A stretch of DNA of 64,000 nt from an uncultured Rhodospirillales bacterium (GTDB lineage: Bacteria; Pseudomonadota; Alphaproteobacteria; Azospirillales; Azospirillaceae), in NCBI GenBank assembly GCA_903927615.1, contig CAIYNU010000022.1, forward strand, positions 1 through 64,000. The letters are read 5' to 3'. Below, in pieces: positions 1 through 64,000 of this stretch. The first letter of the stretch is position 1. Every line of letters starts with the position of its first letter. Position numbers and translations under genes: made by a program. The notes under the pieces were generated by a model. It saw only the letters and a list, made by a program, of their open reading frames with translations. It was not told where the DNA came from and made no database searches.

Positions 1-1
1 A

Positions 2-127
2 AATGACTACAATGCAATTGTTGAGGCGTGCTGCGAAGCCTGGAAGGCGCTCAGCGCCGATCCCGACCGACTAAGATCATTGACTAGCTATCCCTGGATC
101 GATGCCAGTCAATGTGTCAATGCCTAG
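2..127 (+). pseudogene. IS630-family transposase, C-terminal end (cut by window edge)
   Basis: The reading frame open from the first bases encodes about 41 residues ending at a TAG. The residues NDYNAIVEACCEAW followed by KAL and PDRLRS match the conserved C-terminal tail of IS630-family DDE transposases (YDAIVDACCEAWN type). Only this tail is visible, so whether the element is intact to the left cannot be judged. Confidence 0.7.
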
Positions 128-473
128 GCTCGCTGGTATCACTCCCTCCCGTGCTGCTGAGAGTCCTGTCCGGCGCTGGCGACCTCGAATTGGGTCCGTG
201 CGACCGCGAGCGCTGATTCAGCTGCGCGACGGCCATCCTCTGCCGCGAGACGGTCACCTCTGATCCGTGATATCTCCGCATCCCGAGCCGGTTCCGGTGA
301 CAGGTTCCGGTGGGTTCCGGTGGTTCCGGTGACAGTGCACATAATTAAAAGGTCCGCCTCACCTATTCCGCTTCCGAAACCAGCCCTTCCCCTTCCGGCC
401 CCGGCCCGCCGCGGGTCAGCGGGACGTCGTACCATCCTCATGGCTGTCACTATTGCCCATGAGGAGAACGGCT
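128..473. other. Non-coding stretch with GGTTCCGGTG repeats
   Basis: No convincing gene between the IS630 tail and the recombinase. The decamer GGTTCCGGTG occurs four times in a row (starting at 290, 303, 313 and 322), beside a GTGCAC palindrome. This looks like an old element terminus or a degenerate repeat; I cannot assign it to a known element. Confidence 0.4.
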
Positions 474-1106
474 ATGGGACATTCCGAATATGATCCAGGC
501 GGAAAAGATCGGCGACCGTGGAATGCTGGCCGAAAAATCGGCGCCAAGCGCGCGCTGAAGCCGCAGCAAGTTTGGGCGATCCGGTTTTGGTTGGATCACG
601 AGCGGAGACTGCGTGACCGCGCGATGTTCGATCTGGCAATCGACAGCAAGCTTCGCGGATGCGATATCGTCAAAATGAAAATTGGGGACCTCGTCAGAGG
701 TGGGCAGGTTCGGTCGCGGGCAATCGTCGTTCAACAGAAGACCGGCCGGCCGGTTCAGTTCGAACTCCTTGAACCTGCCCGCAACAGCATTCTTGCATGG
801 CTCGAACGTCGGGGAGGGACGCTTGACGATTTCGTGTTTCCCAGCAGGATCGATCATGCCAATGACATCAGCACCCGACAGTATGCGCGCCTTGTCGATG
901 AGTGGGTAATAGGGATCGGCCTGCGTCCGGAGGACTACGGAACGCAGTCTCTGCGCCGCACCAAAGCGTCCATCATCGATAAGCAGTCTGGTAATCTGCG
1001 CGCCGTGCAGATTTTGCTTGGTCACACAAAAATCGAGAGCACGGTTCGTTACCTTGGCGTCGACATTGAGGATGCGTTACATCTTTCAGAAAGTACCGAA
1101 ATTTAA
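474..1106 (+). CDS. Tyrosine recombinase / phage-type integrase
   Basis: A 210-residue catalytic-domain-only tyrosine recombinase. Visible active-site positions are Arg61 (in SKLRGCD), Lys89 (QQKTGRP), Arg161 (SLRRT), His184 (LLGH) and the nucleophile Tyr193 (VRYLG). The family's His of the HxxR box is Gln158 here (YGTQSLRR where relatives commonly read YGTHSLRR). The ATG at 474 is preferred over the in-frame TTG at 453 because GAGGAG sits 7 bases upstream. Small integrases of this type are common next to other mobile genes in alphaproteobacteria. Its target is unknown, and activity may be reduced if the Gln is real. Confidence 0.85.
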   Translation: MGHSEYDPGGKDRRPWNAGRKIGAKRALKPQQVWAIRFWLDHERRLRDRAMFDLAIDSKLRGCDIVKMKIGDLVRGGQVRSRAIVVQQKTGRPVQFELLEPARNSILAWLERRGGTLDDFVFPSRIDHANDISTRQYARLVDEWVIGIGLRPEDYGTQSLRRTKASIIDKQSGNLRAVQILLGHTKIESTVRYLGVDIEDALHLSESTEI

Positions 1107-1117
1107 GGCTGTAGAGA

Positions 1118-1148
1118 GAACTCCTCGGCTTTCGCCGCCGAGGAGTTC
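1118..1148 (+). terminator. Hairpin after the recombinase gene
   Basis: A perfect 12-bp inverted repeat (GAACTCCTCGGC and its complement) with a 7-base loop lies 11 bases after the recombinase stop. It lacks a T-tract, so it is either a weak terminator or an mRNA-stabilising stem. It could also serve the convergent vapC transcript. Confidence 0.5.
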
Positions 1149-1258
1149 GACCTACGATCATCCTCGTGCGACGTCGGTCGCTCTGGCCGGATTTACGGGC
1201 AACCAATAGCGGTGGAGTGCTTCCCGTTTGAATCTCGGACAGGCGGCTCCCGCCCCCG

Positions 1259-1683
1259 TCATGCCATCCTCCGCGTCGGCACGCCGAGCACGGGCCCGGC
1301 TTCGGCAAGCCGCTGGTCGAGCGTGTGCAGCATTGCGCCATGCTCCGACGCGACCGCGAGATGCAGGGCGTCGCCGGCACGAAGCCCGAGGCGATGCTGA
1401 TCGACAAATTTGGCTGCCGCCCGGAAATGCCTGCCGGTGACCGGCAGCACCGTGAAGCTCTCAACCACCAGCTGGTTGAATATGGCAAGCGCCGCCGCGC
1501 GCTGGTCCAGATCGATCTGTCCCGTCCGCAGCTTGATCGCCAGGGCGGAGGAAACCTCGGTGATGGTCCAGTCGCTGATCAGAAGCTGCGCCGGATCTTG
1601 CGCCGCCAGCCAAGCCTGGACTGGCGCGGTCATCGCTTCGTTGGAAAGCGCAGCGATAATCAGCGACGTGTCGAGATAGTGCA

Positions 1684-1684
<1 letters not shown>
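1259..1684 (-). CDS. vapC: PIN-domain toxin VapC
   Basis: A 141-residue PIN-domain ribonuclease, the toxin half of a type II toxin-antitoxin pair. The four acidic residues expected to bind Mg2+/Mn2+ are visible: Asp5 (MHYLD), Glu43 (TITE), Asp105 (GDALHLA) and Asp123 (LDQRL). VapC proteins cleave tRNA or rRNA at specific sites; this protein's target is not evident. The ATG start overlaps the antitoxin stop codon (TGATG), a standard translational coupling. An in-frame TTG one codon upstream is less likely. The operon sits among island mobility genes, where such pairs commonly stabilise the element. Confidence 0.9.
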
Positions 1685-3238
<1,554 letters not shown>

Positions 3239-3558
3239 GTAGAACAGAATTATAACAATGTAGCGTGCAATATGTTCTGGGTAATATAGGTTCTATACGA
3301 TGTAGTAGTGAATTCGGATGGTGAATCACATTATCGACGTCCCAGGTTACGTCATCTGATTGATTCGGCGCCGATAATCCGATTGGCGATATCGGGTGTC
3401 ACCAAGGGGGCACGCTGGACCTCCGAACGACATCGCCCTACGGAAACTGCCGAGAAGTGGAGACATTCTGACATGGACGGTCGGGACCACCAGATCGGTT
3501 GAAATGTGACCCACCGATGCGCCGGGGGTGGGGCTCGCCCCACCCCCGGCGGCGCATT
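3239..3558. other. Gene-free stretch between relaxase remnant and IS21 remnant
   Basis: The first 100 bases are clearly more AT-rich than the surroundings. The bases around 3500-3560 (a GTGACCCACC motif, then a GC-rich inverted repeat reading GCGCCGGGGGTGGGG and its complement) probably belong to the end of the IS21-type element. No gene is seen. Confidence 0.4.
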
Positions 3559-4827
<1,269 letters not shown>

Positions 4828-4840
4828 TCATTCTGAGTTG

Positions 4841-5269
4841 ATGTCGGAACGAAAACAGTTAAACAATTTCCGCGATCTGACGGCATTGTTGGCCGGCATG
4901 GTCCAAGTCGGGACAGTCGGGACAACCGATGGGGCACCCACGGTCGGCGATACCGAAAGTTCCCGACTCTCTGCCGATATGCCACTCCCGGCGCCTGCCC
5001 AGCAGCCGGCGGTGCCGATCAGGTCGTCGGTCACCGATGACTGGATTATCTGCCTTGAGGACGGCGTGAGAAAAAAAATGCTGAAGCGGCATCTCAGGGC
5101 CGTCTACGGCCTGACACCCGACGCCTACCGCGCAAAGTGGGGTCTGCCTCCGTCATATCCGCTGGTCGCGCCGAGTTACGCCAAGTCTAAGAGCGACTAT
5201 GCACACAAGGTCGGGTTCGGAACGAACCGGATGGGGGCAACACGGGAAACTTCGCCTCCATTGTGTTGA
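4841..5269 (+). CDS. Ros/MucR-family zinc-finger transcriptional regulator
   Basis: A 142-residue protein with the MucR/Ros DNA-binding core: ICLEDG..KKMLKRHL (zinc-finger-like segment), then YGLTPDAYRAKWGLPPSYP and LVAPSYAKSKSDYAHKVGFG. These regulators bind AT-rich promoters and control exopolysaccharide, motility and cell-cycle genes in alphaproteobacteria. The N-terminal 30-70 region is low-complexity. ATG at 4841 follows an in-frame TTG; neither has a strong Shine-Dalgarno sequence. Copies on islands are frequent and may silence or connect the element to host circuits. Confidence 0.85.
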   Translation: MSERKQLNNFRDLTALLAGMVQVGTVGTTDGAPTVGDTESSRLSADMPLPAPAQQPAVPIRSSVTDDWIICLEDGVRKKMLKRHLRAVYGLTPDAYRAKWGLPPSYPLVAPSYAKSKSDYAHKVGFGTNRMGATRETSPPLC

Positions 5270-5676
5270 TGAGAGGCGATGAAACGTTTTGTCGTTGCGA
5301 AGTGCATCGCTCCCGCCTCATGTGCTCAATCCTGCACCGTCGGCAATTCGCCGACGGTCCGGGCGCGATACAGCGACACACTTAAAATAAGCCAATATTT
5401 CGTATTGTCGTCATGCCGGGCCTGCGGGACGAACCGCAGTGAACGACACGGCCATCGAAACTTCACTATAGCTGAACTGGCGGCTTCTGCCGAGGATGGG
5501 TTGCCCTCCATATCCCCGTTCCGGTTGCGCACCTGCCACTTGCCGTGAAATTTCCGGTTGACGGACTCCGTGGGCCGATCAACACTAAATTCTGATGCCG
5601 TCCCGTTGTCCGGCGCACGCACCACGGGATGCATCTCCAACCGCAACGCAATCACTCTGGACCATTGGAGGTCGAT
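5270..5676. other. Gene-free stretch with one hairpin
   Basis: Contains a perfect 9-bp inverted repeat with AATTC loop at 5336-5358 (ACCGTCGGC and complement), about 65 bases after the MucR-type stop, which could end that transcript although no T-tract follows. No gene could be supported. Confidence 0.4.
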
Positions 5677-5934
5677 ATGATTAGGGTCACTATTACGCAA
5701 AACTGTCGCGGAGAAATCACCAAAATCTGCGCTGATGAACCAATCGAACTTTACTACGTCAATCCGCACATATCTAACGATCGTAATTACCTCTGCGACG
5801 ATGTTGAAGTCGGCGCCCGGTCAGTTGACGCGGAACTCGGAGGAGTGGAAATCGGTCATCAGCATGACGGCACATTCGCCGAAGACGGAGAACCCATGTT
5901 GCCGAAATTAGGTCCATCGATCAGGACACACTGA
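5677..5934 (+). CDS. Small hypothetical protein
   Basis: An 85-residue acidic protein of unknown function (starts MIRVTITQNCRGEITK). ATG is preceded by TTGGAGG at 7 bases, the best ribosome-binding site in this part of the island, which is the main reason to accept it. No signal peptide, membrane segment or recognised motif. A longer frame starting upstream at 5629 lacks a binding site. Confidence 0.5.
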   Translation: MIRVTITQNCRGEITKICADEPIELYYVNPHISNDRNYLCDDVEVGARSVDAELGGVEIGHQHDGTFAEDGEPMLPKLGPSIRTH

Positions 5935-6074
5935 CATATCCGTCGGCCAGAATTTGTCGAGCAAGTCGATAATCACATATCGGTTCATGACCACACGACC
6001 GCCCTCGGGCACTGTGATCATGTCTTCGCCCGCAGCTCTGACCGTCATTGTGTGCCTGGAAGACGATACCTTGC

Positions 6075-6575
6075 ATGTGTTTGCCCCACCGCGAACCGGG
6101 CCATCCGCAGCGCCTTTTTAGTTCGCCCCAGACAGGCTCGGGCGCGACGGTCGCCAAGACTCCGGCGGCAGACAGGCGCCCGATTTCGGTCAGAGTCTCG
6201 GGGGCGATGCCGATCCAAGCTGAAGCCGCGAACCTGCCGACCCGCAGGATGCGCAGCGTATCGACACGCAGACTGCCGCCGACATGGCGGATGATCCGGG
6301 CCACGAGGTCGGTCGTGCCGCAGATGCTCGTCGAGCGTGACATATGGACCGACGCCACCATGCCCGGTCCTGGCCGGGGCGTGCTCCTCGCGGGCTTCGG
6401 AATGAAGGAAGACCGGGAAATCGCGGCCGACCTGAAGGAAGCCCAGGGCAAGCATCTTGTCCGGGGTGGACCCGACCACCACCCGACCGCGGTCCCGGCA
6501 CAGGAGGCTCGGCAGCAGGTCACGGACGGTGCTGCCGACGAGGACTGTCTGAATCATTGCCACTCCGGTGGTCAT
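6075..6575 (-). pseudogene. cca: CCA-adding enzyme (tRNA nucleotidyltransferase), degraded
   Basis: The first 60 codons from ATG 6557 read as a typical class II nucleotidyltransferase start ([55 protein letters not shown]). The frame then shifts: from about 6290 to 6110 another minus frame continues with [19 protein letters not shown] and PVWGELKR, the neck and body region of the same family. The catalytic DxD strand reads DRGRVVV rather than DRDWVVV, and the segment between the two pieces is deleted. The upstream ATG at 6575 overlaps the rtcA stop (ATGA), so the gene was once translationally coupled to rtcA. This implies a former RNA-repair operon that also restored tRNA 3' CCA ends. Confidence 0.75.
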
Positions 6576-7588
6576 GTGCCGATCGTAACCAGAAAGGCGC
6601 CGTTCGGATGGCGGTCGAAGCGGATGGCTGCGTCGAGAAAGCGCCGGATGATATCTGCGGCGGTCTGGGTATGCTTGGTCGGGGATACGGTCGTGAAGGT
6701 CCCGCGCCCCGCCATGGCCATGGGCAGGAGCAGTTGGTCGGCGAGGTACGGGCCGGCGAAGGCCGCCGAGTTCAGGTAGCCCAGCATCCGTGTGGCGGCC
6801 TGGCTCCCGATGCTTTGCGCGGGGACACCGAGTTGGCCGAAGCCGGTCACGATCTCCGTCACGTGTTCGAACACCGCTTCGAGGAGGAGGACGTTACCGG
6901 GGCCGACGGGGTTGGACAGACGTTCCAGGCGGAAGGCCGATTCGGGCCAGTCCAGGATCGCCCGCGCACTGGCGAGTTCCCGCATGCCGATGTCGTCGTC
7001 CAGCAAGGCCATGACGGCGGTGGCGCCGACATCGACCGGATTGCCGCGCTCGATCAGGTCGACGGGCATCAATGGTGCCGGCTCGATTTCAATGTCGATC
7101 CGACCACCTCCCGCGGGATAGAAGCCGTGGCGGACCAGACGCGCGGTGACAAGCGGTCCCATGCGCCGGAGCAGCGGCAGGTAGGTGCGGTCGATGAAGT
7201 CGAACGGCGGTGCATGGGTGTTGTGGGTGCCTCCCTCGATCGTCAACCGGGACGGCCGATCAGCCAGCAGCAGCGGCGGCAGGATGGTCTGGAGGACGAG
7301 TCCGGCGCTGCCGGCCGTGCCCACGGCAAAGCGATAGTCGCCGGCAACGATGCGTCCGGGCTTGAACACGATGCTGCGGGCACCCACGGCGACGCCCTCG
7401 CAGACGGCGCTGCCGATGGCGCAGGCGGCCTCGATCGCCGTGACATGCTGCCGCATCAGTCCGGATTTGCTGCGGTTCGCCCGGATGTTGTCGATGCGGA
7501 AGGGCTGATCGGTGACCAGGGACAAGGCGAGTGCATTGCGCACCATCTGCCCGCCGCCTTCCCCTTCCGACCCGTCGATTGTGATCAC
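6572..7588 (-). CDS. rtcA: RNA 3'-terminal phosphate cyclase RtcA
   Basis: A 338-residue cyclase converting RNA 3'-phosphate (or 2'-phosphate) ends to 2',3'-cyclic phosphate through an enzyme-AMP intermediate. Family marks: [13 protein letters not shown] at residues 5-17, [15 protein letters not shown] near 91-104, [11 protein letters not shown] near 121-130, HGFYPAGGG, and the adenylated His306 in SPTKHTQTA. The length is normal. It lies 31 bases downstream of rtcB and just upstream of the degraded cca, in the sigma54-controlled rsr operon. Start ATG at 7588 follows a purine-rich GGGGGAGACAGG leader. Confidence 0.95.
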
Positions 7589-7619
7589 GTCCTGTCTCCC
7601 CCGGCCGACGCGAAGAGGC

Positions 7620-8846
7620 TCAGCCCTTCACGCACAAGACCTGTTTCAATGTGTGGATAATCTCCACGAGATCCGACTGGGCCGCCATCACCGCTTCGAT
7701 CGGCTTGTACGCCGCCGGGGTTTCGTCGATCACCCCGGGATCCTGGCGGCAGTCCACGCCGACCGTTGCGGCGATGTGGTCCTCGACGGTGAATCGCTTG
7801 AGTGCCTCGTGCCGGGACATCAACCGCCCGGCACCGTGGGAGCAACTGTCGAACGACTCCTTGTTGCCCAACCCCCGCACGATGAACGACCGTGCGCCCA
7901 TGCTGCCCGGGATGATTCCCATCGTCCCCTTGGCCGCCCGAACCGCCCCCTTGCGCGTGACCAGGATATTCTGGCCGAAATGATGTTCGCGCGTGACGTA
8001 GTTGTGGTGGCAGTTGATGGCTTCCACATCGGCCTCGAACGGCTTGCCGATGACACGCCTCATCGCCCCGATGATGGCGGCCATCATCAGCCTGCGGTTC
8101 AACGCCGCGAAATCCTGCGCCCAGCCGACAGCTTCGACGTAATCGTCGAAATGTTGCGTGCCTTCGGGAAAATACGCGAGATCCTCATCGGGAAGATTGA
8201 TGTACCAGCGGCGCATATCCTGCTTGGCCAGCTCGATGAAGAATTGGCCGATGGCATTGCCGATCCCCCTCGACCCCGAGTGCAGCATCACCCACACGTG
8301 GTCGTTCTCATCCAGGCAGACCTCGATGAAGTGATTGCCGGTGCCCAACGTCCCCAGATGGGTCACGGTGTTGGCCTTGGCCAGCTTCGGGTATTTCACC
8401 AAGATCGCATCAAAGCGCTCACCGAGGCCGGTCCAGGCGGCGGTAATTTCCGGCGGCGGTTCGCCCCAGGACCCGGGGTCGCGCTTGCCCCGACCGACAT
8501 CCCGGCCGTGGGGGATCGCGCGCTCGATCTCTCCGCGCAGGTCTTTCGGGGTGTCGGGCAGGTCCGAGGCGACCAGCGTGGTGCAGGCCGCCATCATTCC
8601 GCAACCGATGTCTACGCCGACGGCCGCGGGTATCACCGCCCCCTTGGTCGGAATGACCGATCCCACGGTGGCGCCGATGCCGACATGGACGTCGGGCATC
8701 ACCGCCACGTGCTTGACGATGAACGGCATGCGGGCCACGCGTTCGAGTTGCAGACGCGCCGCCGGGTCGACCGGAACGCCGCGGGTCCATGCCTTGATGG
8801 GCAGGCCGCCTTCGACCGCCGTGAATTCGAATCCCTGATCCACCAT
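7620..8846 (-). CDS. rtcB: RNA-splicing ligase RtcB
   Basis: A 408-residue GTP- and Mn2+-dependent ligase joining 2',3'-cyclic phosphate or 3'-phosphate ends to 5'-OH ends, for example in cleaved tRNA or rRNA. Metal and catalytic motifs are all visible: GVDIGCGM (Asp79, Cys82), GTGNHFIE (His172), HSGSRG (His189), NCHHNYV (His280/281) and SCSHGAGR with His337 as the GMP-accepting residue. ATG at 8846 has GAGGAGG 3-4 bases upstream. It directly follows the predicted Y RNA array, so the RNAs and ligase are probably on one transcript with rsr. Confidence 0.97.
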   Translation of the reverse strand: MVDQGFEFTAVEGGLPIKAWTRGVPVDPAARLQLERVARMPFIVKHVAVMPDVHVGIGATVGSVIPTKGAVIPAAVGVDIGCGMMAACTTLVASDLPDTPKDLRGEIERAIPHGRDVGRGKRDPGSWGEPPPEITAAWTGLGERFDAILVKYPKLAKANTVTHLGTLGTGNHFIEVCLDENDHVWVMLHSGSRGIGNAIGQFFIELAKQDMRRWYINLPDEDLAYFPEGTQHFDDYVEAVGWAQDFAALNRRLMMAAIIGAMRRVIGKPFEADVEAINCHHNYVTREHHFGQNILVTRKGAVRAAKGTMGIIPGSMGARSFIVRGLGNKESFDSCSHGAGRLMSRHEALKRFTVEDHIAATVGVDCRQDPGVIDETPAAYKPIEAVMAAQSDLVEIIHTLKQVLCVKG

Positions 8847-8872
8847 AGCCTCCTCGGTTCAGGTTCGGGTGT

Positions 8873-9010
8873 GGCACGTACGGCGACGAGAGGGTGACGG
8901 AACACGGCCCCGACCCGTTTTCCGGGCCATGGGCCACACAGCGTTTTGAGCCGTGTCCGGGGCTTGAACCCAGTTCACCATGTAGTCCCGTCGGCATTCG
9001 CCGAGGTGCC
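8873..9010 (-). ncRNA. Y-RNA-like RNA 3 (T-arm-bearing)
   Basis: Read on the minus strand, the ends pair as GGCAC-CGGCGA with TCGCCG-GTGCC (short internal loop). Inside this, GACGGGA pairs with TTCCGTC, forming the two-helix stem expected of a Ro60-binding Y RNA. The same GGCGAATGCCG..GGGA.TACAT block begins all three RNAs here. The loop contains a T-arm mimic (CTGGG TTCAAGC CCCGG) and a further helix ACACGGC/GCCGTGT capped by a GAAAA hairpin. No D-arm is obvious. Ends are predicted from pairing only. Confidence 0.6.
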
Positions 9011-9093
9011 CGTCATCGGCGACGAGAATTTGTCGGGAGATACCGAGCCTCGCGGCTCCATGGATGTACTCCCGGCGGCATTCGCCGATGACG
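9011..9093 (-). ncRNA. Y-RNA-like RNA 2 (short form)
   Basis: The terminal helix is a perfect 12-bp pairing, CGTCATCGGCGA with TCGCCGATGACG. An inner helix CGGGAGTAC/GTA-CTCCCG and a small GAGCC-GCGA-GGCTC tetraloop hairpin complete it. It shares the AATGCCG..GGGAGTACAT block with its two neighbours but lacks any tRNA-like module. Its predicted 3' end touches the predicted 5' end of RNA 3 exactly, which suggests processing from a common precursor. Confidence 0.6.
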
Positions 9094-9111
9094 AAGGAAT
9101 AAATCAAGAGG

Positions 9112-9236
9112 GGTCGTGGCGACGAGTTCTGCGAGACAGTTTCATGCTCTACCACTGAGCTACGGGCCGAAACCCGGTCGGATTCGAACCGACGACCTTG
9201 AAGTTCGATGTAGTCCCTGCGGCATTCGCCACGGCC
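9112..9236 (-). ncRNA. Y-RNA-like RNA 1 with tRNA-like module (YrlA-type)
   Basis: Terminal helix CGTGGCGA/TCGCCACG, then an inner helix GC(A)GGGAC/GTCTCGC with one bulged base. The large loop holds a canonical T-arm (GTCGG TTCGAAT CCGAC, 9177-9193) followed by CGGG-TTTC-GGCCCG and a canonical D-arm (GCTC AGTGGTA GAGC, 9146-9160), in the order T-arm then D-arm. Bacterial YrlA RNAs carry such tRNA-mimicking modules and are encoded beside rsr. This is not a functional tRNA: there is no anticodon arm and the arm order is permuted. The 5' end lies about 10 bases after the rsr stop. Confidence 0.72.
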
Positions 9237-9246
9237 GACGCATCTT

Positions 9247-10794
9247 TTACACTACGGTCTCCATGATTTCGCCGACCCAATCCTTCCCAGGCAGCCCGGC
9301 GGCAAACCGGGCCACGGTTTCGAACACGGCATCCGAGAAGCCGCCGACATTGAGAATGTCGGCTCTCTCTTGGGCCTGGGTCGTCCCGTGGGGTTGGAGG
9401 TCGATGCACACAAGTTTCGTCCCCGGGCAGCGCTTCTTCAGACGGCTCCACTCGTTCATCGTCGCGGTGGCCCCATGGCCGTGCTGCGCGTCGATCCAGG
9501 ACTGGTTGTCCGATACGATGACGACCAGATCGACCTCCGTCCGGTCGGCATTGAGTCTCGCCAACGGTGCCGAGACATTCGTTCCGCCACCCCCGATCGC
9601 CGCAAGCCTGGCCGCGTTGACGGCAACCCGCGCGAGCGGATACAGGTCAAGTGCGACGACCTCCTGGGCAAACGGCATCACCCGTGTCCCGGGAGTCCGG
9701 CGCATGATCGCCGCTGCGGTCAGGGCCGCGACATCGATGCACCGAACCTTCGACGAGGCCCCCTTGCGGTACCCGGTCAGTGGCGAGGACATGGACCCCG
9801 AGACATCGGGCGCCACCACCACCCGTCCCGGAACCGTCGGCACGCCGGTCAGCGACCGATCCAGCGCCTCTTCCAGGGCGGCCTGGATCGTCAGCGGGAC
9901 AGCCCCGTCGACGGTCCCCAGGGCAACCTGCAATTGGTACGGCATCACCCTGGCCCTCGACTGTGCCTCCGCGTCGGACAACCGGTCCGCAACCCGGGCG
10001 GCGACGCCGTCGACCTGGAACACCCCATGACGTGCCAGGGTGTTCAGATTCATGCGGAGCGCCTGCCATCCCATCCGATCCACGAGTTCGACCCACTGCG
10101 GGGTGGTCAGCGGTTCGGCCGTGAGCCATTCGAACGGGACGGCCGGCAGGGGCTGCGAACGATCCCGCTTCCAGGCCTCGAACCCGGCAATCTCCAAGGG
10201 CAATGCGGCAACGTCATAGGGACGGCCGAGCAGCCACCCGTAGAACGCCCGCCGCGCCGGATCGGTTGGTCGCGGATGAACCATCCTGACGATGTCGGCC
10301 AGGGACGGGTCCTTGCCCACCGAGGCCTTCATCAGCGTCTCTATCGAGGCCTTCTCCAGCCACTGCTGAACCAACCGCTTCGGACGTGTTCCGAGTGAGG
10401 TCCGGCCCACTACGCCCGAGCGCATGATCTGCACGAAGGTGCGGAGCATCCTCCCGCTGTCGATCACCCGGCTGAACACCCTGATCGCCAGGTCCGGTTC
10501 GCTGACCGTCAGCCACGCCGCGAGCAGCGTCGGCATATCCTTCATCGCGCCCTTCGAGCGTGCATAGACGGCGGCTCGGGCCACGAACGCCGGGTCGACA
10601 GCCTTGACCAAGCCCATCACGTGCGCCAGTTGCGTGTCCGCCCCACTGTAGAAGTTGTCCTGGAGCGTTCCGGTCGCCGCAAGCTGAGCCAACTTGTGCC
10701 GGGGTTCGTAACCATAGGCCGGGGCCATCTCGCAGTTCAGCGTGTCTGCCTTTGGCAGTGCCCGTGCCGACGCGAAAAGCTGCTTGTTCGCCAT
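9247..10794 (-). CDS. rsr: Ro60 family TROVE-vWA RNA-binding protein Rsr
   Basis: A 515-residue ortholog of Ro60. Residues about 15-340 form the TROVE ring of helical repeats (YGYEPRHKLAQLA, DTQLAHVMGLVKAVDPAF, VGRTSLGTRPKRLVQQWL). The rest is a vWA domain with a MIDAS site (DVSGSMSS, then GGGGTNVSAPL and VSDNQSW). Ro proteins bind misfolded RNAs through the ring and Y RNAs on its outside, and in bacteria Rsr with Y RNA tethers PNPase for structured-RNA decay. ATG at 10794 has GGGAGGGAG just upstream. The longer frame to 10890 would overlap the sigma54 promoter and is rejected. It heads the operon to Y RNAs, rtcB, rtcA and cca. Confidence 0.95.
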   Translation of the reverse strand: MANKQLFASARALPKADTLNCEMAPAYGYEPRHKLAQLAATGTLQDNFYSGADTQLAHVMGLVKAVDPAFVARAAVYARSKGAMKDMPTLLAAWLTVSEPDLAIRVFSRVIDSGRMLRTFVQIMRSGVVGRTSLGTRPKRLVQQWLEKASIETLMKASVGKDPSLADIVRMVHPRPTDPARRAFYGWLLGRPYDVAALPLEIAGFEAWKRDRSQPLPAVPFEWLTAEPLTTPQWVELVDRMGWQALRMNLNTLARHGVFQVDGVAARVADRLSDAEAQSRARVMPYQLQVALGTVDGAVPLTIQAALEEALDRSLTGVPTVPGRVVVAPDVSGSMSSPLTGYRKGASSKVRCIDVAALTAAAIMRRTPGTRVMPFAQEVVALDLYPLARVAVNAARLAAIGGGGTNVSAPLARLNADRTEVDLVVIVSDNQSWIDAQHGHGATATMNEWSRLKKRCPGTKLVCIDLQPHGTTQAQERADILNVGGFSDAVFETVARFAAGLPGKDWVGEIMETVV

Positions 10795-10853
10795 GGCTCC
10801 CTCCCCATAATCCCGGCTGCGCGGATCGTCCGGCCTTGCCCCCACCGCTGTAC

Positions 10854-10869
10854 TGCATCGCTCGTGCCA
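10854..10869 (-). promoter_or_regulatory. Sigma54 promoter of the rsr operon
   Basis: On the minus strand the bases read TGGCACGAGCGATGCA, matching the consensus TGGCACG-N4-TTGCA at all positions except one T, with exact GG-GC spacing. It lies 60 bases before the rsr ATG, and the divergent gene encodes the sigma54 activator RtcR, so the assignment is supported by sequence and context. Confidence 0.8.
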
Positions 10870-10946
10870 TCCACCCCGGTTCGCGCCCACCCGCGTTCAA
10901 CCACTTCATCTGACTGGCACTTTCCGGGCGTCGGAGGAATCGGTTC

Positions 10947-10976
10947 TTGACCGGACGCCGGCAGTCGCGATATCCA
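10947..10976 (+). promoter_or_regulatory. Possible sigma70 promoter of rtcR
   Basis: TTGACC and TATCCA separated by 18 bases, about 30 bases before the rtcR ATG. The -10 match is weak. The roughly 210-base divergent region should also hold RtcR enhancer sites, which I could not define. Confidence 0.35.
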
Positions 10977-11006
10977 GTGATACGGATTTATATGGCCATC
11001 TAAGAT

Positions 11007-12626
11007 ATGAGACCCCTGACCGTCATCGGATTTATCGGTTCGACACTGGACGCCAGCAAGTTCGGCCCGACCCGCTGGAACAAGTGGCGGCCTTCGGTCG
11101 GGCTGTGCATGCATGAAGACCTGCGGGTGGATCGCTTCGTTCTCCTTTACGGGGCCAAGCACAAACAGCTTGCCCTCCATGTCATGGGCGACATTGCTAC
11201 GGTATCTCCTGAAACGAAAGTCGACCTGCGCCTGCTGGAGTTCCACGATCCATGGGATTTCGAGGAGGTGTACGGCAAGCTTCTCGATTTCTCCCGGGCA
11301 TTCCCGTTTGACACCGAGCATCAGGACTATCTGATCCACATCACCACGGGGACCCATGTCATCCAGATTTGCCTGTTCCTGCTGACCGAGGCCCGCTTCC
11401 TTCCAGGCAGGCTACTGCAAACCCAGCCAAGGCAGTCGCAGCCCGATGGCGGCCAGAGCGGATGGAGCGTCATCGACCTGGACCTGTCGCGGTACGACAG
11501 CATCGCCACCAGATTTGCCGTCGCGGCCGCCGAGGGATCGTCATTCCTGAAGTCGGGCATAGATACCCGGAATTCGGCCTTCAACCGGATGATCGACGAG
11601 ATCGAACAGGTCGCGGTCCGCAGCCGCGCGGCCTTGCTGCTGATGGGGCCGACCGGTGCCGGCAAGAGCAAGCTGGCGCGCCGCATCTACGAACTCAAGC
11701 GCCTCAAGCATCAGGTCTCCGGCCCCTTCGTCGAAGTCAATTGCGCCACCCTGCGCGGAGACGGTGCCATGTCGGCCTTGTTCGGTCACCGCAAGGGGGC
11801 CTTTACCGGGGCCGTCACCGACCGTCCCGGCCTGCTGCGTTCTGCGGACAAGGGCGTCTTGTTCCTGGACGAGATCGGCGAGTTGGGGATCGACGAACAG
11901 GCCATGATCCTCCGGGCCGTCGAAGACAAGACCTTCCTTCCGGTCGGATCCGACAAGGAGGCGTCGTCCGATTTCCAGTTGATTGCCGGAACCAACCGCG
12001 ACCTTGGCCGCGAAGTCGCCGCCGGACGCTTCCGTGATGACCTTTATGCCAGGATGAACCTCTGGACCTTCGCGCTGCCCGGCTTGGCGGAGCGGCGCGA
12101 GGACATCGAACCCAATCTCGACTACGAACTCGATCGTTACGCTGAACGGGAGGGTGCGCGGGTGACGTTCAACAAGGAAGCCCGCGCGCGCTATCTGGCC
12201 TTCGCCACATCCTCGGACGCCGTCTGGTCAGGCAATTTCCGGGATCTGGCCGCCAGCATCACCCGGATGGCCACGCTGGCATTGTCCGGGCGCATCGACA
12301 CCGGCACCGTCGAAGCCGAAATCGCTCGGTTGCGCCGACTTTGGTCCAACACGTCCCTCGCGGCGCCCGATGACCTTGATCGTCTGCTCGGCCCCGAGGC
12401 GGCGGAAGCCCTCGATCTGGTCGACCGCGTTCAGTTGGCCGAAGTCGTCCGCATCTGCCGGAAAAGCCGATCGCTCTCGGATGCCGGCCGAACCCTCTAC
12501 AGCGCCTCGCGCTCGAGACGGCTCTCGACCAACGACGCCGATCGTCTGCGCAAGTATCTCCAGCGGTTTGGCCTCGACTGGACCAGCGTGACCTTCCTTG
12601 GCGATCCCGGAGCATCCGGGAGGTGA
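11007..12626 (+). CDS. rtcR: Sigma54-dependent activator RtcR (CARF sensor, AAA+)
   Basis: A 539-residue regulator of the RNA-repair operon. Residues 1-180 are the RtcR-type CARF sensor (TVIGFIGSTLD near the start, HITTGTHVIQICLFLLTE at 111-128). The AAA+ domain has Walker A GPTGAGKS (214-221), the sigma54-contacting GAFTGA loop (264-269) and Walker B LFLDEIGEL. The C-terminus is a short DNA-binding region. In E. coli RtcR responds to RNA ends bearing 2',3'-cyclic phosphate; the same is inferred here. It is transcribed divergently from rsr, facing a near-perfect sigma54 promoter. Confidence 0.96.
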   Translation: MRPLTVIGFIGSTLDASKFGPTRWNKWRPSVGLCMHEDLRVDRFVLLYGAKHKQLALHVMGDIATVSPETKVDLRLLEFHDPWDFEEVYGKLLDFSRAFPFDTEHQDYLIHITTGTHVIQICLFLLTEARFLPGRLLQTQPRQSQPDGGQSGWSVIDLDLSRYDSIATRFAVAAAEGSSFLKSGIDTRNSAFNRMIDEIEQVAVRSRAALLLMGPTGAGKSKLARRIYELKRLKHQVSGPFVEVNCATLRGDGAMSALFGHRKGAFTGAVTDRPGLLRSADKGVLFLDEIGELGIDEQAMILRAVEDKTFLPVGSDKEASSDFQLIAGTNRDLGREVAAGRFRDDLYARMNLWTFALPGLAERREDIEPNLDYELDRYAEREGARVTFNKEARARYLAFATSSDAVWSGNFRDLAASITRMATLALSGRIDTGTVEAEIARLRRLWSNTSLAAPDDLDRLLGPEAAEALDLVDRVQLAEVVRICRKSRSLSDAGRTLYSASRSRRLSTNDADRLRKYLQRFGLDWTSVTFLGDPGASGR

Positions 12627-12793
12627 TCTGCGGCGGCCGCAACACCCATACAGGCTGTTCGCAGGGAATGGTGCCGTCCCGGGCCTGACAATGGCGGCGC
12701 GGAAAGCGCCCGATCGGCTCCGGCAACCGGAAGCCCCGCCAGTTGCCCTTGCGGAAGGCGATCAGATATGCGCGTCGGCGGCGTGAAACGGCG

Positions 12794-13369
12794 CCCTGCC
12801 AGCCTTCCGGCGGAGTTCCGTACCGGCGTGCCCGTTGTTCTGAAGAAGTGGTGCTCACCGCGCCCGGTCGTCTGCGACAATGTGGGCGGCAACTCACCAA
12901 GAATGGCGTTCAGCCGCTCAAGGCTTGCCCGCCCGTCGTCACCGTCGCTATCCAGCACCCAAACGCCGCTTGCCGCTCCCGTGGCCAGCCCCCAGTTGCA
13001 TCCCGGGAACTGGCGCATCCAGGCTTCGATCTGCGCAGGGTCATTGGTGGCGGCTTCGCGCCATGCGACGAAGGGGTGCTTTCCGGCCCGGACTTTGCCG
13101 TGCTGGTCGGGGGTGTTGCAGTCGGGGTTGCCGCAGGTGCAACGGCCATTCATGATGCCCGCGACCGGGAACACCTTTGCGCCAGGGATAAGCCGGAGCG
13201 TGTCCCAGAGCGTCGGTTGTGCCGCTCGGGCCGCCTGCTCTTGGGCTGCTGCGGCTCTTTGCGCAGCCATAGCATCAGCGAAGGACTGTTCGCGGCGAAC
13301 GGGTTCAGCAGCGAGCCCCTGCGGAACTGCATCGGGTGGGGGTGGCCGCCTATTACGCACTTGTTGCAT
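12794..13369 (-). pseudogene. Bifunctional prim-pol DNA primase/polymerase, 3'-truncated
   Basis: From ATG 13369 (GGAG 7 bases upstream) the frame encodes a prim-pol N-terminal domain: CTCGNPDCNTPDQHGKVRAG (a Cys-rich insert), GKHPFVAWREAATNDPAQI, the acidic motif WVLDSDGDDG, and GRGEHHFFRTTGTPVRNSAG. After about residue 192 (12794) homology stops. The frame runs on as unrelated sequence to 12497, inside the antisense of rtcR. Intact relatives are phage or plasmid replication primases of 700 residues or more, so this is a replication-gene stub marking an old phage-like element. Confidence 0.75.
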
Positions 13370-13928
13370 GACACTCTCCAAGGTCAGAAAACACGCCTTG
13401 GAGGACTAGACAGATGTGAAGAAGCACCCCATATTCGGGTCGTGACGTTCTTGTTTCTTCTTCGCGATCCGGACCAGTCCTCAGGGGATTGCGATCGGAG
13501 CCCAGGGTGCCCCAACCCTGGGCTCCAACCTTTTCCAGCATATGGGTTTGCTTTATAAGAAGCGCAAGTCTCGCGCTGCTAATGCTTGTCCTTGCCCTAC
13601 ATTCACGTTGCCGTTGCTTTTACGACGGTCGAGTTTGCAACATGTTGCGCTTTTCCAGCCGAACTGATTGGTGGGGGATGCCTCCGGCTTCGCAATCAAT
13701 AACCAAATCCCATTATCGTTTTTTGGTAATACGCCAAAAAACATTATTGTTGCAATGATATGATATTAATACGTCGGCGAACAAATGCGACTGCAATTAA
13801 AGGCATCATGCGGCATTTTGTCGCCCATCATTATTTCGTTTGACATCAATTTCAACACGCATTTATATATAGCAATGCGTCATTAGTGGTGTAATTTTGC
13901 TTAAAAGGCTCCGGAAAGAGGGGTGGTC
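13370..13928. other. Gene-free, partly AT-rich stretch
   Basis: Apart from the terminator-like hairpin at 13497-13526 I see no gene. From about 13680 to 13900 the sequence is unusually AT-rich for this genome, which fits foreign origin and possible MucR/H-NS-type silencing, and may supply the promoter of the membrane protein gene at 13929. Confidence 0.4.
13497..13526. terminator. Strong hairpin terminator
   Basis: A perfect 12-bp stem (GGAGCCCAGGGT and complement) with loop GCCCCA, followed on the plus strand by AACCTTTTCC. No plus-strand gene ends just upstream, so it may be a remnant of a lost gene or attenuate transcription towards the prim-pol stub. Confidence 0.6.
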
Positions 13929-14426
13929 ATGTCGAATGGATCGATGCTATTGATCGCAGGGATAATTTTCATATTTGGTTTATTTTCCCAAGTTGTGCTC
14001 ATTTGGTTTGGCTATCATTTACTAGGGATGCGCCGCATTTCACCAGCTTACCCACCTGATCGGCATCACCTATTTGACTTTGTAGATCGTCTAGCCCATA
14101 TGATTGTGGACCTTAGCCACAAATACCCGGTAATTTCGGATAGGCTTCCACAGTATGCCTCTGACGCATACTCAGAATATCTTCTCAGGCGAAACGAATT
14201 TTGGACTATATACGGACAGGTGTTGACAGCAATACTAATTGTTATTATTTTATCTATTCTGCTTGTAACGAAGACTATTACTGCTGAAGCGGGTCTGCCA
14301 ATTTTATCGGCCGTTTCTGGTTTCGCTATCGCTAAGGGAGCGTCGGTAGGAAAACAACACCCTCTGCCCCACCCCCTGCTCGCCCGGTTGACGCTCCACG
14401 CTGAGTGGTTCCGCTCTAGTTGTTAG
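13929..14426 (+). CDS. Hypothetical membrane protein, C-terminus probably altered
   Basis: A 165-residue protein with two clear membrane segments (about residues 6-34, LLIAGIIFIFGLFSQVVLIW, and about 97-120, ILIVIILSILLVTKT), separated by a roughly 60-residue soluble part. Codon use is AT-rich compared with the neighbours. The ATG at 13929 follows AAAGAGGGG. After GFAIAKGASVG the sequence turns GC-rich and low in character, suggesting that the original 3' end was replaced at about 14346 by a rearrangement. I do not recognise the family. Confidence 0.6.
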   Translation: MSNGSMLLIAGIIFIFGLFSQVVLIWFGYHLLGMRRISPAYPPDRHHLFDFVDRLAHMIVDLSHKYPVISDRLPQYASDAYSEYLLRRNEFWTIYGQVLTAILIVIILSILLVTKTITAEAGLPILSAVSGFAIAKGASVGKQHPLPHPLLARLTLHAEWFRSSC

Positions 14427-14804
14427 ATCACCTTTGCCCGAGTGAACCCTTCGAGAGCGTCCGCAATCTGCGGACGCTTCAAGGTGGGGTGCATGCTTAC
14501 CCTGCATCTGGACTAGGCTCCTAAATGAAGGCAATTGCGGTTATGGTTGGGCACGGCCCATAGTTATTCGTTCTGTAGCTGGCCTTTACGACGGTTAAAC
14601 TTGAAGCAGGTTAAATGCTTCCATGGGTCAATCACCGAAGTAGCGTGCCTCATACAGGTGAACTTGACTATAAGCGGAATATTCCATGGGATGTTAATCA
14701 AGATGGCGATCGAGTGCAACTTGTTGCAAGGCACTCCCATTTGCGGTGCGTCGCCAACACATTGGCATGGGACAGATTGAGGGTTGAGACTTGAGAAAAG
14801 CATC
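14427..14804. other. Gene-free stretch
   Basis: Holds the hairpin at 14456-14478 and otherwise no supported gene. It separates the membrane protein from the AlpA-integrase module. Confidence 0.4.
14456..14478. terminator. Hairpin, probable terminator
   Basis: AGCGTCCGCA and its complement form a perfect 10-bp stem with a 3-base loop about 30 bases after the membrane protein stop. Only a short TTC follows. Confidence 0.5.
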
Positions 14805-15008
14805 TTAGGCGGGTTCGCCACGGAAACTTTCAAGGAACTCGCGTGGGTCAGTGAGAACGATGGTCCGGCCGAACAGCTTGACGACATCGAGCCGTTCCGG
14901 ACAACGCTTCAGAAGCTCGTAAAACCAAGCCTTGCTGATACCGACCTGAAGGCAAAAATCCTTGATCGACCGGCCGACAGGTTCATTCTTGTCCTCTGTG
15001 GTCTTCAT
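14805..15008 (-). CDS. AlpA-like helix-turn-helix protein (putative excisionase)
   Basis: A 67-residue protein with the pattern SIKDFCLQVGISKAWFYELL, a MerR/AlpA-type helix-turn-helix, then VVKLFGRTIVLTDPREFLESF, the usual wing ending. Such proteins act as excisionases or regulators next to DUF4102-type integrases. ATG at 15008 has AGGAG 7 bases upstream and is chosen over the longer frame to 15104. It lies about 110 bases downstream of the integrase pseudogene on the same strand. Confidence 0.75.
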   Translation of the reverse strand: MKTTEDKNEPVGRSIKDFCLQVGISKAWFYELLKRCPERLDVVKLFGRTIVLTDPREFLESFRGEPA

Positions 15009-15117
15009 GTGTCTTCTCCTGTCCATGAATACCCATACGTATTGCTGTTGACCAATATATTCAAGGGTTGCCAGGAGAAGAGATGGGGGCAACCCTTGCA
15101 ACAATGTTGCACTTCGA

Positions 15118-16339
15118 CTACCGCCCGACCGGTGTCGTGCAATAGGCTGCCCAGTCGTCCATTAGCTTCCGCCTTTTGTCGAACAGGTTGCCCCGCTGAT
15201 AGGCCGCGACGACTTTGTTTTCGATGGTGTGCGCCAAGGCCGCTTCGGCAACTTCATGCGGGTAGTTGGCCCGCTCCGCAATCCACGTCCGGAAGGTCGA
15301 TCGGAAGCCGTGCGCCGTCACGTCCACCTTCATTCTTCGGAGCGTCATCTTCATTGCCATGTTTGAGAGCGGTTGACCCTTCCGCATGCCGGGGAAGACG
15401 TGCTCACCAATCCGGATGGCCGACAGCTTGTGGAGGAGAGCCAGGGCCGGGCCGGACAGCGGCACTCGATGCTCTTGGCCGGCTTTCATCCGCTCACCAG
15501 GGATTGTCCACACCCCGCCGTCGATATCGAACTCGGACCAGACCGCGTTGAGCACTTCGCCCGAGCGGCAAGCGGTGAGGATGGTGAGTTCAAGCGCACG
15601 CGCGCCAAGACCGTCCTGGATTTGCAGTTTCGGCCAGAAGGCGGGCATCTCCCTGTAATCCAGGCTGGCGTGATGTTCGACCTTCGAGACCTTGCTCGGG
15701 GCGGGCAACAAGTTATCAAGGTGGCCCTTCCAACGAGCGCAGTTCTCACCGTCACGGTGGCCAGCAACCCACCGTCACGGTGGCCAGCAACCTTGGCGTA
15801 GTCCAGGATGCTCTCAATCCGACCACGGACCCGCGATGCGGTTTCGTTCTTGGCGGTCCAGATCGGCTCCAGGACCTTCAGCACCAGACCGGTATCCACC
15901 CCGTTGACAGGAAGATTACCGATCACCGGGTAGGCATATGCCTCAAGCGTTGCTGCCCATTGAGCGCCGTGCTTCGCGTTCTTCCAACCGGCCCGATGAG
16001 CCTCGATATACCGCTCGGCAATTTCCTTGAACGTCACCGACCGGGCCACCTCAAGCGCCACAATCGCTTCCTGGGCCTTCCTGGCATCGAGGGGGTCCAC
16101 ACCCTCAGAGACGAGCTTGCGCGCGTCTGCGGCCTTCTGTCGCGCTTCGGCAAGGGAAAGCACGGTCAGGCTGCCCAACCCCATCTCACGTCGTCGGCCG
16201 GCGATCTGGTATCGGAAAAACCAGGACCGCGCCCTGGTGGGGGTGATTTGCAAATAGAGCCCGCCACCGTCCGCGTGCGTGCCGGGGGTTTCAGGGATTT
16301 TACCTTCATGGCCGTCAAGCCAGCCGCAGCCTTCGCCAT
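15118..16339 (-). pseudogene. Phage/island integrase (tyrosine recombinase), frameshifted
   Basis: A P4-type integrase of about 400 codons: N-terminal DUF4102 arm-binding domain (MKVKSLK, then GGLYLQITPT and RRREMGLGS), core-binding domain (FKEIAERYIEAH), catalytic domain with TACRSGEVL, HGFRSTFRTWIAE, LAHTIENKV and the nucleophile in AAYQRG. Two frameshifts break it: a 23-bp tandem duplication (15747-15769 repeated at 15770-15792), and a one-base shift near 16290 in a run of Cs between the start and GGGLYLQ. Deleting one duplicate restores AKVAGHRDGENCARWKGHL exactly. It lies 200 bases from the tRNA-Ser 3' end, its likely target. Confidence 0.88.
15747..15792. repeat. 23-bp perfect tandem duplication inside the integrase
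   Basis: Two identical 23-base units lie head to tail. Each contains a CACCGTCACGGTGG palindromic core, a structure prone to replication slippage. As 23 is not a multiple of three, the duplication shifts the integrase frame. It could be a recent inactivating event or a reversible switch. Confidence 0.9.
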
Positions 16340-16542
16340 CGCCCTACCCCTCAATGGGTTGACCGGGGAATGGCGGGTAGACAGGAAGCCTTCCGTACCC
16401 GCCATCGGTACCCGCCATCTGACCCACCATCACATCGTAGATTGGGGTGGTCAAGGGTAGGCGCTTATGGACACCGAAGTGGCCAAAAGTGAGTGTTTCT
16501 GCGGGTCTTGTAGATGGCTGTGGACGCACCTGGAGGGGTAAC

Positions 16543-16632
<90 letters not shown>

Positions 16633-17007
16633 GCATTGCCAAATCATGGTAGCATTCGCTAACCCTCAAGAGCGATCAAGAAGGACGCAAGGGCGACCAC
16701 GCTGGCGGAGGCACTCTTAGCGCGTTTGCTTGGGCTCTGCAACAGCGATCCCAACTCGTGGCGCAAATCTCTTGTCCCCCGATCAGCAGCCGTACAGCCG
16801 CGACGAGAGCCATCCCACTGAGGTGGACCCCAATTTTCGGACAGCTGGCGATGAGAGGGGCCCGCTCCTATAAGTGGCGCAACTACAGGAGCATATCGTG
16901 CAAATTGGTCGTAGTGGGAGGTGCTGACACGGCTGCTGACACGAACACGAAAGCCCCGGCCTGACGCACGGGGCTTGCTCGTAACCGGTTGTTTTTATTG
17001 GCTTATT
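16633..17007. other. Gene-free stretch between two tRNA genes
   Basis: No supported coding sequence. It presumably carries the tRNA-Ser promoter on the minus strand. Confidence 0.4.
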
Positions 17008-17084
17008 TGGTCGGAGCGACTGGATTCGAACCAGCGACCCCCAGTCCCCCAGACTGATGCGCTACCAGGCTGCGCTACGCTCCG
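17008..17084 (-). tRNA. tRNA-Pro(GGG)
   Basis: A 77-nt tRNA with acceptor CGGAGCG/CGCTCCG, anticodon loop CTGGGGG (anticodon GGG), T-loop TTCGAAT and encoded CCA. The flank upstream of the gene has a hairpin-like ACCGGTCC repeat near 17140-17170. Confidence 0.95.
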
Positions 17085-17284
17085 ACCTCCTGGATACCCG
17101 ACGGTTAATGCCGTAGCACCCACCCCAAGAGGAGGATGCAACCGGTCCCTGTCCCTTTTGCTTAAAGGACCGGTCCGCAGCGGTCCCTTCTAACTATAGA
17201 GCAACCCCTGCCCTGTCAATCGGAAAACCGTCCAATCGCCATGACGAACCGGTGTGGCAAAGTTGCCGGCCGCCGAATGCGGCC

Positions 17285-17938
17285 CTACCCTAAATCCACC
17301 GACCGGGGTTGCTCCGATTCCGGCCCGGCGGCAATCCGGCGTTCCAGTTCGACAAAAGCGTCGGCGGTCAGGTCGGCGTCGAGCAACGCGCCATGGAACG
17401 CGAATCGTTCGGAGCGGTCGAGCCAGAGGCGATCGGATACCGCATTCAGCGACTTGGGGGCTCCGGGATAAAGACCGGCATAGATTTCCTGGGTGCAGAC
17501 GAAGCGAGCCTCGGGAAAGGCTTCTTCATCCCAAGAGATCAGCTTGGCCCGCGCCATCTCGTAGTCCAGAAACTGCTTTTCGTTCCGATAGGCGTGAGCC
17601 AACAACGGCGCATCGCCAAGGTAGCGCAGCATATCTTGAGCAATATCGACGAATCGCGGTGCGGCCTTAAGTTCGGCCGGTTTGATGCCGTGAATCTTGA
17701 TGGCCTGGGGATGAACCGGGCCGTCCGGATTGATCCGGGTTTGCCAAGTCTCACCCTTGCGCCAGCCCTCGGCGGTCCGCAACAACTCGACGCAGCCGAT
17801 CTCGATCATGACACCGGGCGGCCGGAAACCCTTGGGCGCCTTGCGAATCTGCGCCAGCGTCATGATCGGATTCCCGGTGGTTTCGGCGTCGATGGCGACC
17901 AGCCGTTGGTGCGGCTTGAGAAACTCCAAGTCGATCAT
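17285..17938 (-). CDS. DnaQ-like 3'-5' exonuclease (DEDDh)
   Basis: A 217-residue RNase-T/DnaQ-fold exonuclease. Exo I is VAIDAETTG (Asp17, Glu19), Exo II lies in PLLAHAYRNEKQFLDYE, and the Exo III His-Asp pair is in FHGALLDADLTADAF. This layout resembles DNA polymerase III epsilon, but the sequence is divergent (an unusual insert after ETTGNPIM), so it may be a stand-alone DNA or RNA trimming enzyme. ATG 17938 has AGAGGG 6 bases upstream; an in-frame ATG at 17956 is possible. Confidence 0.85.
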   Translation of the reverse strand: MIDLEFLKPHQRLVAIDAETTGNPIMTLAQIRKAPKGFRPPGVMIEIGCVELLRTAEGWRKGETWQTRINPDGPVHPQAIKIHGIKPAELKAAPRFVDIAQDMLRYLGDAPLLAHAYRNEKQFLDYEMARAKLISWDEEAFPEARFVCTQEIYAGLYPGAPKSLNAVSDRLWLDRSERFAFHGALLDADLTADAFVELERRIAAGPESEQPRSVDLG

Positions 17939-18173
17939 CGCTACCCTCTTGGTCATGGGTTCAGAACCACCAACTTGCCATAGTCAAGCGGCTTTGGCGA
18001 CTGCCGCAAACATCGCCACCCCCTCGACGTCAGACGCCGCGATCAACCGCCGCGCCGCCCCCGGGGCCAGCGACGGTTGCTGACGGTCGCCCCCCCCTTG
18101 GCCTTGAGGAGCGCCGATGGGGTCATAGTTTGCTTGTTCGGGCCATTCCGTCCGGTTGAAGTTCTGGTTGATG

Positions 18174-20078
18174 TCACGTCAGCCGCTCATCGAACCGAAG
18201 CAGCCGACCGGCGTTCGCCATCACCGCCAACGTTCCGAGATTGTGCAAAAGTGCGGCGGCCAACGCCCCCGCGGCTCCGAACCAACCCGCGGCGGCGATC
18301 AGGACCACGACCGCGGTCCAGCCAAGACCCAAGGTCACATTGACCGCAATGGTCTGCCGACAGCGCCGGGCCAGCCGGATACAGGTCCCCAAGCGACGCA
18401 AATCACTGGTCATCAACACCAGATCGGCCGAGGCCAGGGCTACGTCGGTGCCATTAACCCCCATGGCCACCCCCACCGCGCCGGCCCTGAGCGCCAGAGA
18501 ATCGTTGACGCCATCGCCCACCACCAGGGGCCGCCAACCGGCCCGCACCTGAGTCAGGACCCGTTCGAGCTTCTGCTCGGGCAACACCTCACCCTCGACA
18601 TCGGTGATGCCGATGGCCTCGGCGACCGTCTCGGCGACCCGACGTCGGTCCCCGGAAAGCAGCAATTGCCGGGTCAGGCCAAGCTCACGCAGATCCTGAA
18701 GAGCGTCCCGCGCTTCGACCCGCGAACGATCGCCAAACAGCATCCAGCCCAACAGCACGCCGCCCCGGCCGACACACGCCGCCGGCCCGTCATGGTCCGG
18801 CGGTTCTCCCGGGTCGATTCCCTGGGCACGCATCATCCCGGCGCGACCGAACACCACTTGGACCCCGCGCTCCCGGGCAATCAGGCCAAGGCCGCCAACC
18901 TCCACCACATCCGAGACCCGGGCCCGCTCGCCCACCGGAACCGCCGCGGCCGCTGCCCGGCTGACCGGATGGCTGCTGGCGCTGCCGATCCCGGCCGCCA
19001 GCACCAGCAGGTCGTCCATATCCACGCCGGGCGCGGGAAGAACGTCGATCAGGCACAACTCGCCATGGGTCACGGTCCCGGTCTTGTCGAGAATCACCGA
19101 ATCGACGCCGGCCAGTTCCTCCAGAAACGCGGTCCCTTTGATCAGGATGCCGTGCCGGGCCGCCACCGCCAACGCGGCGACGGCCGTAGCGGGGGCCGCC
19201 AGCACCAACGCGCACGGACAGGATGCCACCAGCACCGCCATCATCACGGTAACGTGATGACTGGTGAACCAGGCGCAGGCCGCCAGAGCCAAAACCAGGA
19301 CCAGATAGCGGCCGGCATACCGCTCCAGCAGGCGCGAAACCGGCGGTTTGGCGCGCTCCGCTTCATGCATCAAGGCTACCACCTTACCGAGCACAGTCTC
19401 CTGGCCGATGCGGGTAATCTCGACCTCCAACCGGCCCCAGCAATTGGTGGTTCCGGCCAGCACCGGATCACCGGCCCGCACCTCCACCGGCAACGACTCG
19501 CCCGTCACCGAGCCGGTATCAAGGCTTGATGTTCCGGTGATGATGATGCCGTCGGCGGGCACCCGGTCGCCGGCCCGCAGCTCCACCCGATCGCCGGGAC
19601 GAAGGACCGAGGCCGCGACTTCGGTCACGGTGCCGTCCGGCTCCAACCGACGACCCCGGCTATGTGTCAACCGCGCCAGCGCCGCAATCGCTTCCCGCGA
19701 GCCGAGCAGGCTCCGCTCTTCGAGGATATGGCCAAGGGTCATCACCAACGGCAGCAATGCCGCGGTCGTCAGATCGCCGACCGCCCAGGCGGCAATCACC
19801 GCCAGGGACACCAACTGGTCGGTTAAGCCACACAGGCTTGGGCGGCTCAGAGCCAGCCAGGCCCCCACCAGGACCGGCGGCACCACCAGCACCGCGGCGG
19901 CGGCGGCGATCAAGTGAGCGATTTCGATCTGGTCAGGCTCCAGCAGGGTCATACCGAAGGACAGCAGCAGCAGACCCGCCGCCGACAGCGCCAGGGTCAG
20001 CCGTACCGCCAGCACCCTCCGCTCGGCCCAACCCAACGACGCGCCGGTCGCCTGACAATCGGCAAGGGTATCGGTCAT
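18174..20078 (-). CDS. P1B-type heavy-metal P-type ATPase
   Basis: A 634-residue cation pump with the actuator motif TGES (192-195), the metal-binding membrane motif SCPCAL (CPC at 287-289), phosphorylation site DKTGT (331-335), the P1B-specific HP dipeptide (370-371) and GDGVND. There is no N-terminal HMA domain with a CxxC motif, so it is a short P1B pump. The CPC motif fits Cu+, Zn2+, Cd2+ or similar; the last helix (HNLGTLAVMAN) does not settle the ion. Its ATG overlaps the stop of the preceding SPFH gene by 4 bases (ATGA), and the three SPFH genes upstream form one operon with it. Confidence 0.93.
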   Translation of the reverse strand: MTDTLADCQATGASLGWAERRVLAVRLTLALSAAGLLLLSFGMTLLEPDQIEIAHLIAAAAAVLVVPPVLVGAWLALSRPSLCGLTDQLVSLAVIAAWAVGDLTTAALLPLVMTLGHILEERSLLGSREAIAALARLTHSRGRRLEPDGTVTEVAASVLRPGDRVELRAGDRVPADGIIITGTSSLDTGSVTGESLPVEVRAGDPVLAGTTNCWGRLEVEITRIGQETVLGKVVALMHEAERAKPPVSRLLERYAGRYLVLVLALAACAWFTSHHVTVMMAVLVASCPCALVLAAPATAVAALAVAARHGILIKGTAFLEELAGVDSVILDKTGTVTHGELCLIDVLPAPGVDMDDLLVLAAGIGSASSHPVSRAAAAAVPVGERARVSDVVEVGGLGLIARERGVQVVFGRAGMMRAQGIDPGEPPDHDGPAACVGRGGVLLGWMLFGDRSRVEARDALQDLRELGLTRQLLLSGDRRRVAETVAEAIGITDVEGEVLPEQKLERVLTQVRAGWRPLVVGDGVNDSLALRAGAVGVAMGVNGTDVALASADLVLMTSDLRRLGTCIRLARRCRQTIAVNVTLGLGWTAVVVLIAAAGWFGAAGALAAALLHNLGTLAVMANAGRLLRFDERLT

Positions 20079-21142
20079 GGCGGTGCCCCGGGCAGAATCA
20101 GTTTCGCCGACAGGCCCGGCTCCATGGTGGTGACGCTGCCCGCCTGTTCCAGAATCCCGCCGATGCGATCCCGGAAAACCCGTTCCAAAACCGAGGCCCG
20201 GGGCAGTTCGTCGGCGTGGGCGGCCAGGGTCCGCAGTTCGGCGGTCCGAGCCCGGGCGACCGCCACCCGTTCTGCGGCGGCGCCCTCGGCCTGTCGCAAC
20301 AAATGGATGCGCAGGCGGTCGGCCGCCTGGCCGATGGTGGCGGCACTGGTCCGCGCTTCGGCGATGGCCTGTTCGGATCGCTGCGCCGCCGACAGCACAT
20401 CCTGATAGACCGGAGCCAGCACGGCCGGCAACGCGGCCGCAATGTCGATCCGGGCGACCCGAACGCCCAGGCCCGTTCCCACGTCATCCAGGGCTTGAAG
20501 CCGTCGGTTGATCGCGGCCACGATGGCGCCGCGCAACGCCTCACGCCGCGCCGCGGAGGTGGCGCTGGTCGTCGCCTCGGGCCGGGCGACCATCACTCCG
20601 TCAAGGTCGCTCCCGGCGGCGACCGCGGCGATACTGGCCGCCGCCAACCGGTCAAGGGCCGGAGCCAACCGGTCCCGGGCCAGCAGCCAGTCCGGTGCCG
20701 AAGTCACGGTATAGAAAAGCGTGGCCGCCAGCCGGACCAGACCGGCGTCGCCGGTCAGGACGAACGCACTGTTACGGCGCGGGTCCAGCACCGCCGCCAT
20801 GTCGGAGACCTCGCCGACCCCAAAGCGGGTGAGCGGCAACTCGATCAACTGGTCCGGTCCGGGCGCTGTTTCCACCTGCGCGATCGGGGCCGGCCAGGTG
20901 ACGAGCAGCCCGGGGCCCTGCTCCGCCACCACCGCGCCGAAGCGCAAGACCACGGCCTGCATTCCCGGCCCCACCTGCCGGACGCCCGAAGCCAGCCAGG
21001 CCAGGGCCAACCCCGCGACCACCAGGAAGACGGCGACAAAGGCCAGATCGATGGCCTGAACCCAGGCGCCCCGGGGCAACGGGGCAATCTCCGGAACCAT
21101 CTCCGGGGCCGGCGGTTGACTCTCGGTCACCGGTCCGGTCAC
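20075..21142 (-). CDS. SPFH/band-7 membrane protein (HflK/HflC-like) 3
   Basis: A 355-residue protein with one N-terminal membrane anchor (about residues 30-52, DLAFVAVFLVVAGLALAW) followed by an SPFH domain (VGPGMQAVVLRFG, then EQGPGLLVTWPAPI) and an Ala/Arg-rich coiled coil at about 230-310. HflK and HflC form a large membrane cage around FtsH in E. coli; this paralog is shorter in its beta-domain and divergent. It overlaps both neighbours by 4 bases, so expression is tightly coupled. No FtsH gene lies in the cluster. Confidence 0.82.
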   Translation of the reverse strand: MTGPVTESQPPAPEMVPEIAPLPRGAWVQAIDLAFVAVFLVVAGLALAWLASGVRQVGPGMQAVVLRFGAVVAEQGPGLLVTWPAPIAQVETAPGPDQLIELPLTRFGVGEVSDMAAVLDPRRNSAFVLTGDAGLVRLAATLFYTVTSAPDWLLARDRLAPALDRLAAASIAAVAAGSDLDGVMVARPEATTSATSAARREALRGAIVAAINRRLQALDDVGTGLGVRVARIDIAAALPAVLAPVYQDVLSAAQRSEQAIAEARTSAATIGQAADRLRIHLLRQAEGAAAERVAVARARTAELRTLAAHADELPRASVLERVFRDRIGGILEQAGSVTTMEPGLSAKLILPGAPP

Positions 21143-22158
21143 GGCTTTCCTCCCGCCACCGGCGCTGATCTGGCGGATGTCGCCACGCCATCCGACAAAG
21201 CCAGGAAGGGTGCCGCGTCGGTCCGGAGAATCAAATGGGTATTGCCGCGAATGACCTTCTCCAGGGTGTCCAGTGATCTCAGCAGCGTATAAAGCTCCGG
21301 GTCGGCCCGGTAGGCTTCGCCGATCACCCTCGCCGCCTCCAGACGCGACCGGGCTTCGACCTCGGCAGCCTCCTGTTGGGTCCGGGCCTGGAGAATCTGC
21401 GCATCACGCTGGGCGTTCGAGGTGATTTCGGCCGCCTGACGGCGGCCTTCGGCCATGCGCTCCTCGGCTGCCGTTTCGCGCTCGGCGCGCAACCGGTCCA
21501 CCGTGGCCGTCATGGTTTCGGTGGGCAGGGTCAGCCGCTCCAATCCGACCTGCCGGATGTCGACACCATAGGTCTTAAGCGCCTGATCGGCCATCCGCTC
21601 CCGCAACCGCGCTTCACAGGCGTCGAGCCGTAGCCGCGAAGAGTCGGTGTTCAGCAGGCTGGCAAGATCGAACGTCCCCGCCGTCACCTCCAAAGATGAA
21701 CCCAGGAAGGTCCGTAGTTGTCGGGCGGCATCATCCGGCCGATTGCGCACACTTTGCAAGAAACGCCGAATGGCGACTGGTTCAGCGGGAACCTGCCAGG
21801 CGACATAAGCTTGCATCAGCACCCGCAGGCCGTCCGAAGTCCCGACATCCAGCAGCCCGCTCGATGTGGTATGCAGGCGAAGATCGACTTCGACAGTGGC
21901 CTCGACGGGAGCCGGCAGCTTCCAATGCAAACCGGGGTCAGTGTAAATGCGCACCGGCTCACCGAAGCGGGTCACCACCACCGCGGTTCCGGCCCCAACC
22001 ATCACCGTCGCCGATGCCAATCCCGCCGCCGCCAGTAATAACACCGCGATGGAAAACCGCAGCAACCGCCCCCAACCCGGGCGGGCGGGCGGATCGGACC
22101 GGCCATTGTGGTGATCGTGCCCGTGATCATGACTGAAACAGGCGTGAGCCCCGGTCAT
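21139..22158 (-). CDS. SPFH/band-7 protein (HflC-like) 2 with His-rich N-terminus
   Basis: A 339-residue HflC-like protein. After a His/Asp-rich cytosolic leader (SHDHGHDHHNG, residues 9-19) comes one membrane segment (about 33-55) and an SPFH domain (VVVTRFGEP, DPGLHWKLPAPVE, then the coiled-coil AERETAAEERMAEGRRQAAEI and the HflC-like end YTLLRSLDTLEKVIRGNTHLIL). ATG 22158 has AAAGGA 9 bases upstream. The long frame to 22437 runs back into the previous gene and is rejected. The histidine cluster could bind transition metal, in keeping with the metal ATPase encoded in the same operon. Confidence 0.85.
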   Translation of the reverse strand: MTGAHACFSHDHGHDHHNGRSDPPARPGWGRLLRFSIAVLLLAAAGLASATVMVGAGTAVVVTRFGEPVRIYTDPGLHWKLPAPVEATVEVDLRLHTTSSGLLDVGTSDGLRVLMQAYVAWQVPAEPVAIRRFLQSVRNRPDDAARQLRTFLGSSLEVTAGTFDLASLLNTDSSRLRLDACEARLRERMADQALKTYGVDIRQVGLERLTLPTETMTATVDRLRAERETAAEERMAEGRRQAAEITSNAQRDAQILQARTQQEAAEVEARSRLEAARVIGEAYRADPELYTLLRSLDTLEKVIRGNTHLILRTDAAPFLALSDGVATSARSAPVAGGKP

Positions 22159-22300
22159 CTTATCATCCTTTCCGAGCGTTCCCCCGACACCACCGGCGGG
22201 CGTAAAGACTGACCCCGCCGGAGCCTGGCGCTTGCCCCGCCTAAGACCGAGCGCCTTTGGAAACCGTGACTTGATAAGGAAGGCCGGACCAGGATCACCA

Positions 22301-24337
22301 TCAGGGTCCGTCCTCCGGATTGGCTGGGCTTGGGGCTTCGGGCGCCCCGGCGGCGGGCGGCGGGGACACCGGCGACGGCGTCTGGCCGACCGGGATGTCG
22401 GCGTCGGCGGCGTCGGATGCCGCGGGATTGCTGGCACCGAAGCTTCTGAAATCCAATGTGGTGTCGCCCTGGAGCGCGATCCGGCGATCGATCACGGTCA
22501 AGGTGCTGGCGGCCAGACTCCGTTCCAGGACCCGAAGCCGGCGGTCGAGCGCAAGTCCGTCACCCGCTTCCCGTTGGGCCTGGACATCCGCCAGAAAGCG
22601 AATGCGATCGATGGCGGCATTGGCCTTCATTTCCCCGGCGCGGGTCGCCGCAAGGTTGAGGGTCATGGTCGCCTTTTCCCGGGCTTCACCGGTGAGGGTA
22701 ATCGCGGTCCGGTGCTCGTTGGCCAGCTCGGCCGCCGCCCGGATTTCGGCGGCCTGAACCCCATGGTAGGCCCGCGCAGCGCCGGGGGGCGGATGAATGG
22801 CGTCGATCACCACGCCCAGTAACTCCAGGCCACTGCCCGCCTCGTCCAGACCGCGCTGGAGCGCAACCACCATTTCCTGTTGCAACCGGCTGGTATCTTC
22901 GCGCAACAGGCCCGACAGCGTCCGGGAGGACAGGGTATGGACCAACCAGGCGCCGGCGTAGGCCCGCACCAGGGCTTCGGGATCGGCGACCGCGGTCTGG
23001 GCGGCGATGGCCGCCCGGTCAGTCATGGCGATGCGGTAGACCAGGCGCAGATCCAGGTCCACCACCTCGAACGCCTCATTCCCGCTGTCGGCCTCGCTCC
23101 GGGTTCTGGTTCTGGTTCCGGTCCCGGCACCCGGCACCAGATAGGACATCTCGGAGGGATGGGCCTCAACCCACAGTCGGTCGGCGTCGGTGGGCGCCGG
23201 ACCGTCCACCACGCCCCCCGCCACCGCATCGGTGGCGGGTTGGTTCCCGTCTCCGGGTTCGACCGGCAAGGCCACCGCCATTTCATGGACCGTGCCATAC
23301 TCGGTGGGGCGAACGATTCCGAACGGCCAGGGCCAATGGACCGACAGGCCTGGACCCAACACCGCCACCGGAGCGCCCCATCGCTGGTAAACCCCACGCT
23401 GATCGGGACCCAGCGCCGTCAGGGCGGTCACGGCCCACGCCACGATCCCCAGGCCGAACGCCAGCGGCAATGCCGCTTGCCGGATGAAACCCAGCGCCCA
23501 ACTCCGGGACAGGTCGATGCCGAAGCGATCAACCAGCGTGGCCCCCAAGCCACTCCGGCCCCCGCCGCACCGATCCAACACCAGTGCCGCCAGACTATTG
23601 TCCACCAGCGCCCGAACTTCGGAGGATCGAGCGGGCGGCGCGAATAAACGGGCGCCGGCCCGAAGCAGCGTCTCGAGAGCGATGAAGCCGGTCAGTCCGC
23701 CGAGCCCGCGGACCAGCCACTGCGCGGCCGAAACGCCCGCACTCATCGCCACCACCGCCAAACCGCCGCCGGCGAGCGCCAGCAACGGCAGCCGTAGCAA
23801 CCGGGCCAGGGCCGCCGCCTCGGGAAACTCGGGACCGGCGGCGGCAAGATGGCGTTCGAAAACCAGCAGCGGAAACCCCAACACCGCCGCCCCACCCAAC
23901 AGCAGCAGCAGCAGCGACGGCGAGGTTCCTTCGATCCCGTCTGCCGCGATCGGCTTCCAGCTTGCACCGATCGCGGCGACGATTGCCGCCTCGGCCAGCG
24001 CCGCCGACAACGCTGCCTGGGGCCAGCCCCCCAGCCAAGCCAGCCGAGGCGCGGTTTTCTCACCGCCCGCCCGCGCCTGTAGGATGATGGCGGCCGGGAC
24101 CAAGCCGGCCGAGACAATCATCAGGGACGCAGCCATGACCAGCGCTGCGTGTACCGCACCCGATCCGATCCGCCCGACCAAGGCCGGCACCACGCCCGCC
24201 GTAGCCAGGGCGCAACCGGCGGCCAATACCGCCACCGCTCCGGCCGCGAGCCCCCATCGCCACCGCCTTGCGCCGGTTTCCAAAGACTGACCGGGTTCAA
24301 CGGCAACGTGCCGCAATGACGGCGATGGCACGATCAT
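22301..24337 (-). CDS. Large HflK-like SPFH protein with multi-span N-terminal domain
   Basis: A 678-residue protein. Residues about 28-300 contain five to seven predicted membrane helices (GLAAGAVAVLAAGCALATAG, ALVMAASLMIVSAG, LLLLLLGGAAVLGFPLLVF). A HflK-type SPFH domain follows (GPDQRGVYQRWGAPVAVLG, then GLSVHWPWPFGIVRPTEYG), with a coiled coil at about 540-610 and a Pro/Ala-rich tail. E. coli HflK is about 420 residues with one membrane anchor, so the N-terminal part is an addition. It is first in the operon, with a 142-bp gap before the HflC-like gene. Function is unknown; it could build a membrane microdomain for the ATPase. Confidence 0.82.
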   Translation of the reverse strand: MIVPSPSLRHVAVEPGQSLETGARRWRWGLAAGAVAVLAAGCALATAGVVPALVGRIGSGAVHAALVMAASLMIVSAGLVPAAIILQARAGGEKTAPRLAWLGGWPQAALSAALAEAAIVAAIGASWKPIAADGIEGTSPSLLLLLLGGAAVLGFPLLVFERHLAAAGPEFPEAAALARLLRLPLLALAGGGLAVVAMSAGVSAAQWLVRGLGGLTGFIALETLLRAGARLFAPPARSSEVRALVDNSLAALVLDRCGGGRSGLGATLVDRFGIDLSRSWALGFIRQAALPLAFGLGIVAWAVTALTALGPDQRGVYQRWGAPVAVLGPGLSVHWPWPFGIVRPTEYGTVHEMAVALPVEPGDGNQPATDAVAGGVVDGPAPTDADRLWVEAHPSEMSYLVPGAGTGTRTRTRSEADSGNEAFEVVDLDLRLVYRIAMTDRAAIAAQTAVADPEALVRAYAGAWLVHTLSSRTLSGLLREDTSRLQQEMVVALQRGLDEAGSGLELLGVVIDAIHPPPGAARAYHGVQAAEIRAAAELANEHRTAITLTGEAREKATMTLNLAATRAGEMKANAAIDRIRFLADVQAQREAGDGLALDRRLRVLERSLAASTLTVIDRRIALQGDTTLDFRSFGASNPAASDAADADIPVGQTPSPVSPPPAAGAPEAPSPANPEDGP

Positions 24338-24527
24338 AGGGGATCCCAACCGGCAGTAGCGTCCCGTTCGTGACCGGGGCGCGCCATTTCCGGCAATGGA
24401 CTCGCGGTCATGAACAACATCGACACGACATCAGTACCGTAATCGGGTCGGCATTGGATATCTCTATTCACTCGAACGGGCTGCGTAATCGGGTCACCCC
24501 ACCGTCGCACCCGCCGGAATCCATCCG

Positions 24528-25796
24528 TTAGCCTCCGAACACGCCCGAAAGGCCGGCATAAAGTCCAAAGCCGGCCGTCGCCACGATCACCATGCCGACC
24601 ACCCAAGCATAAGCCCCGCTCAGACGATGCGGTGCCGGCAACGCCCGGCGCGCGAGCATGAACAAAAAGCCAAGCACAATCGGAAGCAACATCGCGTTCA
24701 TCACCTCGACCGCGACCGAAAGACTCACGAGATTGAAGCCAGAACAAACGATCAGACCGGCCAAAAACAGCCCTGCGGTGAAGATGCCGTAGAACCACGG
24801 CGCCTCCCGCGGGTGGTCCGACAGCGAGCGACGGTATCCCGCCACCTCACCCAACCCCCAAGCGGCGGTCAGGCAGACTACAATGGTCGCCACCAACGCC
24901 GCACCGCTGATGCCGAACGCAAACACGATCCGGCCGGTGGAATCGCCCAGAAAGGGTGTTAGGGCATTGGCGATTTGCGGAACGTCATCCAGGCTGGCGT
25001 CGGGTCTGGATTGGCCGATGGTGGCCGCCACCGCAATCAGCACCGCCGCCATCACCAACTGGGTCAAGATGGCTCCGAGTGCAGTATCCCAGCGCAACAC
25101 CTTCAAATGAACAACCGTCAGGCCCTTATCAACCACAGCCGACTGTTGATAAAAGACCATCCAGGGCATGATCACGGCACCGATATTCGCCGCCGCCAGG
25201 TACAAAAAACCATTATCGCCCAATGGCAACGCGGCCAACTGGGCGGTGACCTGGGCCAGATCGGGTGTCGCCTGCACCGCCACGCCCAGGAAGACCAGTT
25301 CAAAGAGTCCGAACAGAATGGCGATCCGCTCCACCGACCGGTACGAACCCGTATAAACCACGAACACAATCATGGCGATGGTCATCCCCAGCATCAGCCA
25401 GACCGGCACCCCGAACAACTGCGCGACCCCGGCCAGTCCGCTAAACTGAGTGACCAGGGCGCCCAAGCAGGCCAACGCCATGGTCGACACCGAAAGCCAC
25501 GCCCACCCCCGGCCGAATCGCTCCCGAATCAATTCACCATGGCCACGACCCGTCACCACCCCCAGGCGAACGGTCAATTCTTGCACGATATACAGGATCG
25601 GAATTAAAATCAGTTGCAGCAACAACAGCTTATAGCCCCACTGGGCCCCGCTCTGGGCGGCCGTGATAACACTGCCGGCGTCGGTATCCGCCAACATCAC
25701 CACCAGGCCGGGACCGGCGATGGCCAACACCTGACGCCAGCCGAAACTCATGGGCCCCTTCGTGCCAGTGGTCATGTCTTCGGAGCTTACGGTCAT
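24528..25796 (-). CDS. NRAMP-family divalent metal transporter (variant site)
   Basis: A 422-residue, 11-helix transporter of the SLC11/NRAMP fold. The helix-1 metal motif, DPGN in classical MntH, reads DTDAGS here (residues 37-42); helix 6 reads GAVIMPWM, keeping the Ala-x-x-Met-Pro pattern but with Trp in place of the usual His. This points to a distinct NRAMP subgroup, so Mn2+ or Fe2+ is likely but not certain. ATG 25796 is chosen over the longer frame to 25871. A Fur-box-like palindrome lies 86 bases upstream, and the SPFH-ATPase operon starts 190 bases downstream on the same strand. Confidence 0.88.
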   Translation of the reverse strand: MTVSSEDMTTGTKGPMSFGWRQVLAIAGPGLVVMLADTDAGSVITAAQSGAQWGYKLLLLQLILIPILYIVQELTVRLGVVTGRGHGELIRERFGRGWAWLSVSTMALACLGALVTQFSGLAGVAQLFGVPVWLMLGMTIAMIVFVVYTGSYRSVERIAILFGLFELVFLGVAVQATPDLAQVTAQLAALPLGDNGFLYLAAANIGAVIMPWMVFYQQSAVVDKGLTVVHLKVLRWDTALGAILTQLVMAAVLIAVAATIGQSRPDASLDDVPQIANALTPFLGDSTGRIVFAFGISGAALVATIVVCLTAAWGLGEVAGYRRSLSDHPREAPWFYGIFTAGLFLAGLIVCSGFNLVSLSVAVEVMNAMLLPIVLGFLFMLARRALPAPHRLSGAYAWVVGMVIVATAGFGLYAGLSGVFGG

Positions 25797-25881
25797 TTTT
25801 CTGGATTCCTGCAATGGCCGGAGCTTGGGGCAATCGACGACGGGCGGCCTCACCGGATACGACCCTGGCATCCTATGGAAA

Positions 25882-25896
25882 TGAGAACGATTTGCA
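25882..25896 (-). promoter_or_regulatory. Fur/Mur-box-like operator of the NRAMP gene
   Basis: TGAGAACGATTTGCA (reverse TGCAAATCGTTCTCA) is a 7-1-7 imperfect palindrome close to the Fur consensus TGATAATnATTATCA. In alphaproteobacteria the Fur homolog often acts as the manganese sensor Mur. The position before a metal uptake gene supports the call; binding is inferred. Confidence 0.5.
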
Positions 25897-26052
25897 AGTG
25901 CGGAAATGCGATGGAACGGGATCGAAGTATTCTAATCACAGAGCACATGCCGCCGCATCACCCTCGACGCCCTTCGCTAAATTACTACCCAATGTTGTAT
26001 TAGTGAAATTTTTACTTATTGCCTTTGGCGACGACCCGGGTATGATACCGGC

Positions 26053-26274
26053 ATGACAAATCTGACCCAAAGCTCGATCAGGAGCAATCCTTTGGCTGAA
26101 CGAAAGGACGCCGAAACCTTCGAGCGTGGTTGGGCGCTCCATGCCTTTCGGGAGGGCATGGAGGCGGCGAAACGAAAGCGGCCGATCATCACCAACCCCT
26201 ACCGGCCGGGAAGCGACCGGGCCCTGCTGTGGGAGAGCGGTTGGAAAGAGGGATTCAGCCTTTACGGCGGGTGA
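26053..26274 (+). CDS. RMF/CrpP-like small protein
   Basis: A 73-residue basic protein whose C-terminal half follows the ribosome modulation factor/CrpP pattern: an FxxG helix (AFREGMEAA), NPYRPGSD where RMF has CPY, and a closing WESGWKEGF. RMF dimerises and silences ribosomes in stationary phase; related small proteins in other bacteria have other roles. The ATG lacks a strong Shine-Dalgarno sequence. It is divergent from the NRAMP gene. Confidence 0.6.
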   Translation: MTNLTQSSIRSNPLAERKDAETFERGWALHAFREGMEAAKRKRPIITNPYRPGSDRALLWESGWKEGFSLYGG

Positions 26275-26346
26275 CGCCCCAGATCGACATGGGTTCGGCC
26301 TGTGATCGGGAAGACCTGTGCCGCGCCTGTCGCCACCGCCCCGGAT

Positions 26347-26805
26347 TTATTCGCTCTCACGCCAGCCTGGAGCCAGGGCTTGGAGTCCGACGTCGGATTT
26401 GGCCGACCGGGACCGTTGCGGTGGTGCCTCGGCACGAATGGCAAAACGATCGATTTGCCGGTCAACCAGAAACAGACTGGCGCAACTCCCGTCCTCAACG
26501 GTCGCCAGCCAGATATGCGTAAAATAGGTTTTTTGGCGATACGACTCACCGGGTTCCAAATTCCGGTAAACTACCCGGTTGCCCTGATAATTAATCCAAT
26601 AGATATGAACCGAATTACTGAGATAGTTGGTGATCGTGATCGTTGCCTCCTGACCATAGGTCATCGAGTGGGCACCATCGACCTTATCGCAACTCTCCGT
26701 CACGGCACCGGCGGGCGCAGCCGTCACCATCAGCATTGCGGCCACGGCACCGATCACCGCCGCCCAGCGCGGCTTGGACACATCGCCCCCCGAAAAAGTC
26801 CTCAT
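26347..26805 (-). CDS. Exported protein with VHL beta domain-like module
   Basis: A 152-residue protein with a Sec signal peptide (cleavage likely after TAAPAGA) and a single small beta domain. The segment NSVHIYWINYQGNRVVYRNL with PGESYRQKTYFTHIWLA follows the spacing of the von Hippel-Lindau beta domain (short loop, YP.L.PG, HxWL). VHL-like domains occur in secreted bacterial proteins as protein-binding modules. ATG 26805 follows GGGGACC. It lies 18 bases downstream of the next gene's stop, so the two are co-transcribed. The last 25 residues are low complexity. Confidence 0.65.
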   Translation of the reverse strand: MRTFSGGDVSKPRWAAVIGAVAAMLMVTAAPAGAVTESCDKVDGAHSMTYGQEATITITNYLSNSVHIYWINYQGNRVVYRNLEPGESYRQKTYFTHIWLATVEDGSCASLFLVDRQIDRFAIRAEAPPQRSRSAKSDVGLQALAPGWRESE

Positions 26806-26822
26806 CACGGGTCCCCAACTAC

Positions 26823-27596
26823 TCAAAATGCCTCTGGTTTCAAGTGAAAGTCATCGGGTCGCTCGATATCTTCGATATATGACAACATTAACGTCGTAAT
26901 CTTGAGCGCCGGCACCAGCGGTGCGCCGCCGCTATCGGTCGGTGCGCTGAGCTTTTCGCCTGCCAGAACCAACAACACCACATGATGGTGGCGATCCTTA
27001 CCCCGGAATACCACCGTCGAGCCGTCTGCCAGTTGCCAGTTCAGCAGCATATCCGCCGGTCTGAAGGGCTTGGTCAGAAAATGCGCTCTGAGCATGTCTG
27101 CGGCATCGATCAGGGCCTCCGAGGACCGCTCGACCCCAGCGGCAGCTCCCCAGGCAATATTGACTTGGATCAATTTTTTGGATTGGAAACCGAAAACATA
27201 CGATATCTTACCTTTTCCTGAGACCGACAAAAGATCATCAACCGCGACCTGAAGAGACGTGGTTTTATCAAGATCATCATTGGCAGTGACGATCTCACTA
27301 TCGCCATTGCCGAAGTCCGATCGAATACCTTTTCTAACTTCGCTTTCGGTCATGCCAAAATGAGCTGAACGAAATCCGGGAATCTCGACAACCTTAGCCG
27401 CCGCCGGCCCGGACTCCCCGGTCAGTGCCGGAGCGATGTCCGCGGCCGGCGGCGGAACCGGAGGCGGCGCGGCCTTGGTCGCCGGCGCCGGCTTTGATGA
27501 CGCCCGGACAGGGTCAAAGGGGACCGGGCCAAAGAGCATTGCGGCAAAGCCGCAGGTCACCGCCAGCTTCAAAACCCTGATGAACCGGCCAGACAT
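26823..27596 (-). CDS. Exported hypothetical protein
   Basis: A 257-residue protein with a signal peptide (LAVTCGFAAMLFGPVPFDPVRA), a Pro/Ala-rich linker (residues about 33-60) and a globular part beginning VEIPGFRSAHFGMTESEVRKGI, the start of a common periplasmic fold in alphaproteobacteria with no assigned function. It probably shares a promoter with the VHL-like gene just downstream. The broad neighbourhood of metal transport may be coincidence. Confidence 0.7.
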   Translation of the reverse strand: MSGRFIRVLKLAVTCGFAAMLFGPVPFDPVRASSKPAPATKAAPPPVPPPAADIAPALTGESGPAAAKVVEIPGFRSAHFGMTESEVRKGIRSDFGNGDSEIVTANDDLDKTTSLQVAVDDLLSVSGKGKISYVFGFQSKKLIQVNIAWGAAAGVERSSEALIDAADMLRAHFLTKPFRPADMLLNWQLADGSTVVFRGKDRHHHVVLLVLAGEKLSAPTDSGGAPLVPALKITTLMLSYIEDIERPDDFHLKPEAF

Positions 27597-27678
27597 TTCA
27601 ACACCTCATACCAATACGCATAATGACTGATATTCATTCCAAGCGGGCTGAGAGGACATTCCGAATGCCTGCATGGTA

Positions 27679-28578
27679 TCAGAACTTCTGCCCCGACGGT
27701 GCCACCACCGCCGGTTCAACCCGGCGGCATTGCCCGGCTTCGGTAAAGAATTGGTAGGTTCCCTGACTGACGTTCCGATCCATAACCCTGAGTATTTTGG
27801 TGAAGGCGCCTTTCTGACGGTTGAGTTCGATACTAATGGCGTCGACTTGAAAAACGCCGTTGCTCAGCATGCCAAAAGACAAGTCCATAGATTTCAACGT
27901 ATATAAAACATCAGTCGTGGTCATGGAATACTGTTCATTTACCGATTCCGTGGTGCCAAGCCGATTTTTGCGATAAGGAACGTTGGCGGTCCCGGCTGCG
28001 AGATCCAGAATGATTGGCCACTGATCGCCCCGGCTGAAATAAGGTTGCACCGAGCCGGCTTCGTCTTCCATGCTGGTGCTGGCGCCATCGGTGACCGAGC
28101 ACCACAACATCCGATTGCACCGTGTCAACGGCTTAACTTTTTCTCCCGTCTTGGTGTTGATTCCGTTGATCACCCACTCTTCGACTTTGCCGCCTTGAGT
28201 CCGCCCCTTGTATTCGGTTTGCACCGTATCTTTGTCGGTAAACGAGACCACCCAGGCGTAATAGGCGTCGACCGGCAGATAGTGCAAATAAATATGGTAC
28301 ACGCGCCCGATCTGTCGCACCGCCAGTATCTTATTGTTCTCGTCGTCCGGGATCAGCTCGGTTGGGTTGAGTTTTTTGGCACAATCGACATCCCACTTTC
28401 CCTTGAGCTGTTCGACCGCCGTGTGATCCAGGCTGCCGAGATAATTGTTGCCGTTCCGCACGCAATTGAGGAAGCCGAGGTCCACCACCCGGCCCTCGGG
28501 CGACAGGCACTCGGCCCCTGCCCAACCGCTCATCAGCCACACCAGAGCCGCGGCCACCACCAGAGCCGTCTTGATCAT
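27679..28578 (-). CDS. Exported hypothetical protein
   Basis: A 299-residue protein with a signal peptide (TALVVAAALVWLMSGWAGA, cleavage before ECLSPEG) and about six cysteines, suggesting disulfides in the periplasm. No family recognised. ATG 28578 (MIKTAL) is preferred as it directly precedes the signal peptide and has GAGTGGGG upstream; an ATG at 28593 is possible. Likely first gene of the three exported-protein operon. Confidence 0.65.
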   Translation of the reverse strand: MIKTALVVAAALVWLMSGWAGAECLSPEGRVVDLGFLNCVRNGNNYLGSLDHTAVEQLKGKWDVDCAKKLNPTELIPDDENNKILAVRQIGRVYHIYLHYLPVDAYYAWVVSFTDKDTVQTEYKGRTQGGKVEEWVINGINTKTGEKVKPLTRCNRMLWCSVTDGASTSMEDEAGSVQPYFSRGDQWPIILDLAAGTANVPYRKNRLGTTESVNEQYSMTTTDVLYTLKSMDLSFGMLSNGVFQVDAISIELNRQKGAFTKILRVMDRNVSQGTYQFFTEAGQCRRVEPAVVAPSGQKF

Positions 28579-28890
28579 GGGTGCCCCACTCATGGAATGG
28601 GTCCTCGGTGCCGAGGAGCCGTGCCGTTGGCCATCATCTCTCCAGACTAATCTCAACGTCAGTCCGAAAGCAAGAAGTGCGTCGTCCCGTCACAGCCCGT
28701 CCGCCCGGATGCGGATCCCGTGGTCTGACCGGAGCGTTCCGGGACCGACCCGATACCGGGTCCAAGTTACAATGATATTCTCGACTGCGCATGGTTTGTC
28801 AGACCGGACTGACTGAAACGGTGTGATGATTTCCCAATACTGTCTTTATGACGGCGCGTTTTGATGTCAGCAGTATCTTAGTTTAGAAGA
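28579..28890. other. Gene-free stretch
   Basis: No supported gene; no CRISPR-like repeats despite the neighbouring Cas3 stub. Confidence 0.4.
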
Positions 28891-29235
28891 ATGATCATGA
28901 CCCCCGTACATCTTCTGACGTTTTGGGGCAAGGCGCGGCCAGAGGTCGAGAGCGAAGCCTCCTGGCGCCCGTTGGTCCGTCACTGTCTCGACGTGGCAGC
29001 GTCAGGTTTGGCCATGGTTGACCTGCGCGGCCTGCCTCAGGGGCGGGCGTCCGTGTTGGGAGACCATTGGCCCGGCGTTCTTGGCGCCCTGTTGGCGTTG
29101 CATGATGTCGGCAAATTGTCCCGGCCGTTTCTGGCTCAACATCCAGAGCATTGGCCGGAAGCGGTGCTGGGCCCCTGTAAGCCGCAACCGGCCAAGCTTC
29201 GGCATGACAGCTTGGGCTATGCTCCGCTGGCTTGA
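28891..29235 (+). pseudogene. cas3: Cas3 HD-domain (Cas3'') fragment
   Basis: About 114 residues match the start of the Cas3 HD nuclease of type I CRISPR systems: FWGKARPEVESEASWRPLVR with HCLD as the first metal His, ALLALHDVGKLSRPFLAQHP (HD motif) and LRHDSLGY. Intact Cas3 proteins are above 800 residues with a helicase part, none of which is present. The frame stops right where an IS4-type transposase scrap begins. A small HD-only protein could still be made but would lack partner genes. Confidence 0.75.
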
Positions 29236-29288
29236 CAACGGCACAGCGTCGCGATTCAAGGATCGGATGAATCGCCCTGAGCTTACCG

Positions 29289-29530
29289 ATGATGGCTGGC
29301 GTGGGGCGTTTGAACAAGGCCGGGCCGTGGTTCGCCGAGATCGCCTCGGGACTGATGACCCGGCGGTTGGCCTGGGACGCTTCGCCGCCTGGTCGGCGGA
29401 TTCGGATTATCGACGGAACCACGGTCACCGCTCCCGGTGCCGACAAACCAACCTGGCGCTTGCAGATCACGTTTTCCCCTGACGCCCAACAAATTTCCGG
29501 CATTGAACGGACCCCGGCCGCCGAGGGGGA
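29289..29530 (+). pseudogene. IS4-type transposase fragment
   Basis: The frame shows RRIRIIDGTTVTAPGADKP followed by TWRLQITFSP, which matches the first catalytic-Asp region of IS4-family transposases (the DxTxxxxPG...WR pattern). Both ends are missing, and the frame runs into the antisense end of the receptor gene. It probably caused the truncation of cas3. Confidence 0.6.
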
Positions 29531-29609
29531 GACGCTGGCGTCTGCTCCGCTACAAGGCTGTAGCGGGGATGAACCGGTCTGGGCGCCGGCTGGGCAGAGA
29601 GCGACGGGG

Positions 29610-31355
29610 TCAGGACTGGCGAACCCTCGAAATGAACCGGTCAACGTCCCGCGACAGATTTTCCGACTGGATGCCCAGGTTGTTGGCCGCGGATAGGGTT
29701 TCGTTCGCTCCGCGCCCGGTTTCGTTGGCGGCTTTGGAGACGCCCGCGATATTCTTTGACACCTCCTGGGTACCCTTCGATGCCTCGCTCACATTACGGG
29801 CGATTTCACGGGTGGCAGCCCCCTGTTCCTCCACGGCGGATGCGATGGTCGCGGAAATCTCGCTCATGCGCCGGATGGTGTCCGTGATGCTCCTGATGGC
29901 ATCAACGGTGGTCCCGGTCACGCTCCGCATCTCGCCGACCTGCGCCTGGATGTCGTCGGTCGCCTTGGCGGTCTGATTGGCAAGGTTCTTGACTTCGCTG
30001 GCAACGACCGCGAATCCCTTGCCCGCTTCACCGGCACGCGCCGCTTCAATGGTCGCGTTGAGGGCCAGGAGATTGGTTTGACTGGCAATGTTGTTGATGA
30101 GTTGGACCACCGCGCCGATTTTCTGCGCGGCTTCGGCCAGTCCGTTGACGGTCGAATTGGCCCGGTTGGCCTCCTCGACAGCCGAGGATCCAATCTTGGT
30201 GGATTCTGAAACCTGACGCCCAATCTCGTGGATCGAACTGGTCAATTCCTCCGTCGAGGCGGCGACGGTCTGCACATTGGCCGACGCTTGCTCCGCCGCC
30301 GCGGCAACGACGGTGCATTGGCGGTTGGTCTGGTCGGCATTGGCTGACATGGATTGCGCGGTCTGCTGTAACTGGATCGCTGCGGACGTCACCGCCTCAA
30401 TCACCGACCCCACCTCGGCTTGGAAGGCGTCGGCCACACGCCGCAGTTCCGCCTTGCGATTCGCCTCCGCCCGGCGCATCTGGCCCTCCTCCCGGGCCGC
30501 CAATTCGCGACGTTCGTCAATCATCGTCGCAAAGGTCTTGAGTGCTTCGACAACGTCACCCAGTTCGTCCCGTCGCCCAAATGCGTCGATATCCCCCACA
30601 GGCTCCCCCTGAGCAAGCTTCAGGGTGGTGTCGGCAATATAGCGGATCGGCGAAAGCGCGTGTCGCACCAACAAAAATAGGTTTAAAGCGGCGATCGCGG
30701 CGATCAGTAGGCCGCTGAAAAAAAGTTTCGTTGTCAGAACACCAACTACATCGCCATGATCAGAACCATTGACAATACAAATGCTTTGCAACGCCAAAAT
30801 GAGGCAAGTTCCTATGGTCGTGAATGAAAAAATGATAAGCATCTTGCTAGACAGTGACAGAAACTTATGCGCGGCTGAGATCGGAATTCCACCCGCCATT
30901 CGTTCAAGATTGGCCACCATACAAAGGAAGAATGGCACCGAGAAGACAAAAATAATGGGGACGCCCAAAAACCAATCCAAAATATATTTGGTTCGATCAA
31001 GAAATGCTTTGCCATACAACGCCGTATTGGGTCCGATGACGCAATACATGACGATTGCCACAAGAAACATTACCGGCAAAAATGCCAGACTCCGCTGGGC
31101 CCGAGTGAGGTGTTCTGACGAAGGCGCGTCCAGCCAAGCCTTGACCTGTCTCAAATGGTATGCGGTCAAACCAGCAACAGCCCCGATGTAACCAACCACA
31201 TAGATCCAAAGAAGTGGCGTAAAGGCCAAAGACAATGTTTCGTTGAGGTCGCAAATATCGAAATACCACGAACCCAACAGCCACACCACGGGCGGCACGA
31301 CAAATCCTCCGATCGTCCAGGCAAGGACCTTCCTAGCATGGATGTTCGTGTTCAT
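29610..31355 (-). CDS. Methyl-accepting chemotaxis protein, multi-span membrane sensor
   Basis: A 581-residue receptor. The N-terminal part has about six membrane helices and no large periplasmic domain (residues 10-230), then a HAMP-like linker ([19 protein letters not shown]) and the signalling domain with the hairpin tip [42 protein letters not shown], which contacts CheA/CheW. ATG 31355 has GGGGA 6 bases upstream; longer starts lack this. It closely resembles the receptor at 45.6-47.1 kb in its signalling half. Confidence 0.9.
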
Positions 31356-32049
31356 GTCAATCCCCATCAACGGGTCTCCGGAGAGGCGGTCGAATATGGC
31401 TGAAGAGACACTGCTCCCGAGCACACAAGGTGTCAACGGCCTTAATCAAAACTCCATGACACCTTAAAGGTCGAATGTTAAGATGGAATGAACGGCCGTA
31501 ATCGGGCAGCACCGATCGTCCGATAAATTCTTCCGTAGCTATACTACGGATTTGCATCATGGCTGAGGCGATCAAGGCCCGCACGCCCGATCAGGTTACT
31601 GACCGGAGTCCCATGCCACGGTCCACCGCTGACGGTCTTCACGCCACGTGGGCTCAACGTCGGTAGAATATCTGAAGCACACGGGGTGAGCCGATTTGAC
31701 AATCACGTTGACGCGCCAGGGTCTGAACAGCGATCATCGGGGGCTGTTGGCCAAACACGATACCGCCTACGTTCGTCGCCGGCCTATCCGCCGCGATGAT
31801 CTCGACGCTGCGATGGATATCGATGACGCATTCCATGATGGCGGAAATGAATGCGACACGGCGCGACCACTCTGGTCAGGAACCCCAAGTCCCAAAGGAC
31901 GCGGCTATCGGTGACGGCACCACCAGGGCCGCCATCTGCGGCGGAACGTCGCGCCATCCCATGCCGGAGAAACCCTACCGAGTCCGGTCGCCATCGGGGA
32001 CCCGGCGCATTCAAAAGAACCCAGCCATCCCTGGCCAGGTCCTTTTGAT
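31356..32049. other. Long gene-free stretch before tRNA-Met
   Basis: No frame here has convincing family character or a good ribosome-binding site. The first part contains the receptor's promoter region; the rest may be decayed sequence. Confidence 0.4.
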
Positions 32050-32126
32050 TGGTAGCGGAGGAGGGATTTGAACCCCCGACACAAGGATTATGATTCCTCT
32101 GCTCTGACCAACTGAGCTACTCCGCC
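32050..32126 (-). tRNA. tRNA-Met(CAT), elongator
   Basis: A 77-nt tRNA with acceptor GGCGGAG/CTCCGCT, anticodon loop ATCATAA (anticodon CAT), T-loop TTCAAAT and encoded CCA. The 5' G-C pair and overall sequence fit elongator Met rather than initiator or Ile2. Confidence 0.93.
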
Positions 32127-32180
32127 GCCCCGCCGCAACCCAACGGGCGTGGTGCTATGTAGAAAAGACCGGCCGGCTTG

Positions 32181-33308
32181 TCAAGCTCTTGTTGCCATGG
32201 CGCCGACAATCCAACCACCGCCCAGCAGACGGTCGCCCTGGTAGGCGACACAGGCCTGGCCGGGGGCGACGCCGTGTTCGGGCTCGGCTAATCTGACCTC
32301 GGCGGTGGTTCCGTCCAGAACCAGGGTCGCGGCCACCGCCGGCTGGGTGGAGCGGAGCTTGACCGTCACCGCCATCCCCTCGGGCGGTGGTGTGGTGGCG
32401 ATCCAGTTCACGTCTTGGATGTGGACCCGCCGGCACGCCAACGCCGCCCGCGGCCCGACCACCACCCGCCGCCGGGGCGCATCCAGGCCGACCACGAACA
32501 GCGGTTCCCGTTCGCAGCCCGGTCTGGTGCTCAGCCCCAGGCCCCGACGCTGACCGACGGTGTAGTGAACGATGCCGGGGTGTGTGCCCAGCACCCGGCC
32601 GTCCACATGAACGATCTCCCCCGGCGCCACCGCCTCGGGCCGCCGGGCGGCGACCAGCGCGGCATAAGAGCCCTCGGGCACGAAGCAGATGTCCTGACTG
32701 TCGGGCTTGGCCGCCACCGGCAGGTCAAAACGGCGTGCCAGGGCGCGGGTTTCGTCCTTGGTCAGGCCACCCAGCGGAAAGCGCAGAAACGCCAACTGCT
32801 GTTTGGTGGTGGCGAACAGGAAATAGCTCTGATCCCGGGCCGCTTCGACCGCCCGGTGCAACTCGGCGCCGTCCGTTCCAACCTCTCGCCGGACATAATG
32901 ACCGGTGGCCAGGGCATCGGCCCCAAGCTCGCGCGCGGTCGTCAGCAGGTCTCGGAACTTGACCGTCTGGTTGCAGCGCACGCAGGGAATCGGGGTTTCA
33001 CCCCGGAGATAGCTGGCGACGAAATCGTCGATCACCGCCTCGGAAAAGCGGCTTTCGAAATCCAGCACATAGTGGGGAATCCCCAGACGCTCGCTGACCC
33101 GTCGGGCGTCGTAAAGATCCTGGCCGGCGCAACAGGTCCCCTTGCGCCCGACGGCCTGCCCGTGGTCGTAAAGTTGGAGTGTGATGCCGACCACCTCGTA
33201 GCCCTGTTCGGCCAGCACCGCCGCTGTGACCGACGAATCAACGCCCCCGGACATGGCCACCACCACCCGAGTCATTCCCGGCGGCTTGTCGAAACCCAAC
33301 CCGTTCAT
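32181..33308 (-). CDS. mnmA: tRNA-specific 2-thiouridylase MnmA
   Basis: A 375-residue enzyme forming 2-thiouridine at wobble U34 of Lys, Glu and Gln tRNAs, using ATP and sulfur relayed from IscS. The PP-loop SGGVDSS is at about 20-26, the catalytic cysteines are in [11 protein letters not shown] and DSQDICFVP, and a C-terminal beta-barrel runs to the end ([10 protein letters not shown]). Length is typical. The longer frame starts [11 protein letters not shown]; an internal ATG at [11 protein letters not shown] is also possible. The gene follows the minus-strand DUF465-like gene and precedes tRNA-Met. Confidence 0.96.
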
Positions 33309-33356
33309 GGCGTCAAACCGCTGTTTCCGTGACGTCGGTGGTTCCCCGGACGCCGG

Positions 33357-33530
33357 TCAGGGATCGGCGCATTGCTCCAGTTCCCGACGCAGATGACCCT
33401 CTTCGCGGCGTAGGGCGGTCAGTCGACTGACATCCGGTGCCGGCCGCTTTTGCTCCTCGGCAATCCGCTCTTCCAACTGCCGTTGTTCCAGCCGGATGAT
33501 GTTGAACAAAGCTTTTCTCAACATCGCCAT
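33357..33530 (-). CDS. Small charged DUF465-like coiled-coil protein
   Basis: A 57-residue, strongly charged helical protein (LEQRQLEERIAEEQKRPAPD, then LTALRREEGHLRRELEQ). The spacing of R/K/E heptads and the LxxLRREexhLRrEL ending resemble the DUF465/YdcH group of small alphaproteobacterial proteins of unknown function. GGGAG lies directly upstream of two closely spaced ATGs (33530 and 33524). It sits 48 bases before mnmA on the same strand and may be co-transcribed. Confidence 0.6.
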   Translation of the reverse strand: MAMLRKALFNIIRLEQRQLEERIAEEQKRPAPDVSRLTALRREEGHLRRELEQCADP

Positions 33531-33605
33531 TCTCCCAAGAATAACGACGCAGCCTAGTTCACCATCACCCGATTTTCAAGAACATTCCGAGTCCCTAACC
33601 GGCCC

Positions 33606-34346
33606 TCAACCGCCGACCGCGGCCTTCTGCAAGGCTGTCAGTTCGGCGACCCCTTGACGTGCCAGCCCCAGCAGCGTCAGGAACTGGGCCTCGCTGAATG
33701 GCCGCTCCTCGGCTGTGCCCTGAATCTCGACGATGCCGCCGCTGCCGGTCAGCACAAAGTTGGCATCGGCCTGGGCCGTGCTGTCCTCGGCGTAATCCAG
33801 GTCGAGCACCGGAGCGCCCCGATACAGGCCGCACGACACCGCCGCCACCGAATCGACCAACGGCAACGTCTTGATCGCCTTGACCCGGATCAAGTGCTGA
33901 AACGCCAGATGGAGAGCCACGTAGCTGCCGGTGATGGCGGCGGTTCGGGTGCCGCCATCGGCTTGAAGCACATCGCAGTCAATCTTGATCTGAATTTCAC
34001 CCAACGCCTTGCGATCGGTGATGGCGCGCAACGCCCGCCCGATCAGTCGCTGGATCTCCTGGGTGCGCCCGGACTGCTTACCCCGAGCCGCTTCCCGATC
34101 GGTGCGGGTGGCCGTGGAGCGCGGCAGCATGCCGTATTCCGCCGTCACCCAGCCCAACCCGCTGTTGCGCATGAACGGCGGCACCCGGTCATCGACACTG
34201 GCGGTACACAGGACGTGGGTATCGCCAAAGCGAACCAGACACGAGCCCTCGGCATATTTGGCAAAGCCGGGTTCGAGGCTGACGGTCCGCAAGGCATCAA
34301 AAGCCCGGCCCGAAGGACGTTCGGTCGTGGTCATAGAAATCATCAT
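33606..34346 (-). CDS. rph: Ribonuclease PH
   Basis: A phosphorolytic 3'-5' exoribonuclease trimming tRNA 3' ends and degrading structured RNA. The family is visible from [26 protein letters not shown], the phosphate-binding [16 protein letters not shown], and [18 protein letters not shown]. At 246 residues, the length is normal. Start could be ATG 34346 or the internal ATG 34334 (MTTTERPSG), which fits relatives better. Confidence 0.95.
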
Positions 34347-34437
34347 CCGGTCGTTGCTGTGGTCACCCGCAAGCGGGCCGACACCCTAGCGTCCCGAACC
34401 GTCGGCGTCCAGCGGCGTAACACGAAGAAAAAGGTCG

Positions 34438-34698
34438 CTAATCCGCGGCGTGGGACTCCATGGCCGACGACGCCAACAGCATCGCCACGCCGCGCAACTC
34501 GAACCTCACCGGAATGCCGCCGATGTGATCCGGAATGTCGACACCCGCCGATGGTTCCCGAGGAATCGTGACCTTGAAGCCCCACCCCCCAGGCACACGC
34601 TGGAGTCCCACCGCAACGGGCGACACGCCAAAGAGCCGACGAATCTCGCCAGCCAGCTTGGGCTGAGCGCCCTTTGCTTCCGAATACGTGGTCATCAC
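34438..34698 (-). CDS. Small protein paired with protease-like gene
   Basis: An 86-residue protein. Its ATG overlaps the stop of the upstream protease-like gene by 4 bases. The middle reads PGGWGFKVTIPREPS, then DIPDHIGGIPVRFELRG, similar to short domains that accompany bacterial trypsin-like peptidases and read 'IP..I.GVPV...VVG'. No signal peptide. Function unknown. Confidence 0.6.
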   Translation of the reverse strand: MMTTYSEAKGAQPKLAGEIRRLFGVSPVAVGLQRVPGGWGFKVTIPREPSAGVDIPDHIGGIPVRFELRGVAMLLASSAMESHAAD

Positions 34699-35138
34699 AT
34701 TAGCTCGACGTTAAGGGCGTCAAGGACGAATTTGAGCGGTAACACATAGGCGACGCCTCTTCCAGCAAGATTTGGGGTGCCCGGTATCGCTTTGCCACCA
34801 AGAATCTGGCCGTATGCGGTGCCGGCGACGATCAAACCAAGTGCCTGGCGCTCCCGAATCTTCGGATCGTCCGGTTCGATTAACACGGTAGCGCCTGAAT
34901 CGCCAGGCGCAGCCATCAGGCCTTCCTCGGCAACAACTTCAGACAACCCCCGCGCTTCCAGCAACCGGTAGTCTGGTGTCATGAACACGGCGTTAACATC
35001 AATCGCAGTAAGCCAACCGCGCGTCCTCTGGGTTTTGGCCGCCGCCTTCACGACCCGCGGCCAGTTCGGAGGTTCCACCAAACCCGAAACCGTCACAGGA
35101 TCAGCAACCCGCTCCCTTTTTTCTTCGAGGGGACGCAC
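34695..35138 (-). CDS. Trypsin-like protease C-terminal-like protein
   Basis: A 147-residue protein containing the serine motif APGDSGATVLIEP near residue 90 and a following LGLIVAGTAYGQ, as in the C-terminal half of S1/S46-like bacterial peptidases. The stretch WPRVVKAAAKTQRTRGWLTAIDV resembles their VVKVGRTTG..G.V.AI segment with changed residues. The His-Asp half of the triad is missing, and the GTG start at 35138 lacks a clear binding site. It is probably a truncated or decayed peptidase, co-translated with the small gene after it. Confidence 0.5.
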   Translation of the reverse strand: MRPLEEKRERVADPVTVSGLVEPPNWPRVVKAAAKTQRTRGWLTAIDVNAVFMTPDYRLLEARGLSEVVAEEGLMAAPGDSGATVLIEPDDPKIRERQALGLIVAGTAYGQILGGKAIPGTPNLAGRGVAYVLPLKFVLDALNVELM

Positions 35139-35181
35139 AAGCCATGCGCGTTACGACATGCACTGGTGTGTGTTCCACCGA

Positions 35182-36246
35182 TTAATGGGTATACGCCACG
35201 GGAACGTACCAGCCGGGCGGCAGATTGGTGCGGTGATCGGCGTAGATCAGGCCGTTGGGCAAATGGCGGTCGCTGACCACCGTATCGCCCAGCTCGCCGC
35301 GGGCGTCGGTGTGGGCGCGGGCGTCGGCATGGGCCGGATGGGGATCGCTGTGGGCGGCGGCAACCGTCGAAGGATGCGGGACGGGGTGAGGCGCGGGATG
35401 GGTTTCGACGGCTTCGACGCTGGCGAGTTGCACCACGGGGGCCGGCCGGTTGGGCGGCGCCGATGGTACCGGTTTGGCTGTCGCCGCCGCCGGGGCCGGT
35501 TCGACGGCGGGAACCGCGCGCTTGGGCTGGCTCGGTGCCGGCGGGGTTGGCGCCGGGAGAACGGCGACCACCATCGGCGCCGGCTTCGCGTCAGGATCGC
35601 CATCCATCGCCGAATGGGCGGGGGCGCTGCTCCGCTGGGACAGGGCCGCCACCGTCGTTATATGCGGGGTCGGTGACGCCCCATCGGGTTCGATGCCCGC
35701 GATTTGAGGCGAGATCACCGCCATATAGTGCTTGGTTTCGTCGGGCAGCGGCCGATGGGTCTTCAGTGTCAGTTCGTAACGCCCGGGGCCGGCGTTATAG
35801 GCGGCCAGGAAACCGGGCGTTCCATATTGGTCGTACATTTCCCGGATATAGGCGGTGCCGGCCAGGATATTGTCATGGGGATCGAACGGGTCATTGCCCA
35901 AACCATAAGCGGCGCGCAAATACGCCCAGGTCTCGGGCATCACTTGCATCAAGCCCATGGCGCCCTTCTGGCTGACGATCGGTTGGCCGTGAAAGTGGGT
36001 CCGCCCCCCGCTCTCCTGCTGCATCACCGCGTGGATCCAGCGTTCAGGAACATTGAATTTTTGCGCCGCTTCGTGGATATAGGTGTCGATGGTTCCGGCC
36101 GGCGCCGGGGTCGGCAGGGCTGCGATCTGTGACGGCGGCGCCGGGACTTCGGCGCAACCACCCAAGAGCCAGGGTGAACAAAGAACCGATAGCGTAAGAA
36201 TGAAATGCCGCTGACAACGCGCAATTGGCCGGACACGTCGTTTCAT
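35182..36246 (-). CDS. Lytic transglycosylase (SLT) lipoprotein
   Basis: A 354-residue outer-membrane or periplasmic lipoprotein that cleaves peptidoglycan. The lipobox LLGGC puts the lipidated Cys at 31. The SLT domain (about 50-185) has the catalytic Glu in AVMQQESGGRTHFH, then GAMGLMQVMPETW and FLAAYNAGPGRY. The C-terminal 150 residues are Pro/Ala/His-rich and probably disordered, with repeated HP, AH and DPHPAHADARAHTDA stretches. ATG 36246 directly precedes the Arg-rich signal start. Confidence 0.92.
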   Translation of the reverse strand: MKRRVRPIARCQRHFILTLSVLCSPWLLGGCAEVPAPPSQIAALPTPAPAGTIDTYIHEAAQKFNVPERWIHAVMQQESGGRTHFHGQPIVSQKGAMGLMQVMPETWAYLRAAYGLGNDPFDPHDNILAGTAYIREMYDQYGTPGFLAAYNAGPGRYELTLKTHRPLPDETKHYMAVISPQIAGIEPDGASPTPHITTVAALSQRSSAPAHSAMDGDPDAKPAPMVVAVLPAPTPPAPSQPKRAVPAVEPAPAAATAKPVPSAPPNRPAPVVQLASVEAVETHPAPHPVPHPSTVAAAHSDPHPAHADARAHTDARGELGDTVVSDRHLPNGLIYADHRTNLPPGWYVPVAYTH

Positions 36247-36464
36247 CGGTCTCGTCTCCCCTCAGGCAACCCGAATGATTAAGTCTACTGAATAAAACGG
36301 TTGCGCGGTCAAGCTCATATTCTGGATTAACATAACATTGCAGCACCCTTACCGTACAGACAAAAAATGCAACGGTCCGAAATTTTTTCTGCACCTGCGC
36401 AGGAACCCAGCCGACCGAGGGGCCGCCGGCCCGGGGGCCGGAACACCAAAAGGCGCGAATCGTG

Positions 36465-36959
36465 ATGCCGACCCCTTCGCGGGCACTGGCCCCCGCACTG
36501 ACCATCGACACCCTCCAGCAGGTGATTCGCGACGGGGTCCCGCTGGTCGGGGACATGGGCGTCACCATTGAAGCGTTGGGCCGGGGCACGGTCCGCCTGC
36601 GGCTGCCGTATCGGGCCGATTTCGTCCGCCCCGGTGGCACCGTCACCGGACCGGTGCTGTTTGCGCTGGCCGATGTGGCGCTTTGGGGCGCGGTGCTGAG
36701 CCTGATCGGTCGGGTCGAACTGGCTGTGACCACCAGCATGACCATTAATTTCCTGCGCCGGCCCGCGCTTAAGGCCGTGGCCGCGGAAGCGCGGATTCTC
36801 AAGCTGGGCAAGCGGCTCGCTTACGGCGAGATCACACTGTGGTCCGAGGGCGATGACGCACCGGTGGCCCATGTCACCGGCACCTACTCGATCCCGCCCC
36901 ACGATCCGGTGGCTGTGACGGCGGCGCATTACGTGCCGGTGCCAGGCGACGAAAGGTAA
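36465..36959 (+). CDS. PaaI-type hotdog thioesterase
   Basis: A 164-residue hotdog-fold protein. The acyl-CoA site helix GPVLFALADVALWGAV carries the expected catalytic Asp, and VTTSMTINFLRRP matches the PaaI/DUF4442 strand. These enzymes hydrolyse aromatic or fatty acyl-CoA. ATG 36465 is preferred over GTG 36462. It is divergent from the transglycosylase gene, and the next gene downstream is rplM. Confidence 0.85.
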   Translation: MPTPSRALAPALTIDTLQQVIRDGVPLVGDMGVTIEALGRGTVRLRLPYRADFVRPGGTVTGPVLFALADVALWGAVLSLIGRVELAVTTSMTINFLRRPALKAVAAEARILKLGKRLAYGEITLWSEGDDAPVAHVTGTYSIPPHDPVAVTAAHYVPVPGDER

Positions 36960-37184
36960 GCCCCGACAAGGGCCTTGAGTGTATGGTACCAGGATACCGC
37001 GCGGCAACATCCTGGTGATGTTGCGCCTTTTTCGATTGACAAAAGCCGCTCCCCGGGCCTACAACGCCGCGCGGGTCCACCGGGCGTCTTCCGCCGCCTG
37101 GGGAATGCCGTCGAATTGCCGCCGCGTGATCCCTTGACGATCGTCGTCGGGAGAATCCGTCGGGAGAATCCGTCGAGAGAGTCC

Positions 37185-37649
37185 ATGAAAACCTACAACC
37201 TCAAGCCAGCGGACATCGACAAAAAGTGGTTTGTCGTCGATGCTGACGGCGTGGTCCTGGGGCGACTGGCCAGTGTCCTGGCCGGCATCCTGCGGGGCAA
37301 GCACAAGCCGACCTATACGCCGCATATGGATTGCGGCGATAACATCATCGTGATCAACGCGGACAAGGTTCGCCTGACCGGCAACAAGCGCCAGGACGAC
37401 ATGTTCTACTGGCACACGGGTTACCCCGGCGGCATCAAAGGCCGTTCCAAGGGCCAGATTCTCGATGGCCGCTACCCCGAGCGGGTGCTTGAGAAGGCTG
37501 TGGAACGGATGGTCCCGCGTGGTCCGCTGGGTCGCCGTCAAATGGGCAATCTGCGGGTTTACGCCGGCACCAGCCATCCCCATGACGCCCAGCAACCTGA
37601 AGTGCTCGACATCGCGTCGCGCAATCCCAAGAACAAGAGGAGCGCTTAA
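37185..37649 (+). CDS. rplM: 50S ribosomal protein L13
   Basis: A 154-residue ribosomal protein ([38 protein letters not shown]). ATG 37185 is right after CGAGAGAG; the frame upstream to 36975 is not part of the gene. The leader has a short repeat (GTCGGGAGAATCC twice). It is followed after 5 bases by rpsI, the usual L13-S9 pair. Confidence 0.97.
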
Positions 37650-37654
37650 AGCCC

Positions 37655-38158
37655 ATGTCGAGCGCGACCCCCCAAACTCTCACCAGTCTCAAGGACCTTG
37701 GTGGCCCCTCGGCCACCGCCGCCGATGCCAGTTCGCTCGGCTCGGACCTGCCCGAACCCAAGATCGACGCCCAGGGCCGCGCCTACGCCACCGGCAAGAG
37801 AAAGAATGCCGTGGCGCGGGTCTGGATCAAGCCCGGGTCCGGTCGCGTTACCGTTAACGGTCGTGACAGCACCGTATATTTCGCCCGGCCCGTGCTGCGC
37901 ATGATCGTCAGCCAGCCTTTCGGCATCGTCGAGCGCGTTGACCAATACGATGTGATTGCGACGGTGGTCGGCGGTGGTCTGTCGGGTCAGGCCGGTGCGG
38001 TCCGCCATGGCATTTCCAAGGCGCTGACCTATTACGAGCCGACCTTGCGGGCGCCGCTCAAGGCCGCTGGTTTCCTGACCCGCGACAGCCGCGTGGTCGA
38101 GCGCAAGAAGTACGGCCGGGCCAAAGCCCGCCGCAGCTTCCAGTTCTCGAAGCGTTAA
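37655..38158 (+). CDS. rpsI: 30S ribosomal protein S9
   Basis: A 167-residue protein: the S9 body starts at about residue 43 ([20 protein letters not shown]) and ends with the typical [18 protein letters not shown]. The 40-residue N-terminal extension ([16 protein letters not shown]) is of the kind seen in alphaproteobacterial S9. It ends 24 bases before a strong terminator. Confidence 0.97.
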
Positions 38159-38181
38159 CCGGCACCACGTCTCGACGGGAA

Positions 38182-38214
38182 AGCAACGGCCGGTCAGACC
38201 GACCGGCCGTTGCT
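38182..38214 (+). terminator. Rho-independent terminator of rplM-rpsI
   Basis: A perfect 14-bp stem (AGCAACGGCCGGTC and complement) with a 5-base loop, running straight into TTTTT. Confidence 0.92.
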
Positions 38215-38249
38215 TTTTCATCATTCTTTATGGGACTTCAGGCTCCGCC

Positions 38250-39302
38250 ATGCCCACCGCTCCCCCTTCCGTCCGCATCGGCGTGCTTGGCGCCAGCGGC
38301 TATACCGGCGCCGAACTGCTGCGGTTGTTGCTGCGTCATCCCGCGGCCCAGATCCGGGTCCTGACCGCCGAGCGCCAGGCCGGCAAGCCGATGGCGGAAA
38401 TCTTTCCCCATCTGGCACCGTTTGACCTGCCGACCCCGGTCAAGATCGAGGCGGTGGACTGGTCCCAACTCGATTTCGTGTTCTGCGCCCTGCCCCATGG
38501 CACCACCCAGGAGGTAATCGCCCGGTTACCCCACGGACTTAAAGTGGTCGATCTCTCGGCAGACTTCCGGCTACACGACACGGCCGTCTATGCCGAATGG
38601 TATGGCCACGAACATCAAGCCCCAGAGCTGCAACCCCAAGCGGTCTATGGTCTGACCGAACTGAATCGGCTGGGCGTGCGCAAGGCTCGGCTGGTGGCCA
38701 ATCCCGGATGCTACCCCACGGCTGCAATGCTGCCGCTGATTCCGCTGCTGCTTGATAATCTGATCGAACCCGGCGGCATCATCATCGACGCCAAGTCCGG
38801 AGTCTCGGGGGCCGGGCGCGACGCCAAGCAAGCCAACCTGTTCCCCGAAATCAGTGAAGGGATCAACGCCTACGGCGTCGGCCACCATCGCCACATGCCG
38901 GAAATGGAACAGGAATTGCGGTTGGCCGCCGGTCGCCCGGTGTCCCTGTCCTTCACACCCCATCTGGTCCCGATGAATCGGGGCGAACTGGTCACGACCT
39001 ATGTTCGTTTGGCCGATGGCGTCACCGCCGATGACCTGCGGCAAGCGCTGGAGCAAAAATACCGGAACGAACCGTTCGTGAAGGTGGTTCCGGCCGGGGT
39101 TGCCCCGGCCACCCGCCATGTTCGGGGCTCTAACCACTGCCATATCGGCGTGTTCGCCGACCGTCCGGTACGATCGGCCATCGTGATCTCGGCCATCGAC
39201 AATCTGGTCAAGGGGGCCTCGGGCCAGGCCATCCAGAACATGAACGTCATGCTGGGACTGGCTGAAACCACCGGGTTGGAACAGGTGGCGCTGTTCCCGT
39301 AA
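38250..39302 (+). CDS. argC: N-acetyl-gamma-glutamyl-phosphate reductase
   Basis: A 350-residue NADPH-dependent enzyme of arginine synthesis. The Rossmann motif GVLGASGYTGAEL is at 11-24, the catalytic Cys is in VANPGCYPTA, and HRHMPEME and RGSNHCHIGV are conserved blocks of this length class. It follows the rpsI terminator and precedes a gamma-carbonic-anhydrase gene by 30 bases. Confidence 0.97.
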   Translation: MPTAPPSVRIGVLGASGYTGAELLRLLLRHPAAQIRVLTAERQAGKPMAEIFPHLAPFDLPTPVKIEAVDWSQLDFVFCALPHGTTQEVIARLPHGLKVVDLSADFRLHDTAVYAEWYGHEHQAPELQPQAVYGLTELNRLGVRKARLVANPGCYPTAAMLPLIPLLLDNLIEPGGIIIDAKSGVSGAGRDAKQANLFPEISEGINAYGVGHHRHMPEMEQELRLAAGRPVSLSFTPHLVPMNRGELVTTYVRLADGVTADDLRQALEQKYRNEPFVKVVPAGVAPATRHVRGSNHCHIGVFADRPVRSAIVISAIDNLVKGASGQAIQNMNVMLGLAETTGLEQVALFP

Positions 39303-39335
39303 CAGACGCAAGGCCATGAGTGAGGAGGACCGGTG

Positions 39336-39851
39336 ATGACCGGCGTGATACTGCCGTACAAGGGAATCCTGCCAACCATCCACGGCTCGGCTTTCATCGC
39401 GCCGACCGCGGTGGTCATCGGTGATACCGAGATCGGCGAGGACACCGGCATTTGGTTCGGGTGCGTGGTGCGTGGCGACGTCAATGTCATCCGCATCGGC
39501 AAACGGACCAACATCCAGGACGGCACCATCATCCACGTGGCGTCCAAGGGCCAGGGTACGTTCATCGGCGACGACGTCACGGTCGGCCACATGGCCGTGC
39601 TGCACGCCTGCACCCTCGAAGACCGCTGCTTCATCGGCATGAAGGCGTGTGTGATGGACGGCGCCTATGTCGAAAGCGAGGCCATGGTCGGCGCCGGCGC
39701 GCTGGTTACGCCGGGCAAAAGAGTTCTGCGCGGCCAGTTATGGGCCGGCAGTCCCGCACGGCACCTGCGCGACCTCACCGCGGCGGAGATCGCGTTCTTT
39801 CCCGAGTCCGCGCAACACTATGCCGGGCTGGCGCGTAACTATCGCCTCTAG
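39336..39851 (+). CDS. Gamma-carbonic anhydrase family hexapeptide-repeat protein
   Basis: A 171-residue left-handed beta-helix protein (IGDTEIGEDTGIWFGCVVRGDVNVIRIG, FIGDDVTVGHMAVLHACTLED) with metal-binding His residues in IIHVAS and VGHMAVLHA, the trio typical of gamma-CA/PaaY/YrdA. Carbonic anhydrase activity varies in this group. ATG 39336 (or GTG 39333) has GAGGAGG upstream. Confidence 0.92.
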   Translation: MTGVILPYKGILPTIHGSAFIAPTAVVIGDTEIGEDTGIWFGCVVRGDVNVIRIGKRTNIQDGTIIHVASKGQGTFIGDDVTVGHMAVLHACTLEDRCFIGMKACVMDGAYVESEAMVGAGALVTPGKRVLRGQLWAGSPARHLRDLTAAEIAFFPESAQHYAGLARNYRL

Positions 39852-40019
39852 CGGTTTCCGATCAGGTTGCTGAGTCTGGATCGCGGCCGTCCCGGCCGCA
39901 AGAGGGGCGGGCGAGACGCCCGCGGTCCTATCAAATAGCCTGACACGGCCCACTAGAGCGGGCACGGTTAGGGTTCCGCCGGCCCCCGCTCAGGGGAGGG
40001 CCGTGAGGTGGAGCTTCAC

Positions 40020-41429
40020 TTAACTATGATCGGATTTAACAGCCGGATCATAGATCATCCAGCGGTTGCGCCCCGCCTTTTTGGCCTCCAGTAATACGGA
40101 ATCGGCTTGATCGATGACCCGGCTGAAGTCAAGATGACCGTCATGGATCGCGACGCCCAGGCTGGCGGTAATGTTATGGCCGGATTCGTCCATAAGCTTG
40201 AAGCGGTGACGGCTGATGGCCAGGCGCAGTTTTTCGGCCACTACCGCCACCGACTGTTCGGTAACACAGGCGACGATGATCAGGAACTCTTCACCGCCAT
40301 AACGGAAGACGAAGTCGCCAGCCCGTACGGTGGCCAGTAACAGCTCGGCGAATTGACGCAAAACCGCGTCCCCGGCGGTATGACCGAAACGATCATTGAT
40401 AGTCTTAAAGTGATCGATATCGAGGATAATCACAGCAAAACGGTCGCCGGAACTATTCGATAACTGGACCTCCCGGTGGAGAATAGTCCTTAAGAAACGG
40501 CGATTGAAGAGTTTAGTCAGAGAATCGCGGCCGCCTTGCAGCGCCAGCATATGATCACTGATCGAACCCAAAATACCTGCGGCGGTACTGACGTACTGGT
40601 CAGTGACGGAGAGTTCGCGGCGCAATTTCAAGACCGAAGCATTGCCGTGGTAGCGGGCTGCTATTTGAACATGGATGTCGATCTGCTCCACCAGGGTTTT
40701 CAACTGCCTGATTTCCATGGTGTCCGGCAGCAGCAGATCGCCCTTGTGCAGAATCCACAAGCCCAGGTTGGTTCGCCGGAGCGTCGGCAGACATTCGACG
40801 ACGACAGTCTCTTCATGAAACATCTGAAGAATGTGACGATGCCAGTCGAACAACGAGGACCGTAGGCTTTCGGTTTGCAAGGCCATATCGACGGTAAACA
40901 TCTGGAACTTGAGAGTCTGCTGATCGCGGGCATCATCCAGCATATCATGGACAAAAACGCCATTGATGACGCCCACCGCCCAGTCAATCATGCCATTGGC
41001 GTAGAGAATCGACTCCGTTGCTTGGGTCGGCGTGGTTCCGGTTTCAATCAAACGTGCGAACAGAGCCCGCTTGAGCGCCGCCACGGCCGTTTGCATTCCC
41101 GCCAAAGGTACATTCATGAAGGCGTGTCGCTTGCCCACCTCCACCTGCCGCTGGAGCAATGCTTCAACATCGTCGCTATCCCGTGGAAAGAAGAATAGCT
41201 CGGTCAGCCACAATCGCATCACCCAACTCAACCGGTCTTCGACCACATCTTGCGCGAAGAAACTTTTCAAATCCTCAATGGATCGCAATTGATTATAAAA
41301 TGCTTGAACAATTTCTTTCCCAAAACGACCGACGACCTGAAAAACCTCCAGCCGCAGGGGTTCGTTAGCGCTGCTGATCAGGCGCTGCACCTCGACCATG
41401 GTACCCGAAACAGTCTGCGAAGCCACCAC
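40020..41429 (-). CDS. Globin-coupled diguanylate cyclase (DosC-like)
   Basis: A 469-residue enzyme making cyclic di-GMP. The N-terminal sensor globin (about 15-175) has the region VEVGKRHAFMNVPLAGM, where His is the probable proximal haem ligand as in DosC/HemAT. A middle helical domain leads to a GGDEF domain with GGDSLTKLFNRRFL-like entry (GGRDSLTKLFNRRFL) and active motif RYGGEEF. An RAGD inhibitory site lies five residues before it, so product feedback is likely. GTG 41429 has AGGAGG just upstream; the longer frame to 41516 is unlikely. O2 sensing is inferred from the family. Confidence 0.88.
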   Translation of the reverse strand: MVASQTVSGTMVEVQRLISSANEPLRLEVFQVVGRFGKEIVQAFYNQLRSIEDLKSFFAQDVVEDRLSWVMRLWLTELFFFPRDSDDVEALLQRQVEVGKRHAFMNVPLAGMQTAVAALKRALFARLIETGTTPTQATESILYANGMIDWAVGVINGVFVHDMLDDARDQQTLKFQMFTVDMALQTESLRSSLFDWHRHILQMFHEETVVVECLPTLRRTNLGLWILHKGDLLLPDTMEIRQLKTLVEQIDIHVQIAARYHGNASVLKLRRELSVTDQYVSTAAGILGSISDHMLALQGGRDSLTKLFNRRFLRTILHREVQLSNSSGDRFAVIILDIDHFKTINDRFGHTAGDAVLRQFAELLLATVRAGDFVFRYGGEEFLIIVACVTEQSVAVVAEKLRLAISRHRFKLMDESGHNITASLGVAIHDGHLDFSRVIDQADSVLLEAKKAGRNRWMIYDPAVKSDHS

Positions 41430-41933
41430 CCCGTCCTCCTGACAACACCCCTCCCCGGCCCGACGGCGAACCCCTCGAACCCTGGGGGAGTCTAGCGCGT
41501 CTTCAGACTGTATCAACCCTCACGCGGCAAATAATATGGTTATTAGCAAAAATGAATACAGCGCCCAACAAACCTATGGTGTCGGCCCTCTCGCAAGAGC
41601 GGGCGCACAGTGAGCAACCCCGTTCGCGATCGCAATCTCCCTCATAGAGTCATCAGAGCTTTATTATCACTGATGGCGATTATGGTTCTGAATGTCTTCG
41701 CTCTTCCCCTCGATTGGCCTTTGCCCTAGTGTTGTGAACGAGACGCTTCGTTCCTGATGATCGTGTCGAGAGCACAACACAACACATTAAACCAGCTCGT
41801 GTTCCGGCCCAACGGGGTCGGAATGGTCCATTGGAGTCGGAACACTAGGTCCCCCGGGTCCCCCGATCGCAACTGGGACCAGACGCCCTGGGACGCAGAG
41901 ACTCGGCCGGGTCAGGACCTCAACGACCACAGC
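41430..41933. other. Gene-free stretch
   Basis: No supported gene; an AT-rich segment follows 41520. It may hold the cyclase promoter. Confidence 0.4.
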
Positions 41934-42572
41934 TCATTGCTGGGCGGTATTGCTTTGCCGCAAGTGTTGAAGAAATTCCTTGATATTGCCGCCAGTTGCT
42001 TGAATTTCTGCGCTGACTGCCTGACGTTGGGTCAGACTCATGCTCAAGCCGGCAACCTCCACATCAACAATGGCCAGGCGGCGATCACCCTCGCGCACAC
42101 GCCACGCGACCGACACCGGCCGTCCCTTGGCGAGCCACAGCTCGGTGACAACCACGACATCCCGATCGCTCTCGGGCCTGCCGCCGGTCACGCGAAACGC
42201 CGCGCCGCGCGCAAGGTTAAAGCGACGGGCACAGAACCGTACCACCATGTCCTCGAACAGCGTCAGATACTCTTGCCGCTCGGCCGGGGTCGCGACAGTC
42301 CAATACCGGCCGAGGACAAAACGGGCGATCGATGGACTGTCAAAGCCCCGGTGAAACAGGGTCCTGAGCCGCTCTGAGCGCGTGGCCCGGGTGAGCGTCT
42401 GATCGGCCGCGGCATCGATGAGGTCCAGTCCGAGTGCCTGGATGAAGCGTTGGGCGCGGAAGGCCGGATCGTCGGCCTGGGCCCAAGCCGCAGCGTCAGC
42501 CCCACCACCGTAAATCACCGCAAGGAACAGCCAGACCAAGAGCTGGCGACGGGACAGCACAAAAACAGGCAT
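41934..42572 (-). CDS. mlaC: MlaC-family phospholipid-binding periplasmic protein
   Basis: A 212-residue exported protein with a signal peptide (LLVWLFLAVIYGGGADAAAWA) and the MlaC/Ttg2D fold: FIQALGLDLID, GFDSPSIARFVLGRYWTVATPAERQEYLTLFEDMVV. MlaC shuttles phospholipids between outer and inner membrane. The remaining mla genes are not adjacent. It is divergent from the ArsR-methyltransferase gene. Confidence 0.85.
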   Translation of the reverse strand: MPVFVLSRRQLLVWLFLAVIYGGGADAAAWAQADDPAFRAQRFIQALGLDLIDAAADQTLTRATRSERLRTLFHRGFDSPSIARFVLGRYWTVATPAERQEYLTLFEDMVVRFCARRFNLARGAAFRVTGGRPESDRDVVVVTELWLAKGRPVSVAWRVREGDRRLAIVDVEVAGLSMSLTQRQAVSAEIQATGGNIKEFLQHLRQSNTAQQ

Positions 42573-42765
42573 GACGCGGTTTCCGCCTCAGGATCGAGCT
42601 GGCCACCGGAGACCTGGGCCGGTTCGGTCCCGGTTCCGCGTCGGACCCGTCTGTGCTCCGTATCATGGACGGCGACCTTCGGCAACCGCAGCGACCCACC
42701 GATGGAACCGACACCCATCGTTGCCTTGTTTACCTTTGCCGGCGACCTCGATATATGCAGCGGTC

Positions 42766-44666
<1,901 letters not shown>

Positions 44667-44748
44667 GACCGGTCCGCCGACACTTTGAGACATCGCATGC
44701 ACCGGTGTCCCGCCACGGTGGTGGTGGCACCGGGACAAGGGAGGCGAA

Positions 44749-45474
44749 ATGACCGTTCTGTCCCGTTGTCTCGCGTTCACCATTGTCCTGGCCGCGACCA
44801 GTGCCACCGCAGAAACCCAAGTTCCGTCGATGGCGTTCTCCCAGGCGCTGTCACCTCTTTCGGGTCCACCGCCGGCCCATCCGGCCACGACGGTGTTGGG
44901 CATTCCGATGCCGACGCTGCCCGAAATGCCCAGTCTGCCGGAAATGATCAACACCATGGGCGCCTTGCCGGAGCGGATTGGTCTGCCCAATGCCAACCAC
45001 CTGATCGACGCCCAGTTTGACCGCCTGGTCCAGAAACTCAACCTCGCCATTCCGGCCATTGAAACCCTAGGTTTTGAGGTCCGCAATTTCGAGGTCGACT
45101 GGACCATGCCACCGCAGATCAAGGTACGCCTACAATCATCCGAGGACGTCACGGATGAGGAATATGCGTTCGTACTGGCCCGGGTGAAAGGTGACCTGAT
45201 CCTCGAATCGATTATCCTCAGCCTCGGCAGCGTCCATAAAATTCAGAAGGCGGCCAATCTGGCGCCATTTCGACGCGCTCAATTAGAGGTCGATTTAGGA
45301 ATACCGCCAAAAGTCGTTATGACTTTCACTGATCCGACCAATAAGTTTCACGAACGATTCGTCGAACACCACAACGCGCTGCTAAAGGCCATGTCCGAGG
45401 CCAACGCTCATTCCTTTTCGGCGACCCCGCCCCCCCTCAACGACCTGAACGGCATCCCCCTGCCCCCGCCTTAA
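44749..45474 (+). CDS. Exported hypothetical protein
   Basis: A 241-residue protein with a short signal peptide (CLAFTIVLAATSATA, cleavage before ETQVPS), a Pro-rich segment (residues 35-65) and a globular part (QFDRLVQKLNLAIPAIETLGFEVRNFEVDW..PPQIKVRLQ) resembling alphaproteobacterial periplasmic proteins of unknown function. GGGAGG lies 8 bases upstream of the ATG. It ends before a bidirectional hairpin. Confidence 0.7.
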   Translation: MTVLSRCLAFTIVLAATSATAETQVPSMAFSQALSPLSGPPPAHPATTVLGIPMPTLPEMPSLPEMINTMGALPERIGLPNANHLIDAQFDRLVQKLNLAIPAIETLGFEVRNFEVDWTMPPQIKVRLQSSEDVTDEEYAFVLARVKGDLILESIILSLGSVHKIQKAANLAPFRRAQLEVDLGIPPKVVMTFTDPTNKFHERFVEHHNALLKAMSEANAHSFSATPPPLNDLNGIPLPPP

Positions 45475-45520
45475 CCCGACCGGCGCCGACAAACGGGCAG
45501 GATACCTGTCCCCCCCCCCC

Positions 45521-45550
45521 CGAAACGCCAACCCATGGCGAGGCGTTTCG
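45521..45550. terminator. Hairpin between convergent genes
   Basis: A perfect 9-bp stem (CGAAACGCC and complement) with a 12-base loop, preceded by a run of 12 C. No T-tract on either side; it probably stops both converging transcripts. The C run is prone to length variation. Confidence 0.55.
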
Positions 45551-45632
45551 GCTGTACCCTTGCGCCTGCCTCCCTCGGCCTCCAGCAGGGACGAAGCCCT
45601 GTTGGGGGACGAGAGACCAACAGGTTTGACGA

Positions 45633-47135
45633 TCAGGCATTCCGAAGGCGGACCACAAAGCCGTCGACTTCATGACGCAGGTCGCCCGACAGCTTCGACA
45701 GTTCATGGGTCGCGGTCTGCGTTTCACCCGCGGTTCGACCGGTGTCGACCGCCGCTTGGGACGCGGCCGAAATATTCTTCATGACATCCCGGGTGGAGTC
45801 GGAAGCTTCATGAACATTGCGCGCAATCTCCTGCGTGGCCGCCCCCTGCTGCTCGACCGCTGACGCAATCGATGCGGCAATTTCATTCATCCGACCGATG
45901 GTTCCGGTGATGGCTTTGATGGCGTCCACGGCATTTCCGGTCACAGCTTGCATCTGCGCCACTTGAGCCTGAATATCGTCGGTGGCCTTGGCGGTCTGAT
46001 TGGCCAGACTCTTCACTTCACTGGCAACCACCGCAAAACCTTTGCCGGCTTCTCCGGCGCGCGCCGCCTCAATGGTCGCATTCAGGGCCAGCAGGTTGGT
46101 TTGGCTCGCGATATTGTTGATCAACCCGACCACCTCACCGATCTTCTGCGCCGCGGCGGACAGGCCGGCGACGGTGACGTTGGTGCGATTGGCTTCGTCC
46201 ACCGCGGTTTGTGCAATACGAGCGGATTCCGTCACCCGGCGGCTGATCTCATTAATCGAGGCCGTCAATTCTTCTGCCGCTGCCGCCACGGTCTCGACAC
46301 TGTGCGAAGCCCGTTCCACCGCGCCGGCCATTTGGCTGTTTTGTTGTTGGGAATGGTTGGATGTCCGCGCCAGTGCATCGGCATTAGCCTTGAGGCGTTC
46401 GACCGACGACAACACCCCCGTGACCAGGCGACGAACCGAAGCTTCGAAGCTGTCGGCAAGTTGTTGCATGCCGTGGGCCCGTTGGATCTCCATTTCCTGG
46501 CTCTGCCGGACGGTTTCCTCTTCTACCCGGCTTTTCTCGGCACTTGCGCTGTTGGCCTGCTGAAGCGCGGCGTAGGATAACAGGAACAGGTGATTGCCCC
46601 GCCAAGCCAGCCACAAGGCCGGAGTCGCCGTCAGAACCACCAAGACCACATGATCCGCAAGATGGAGATAAGTATAACCAAGGTCCGGCCAGATCAATAA
46701 CGGATAGAGAAACGTCAATACAAGATGATGAATGGTTGGGATAATGGTCACGACGATAATCGACCGCCAGCAGAAATAAGCGATTAAATGGCAGGTCATT
46801 ATAAAGTACATCATATGGGCTTCAAGGACAAAGCCGCTGGGGGTATTGGTTGCAGCGTAAATCAGAATCATCCACTGAGAAGCCATCGCCCCGGCAATGG
46901 TAAAACGAGTCATCGGCGCAGTTGGCGCTTGGGTCCACAGGAGAGTTCCTAGAGCAGCAGCCAATGCAGACGATACTAGGGAAAAAACCACATTATTTCC
47001 GGCGAAATACGCAACGGCGGCGATCGGGATGACATAAGCCCACATCAACAGGACGAAGAGTTTACTGGCAATCCGCCGAATACCTTCAAGGTCTGGGGTT
47101 GTTTCTTCTTGATCGTTGGTAGTGATGGTCGCCAT
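45633..47135 (-). CDS. Methyl-accepting chemotaxis protein, multi-span membrane sensor
   Basis: A 500-residue receptor with about six membrane helices (residues 25-190), no HAMP that I can recognise, a helical stretch and the signalling hairpin ([42 protein letters not shown]). The membrane part differs from that of the receptor at 29.6-31.4 kb, while the signalling halves are near-identical over long stretches, suggesting paralogs with swapped sensors. The ligand is unknown. Confidence 0.9.
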
Positions 47136-47171
47136 AACGTCCTCTCTTACACGTTTACGTCTGAAGCCCGG

Positions 47172-47546
47172 TCAAGGGGCTGCTTGAGCTGTACAATCGG
47201 TTGCTATCTTTGGATTTAGCTCCATCCACGCGCCGAGCCGCCGGATACGATCGGAAAAGTCCGCGACATTGGGTTCGACCACGACCAGGAACGGCCACCG
47301 TCCCTCGCGCGTGATCCGCCCATCGGCGGCCACGACCCGCTCCCAAACGTCCGAACGCCCCAGCCACGGCGCAAACACCACCGCCCGCGCGCCTGAGGCC
47401 TCAAAAGGGCCGATGGTCTGCCATAGGGCGGCCACTGCAAAGAACATGGCGATCGCCATTCCCGGCAGCAAATCGCGCCCATATCGACGCCGCGGGGTTG
47501 CGGCGACTTCAAGCCCTCGACCATCCACCCTTTCGCCACCGGCCAT
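47172..47546 (-). CDS. Small single-span membrane protein
   Basis: A 124-residue protein with one membrane segment (LLPGMAIAMFFAVAALWQTIG) and a small soluble domain (GRSDVWERVVAADGRITREGRWPFLVVV). It precedes a receptor gene on the same strand and may share its transcript. GGAG is 7 bases before ATG 47546. Function unknown. Confidence 0.5.
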   Translation of the reverse strand: MAGGERVDGRGLEVAATPRRRYGRDLLPGMAIAMFFAVAALWQTIGPFEASGARAVVFAPWLGRSDVWERVVAADGRITREGRWPFLVVVEPNVADFSDRIRRLGAWMELNPKIATDCTAQAAP

Positions 47547-47745
47547 CCCGCAACTCCGCACAGTCGCGCCAGCGATGACTCGTGAATTCGAAAGGCGCTT
47601 GATTTACAATGACGGGCTATCCTATTCCAAGTGAAAAATTCCAGCAATACATTTACCTGTCGCCGTCTCCGGCGACGCAACGACGAACCCCGGTGCGGGG
47701 TGTTCGACCCTCATCAAACCTTGATCCCCCGCTTCCGGGCTCGGA

Positions 47746-49665
47746 TTAGGGCCTGGTCGCGGCATCCAGCCGGAAAAACGCCACCAGACCACCCAGATCA
47801 TGGGCATGCGCCGCCATCGCCTGGGCGACCGCGGCGGTTTGCTGAACCAAAGCGGCGTTTTTATGGGTAATCTGGTCCAGATCGGCCACCGCAGCGTTGA
47901 TATCGTCGAGCGTTGCCGCCTGCCCCCGGCTGGCGACGGTGATGGCATCGATCAAGGACGCCACTTGCTTCACTCCATCGACGATGCCGGTCAAAGCCAG
48001 CCCGGCTTCTGTCACCAGGGTCACGCCGCTCTGCACCTGACTGTCGCTGTTAAGAATCAGCGCCTTGATCTCCTTCGAGGCCTGGGCCGAACGTTTCGCC
48101 AGCGCCCGAACCTCCCGCGCCACCACGGCAAAGCCCTTGCCGCCTTCTCCGGCTCTGGCGGCCTCGATCGCCGCATTCAGCGCCAGCAAGTTGGTCTGGA
48201 ACGCCATTTCGTCGATCACGCCGCTGATGTCGGTGATCCGGCGCGACGCTTCGGCAATCTTGGTGATGGCGGCGATCGCCGTACCGGCAACCATGCCCCC
48301 CCGTTCGGCGGCGCAATACGCCTCGGAAACCCGGGCATTGGCGAGTTCTGCGTTGCCGACGCTGGTTCTGACCGTCGCGTTCAACGCCTCCATGGATACC
48401 GCCGTCTGTTCCAGACTGGACGTCTGATATTCGGTCCGTTCGGCCAGATCATCACTTCCCGCCGAGACTTCGGCGGCCGCGGCGTCCATGGCGACGGTCA
48501 CCACACTGATCTGACGGACCACCTCCGCCAGCTTGGCCGCAGTCCCGTTAACATGATCCTTCAACCGGTCAAAGGTCCCCTGATACGTCCCGGTCATGCG
48601 TCGGGTCAGGTCCCCCTGGGCGAGCGCGGAAAGAACCTGATCAAGGTCCCCGATCAGCGCCTCGATGGTCCCGGCCAGCCGGTTGATGCCTTCGGTCATG
48701 GTCAGGAGCGCCCCATCCCGGCCGGTGGTGCTGATCCGCAGGCCCAGGTCGCCCGCGGTAAAGGCATCCGCCAGGCGTGCGACTTCCTCGCCGATGGCCC
48801 GCTCGGCGGCTTCCCGGGCAACCCTAACCGCGCGCTCGTTATCGAGTTGCTGCTGTCGTTGCTCTTGTCTAAACCGTGTCATAGCCACAGCATTGTCACG
48901 AAATACATGCATAGTTCTGGCCATATCGCCGATTTCGTCGATATGGCCCCGGGCTGGAATCGCGACATCGAGGTTACCTTCGGCCAATTGCCCCATCGCG
49001 GCGGTCATCCGACGCACCGGCACGACAATGCCATGGGAAATAGCCAGCGACATCGTGACCACCACGGCCATGATCACCAAAATGATCCAGAACAGTATCA
49101 AGAGCTGATCCTGAAACGCGGCATCGACATCGTCGATATAAATGCCTGTACCGATAATCCAATCCCAAGACTTAAAGCCCTTGACGTACGATATTTTCGG
49201 ACTTGGTTGGTCCTGGTTGGCTTTGGGCCACAGGTAGCGGACAAAGCCGGCGTCTTGGTGGCGAACCAACTCGACCATCTCGACGAAAAATGCTTTGCCG
49301 GTTGAATCCCTCACATCCGCCACGGACCGGCCGGACAGCGCCGTCTTGGGATGAAGCAGCATCACCGGTTGCATGTCGGTGACCCAAAAATAGTCGCCGC
49401 TGCCGGTGCGCAACGGTCCGAGGGCCGCCAGCGCCTGCCGTTGCGCCTCCCCGGTCGACAGAGTCCCGAGTCGGGCCTGGGCTTCGAACCCGGCGACCAA
49501 ACCATAGGCAACTTCCACCAGTTGTTGCGCTTTATCCTCCCGGTCCAGCAACAGGGTATCGTGGAGCCTTTGCACGCCGATCATGGCAATCATGGCCATG
49601 CCCGCCACCGCAACGGCCATAATCACGAGAATCCTCCCACCGATTTTCAGCTTGAGACCGGGCAT
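47746..49665 (-). CDS. Methyl-accepting chemotaxis protein with single Cache domain
   Basis: A 639-residue receptor: membrane helix (about 8-30), a periplasmic sCache_2-type domain ([28 protein letters not shown], then [17 protein letters not shown]), a second helix (about 187-208), two HAMP modules and a signalling domain ([30 protein letters not shown]). Cache domains of this kind bind small acids or amines. The receptor differs from the two multi-span ones in signalling sequence too. Confidence 0.93.
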
Positions 49666-50047
49666 GGTGGCTTTCTCCTCGAAACCGACATCGTTTCAGG
49701 CCGTAGTATCGCACCGGTATTGGCGTTCCGAAACACCTATTAACGTTCGTAGGGGCCATGCTCGCCGCGCTGTGTGGTCACCCCGGCCCCCGGCGGCACC
49801 GGACTCCCGGGTTTACGGGGTCAGGGGGCCCATGATAAAGCGCCGCTCGGCGGCCCAAGAGCACAAAGCCCATCGAATACCGTAAATTGCCACAACTGTC
49901 TTGCTTTGGCTGTAAAATGGCCCTACTGTCTGAACCACGGTGTGGACCGTCAAAAACAAGGCCCGTACCGGGGTACTGGGTGAAGCTGTCCGTACCCGGG
50001 TAAAGCTTATCCATTGGGGACAACAGGTTTCGGAAGCGGGGAGCCAC
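49666..50047. other. Gene-free stretch upstream of the FlaG-like gene
   Basis: Contains two overlapping near-palindromes (GTACCGGGGTAC near 49964 and CGTACCCGGGTA near 49990) that could be regulatory. No gene seen. Confidence 0.4.
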
Positions 50048-50680
50048 ATGGACATCACATCGCTCTCCAGTGTGCCGGTAACGCCTCAGACCACCGGCAG
50101 CAGCGCCGGGCGGACGGCGGCCAACGGGGTGTCTGGAGCAGCGGCAGTCGCCAATGTCCCTGACACCAGCAGAATAGCACCGACTTACATCAGTCCCGCC
50201 CTGAGCTACGACCCCAGCACTCATTTGGTGATCACCCAATATCGCGACACCGAAACCGGCAAGGTTCGGCTGCAAATTCCCGCGGAAAAGGTTGTGGAGA
50301 CCTATCGCAGAATCGCCGCCTACGGTGCGGCGGCGGTGCCCAACGCCGCCGGCATCACCGGGCCCATCCCAGGCACCCCCGGCACAACCGGAAGCAGCAG
50401 CACCGCCACCACGAACACCGGTGTGCCCGGCAGCGTGCCCGCGTCCGGCGGGATCAAACCGCCGTGGGCGGCGACCAGCAACGGACAAAACACCACAACC
50501 GTGACCGGATTGGCAGTCAAGGCGGCGACGTTCGACTCCACAGCCGCCTTGATGGCGTCTCTGCCCCCCACCGCCCTGGCCAATCAGGTGGCCCAGGCTA
50601 CGCTCAACGCCGCCGCCTCGTCCGTGGCCGCGTCACTGCCGCATAAGGTCACCGGGGCCGTGTCGACCGCCGCCTCCTGA
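50048..50680 (+). CDS. FlaG-like protein
   Basis: A 210-residue protein rich in Ala/Ser/Thr. Residues about 55-87 read LSYDPSTHLVITQYRDTETG then KVRLQIPAEKVVETYRR, the FlaG core (an asymmetric D..TG.V..QIP.E motif), associated with flagellar filament length control. The C-terminal 120 residues are low complexity. ATG 50048 has GGGGAG 5 bases upstream. No flagellar genes are adjacent in the window. Confidence 0.65.
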   Translation: MDITSLSSVPVTPQTTGSSAGRTAANGVSGAAAVANVPDTSRIAPTYISPALSYDPSTHLVITQYRDTETGKVRLQIPAEKVVETYRRIAAYGAAAVPNAAGITGPIPGTPGTTGSSSTATTNTGVPGSVPASGGIKPPWAATSNGQNTTTVTGLAVKAATFDSTAALMASLPPTALANQVAQATLNAAASSVAASLPHKVTGAVSTAAS

Positions 50681-50861
50681 CCCGCGCGTCAGCAGCACCC
50701 CGGGGGGGCCACCAACCTCCCCACGACACCGGACGGATCTTTTTTTTCGCCGTGGCAAGCCCATGCTTCCGGGCTTGACGGTGCTTTGACGTCGACAACC
50801 GCCCCGAATGAGGGCATATCAGCGGCGCGGCAGTATTGCCCGTTCAGCACTGGTGGTGATC

Positions 50862-52109
50862 ATGATCTTCTCGCCGTTCGAGCGCATGGTAGCGATGCGA
50901 TACCTGCGGGCGCGCCGTCAGGAAGGGTTCATTTCGGTGATCGCCGGCTTTTCCCTACTCGGCATCGGGCTCGGCGTGGCGACGCTGATAATCGTCATGT
51001 CGGTGATGAACGGCTTTCGCCACGAATTGCTGTCGCGGGTGATCGGCCTCAATGGCCATCTCAATGTGTTCAGCATGGTCCCTGGGCCGCTCACCGATTT
51101 TGACGCGCTGGCGGCCCGGGTCCGGAAGATGCCGGACGTGCTTAACGTGACGCCGACCATCGAAGGGCAAGCCCTGATCAGCATGCGCGGTACCGCTTCG
51201 GGCGCCGTGGTGCGCGCACTTCGGGCCGAGGATTTCAAGGTCCGCCCGACTTTGTCCAAGGCGATTGTTGAAGGATCGGTGGACGGATTCGGTGATGACC
51301 GGGTTGCCATCGGTTCCCACATGGCCCAACGCCTTGATCTGCGTGTTGGCGACAGCATTACTCTGATCGCGCCCCAGGGCAAGACCACTGCCTTTGGCAC
51401 GATTCCCAGGATGCGTGCCTACCCCATCGGCGCGATATTCAGCGTTGGGATGTTTGAATACGACAATAACTTCATTTTTATGCCGCTGGCCGCTGCACAA
51501 ACCTTCTTTCAATATCCTGATTCCGTGAGTTCCCTGGAAATCTTCGTCAAGGATCCCAATGACGTACGAGGTGCTGTCGACGACATCGTGCCGGCACTTG
51601 CCGAGCGGGCGCGCGTGGTTGACTGGCAGCAAACCAATTCCAGCTTTTTTACGGCGCTTCAGGTCGAGCGAAACGTCATGTTTCTGATCCTGACACTGAT
51701 TATCGTGGTTGCCGCCTTCAACATTATCTCCAGCCTGATCATGCTGGTGAAGGATAAAGGCCGGGATATCGCCATTCTGCGCACCATGGGCGCGACCCGG
51801 GGCATGATCATGCGCATTTTTTTCCTCAGCGGTGCCAGTATCGGCGTGTTTGGGACACTGACCGGACTGGTGTTGGGAGTTGTGTTCTGCGAGAATATCG
51901 AGTCAATTCGACAAGTCATTCAGGGTTTGACTGGAACCAACCTGTTTTCGGCAGAAATCTATTTTCTCAGCAAACTGCCGGCAGAGCTTGACTGGAACGA
52001 GGTGACCCAAGTTATTGGCATGGCGCTTGGGCTATCTTTTGCCGCGACCATTTATCCCGCATGGCGTGCCGCGCGCCTGGATCCGGTGGAGGCACTCCGG
52101 TACGAGTAA
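50862..52109 (+). CDS. lolE: LolC/LolE-family lipoprotein-releasing ABC permease
   Basis: A 415-residue, four-helix permease with a large periplasmic domain. Starts PFERMVAMRYLRARRQEGFISVIA, the typical LolC/E beginning, and ends with a FtsX core (LIMLVKDKGRDIAILRTMGATRGMIMRIF). It extracts outer-membrane lipoproteins for LolA. Alphaproteobacteria usually have only one LolC/E subunit. The ATPase gene lolD follows 616 bases later after a small membrane-protein gene. Confidence 0.93.
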   Translation: MIFSPFERMVAMRYLRARRQEGFISVIAGFSLLGIGLGVATLIIVMSVMNGFRHELLSRVIGLNGHLNVFSMVPGPLTDFDALAARVRKMPDVLNVTPTIEGQALISMRGTASGAVVRALRAEDFKVRPTLSKAIVEGSVDGFGDDRVAIGSHMAQRLDLRVGDSITLIAPQGKTTAFGTIPRMRAYPIGAIFSVGMFEYDNNFIFMPLAAAQTFFQYPDSVSSLEIFVKDPNDVRGAVDDIVPALAERARVVDWQQTNSSFFTALQVERNVMFLILTLIIVVAAFNIISSLIMLVKDKGRDIAILRTMGATRGMIMRIFFLSGASIGVFGTLTGLVLGVVFCENIESIRQVIQGLTGTNLFSAEIYFLSKLPAELDWNEVTQVIGMALGLSFAATIYPAWRAARLDPVEALRYE

Positions 52110-52246
52110 GGGTGCGTCGCGACAGGCAGGAACACCCGTGATGTTGGTCCTCCGTTTTATCTCTACGCTTGATTTTGGCGGTCACATTTTTTGGGTAAAC
52201 GATGAATCGGTGACGTAATGCGTATGAGACAAACCGAGTGGGCATC

Positions 52247-52651
52247 ATGACCCAGCCATCAGATCTGAAAAGATATATTAAGCTCTGTTTATCCGCGCCG
52301 GGGGCCGGCGGCTTCAGTGCCTACAGGACGGGTGGCGCGGTTCATTTACTGTTTACGCTGCTGATTGGCGGCGCTGTCTATTGGTGCGTTGCAACGGTTC
52401 TGATGCCGCCCGGATGGTTGGCATTTGTGCTGGTCGCGGCGACCATCATTCCGACCTGGGGAGTGGGCGTCCTCATTGGAATGATGAGTCACTACAATGG
52501 CCTGATAACCCTCATCGTCGCCGGTGCTTGGCTGTTCCTATTTTCAAAAGGCGGCGGGGATTACGTCGTCGGTGTTCTGGCTGGAGCGGTGGTTCATGGG
52601 GTGTGGTTTGGCGTTTTACGCATCTTCGGTCGCCGTCAGGCCTCCCTCTGA
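52247..52651 (+). CDS. Small membrane protein between lol genes
   Basis: A 134-residue protein with about four membrane helices ([51 protein letters not shown]). It lies between lolE and lolD in the same direction and is probably co-transcribed. I know of no Lol role for it. ATG 52247 is preferred over GTG 52238; neither has a strong binding site. Confidence 0.6.
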
Positions 52652-52725
52652 TCCGGTCCGGTCCGTCGCCGGCCGCCGGATCAGTCCCCTATACCTGCCC
52701 CCCCTTATACCTGCGAGGATCGGTG

Positions 52726-53391
52726 ATGATCGAACTTGACGGCGTGGTCCGGACCTTTACCCAGGCCGGGACGAAGCTCAATGTGCTGTGCGGGGTGTCG
52801 CTACGGGTTCAACCGGGAGAACTGGTGGCGCTGGTCGGACCATCGGGAGCGGGAAAGTCCACTCTGTTGCACTTGGCTGGCCTGCTCGAGCATCCGGATG
52901 AGGGCGAGGTGCGGATCGAAGGCGTCGCCACCTCCAAGCTGGGCGACCTGGAACGAACGATGCTACGGCGTCGCACCGTCGGCTTCGTCTACCAGTTCCA
53001 TCATCTGCTGCCCGAGTTCTCGGCAGAAGAGAATATCATCCTGCCGCAAATGATCGCCGGGGTATCACGCTCCGCGGCACGGCTTCGGGCGAAAATGCTG
53101 CTTGACCGTATCGGCCTCGCTAATCGGGCGAGCCACCGTCCAGGGCAACTGTCTGGCGGGGAGCAGCAGCGGGTGGCCATTGCACGCGCGCTCGCCAATG
53201 CACCCCGACTCCTGATCGCCGACGAACCCACGGGCAATCTCGATCACCATACCGCCGAATCGGTGTTTGCCCTGCTGATGCAGTTGGTCCGGGACGACGG
53301 CCTGGGTGCCCTGGTTGCCACCCACAACATGGAGCTGGCCAGACGCATGGACCGGGTGATGGAGTTGCGGGACGGCGCGCTGACCGGGTAG
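52726..53391 (+). CDS. lolD: Lipoprotein-releasing ABC transporter ATPase LolD
   Basis: A 221-residue MacB/LolD-type ATPase with Walker [10 protein letters not shown], the Q-loop region [18 protein letters not shown] (characteristic of LolD), signature [15 protein letters not shown] and Walker [16 protein letters not shown] 52726 has GAGGA 7 bases upstream. It forms the lipoprotein-sorting complex with the permease encoded upstream. Confidence 0.95.
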
Positions 53392-53421
53392 ACCCCCCTA
53401 CCGGCAGGCACGCCGCCATCC

Positions 53422-53712
53422 CTAATGGACGCTGACCGGTTCCATCTCGTGTCGGCGGACGGTCGCAATAGCGGTGTCCCGGCCCGCCACCACAGTCAAA
53501 GGCGTCCCGTCGGCCGCATGGATGGCAAAACCCGGCGCGCCATCGACCATTGTCGGTTTGATATAAGCAAGCAAATCGAGTCCGAAGGCGGCAAAGTCCT
53601 TCGGCGATAATGAGCGTCTCTCGTTGAGTCGGGCATCCATGGCGGTCACTTTCAAGTCACTGGGCCGCAAACCTACAATATCAGGGTAGCGGAACCCGCC
53701 GCGGGTCAACAC
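53422..53712 (-). CDS. DUF1150-family protein
   Basis: A small protein of 96 residues from the GTG at 53712, or 72 from the ATG at 53640; the latter fits the family better. The core reads FGLDLLAYIKPTMVDGAPGFAIHAADGTPLTVV, which is DUF1150. These proteins are encoded beside hsp20 in alphaproteobacteria and are probably heat-shock induced; their role is unknown. It lies 2 bases after the hsp20 stop if the GTG is used. Confidence 0.8.
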   Translation of the reverse strand: MLTRGGFRYPDIVGLRPSDLKVTAMDARLNERRSLSPKDFAAFGLDLLAYIKPTMVDGAPGFAIHAADGTPLTVVAGRDTAIATVRRHEMEPVSVH

Positions 53713-53714
53713 GG

Positions 53715-54209
53715 CTATTCGGGCCTGGGGCTGCGATCCGGGCCGACATCCACGATCGTCGGGCCAGCCCGTTCGCCTCCGCTGGGCCTGGCCGGTTCGA
53801 TCTTGATGGTCCTGACCTTGGGATCCGGCAGCGGACGTTTCAGATCAACATTCAGCAGGCCATTATCCAGCGTTGCCGCAACCACTTCAATACCCTCGGC
53901 CAGCACAAAGCTGCGCTGGAACTGGCGCGCGGCGATCCCCCGATGCAAGTACAAGCGGGTCTTGTCGTCGATCTGCCGACCACGGATCACCAACTGATTG
54001 TCTTCAATCAGAACAGAAAGGTCGTCCATGGTAAATCCGGCGACCGCCAACGTGATTCGCAAGCCGTCTTCGCCGATTTGCTCAATATTGTAGGGGGGAT
54101 AGCCTTCCGCCGAGCATTTGGAAATACGGTCAAGGGTCCGCTCGAACTGATCAAAGCCGAGCATCAAGGGACTATTAAACAAAGACAGGCGTGTCGTCAT
54201 GGCGCGCAT
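53715..54209 (-). CDS. Small heat-shock protein Hsp20
   Basis: A 164-residue alpha-crystallin chaperone. The N-terminal MTTRLSLFNSPLMLGFDQFERTLDRISK, the alpha-crystallin domain with VAGFTMDDLSVLIEDNQLVIRG and AARQFQRSFVLAEGIEV, and NGLLNVDLKRP are all class A IbpA-type. It holds unfolded proteins for refolding. ATG 54209 follows GGGAGGAGA directly; a second ATG at 54200 is possible. The leader shows a ROSE-like thermometer. Confidence 0.95.
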   Translation of the reverse strand: MRAMTTRLSLFNSPLMLGFDQFERTLDRISKCSAEGYPPYNIEQIGEDGLRITLAVAGFTMDDLSVLIEDNQLVIRGRQIDDKTRLYLHRGIAARQFQRSFVLAEGIEVVAATLDNGLLNVDLKRPLPDPKVRTIKIEPARPSGGERAGPTIVDVGPDRSPRPE

Positions 54210-54210
54210 T

Positions 54211-54325
54211 CTCCTCCCCTCGAGCGAGCAACGGCGGGATCCCGGTCCCGGCACCAAACGGGGCAGCCCTTTACCGTGGCGCTGCCGGAACATCAACACA
54301 GGAGCAGCCCTTCCGTGGCGCTGCC
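54211..54325 (-). promoter_or_regulatory. ROSE-like RNA thermometer in the hsp20 leader
   Basis: The leader holds two successive hairpins made from one repeated module (GGCAGCGCCACGG.AAGGGCTGC at 54325-54301 and 54286-54260). A last hairpin follows in which TTGCTC (54231-54226) faces the Shine-Dalgarno GAGGAG (54216-54211). ROSE elements of alphaproteobacterial sHsp genes have several hairpins, with a TTGCT motif pairing to AGGA in the last. The arrangement matches; the fold is my reading and not computed. Confidence 0.65.
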
Positions 54326-54330
54326 CGCAC

Positions 54331-54361
54331 CTTAAATGGCAATGTTTAACGCCATGTCAAG
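54331..54361 (-). promoter_or_regulatory. Promoter of hsp20
   Basis: CTTGACA and CATTTAAG separated by 16 bases. The -35 fits both sigma32 (CTTGAA) and sigma70 (TTGACA); the -10 is a partial match to either. It is placed to give the ROSE-containing leader. Confidence 0.45.
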
Positions 54362-54663
54362 ACGTAGACGTTCGCCCCGCGTACCGGCCTCACGGGAACC
54401 TCTTGAACCCAATCCTGAGTCGGCATCAGTTTCGGCGACCGGGGCGAAGGCAGACCGAGCTATTGCGACCCCGTAGCCTGGACAATATCCACTTGCGCGA
54501 CGCTAGAGCCCTGTTGCTCCCGAATCGGCTGTCCTCGAAAAATCATCGCAAACGGCAACACACCTACACTGGTAACGGGCCGGGCGCTTTGGTATGAGAA
54601 GCAACGACAGCCGTCGAGCCGGGCAAAAACTAGTTCGGCCAACGGAAAGGAGAAATTACGCGC
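54362..54663. other. Gene-free stretch between hsp20 and leuD
   Basis: No supported gene. It should carry the divergent leuD promoter; AAAGGAG just before the leuD ATG is its ribosome-binding site. Confidence 0.4.
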
Positions 54664-55275
54664 ATGGATAAATTCACCAAGTTGACCGGGGTTGCTGCTC
54701 CGCTATCTATGATCAATGTCGATACCGATATGATCATCCCAAAACAGTTTCTGAAGACGATCAAACGCACTGGGCTTGGTCGCCATCTTTTTGACGAGAT
54801 GCGATTCGGAGCGGATGGCAGCGAGAATCCCAATTTTGTGCTCAATCGCCCGGCTTATCGGAGCGCCAGCATTCTTGTGAGCGGCGAGAATTTCGGTTGC
54901 GGATCATCTCGGGAGCACGCGCCTTGGGCGTTGCTTGACTTCGGCATCCGTTGCATCATCGCGCCGTCCTTCGCTGATATCTTCTACAATAATTGCTTTA
55001 AAAACGGCATTCTGCCGATCGCACTGCCAAATGAACAGGTTGAGTTGTTACTGGACGATGCCGAACGGGGAGCCAACGCGGTGCTCACTGTTGACCTTGA
55101 ACAACAGCTAATCACCGGTCCGGATGGCGGCAGCATAACCTTTGCAATCGATCCGTTTCGTCGGCACTGTTTGCTAAATGGTCTGGACGATATCGGGTTG
55201 ACGTTACAACAGATCGTAGCGATCGATGCCTTCGAAAGGAACCAACGGCTGGGGCAACCCTGGTTGTGGGCCTGA
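54664..55275 (+). CDS. leuD: 3-isopropylmalate dehydratase small subunit
   Basis: A 203-residue LeuD ([66 protein letters not shown]). It pairs with LeuC, which is not in the window, in leucine synthesis. ATG has GGAAAGGAG upstream. leuB follows after 93 bases. Confidence 0.97.
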
Positions 55276-55368
55276 TTTTTTTGTAAACCGGGCCGTTGGA
55301 GGCTTTTGCTCTAGGAGCAAGACGCCTTATATGGTCTTTAATGAAATTGAAATGGGAGTTTGCGCGTC

Positions 55369-56481
55369 ATGTCCGCAAGTAAGAAGCTTCTAATTCTGCC
55401 GGGTGACGGAATTGGGCCGGAAGTGATGCGGCAGGTACGCCGCGTCATCGACTGGTTGGGGCGGCGTCGTGGTATCACCTTTGAGGTCAAGGAAGGATTG
55501 GTCGGCGGTGCCGCAATCGACGCCCACGGCGTTCCTCTGACCGATGCCACCCTGAACGAAGCAAAAGCCGCTGACGCCGTGCTGTTGGGTGCCGTCGGTG
55601 GGCCGCGCTGGGAAAAGATCGAGTTTGAGCGGCGTCCGGAAGCAGGGTTGCTCCGACTGCGCAAGGACTTGGAGCTGTTCGCCAATCTTCGCCCGGCGCT
55701 GGTTCTTGAGGCCCTGGTCGACGCCTCGCCGCTCAAAGCCGATACGGTGCGCGGGCTTGACCTGCTGATCGTGCGCGAATTGACCGGCGGTATCTATTTC
55801 GGCGAACCCCGCGGCATTAAAGACCTGGGTAACGGCATCCGCCAGGGCATCAACACCCAGGTTTACACCACCACCGAAATTCAACGGGTTGCCAAGGTCG
55901 CGTTCGAACTCGCGCGCAAGCGCAACAGCCGGGTCTGTTCGGTGGACAAGGCCAATGTGATGGAGTCGGGCCTCCTTTGGCGCGAAGAGGTAACTCGGCT
56001 GCACCAGGAAGAGTTCGTCGATGTTGAACTCAGCCATATGTACGCCGATAACTGCGCCATGCAACTGATCCGCAACCCGCGGCAGTTCGACGTTATCGTT
56101 ACCGACAATCTGTTCGGCGATATCCTGTCCGACGAGGCGGCCATGCTGACCGGTTCGCTTGGCATGCTGCCGTCGGCGTCCCTGGGCGCCATCGACGCAG
56201 ACGGCCGGCGCCCGGCTCTCTACGAGCCCGTGCATGGCTCCGCGCCTGATATCGCGGGCCGCGATATCGCCAACCCCATCGCGGGGTTGTTCAGTCTGGC
56301 CATGTGCCTGCGGCATTCGTTCGAATTGCCGGATGAGGCCACCTTGATTGAAAAGGCGGTGTCTCAGGTTCTAAAGGGCGGCATGCGCACCACCGACATC
56401 ATGGCCCCCGGCATGGCCCGATGCTCAACCACCGTCATGGGCGACTCGATTACCCGCGCCCTCGACAAACTGAACGCCTAA
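55369..56481 (+). CDS. leuB: 3-isopropylmalate dehydrogenase
   Basis: A 370-residue NAD+-dependent decarboxylating dehydrogenase ([57 protein letters not shown]). It acts after LeuCD. The ATG at 55369 is used; the in-frame TTG at 55360 is unlikely. The leuD-leuB order is common in alphaproteobacteria. Confidence 0.97.
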
Positions 56482-56591
56482 AGAGTCTGGGGCTGGCGAA
56501 GACACAAGTTTCGTCCCCGCCGGCCACGACCTTGCCGACCGCCCTGATCCACCCCAGCTTACCTTGACGTAAAGGGAAGCGGGGGTGGGTC

Positions 56592-57038
56592 ATGGGGTTG
56601 GGATCAAACCAACGGACTAGCCAACGGACAAGCCAACGACCAGGCGGTACGCCCGGGAACGGCTGGACCGGAATTGGCGAACTGGCCGATGAATTCGGTC
56701 TGACTCCGCGCACCATCCGGTTTTACGAAGACAAGGGACTGCTGACGCCCGCGCGGGAAAACAACCAGCGGGTCTACAGTCACCGGGATCGTGTGCGGTT
56801 GGGGCTGATTTGCCGCGGCAAACGCCTCGGCTTTACCCTGACCGAAATCAAGGAATTCCTTAAACTTTACGAAGCGGACGACAACCGGATCGAGCAGATG
56901 CGGTTTCTGCTTCATCACGGCCGCGAGCGTATTGCGGCACTCGAAAGCCAGTGGCGCGACGTCGAGGAAACGCTGCACGATCTCCGTGATTTGGTGGCGG
57001 CGGCGGAGGAGTATGTGCGCCGGGTGACCCGCCCATAA
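56592..57038 (+). CDS. MerR-family transcriptional regulator
   Basis: A 148-residue regulator with a winged helix-turn-helix (TGIGELADEFGLTPRTIRFYEDKGLL) and a coiled coil for dimers (RERIAALESQWRDVEETLHDLRDL). No Cys or effector domain for metals. Its N-terminus carries a short repeat (QRTSQRTSQRP) before the fold. Given its place ahead of beta-oxidation genes it resembles LiuR/FadR-type MerR regulators of acyl-CoA catabolism; this is inference. Confidence 0.85.
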   Translation: MGLGSNQRTSQRTSQRPGGTPGNGWTGIGELADEFGLTPRTIRFYEDKGLLTPARENNQRVYSHRDRVRLGLICRGKRLGFTLTEIKEFLKLYEADDNRIEQMRFLLHHGRERIAALESQWRDVEETLHDLRDLVAAAEEYVRRVTRP

Positions 57039-57106
57039 CATGACACGGTGCCCGGAAATCCTGGCCAAAAAAGCCCCGGGCCGTGAAGCCTTGGGAGGAT
57101 CGGAAC

Positions 57107-58246
57107 ATGAAACCTGTGGTCATCGCTGGGTATCTGCGGTCGCCGTTCACCCCCGCCGGCAAGGGCGCGCTCGCCCGGGTGCGTCCCGATGATTTGGCGG
57201 CCACGGTGGTGCGGGGCCTGATCGCTCGAACCGGGGTGCCGCCCGAGGACATCGAAGACCTGATCGTCGGTTGCGCGTTTCCCGAGGCCGAGCAAGGGCT
57301 GAACGTCGCCCGGACCATCGGTTTGCTGGCCGGTTTGCCCCTCTCGGTCGCCGCGACCACGGTCAACCGCTTTTGCGGTTCCTCCATGCAGGCAATCCAC
57401 ATGGCTGCGGGCGCCATCAGGTCGGAGGCCGGTCTCGCCTTCATTTGTGCCGGCGTTGAATCCATGTCGCGGGTACCGGTGATGGGCTTCAATCCCCTGC
57501 CCCATCCGGGCCTCGCAGCCGGGCGGCCGGCCGCGTATCACAGCATGGGCCGCACTGCCGAAACCCTGGCACGCCGCCGGGGCATCACCCGCCCGGCCCA
57601 GGACGCCTTCGCCGTTGCCTCCCACCGCAAAGCCACGGCGGCCCAAACCCTTGGTCATTTCGAAGGCGAAATTATTCCGGTCCCCAACCATACTGGCGCT
57701 TTGCTGGACCGCGACGGTAGCATCCGACCCGATACCACCGTCGAACATCTGGCGACCCTGGCCCCGAGTTTCGATGCCGACGGCAGCGTCACCGCCGGCA
57801 CCTCGTCCCCCCTCACCGACGGCGCATCGGCGGTGCTGGTCACCAGCGAGGACTACGCCCGCGCCCACGGTCTCCCGATCTTGGCGCGCCTGCGGGCGCT
57901 GGCGGTGGCCGGTTGCGATCCCGAAATCATGGGCATCGGACCGGTCCCGGCCACCCGCAAGGCGTTGGCCCGGGCCGGACTGACCCTCGCGGACCTGGAT
58001 GTGGTGGAACTTAACGAGGCCTTTGCCGCTCAGGCCCTGGCCTGCATCCAGGAGTTGGGCCTGGATCGGGAACGGGTCAACCTCGACGGTGGGGCGTTGG
58101 CGTTGGGTCATCCGCTGGGCGCCACCGGCGCCCGCATCACCGGCAAGGCCGCCACCCTCCTGGGTCGCCAAGGGAAGCAATTTGCTCTCGCAACCCAGTG
58201 CATTGGCGGTGGGCAGGGGATCGCCACGATCCTCGAAGCGGTTTAA
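57107..58246 (+). CDS. Acetyl-CoA acyltransferase (thiolase)
   Basis: A 379-residue thiolase: nucleophile Cys in VNRFCGSSMQAIHMA, and the C-terminal NEAFAAQALAC and ALGHPLGATGARI plus CIGGGQG blocks complete the active site. It cleaves 3-ketoacyl-CoA in fatty-acid degradation. GGGAGGA is 6 bases before ATG 57107. The next gene starts 16 bases after its stop. Confidence 0.95.
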   Translation: MKPVVIAGYLRSPFTPAGKGALARVRPDDLAATVVRGLIARTGVPPEDIEDLIVGCAFPEAEQGLNVARTIGLLAGLPLSVAATTVNRFCGSSMQAIHMAAGAIRSEAGLAFICAGVESMSRVPVMGFNPLPHPGLAAGRPAAYHSMGRTAETLARRRGITRPAQDAFAVASHRKATAAQTLGHFEGEIIPVPNHTGALLDRDGSIRPDTTVEHLATLAPSFDADGSVTAGTSSPLTDGASAVLVTSEDYARAHGLPILARLRALAVAGCDPEIMGIGPVPATRKALARAGLTLADLDVVELNEAFAAQALACIQELGLDRERVNLDGGALALGHPLGATGARITGKAATLLGRQGKQFALATQCIGGGQGIATILEAV

Positions 58247-58262
58247 GGCCAGGGAGAACGCC

Positions 58263-60578
58263 ATGGACTTGCACCACGCCGCCGTGATCGGCGCCGGAGT
58301 GATGGGCAGCGGCATCGCCGCTCACCTCGCCAATGCCGGGATACCGGTCTTGCTGGCGGATGCCCGACCAGGCGCCGCCGCCGCCGCGGTGACAGGGATG
58401 TTACGGGCCGAACCGGCTCCGTTCATGCATCCCGAGGCCGCCCGTCTGGTTACGACCGCCGACCTGCCCGCGGCTCTGGACCGCCTGGGTGACGCCGACT
58501 GGATCGTCGAAGCGGTAACCGAGAATGCGGAGATCAAGGCCGACCTCTATCGGGCCGTGGACCCGGTGCGCAAACCCGGATCCCTGGTGTCCTCCAACAC
58601 CTCGACCATTCCGCTTTCGAAACTGATTGCCGGGCAAAGCGATCGTTTCGCAAGCGATTTCCTCATCAGCCATTTCTTTAACCCGCCCCGCTACATGCGG
58701 CTGCTGGAGCTGGTGGCCGGTCCCGCCACCCGGCCCGAGGCGGTCGCGGCGCTCACCGACTTTGCCGACCGGCGGCTGGGTAAAGGTGTGGTGATGTGCC
58801 GCGACACCCCGGGTTTCATCGCCAACCGAATCGGCGCATTCTGGCTCCAGGCCGCCATCAACGCCGCCTTTGATCTGGGCCTGACGGTCGAAGAGGCCGA
58901 TGCGGTGTGCGGCCGGCCATTAGGGCTCCCCAAGACCGGCGTCTTTGGCCTGCTTGACCTGATCGGGCTTGACCTGCTGCCCCACGTCACCGGCAGTCTG
59001 GCGGCGGCCCTGGCCCCTGGCGATGGGTTTTTAGCCTTGCTCCGGGAGCAACCGCTGCTGACCCGACTGATCCGGGACGGCTACACCGGCCGCAAGGGTA
59101 AAGGCGGGTTCTATCGGCTGGACCGCCAGCCCGACGGCAGCCGGGCCAAGTTGGCCTTGGATCTCGCCAGCGGCACCTATCGGCCCACCGTGAAAGCCAG
59201 CCTGGACAGCGTCCAGGCGGTGCGGGCCGGCCTCCCCGCCCTGTTCGAACATGCCGACCGCGGCGGCGCCTATGCGCGGGCGGTGATGCTGCCGACTTTG
59301 GCCTACGCCGCCGAACGGGTCCCGGACGTTTCCGATGATATCGACGCCATCGACCGGGCGCTCCGGCTTGGCTACAATTGGAAGTATGGCCCTTTCGAGC
59401 TGATCGACCGGCTCGGCACCGGTTGGTTTGCCGACCGTCTGGCTGCCGAAGGCCTGCCGGTGCCGCCGCTGGTGACCGCCGCCGGCGGGCGCCCCTGCTA
59501 TCGGGCCGACCACGGCGCGCTCCAGAGGCTTTCGGCCGCCGGCACTTACCGGCCGGTGGTCCGGCCCGCCGGAGTGCTGCTGCTGTCCGACCTCAAACGC
59601 CAAAGCCCCCCTGTGGCGCGCAATCCGTCGGCGGCGCTGTGGGACCTTGGCGACGGCGTCCTGTGCCTGGAATTCACCTCGAAAATGAACACTCTGGACC
59701 CCCAGGTGTTCGCCATGATCGACACCGCCCTGAACCGGATCGGCGACGGCCGGGGCACCCTCAAGGCTCTGGTCATCTACAATGAAGGCGAAAATTTCTC
59801 GGTGGGAGCCAATCTCGGGCTGGCCATGATCCTCTATAATGTCGGCTTGTGGGACGAGATCGCGGTTCGGATCGCCGAGGGTCAGCGGTGTTATCTGGCG
59901 CTCCGGGACGCACCGTTTCCGGTGGTTGCGGCGCCCTCGGGACTGGCGTTGGGTGGCGGCTGTGAGCTGCTGCTGTACAGCGACGCCGTCCAGGCCCATG
60001 CCGAGTCCTATATCGGGCTGGTTGAAACCGGGGTCGGCGTGCTGCCGGCCTGGGGCGGATGCACCGCGCTCCTAGCCCGCCACAGCCAAGAGCCCGGCCG
60101 GCCGGGAGGACCGATGCCGCCCATCGCCCAGGCCTTCGAAACCATTGCCCTGGCCAAGGTTTCGCGCTCGGCCGACGACGCCCGGCGATTGAAATACCTG
60201 CGGCCCGGGGACGGCATCACCATGAACCGCGACCGTTTGCTGGCAGAGGCCAAAGCCCGGGCCCTGGCCTTGGCCCAGGACTACCACCCCCCGGCCCCGG
60301 CCCCGCGCCTGGCCCTGCCCGGTCCATCCGGCCGGCTGGCTCTGGCCCTCCAGGTGACGGCCTTGCAGCTCCAGGGCAAAGCCACCGCTCACGATGGCGT
60401 GGTGGCCGATGCCGTGGCCACCGTGTTGACCGGCGGCGACACCGACCTGACCGAGACCATCGGCGAGGCCGAGTTGCTGGCCCTGGAGCGCCGGGAATTC
60501 ATGAAGCTGGTCCGAACGCCGGCCACCCTTGATCGCATCGACCATGTGTTGGCCACCGGCAAACCTCTGCGCAACTGA
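58263..60578 (+). CDS. FadN-type 3-hydroxyacyl-CoA dehydrogenase / enoyl-CoA hydratase
   Basis: A 771-residue bifunctional beta-oxidation enzyme with dehydrogenase first (NAD motif VIGAGVMGSGIAAHLANAG, residues 8-26; SNTSTIPLSKL; HFFNPPRYMRLLELV), two 3HCDH C-terminal regions, and then a crotonase module at about 480-650 (GLALGGGCELLLYSDA, with the catalytic Glu in LVETGVGVLPAWGG). This domain order is that of B. subtilis FadN and opposite to E. coli FadB. Partner of the thiolase and acyl-CoA dehydrogenase in the same operon. Confidence 0.93.
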   Translation: MDLHHAAVIGAGVMGSGIAAHLANAGIPVLLADARPGAAAAAVTGMLRAEPAPFMHPEAARLVTTADLPAALDRLGDADWIVEAVTENAEIKADLYRAVDPVRKPGSLVSSNTSTIPLSKLIAGQSDRFASDFLISHFFNPPRYMRLLELVAGPATRPEAVAALTDFADRRLGKGVVMCRDTPGFIANRIGAFWLQAAINAAFDLGLTVEEADAVCGRPLGLPKTGVFGLLDLIGLDLLPHVTGSLAAALAPGDGFLALLREQPLLTRLIRDGYTGRKGKGGFYRLDRQPDGSRAKLALDLASGTYRPTVKASLDSVQAVRAGLPALFEHADRGGAYARAVMLPTLAYAAERVPDVSDDIDAIDRALRLGYNWKYGPFELIDRLGTGWFADRLAAEGLPVPPLVTAAGGRPCYRADHGALQRLSAAGTYRPVVRPAGVLLLSDLKRQSPPVARNPSAALWDLGDGVLCLEFTSKMNTLDPQVFAMIDTALNRIGDGRGTLKALVIYNEGENFSVGANLGLAMILYNVGLWDEIAVRIAEGQRCYLALRDAPFPVVAAPSGLALGGGCELLLYSDAVQAHAESYIGLVETGVGVLPAWGGCTALLARHSQEPGRPGGPMPPIAQAFETIALAKVSRSADDARRLKYLRPGDGITMNRDRLLAEAKARALALAQDYHPPAPAPRLALPGPSGRLALALQVTALQLQGKATAHDGVVADAVATVLTGGDTDLTETIGEAELLALERREFMKLVRTPATLDRIDHVLATGKPLRN

Positions 60579-60610
60579 GCCCGCCGGCTCCGGCGAAAGG
60601 GAGATCCGTC

Positions 60611-62410
60611 ATGCCCCGCTACCAGGCCCCTTTGGCCGAAATCCGCTTCATCCTGAGCGACCTGCTCCAGGTTGAGCAACTGGCGGCATTGCCCGGCTAC
60701 CAGGACGCGACACCCGACCTGCTCTTCCCGGTCATCGCCGCGGGAGCGCGCCTGTGCGAAGACGTGCTGTTTCCGCTGAACCAGAGCGGCGACGCCGAGG
60801 GCTGTCGACTCGAGGACGGCCGGGTGTTCACGCCCGCCGGTTTCCCGGCCGCCTACCGGGCCTATGCCGGGGGCGGCTGGAGCGGGCTGGCCTGTGCCCC
60901 CGAAGACGGCGGCATGGGCCTGCCCGAACTGGTTTATTTCGTCATGGAGGAGATGGTCAGCTCGGCCAATCTTGCCTTCGGCATCTATCCCGGACTCAGC
61001 CGCGGCGTTTACAACGCGGTCCGGCGCCATGGCAGCGAACCCCTCAAGCGCCTGGTGCTGCCGCGACTGGCCGACGGCTCGTGGGCCGGGACCATGTGCC
61101 TGACCGAGCCCCAGGCTGGCACCGATCTCGGGCTGGTGCGGACCCGGGCCGAGCCGGACGAGCACGGCACCTACCGCATCACCGGCACCAAGATTTTCAT
61201 TTCGGCCGGCGACCACGACCTGACCGCCAATATCCTTCATTTGGTGCTGGCCCGACTGCCCGGCGCGCCCGCCCACAGCCGCGGCATCAGCCTGTTCCTG
61301 GTGCCGAAACGTCTGGTGGTGGACGACCGGGGCACCCTGGGCGCCGCCAACGCGGTTTCATGCGGCGGGATCGAACACAAGATGGGGATTCGCGGCTCCA
61401 GCACCTGTGTGCTCAACTTTGACGGCGCCACCGGCTGGCTGGTCGGTCAGGCCCATAAGGGGTTGCCGGCCATGTTCACCATGATGAACGCCGCCCGCCT
61501 GGCGGTCGGCCTCCAGGGCTTGGGACTGGCCGAAGTCGCCACCCAAAACGCGCTGGCCTACGCCCGGGAACGGCTCCAGGGCCGGGCCCTGAAGGGTGCC
61601 CGTGATCCCGAGCAGCCCGCCGACCCGCTGATCGTCCACCCCGACATCCGGCGCATGCTGTTGACCATGAAGGCCTACAACGAGGGCGGGCGGGCGCTGG
61701 CCTACTGGATCGGCTTCCACATTGACCTCGAGGCCCGCCATTCCGACCCCAAGGTTCGGGAGGCCGCGGGCGAGCTGGTGGCGCTGATGATTCCCATTCT
61801 GAAAGCTTTGCTTACCGATTTGGGCTTCGACGTCACCAATCTCGCGCTCCAGATTTACGGCGGCCACGGCTACATCCGGGACAACGGCATCGAACAGTAT
61901 GTGCGGGACGCCCGCATCACCCAGATCTACGAGGGCGCTAACGGCATCCAGGCCCTGGATCTGGTCGGGCGCAAGCTGCCCCAGGCCACCGGCCGGCTGT
62001 TGCGCCATTTCTGCCACCCCCTGGCCGCGGAACTGGAGGAGTTCCGCCGCGACGGCGCCGACCCGGCGCTGGCGGCCCTGGCCGCACCGCTCGCCAAGGC
62101 CTTCGGACGGCTCCAACACGCCACCGTCACCATCGCGTTCCGAGGCCTGGTCGATCCCGACCAGGCCGCCGCCGCGGCAACCGACTATCTGCGCCTGTTC
62201 GGCCTGGTGGCCCTGGGCGCCCTATGGTTGCGGATGGCACGGGTGGCCCAAGAAAAGCTCCTGGCTGGCTCCGAAGACCCGCTTTATCGCGGCAAGCTGG
62301 ATACCGCCCGCTTCTTCATGGCAAAATTGCTGCCCCAGACCGGGGCGCTGTTCGCCGCGATTCAAGCCGGCGGCGACGTGGTGATGGCGCCAGACGATGC
62401 GGCGTTTTGA
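60611..62410 (+). CDS. Acyl-CoA dehydrogenase (long type)
   Basis: A 599-residue FAD enzyme for the first step of beta-oxidation. FAD and substrate motifs: MCLTEPQAGTDLGLVRT, GTKIFISAGDHDL, and the catalytic Glu in QIYEGANGIQALDLVGRKL. The extra 120-residue C-terminal domain (RGKLDTARFFMAKLLPQTGAL) is typical of the roughly 600-residue class. AAAGGGAG is 7 bases before the ATG. Last gene of the MerR-thiolase-FadN-dehydrogenase cluster. Confidence 0.95.
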   Translation: MPRYQAPLAEIRFILSDLLQVEQLAALPGYQDATPDLLFPVIAAGARLCEDVLFPLNQSGDAEGCRLEDGRVFTPAGFPAAYRAYAGGGWSGLACAPEDGGMGLPELVYFVMEEMVSSANLAFGIYPGLSRGVYNAVRRHGSEPLKRLVLPRLADGSWAGTMCLTEPQAGTDLGLVRTRAEPDEHGTYRITGTKIFISAGDHDLTANILHLVLARLPGAPAHSRGISLFLVPKRLVVDDRGTLGAANAVSCGGIEHKMGIRGSSTCVLNFDGATGWLVGQAHKGLPAMFTMMNAARLAVGLQGLGLAEVATQNALAYARERLQGRALKGARDPEQPADPLIVHPDIRRMLLTMKAYNEGGRALAYWIGFHIDLEARHSDPKVREAAGELVALMIPILKALLTDLGFDVTNLALQIYGGHGYIRDNGIEQYVRDARITQIYEGANGIQALDLVGRKLPQATGRLLRHFCHPLAAELEEFRRDGADPALAALAAPLAKAFGRLQHATVTIAFRGLVDPDQAAAAATDYLRLFGLVALGALWLRMARVAQEKLLAGSEDPLYRGKLDTARFFMAKLLPQTGALFAAIQAGGDVVMAPDDAAF

Positions 62411-62825
62411 ACACCGACATTGTTACGGACCCACAGTTTCGCCCTGGGATTTGAACTCAGAGCCGACCGGCTCGAAATGATAACGGTCTGAACTTGTTAG
62501 AGAATCGAATAACCAGACCGATCACTGCTTTCCCTTTGCATAATCGCTTGACAACGGACCGACTGCGGGGCATCTCCTAGCCGCCTCGCCTTGTTCCAAG
62601 GGACACCGGCCATGACCGTGGTCAACCGGAACGGCTTGGCTGCCTTACGATAACACCAGGGAATGGGAGCCGGTTCGGGTTTGGCCGGCTCATTTGGTTT
62701 GGGGATCAGGGAATCGTGGCGCAGGAGCGGCCTTTGGCGACCAAGGGCTTTACCCCTGCCCCCTCCGGGGCCGACGGCCCCGGATCCCGTGATGGGCAGC
62801 CCCGTGAAGTCACTGAGGAGACCTT
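62411..62825. other. Gene-free stretch before purB
   Basis: No supported gene. TTGACA at about 62549 could be a -35 element for purB. A T-arm-like palindrome at 62444-62460 is noted but no tRNA can be built around it. Confidence 0.4.
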
Positions 62826-64000
62826 ATGATCCCCCGCTACAGCCGTCCCGAGATGGCCCGCATCTGGGAACCGGAGAACCGGTTCCGTATCTGGTTCGAG
62901 ATCGAGGCCCATGCCTGCGATGCCCAAGCCGCGTTGGGGGTGATCCCCCAGGAGGCCGCCGCCGCGGTCTGGGCGCGGGGCCGGTTCGAGGTGGCCCGGA
63001 TCGACGAGATCGAGCGGGAGACCCGGCACGACGTCATCGCCTTCCTCACCAATCTGGCCGAACATGTGGGTCCCGAGGCCCGCTTCGTCCACCAGGGCAT
63101 GACCAGTTCGGACGTCCTCGATACCTGTCTCGCCGTGCAATTGACCCAGGCCACCGACCTGCTGCTGGCGGATCTTGACGGACTGCTGGCCGCGCTCCGG
63201 CGGCGGGCGGTGGAGCACCGGCATTCGGTCTGCATCGGCCGCAGCCACGGTATCCATGCCGAACCGACCACCTTCGGGCTCAAGCTCGCCGGCCATTATG
63301 CCGCCTTCCAGCGCAACCGCCAGCGGTTGACCACCGCACGTCAGGATATCGCCACCTGCGCCATTTCCGGCGCGGTGGGCACCTTCGCCACCATCGATCC
63401 CCGAGTCGAGGCCCATGTCGCCGCCAAGCTCGGACTTGCGATCGAACCGGTGTCGACCCAAGTCATCCCGCGCGACCGTCATGCTGCCTTCTTCGCCACT
63501 CTGGGCGTGATTGCCTCGTCGCTGGAGAATCTGGCCACCGAGATTCGCCATCTTCAACGTTCGGAGGTGCGAGAAGCCGAGGAGTTTTTCCACACCGGCC
63601 AGAAGGGCTCGTCCGCGATGCCCCACAAGCGCAACCCGGTGCTCTCGGAGAACCTGACCGGTCTCGCCCGGCTGGTGCGCGGCATGGTCATGCCCGCCCT
63701 GGAAAACGTGGCGCTGTGGCACGAGCGGGATATTTCCCATTCGTCGGTGGAACGGGTGATCGGACCGGATGCCACCATCGCCCTGGACTTCGCGCTGACC
63801 CGCGCCATCGGCCTGATCGATCGCCTGCTGGTCTATCCCGAGCAGATGCAACGCAACCTCAACAGTCAGGGCGGGCTGGTGTTTTCCCAGCGCATCCTGT
63901 TGGCGCTGACCCAGGCCGGCATGAGCCGCGAGGAGGCCTACGCCGCGGTCCAACGGAACGCCATGGCGGTATGGCAGGAGGGGGGCCAATTCCTGGACCG
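62826..64000 (+). CDS. purB: Adenylosuccinate lyase (cut by window end)
   Basis: The first 391 residues of a purine-synthesis enzyme (about 430 in total) that releases fumarate from SAICAR and adenylosuccinate. Conserved pieces: MIPRYSRPEMARIW at the start, TSSDVLDTCLAVQ, RSHGIHAEPTTFG and the flexible signature loop GSSAMPHKRNPV. Runs off the right edge without a stop. Confidence 0.97.
   Translation, partial: MIPRYSRPEMARIWEPENRFRIWFEIEAHACDAQAALGVIPQEAAAAVWARGRFEVARIDEIERETRHDVIAFLTNLAEHVGPEARFVHQGMTSSDVLDTCLAVQLTQATDLLLADLDGLLAALRRRAVEHRHSVCIGRSHGIHAEPTTFGLKLAGHYAAFQRNRQRLTTARQDIATCAISGAVGTFATIDPRVEAHVAAKLGLAIEPVSTQVIPRDRHAAFFATLGVIASSLENLATEIRHLQRSEVREAEEFFHTGQKGSSAMPHKRNPVLSENLTGLARLVRGMVMPALENVALWHERDISHSSVERVIGPDATIALDFALTRAIGLIDRLLVYPEQMQRNLNSQGGLVFSQRILLALTQAGMSREEAYAAVQRNAMAVWQEGGQFLD

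What the first reader, a model, noticed from the sequence alone, without database searches (positions are those of the whole stretch)
8873..9236. Three consecutive Y-RNA-like RNAs between rsr and rtcB
A block reading GGCGAATGCCG..GGGA.TACAT occurs three times on the minus strand. Each copy opens a segment whose far end carries the exact complement, giving three independent two-helix stems (8, 12 and 5+6 bp outer helices, each with an inner helix). Bacterial Y RNAs are known beside rsr, often one or two; three different types (with tRNA module, bare stem, T-arm only) back to back in one operon is unusual and, as far as I know, this particular array is undescribed.
Basis: partly seen in the sequence, partly recalled or inferred. 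Interest (0 to 1): 0.9.

Follow-up and report, generated by a model that had tools for sequence, protein, structure and literature searches.

The report
Y RNA trio in RNA-repair operon
Three small structured RNAs of a known kind (bacterial Y RNAs, two of them tRNA look-alikes) sit between the genes for their partner protein and an RNA-repair enzyme; such rows are ordinary in related bacteria, but some rows in relatives contain rearranged tRNA look-alikes without a normal anticodon loop, which may not have been described.

Summary
In detail: three Y RNA genes fill the 400-base gap between rsr (Ro60) and rtcB, minus strand, with rtcA behind, rtcR divergent and a sigma-54-type site before rsr. 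Copy 1 is YrlA (68.5 bits, cut-off 69; L006 ortholog 69.5), copy 3 a diverged YrlA (41.8 bits), copy 2 a bare stem laid out like YrlB but no YrlB by Rfam (15.3 bits, cut-off 97). 'Three is unusual' fails: 78 complete rsr-rtcB spacers hold 1-6 units, 59 of 78 four or more. So: a new member of a known kind. The surprise is in relatives: by a rough classifier 105 of 328 units look like tRNAs circularly permuted at the D loop on a Y stem. Of the late-copy form, 32 of 45 are called tRNA once rotated back (early form 1 of 60; shuffles 0 of 105), and 43 of 45 lack a 7-nt anticodon loop. The key earlier papers were not readable here, so novelty of that class is open.

The parts
9112..9236 (-). Y RNA copy 1: canonical YrlA plan (Ro-type stem, T arm 9177-9193, acceptor hairpin 9163-9176, D arm 9146-9160)
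   Evidence: Rfam YrlA 68.5 bits, E 1.6e-15; covariation over 12 sequences, 7 of 28 pairs with a change on both sides
9009..9095 (-). Y RNA copy 2: bare two-helix stem closed by the GAGCC-GCGA-GGCTC hairpin (YrlB-like layout, no tRNA module)
   Evidence: fold -42.5 kcal/mol, z -3.71, 0 of 200 shuffles as good; YrlB only 15.3 bits, E 6.1; ortholog in L006
8873..9010 (-). Y RNA copy 3: diverged YrlA; T arm 8957-8973, 7-bp hairpin in acceptor position 8936-8956, long hairpin in D-arm position 8906-8935; outermost 5-bp helix 9006-9010 with 8873-8877
   Evidence: Rfam YrlA 8877-9004, 41.8 bits, E 8.1e-8; fold of 8876-9004 z -2.95; ortholog in L006, 94% mean column identity
9247..10794 (-). rsr, Ro60-type protein (TROVE + vWA); ATG at 10794-10792 (a longer GTG frame starts at 10890)
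   Evidence: Pfam vWA_Ro60 2.1e-16, TROVE 5.4e-7 on the longer frame
7620..8846 (-). rtcB, RNA ligase
   Evidence: Pfam RtcB 3e-126; the only match at E up to 0.001 in the genome held
6572..7588 (-). rtcA, RNA 3'-phosphate cyclase
   Evidence: Pfam RTC 2.5e-73
11007..12626 (+). rtcR, sigma-54-dependent activator, divergent
   Evidence: Pfam RtcR 8.4e-80, Sigma54_activat 2.4e-48
10855..10869 (-). sigma-54-type site TGGCACGAGCGATGC, one mismatch to TGGCAC-N5-TTGC (consensus recalled); 60 bases lie between it and the rsr ATG
   Evidence: 3 sites with at most one mismatch on this strand of the 64 kb window, so position and neighbours support it, not the match alone

Best explanation
The segment is a three-member cassette of Rsr-binding Y RNAs inside an RtcR/sigma-54-controlled RNA-repair operon. 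When damaged tRNAs switch on RtcR, the operon is read from before rsr and the three RNAs are cut out of the rsr-rtcB stretch. Rsr binds each through the shared lower stem; the apical parts differ, so one protein can form three different RNPs. Copy 1 imitates the tRNA elbow (T and D arms, no anticodon arm) and copy 3 a reduced version of it; these would engage tRNA-binding proteins or tether PNPase. The bare stem, copy 2, would only occupy or gate Rsr. Shown here: the genes, the motif, the stems, covariation of the lower stem and of copy 1, the same-strand layout, and no sigma-70 promoter or terminator match inside. Inferred from studied relatives: Rsr binding, tethering, gating, RtcR activation. 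Not shown: transcription as one unit, processing, expression, and the partner of each module.
For: Three exact motif copies, none elsewhere in the genome held. YrlA matches of 68.5 and 41.8 bits. rtcR, rsr, rtcB, rtcA by Pfam, sigma-54-type site before rsr. No sigma-70 promoter or terminator match in 8840-9260. Lower stem covaries when units are chosen by sequence alone: 259 units of 76 loci, 166 distinct flank pairs, positions -3/-4/-5 paired in 92/86/87% against permuted means 71/40/45% and maxima of 1000 permutations 78/51/58%. Copy 1 fold on 12 sequences: 94.6% of cells paired (shuffled mean 86.2), 29 double-change cells (shuffled mean 10.0), one T-stem pair with GC, CG, UA and AU. Same three units in L006. 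Salmonella rsr-yrlBA-rtcBA is driven by RtcR, which responds to tRNA fragments ending in 2',3'-cyclic phosphate (PMC7790460, passages).
Against: No expression or binding data. Copy 1 alone does not fold to its YrlA shape by energy (z -0.67). Copy 1 misses the YrlA cut-off by 0.5 bit, copy 3 by 27 bits, copy 2 is far below that of YrlB. On the copy 1 alignment two counts are weak: 16 of 500 shuffles reach the 7 double-change pairs and 289 of 500 the number of pair types, and two inner pairs drawn from the window fail in 6 and 10 of 12 sequences. Permutation does not remove relatedness. For copies 2 and 3, L006 is the only ortholog I found, so their apical parts are untested by covariation. rsr occurs in 7 of 82 genomes of the family, the window's own among them, so the cassette is dispensable.
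Confidence: 0.72

Rival explanations
1. Decoys: the tRNA-like modules compete with real tRNAs for an anticodon nuclease or another tRNA-binding toxin; several backbones in one operon widen the range covered, and Rsr stabilises them.
For: In relatives, 43 of 45 late-copy D-loop-opened units lack a 7-nt anticodon loop, 32 having 4 nt. Copy 1 in the window has T and D arms and no anticodon arm. Hughes et al. 2020 saw no fragments of Salmonella YrlA when tRNAs were cleaved and name competitive inhibition of the nuclease as one possibility (PMC7790460, passages).
Against: Early-copy units often have longer loops (41 of 60 have 9 nt or more), and two late-copy units keep a 7-nt loop with Lys anticodons. 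Best-matching tRNAs scatter over many isoacceptors. The window's bare stem has no tRNA part. No nuclease was tested.
Confidence: 0.25
2. Redundant copies: tandem duplicates that raise Y RNA dose, with apical differences as neutral drift.
For: The lower stem and 5' box are the part all copies share; copy number varies from 1 to 6.
Against: Apical helices covary as structures: copy 1 type (T and acceptor helices) and late-copy class D (anticodon, T and acceptor helices; 17 of 35 pairs of the whole fold with double changes).
Confidence: 0.12
3. Cis-acting hairpins of the rsr-rtcB messenger (for example setting the rsr:rtcB ratio), not free RNAs.
For: No own promoter or terminator match; units fill a median of 89% of the spacer in 78 loci.
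Against: Two copies match a family of known free RNAs, and T and D arms are not expected of a plain spacer.
Confidence: 0.06

Closest known systems
YrlA (Rfam RF02553), bacterial Y RNA with tRNA-like domain
   Same: Copy 1 aligns over the whole model: lower stem, box, T arm, acceptor hairpin, D arm. Copy 3 aligns over the whole model more weakly.
   Different: Copy 3 has a 7-bp hairpin in the acceptor position and a long hairpin instead of the D arm and stays under the family cut-off.
YrlB (Rfam RF02565)
   Same: Copy 2 has a similar 5' box and two-helix stem, and like yrlB shares its operon with a yrlA.
   Different: 15.3 bits against a cut-off of 97. Order in Salmonella is rsr-yrlB-yrlA-rtcB-rtcA (PMC9879122, passages); here YrlA, bare stem, YrlA-like.
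Salmonella rsr-yrlBA-rtcBA RNA-repair operon
   Same: rtcR divergent, sigma-54-type promoter before rsr, rsr, Y RNAs, rtcB, rtcA (PMC9879122, passages).
   Different: Three Y RNAs, not two; the window's relatives by Rsr are Alphaproteobacteria.
Circularly permuted tRNA genes
   Same: YrlA and the D-loop-opened units of relatives are tRNA-like sequences with swapped halves.
   Different: Those genes give working tRNAs (general knowledge; PMC3978253 seen in a listing only); here the ends sit on a Ro-type stem. The window has no D-loop-opened unit.

Membership tests
YrlA (copy 1) | Encoded beside rsr | tested here: met
   copy 1 begins 10 bases after the rsr stop codon (9247-9249)
YrlA (copy 1) | Rfam gathering score 69 | tested here: inconclusive
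   68.5 bits; L006 ortholog 69.5 bits
YrlA (copy 1) | T arm, acceptor hairpin, D arm above a Ro-type stem, kept by compensatory change | tested here: met
   these three helices 100% paired in 12 sequences; double changes in T (1 of 5 pairs) and acceptor (2 of 4); the D helix never varies and is silent
YrlA (copy 3) | Rfam gathering score 69 | tested here: not met
   41.8 bits; L006 ortholog 33.4 bits
YrlA (copy 3) | Complete D arm | tested here: not met
   a long hairpin stands there
YrlB (copy 2) | Rfam gathering score 97 | tested here: not met
   15.3 bits, E 6.1
Bacterial Y RNAs (all three copies) | Lower stem kept by compensatory change | tested here: met
   pooled over units of 76 loci; copy-specific for copy 1 only
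Bacterial Y RNAs (all three copies) | Stable small RNA bound to Rsr | not testable with these tools
   needs RNA sequencing and co-precipitation
RtcR-controlled RNA-repair operon | rtcR, sigma-54-type site, rtcB, rtcA together | tested here: met
   activation itself not tested

The most novel reading that the evidence does not exclude
RNA-repair operons of Alphaproteobacteria and some other Proteobacteria carry cassettes of up to six Y RNAs in which a tRNA-like ring is plugged onto the Rsr-binding stem in different circular permutations. YrlA has the stem where the anticodon arm was; in the alphaproteobacterial loci a second large class has it in the D loop, and its late-copy form keeps the anticodon arm but closes it with a short loop. 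Such cassettes would be a diversified set of disarmed tRNA mimics (adapters or decoys) made upon tRNA damage; the window's trio is a small example without the D-loop class.
Probability: 0.4. Interest if true: 0.75.

Novelty: new member of a known kind. Interest (0 to 1): 0.45.

Why it matters
The trio shows an rsr-Y RNA-rtcB cassette with three different Y RNAs that a routine annotation would miss (no Y RNA at Rfam's cut-offs). If the wider reading holds, these loci are natural sets of tRNA mimics that differ in where the tRNA ring is opened and share one protein-binding stem. One could then test directly what the tRNA-like part of a Y RNA is for (PNPase tether, gate, bait for tRNA enzymes, nuclease decoy), which Hughes et al. 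2020 left open for this operon (PMC7790460, passages).

Tried and rejected
Single-sequence folding as proof of copy 1: rejected (z -0.67).

Protein-coding reading of the spacer (98-aa minus-strand ORF 8859-9155): set aside because it runs across all three RNA copies; no protein search was made on it.

One mimicked tRNA: against 34 distinct tRNAs of the own genome (from 30 fetched loci and the window; Rfam finds 37 in all) copy 1 is nearest to tRNA-Lys(UUU), 35 against 31 for the next, too small a margin. Over 117 distinct class A and 80 distinct class D modules of all loci, compared with the same 34 tRNAs, the best matches scatter (class A: Met 32, Asn 18; class D: Phe 22, Met 14). A lead only.

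Island inserted at tRNA-Ser: no second copy of the last 12 or more bases of that tRNA in the window; not shown.

Limits of my own scripts. The unit finder asks for pairing and also units on reverse strands, 4 in shuffled spacers and 13 in rsr coding stretches, so some of the 328 are false; it also misses plain ones (orphans, for example in L060 and L079-L084). The classifier is rough: an earlier version gave A 113, D 88, H 55, N 48, T 24, the one used gives A 124, D 105, N 44, H 33, T 22, and some D-type units are still labelled N (L034 copy 1, L038 copy 2). The split into early and late D forms uses copy position in one of its two criteria, so their positions are partly by construction. Anticodon-loop lengths come from a script that extends the stem inwards.

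Literature. Not held: Chen 2014, Wang 2018 (19), Sim and Wolin 2018 (20), Chen 2013 (21), Burroughs and Aravind 2016 (44, identifier recalled). Eight searches over open-licence papers; in the rows listed I saw no paper on Y RNA arrays or D-loop-opened Y RNAs. Lists were capped, and subscription papers are not covered.

Full report
What is there. On the minus strand the window reads rsr (9247-10794), a 400-base spacer, rtcB (7620-8846) and rtcA (6572-7588); rtcR is divergent on the plus strand (11007-12626). All four are named by Pfam. A sigma-54-type site, TGGCACGAGCGATGC (10855-10869), lies 60 bases before the rsr ATG. Rfam in permissive mode gives YrlA for copy 1 (9113-9232, 68.5 bits, E 1.6e-15) and copy 3 (8877-9004, 41.8 bits, E 8.1e-8), and an insignificant YrlB match for copy 2 (9011-9093, 15.3 bits, E 6.1). 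At curated cut-offs it reports no Y RNA.

Anatomy. Copy 1 has the YrlA plan: outer stem, inner stem, T arm, short acceptor hairpin, D arm. Copy 2 is two helices and a plain hairpin (z -3.71). Copy 3 has a T arm, a 7-bp hairpin in the acceptor place and a longer hairpin in the D-arm place (z -2.95). The nearest relative found, L006 (MAG Rhodospirillales bog_933, Rsr 87% identical), has the same three in the same order; mean column identity is 93% for copy 2 and 94% for copy 3. In copy 3 a T-stem pair that is T-G in the window is C-G in L006. The region has no sigma-70 promoter or terminator match. One operon transcript is inferred, not shown.

Compensatory change. Units chosen by sequence alone, without asking for pairing: 259 in 76 loci, 166 distinct flank pairs. 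Positions -3, -4 and -5 are paired in 92, 86 and 87%, against 71, 40 and 45% when the 3' sides are dealt out anew (highest of 1000: 78, 51, 58%); at -4 the types are CG 49, AT 41, GC 40, TG 6, TA 5. Relatedness is not removed by this control. For copy 1, I aligned 12 of the 16 units that share its GAGCATG context; the four left out (L007, L009 twice, L011) have differently built inserts. 94.6% of cells are paired (shuffled 86.2), 29 cells have double changes (shuffled 10.0; at most 9 when the pairing is slid), and one T-stem pair shows GC, CG, UA and AU. Two counts are weaker: 7 pairs with double changes are reached by 16 of 500 shuffles, and 16 further pair types by 289 of 500. The D helix does not vary and two inner pairs taken from the window fail in 6 and 10 of 12.

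Is three unusual? Not here. Of 81 loci (80 found with Rsr, and the window), 78 have a complete rsr-rtcB spacer (L054, L077, L078 dropped: no rtcB seen in the stretch). They hold 1 unit in 1, 2 in 4, 3 in 14, 4 in 27, 5 in 30, 6 in 2. Over all 81 loci there are 328 units, against 8 on reverse strands, 4 in shuffled spacers and 13 in rsr coding stretches. By record title these loci are mostly Sphingomonadales; in the Pseudomonas loci (L079-L084) the finder sees 1 to 4 units and misses some, and in Chitinimonas (L085) 5. An evenly drawn class-wide sample gives 22 of 385 genomes with a motif match, the window's own among them. These six have rsr and an rtcB match, the latter only 26-28% identical in G189 and G252. 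The other 14 were not looked into. In the window's family rsr is in 7 of 82 genomes, the window's own included.

What the relatives add. By my rough classifier the 328 units are A 124 (T arm, then D arm, as in YrlA), D 105, N 44, H 33 and T 22; the window and L006 are A-H-A; 63 of 78 complete loci have at least one D. Class D reads: 3' half of a D stem, anticodon-arm hairpin, T arm, acceptor hairpin, 5' half of the D stem, that is a tRNA ring opened in the D loop. The split D stem is GCTC/GAGC in 57, GCTT/AAGC in 46, GCTT/GAGC in 2 and never GCTC/AAGC (at least three of four pairs were required). I split class D into an early-copy form (60) and a late-copy form (45), partly by position. For 31 of the 45 late-copy units (redundancy filter) the fold has 97.4% of cells paired (shuffled 91.8), 17 of 35 pairs with double changes (shuffled 8.5; at most 6 when slid) and 65 double-change cells (shuffled 17.4); the split D helix itself does not vary there and is silent. 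With the halves swapped back, ARAGORN calls a tRNA in 32 of 45 late-copy units but only 1 of 60 early-copy ones; unrotated 4 of 105, shuffled 0 of 105. The anticodon loop is 4 nt in 32 of 45 late-copy units and 7 nt in 2 of 45 (L013 copy 4, L015 copy 4, both Lys anticodons); in the early form 16 of 60 have 4 nt and 41 of 60 have 9 nt or more. Rfam's YrlA model does not cover class D: in seven loci with 32 units, 9 reach the cut-off, and of the 9 class D units 6 are listed at 27-37 bits and none reaches it.

Mechanism. Best reading: an RtcR-induced set of RNAs cut from the operon transcript, each bound to Rsr by the shared stem, with different apical parts giving different Rsr RNPs. Rsr binding, PNPase tethering and gating come from work in Deinococcus and Salmonella as cited in PMC7790460, PMC8394870, PMC4726728 and PMC9879122 (passages only). 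The decoy rival (a possibility raised for YrlA by Hughes et al. 2020) gains from the lost anticodon loops of the late form and loses from the long loops of the early form and the scatter of tRNA backbones.

Novelty. Y RNAs beside rsr in RNA-repair operons are known, so the trio is a new member of a known kind. Whether multi-unit cassettes and the D-loop-opened class are in print I cannot say: the central papers are not held, and the open-licence searches named in Tried and rejected showed none in the rows listed.

Noticed in passing
upstream of rsr in L008, L013, L015, L016, L017, L023, L024, L026, L027, L028, L030, L033, L039, L045, L051, L054, L074: ARAGORN calls a tRNA just before rsr in 17 of 81 loci (Pro UGG 11, Trp CCA 3, Phe 1, Gln 1, one unassigned). 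In printed sequences a TGGCAC-type site lies further upstream and some end in CCA (by eye). The window has none.
   Followed up: partly
L010:6198-6275: A complete tRNA-Pro(UGG)-like gene between the last Y RNA and rtcB.
   Followed up: no
L013:5962-6095 and L015:5947-6081: The only two of 105 class D units with a 7-nt anticodon loop carry Lys anticodons, CUU and UUU.
   Followed up: partly
L138 (IMGVR_UViG_3300031949_000013): A virus-of-bacteria contig stretch with five candidate Y RNA units spread over about 4 kb; the exact block that brought it in (5766-5785) got no 3' partner from the finder; no rsr or rtcB hit by the window's proteins in the stretch held.
   Followed up: partly
L131, L132, L135; L035: Compensatory swaps in the most conserved part of the stem: GGAATG with TTGTCC (L131, L132, L135), CAAATG with TTGTTG (L132), CGGATG with TCGCCG (L035).
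   Followed up: no
window 15118-16253 (-), near tRNA-Ser 16543-16632: Integrase domains lie on two overlapping ORFs in different frames beside a tRNA-Ser gene; no repeat of the tRNA end in the window.
   Followed up: partly
window 3559-4707 and 12497-13381 (-): An IstB-like ATPase C-terminal piece and a Prim-Pol N-terminal domain lie on either side of the operon.
   Followed up: no
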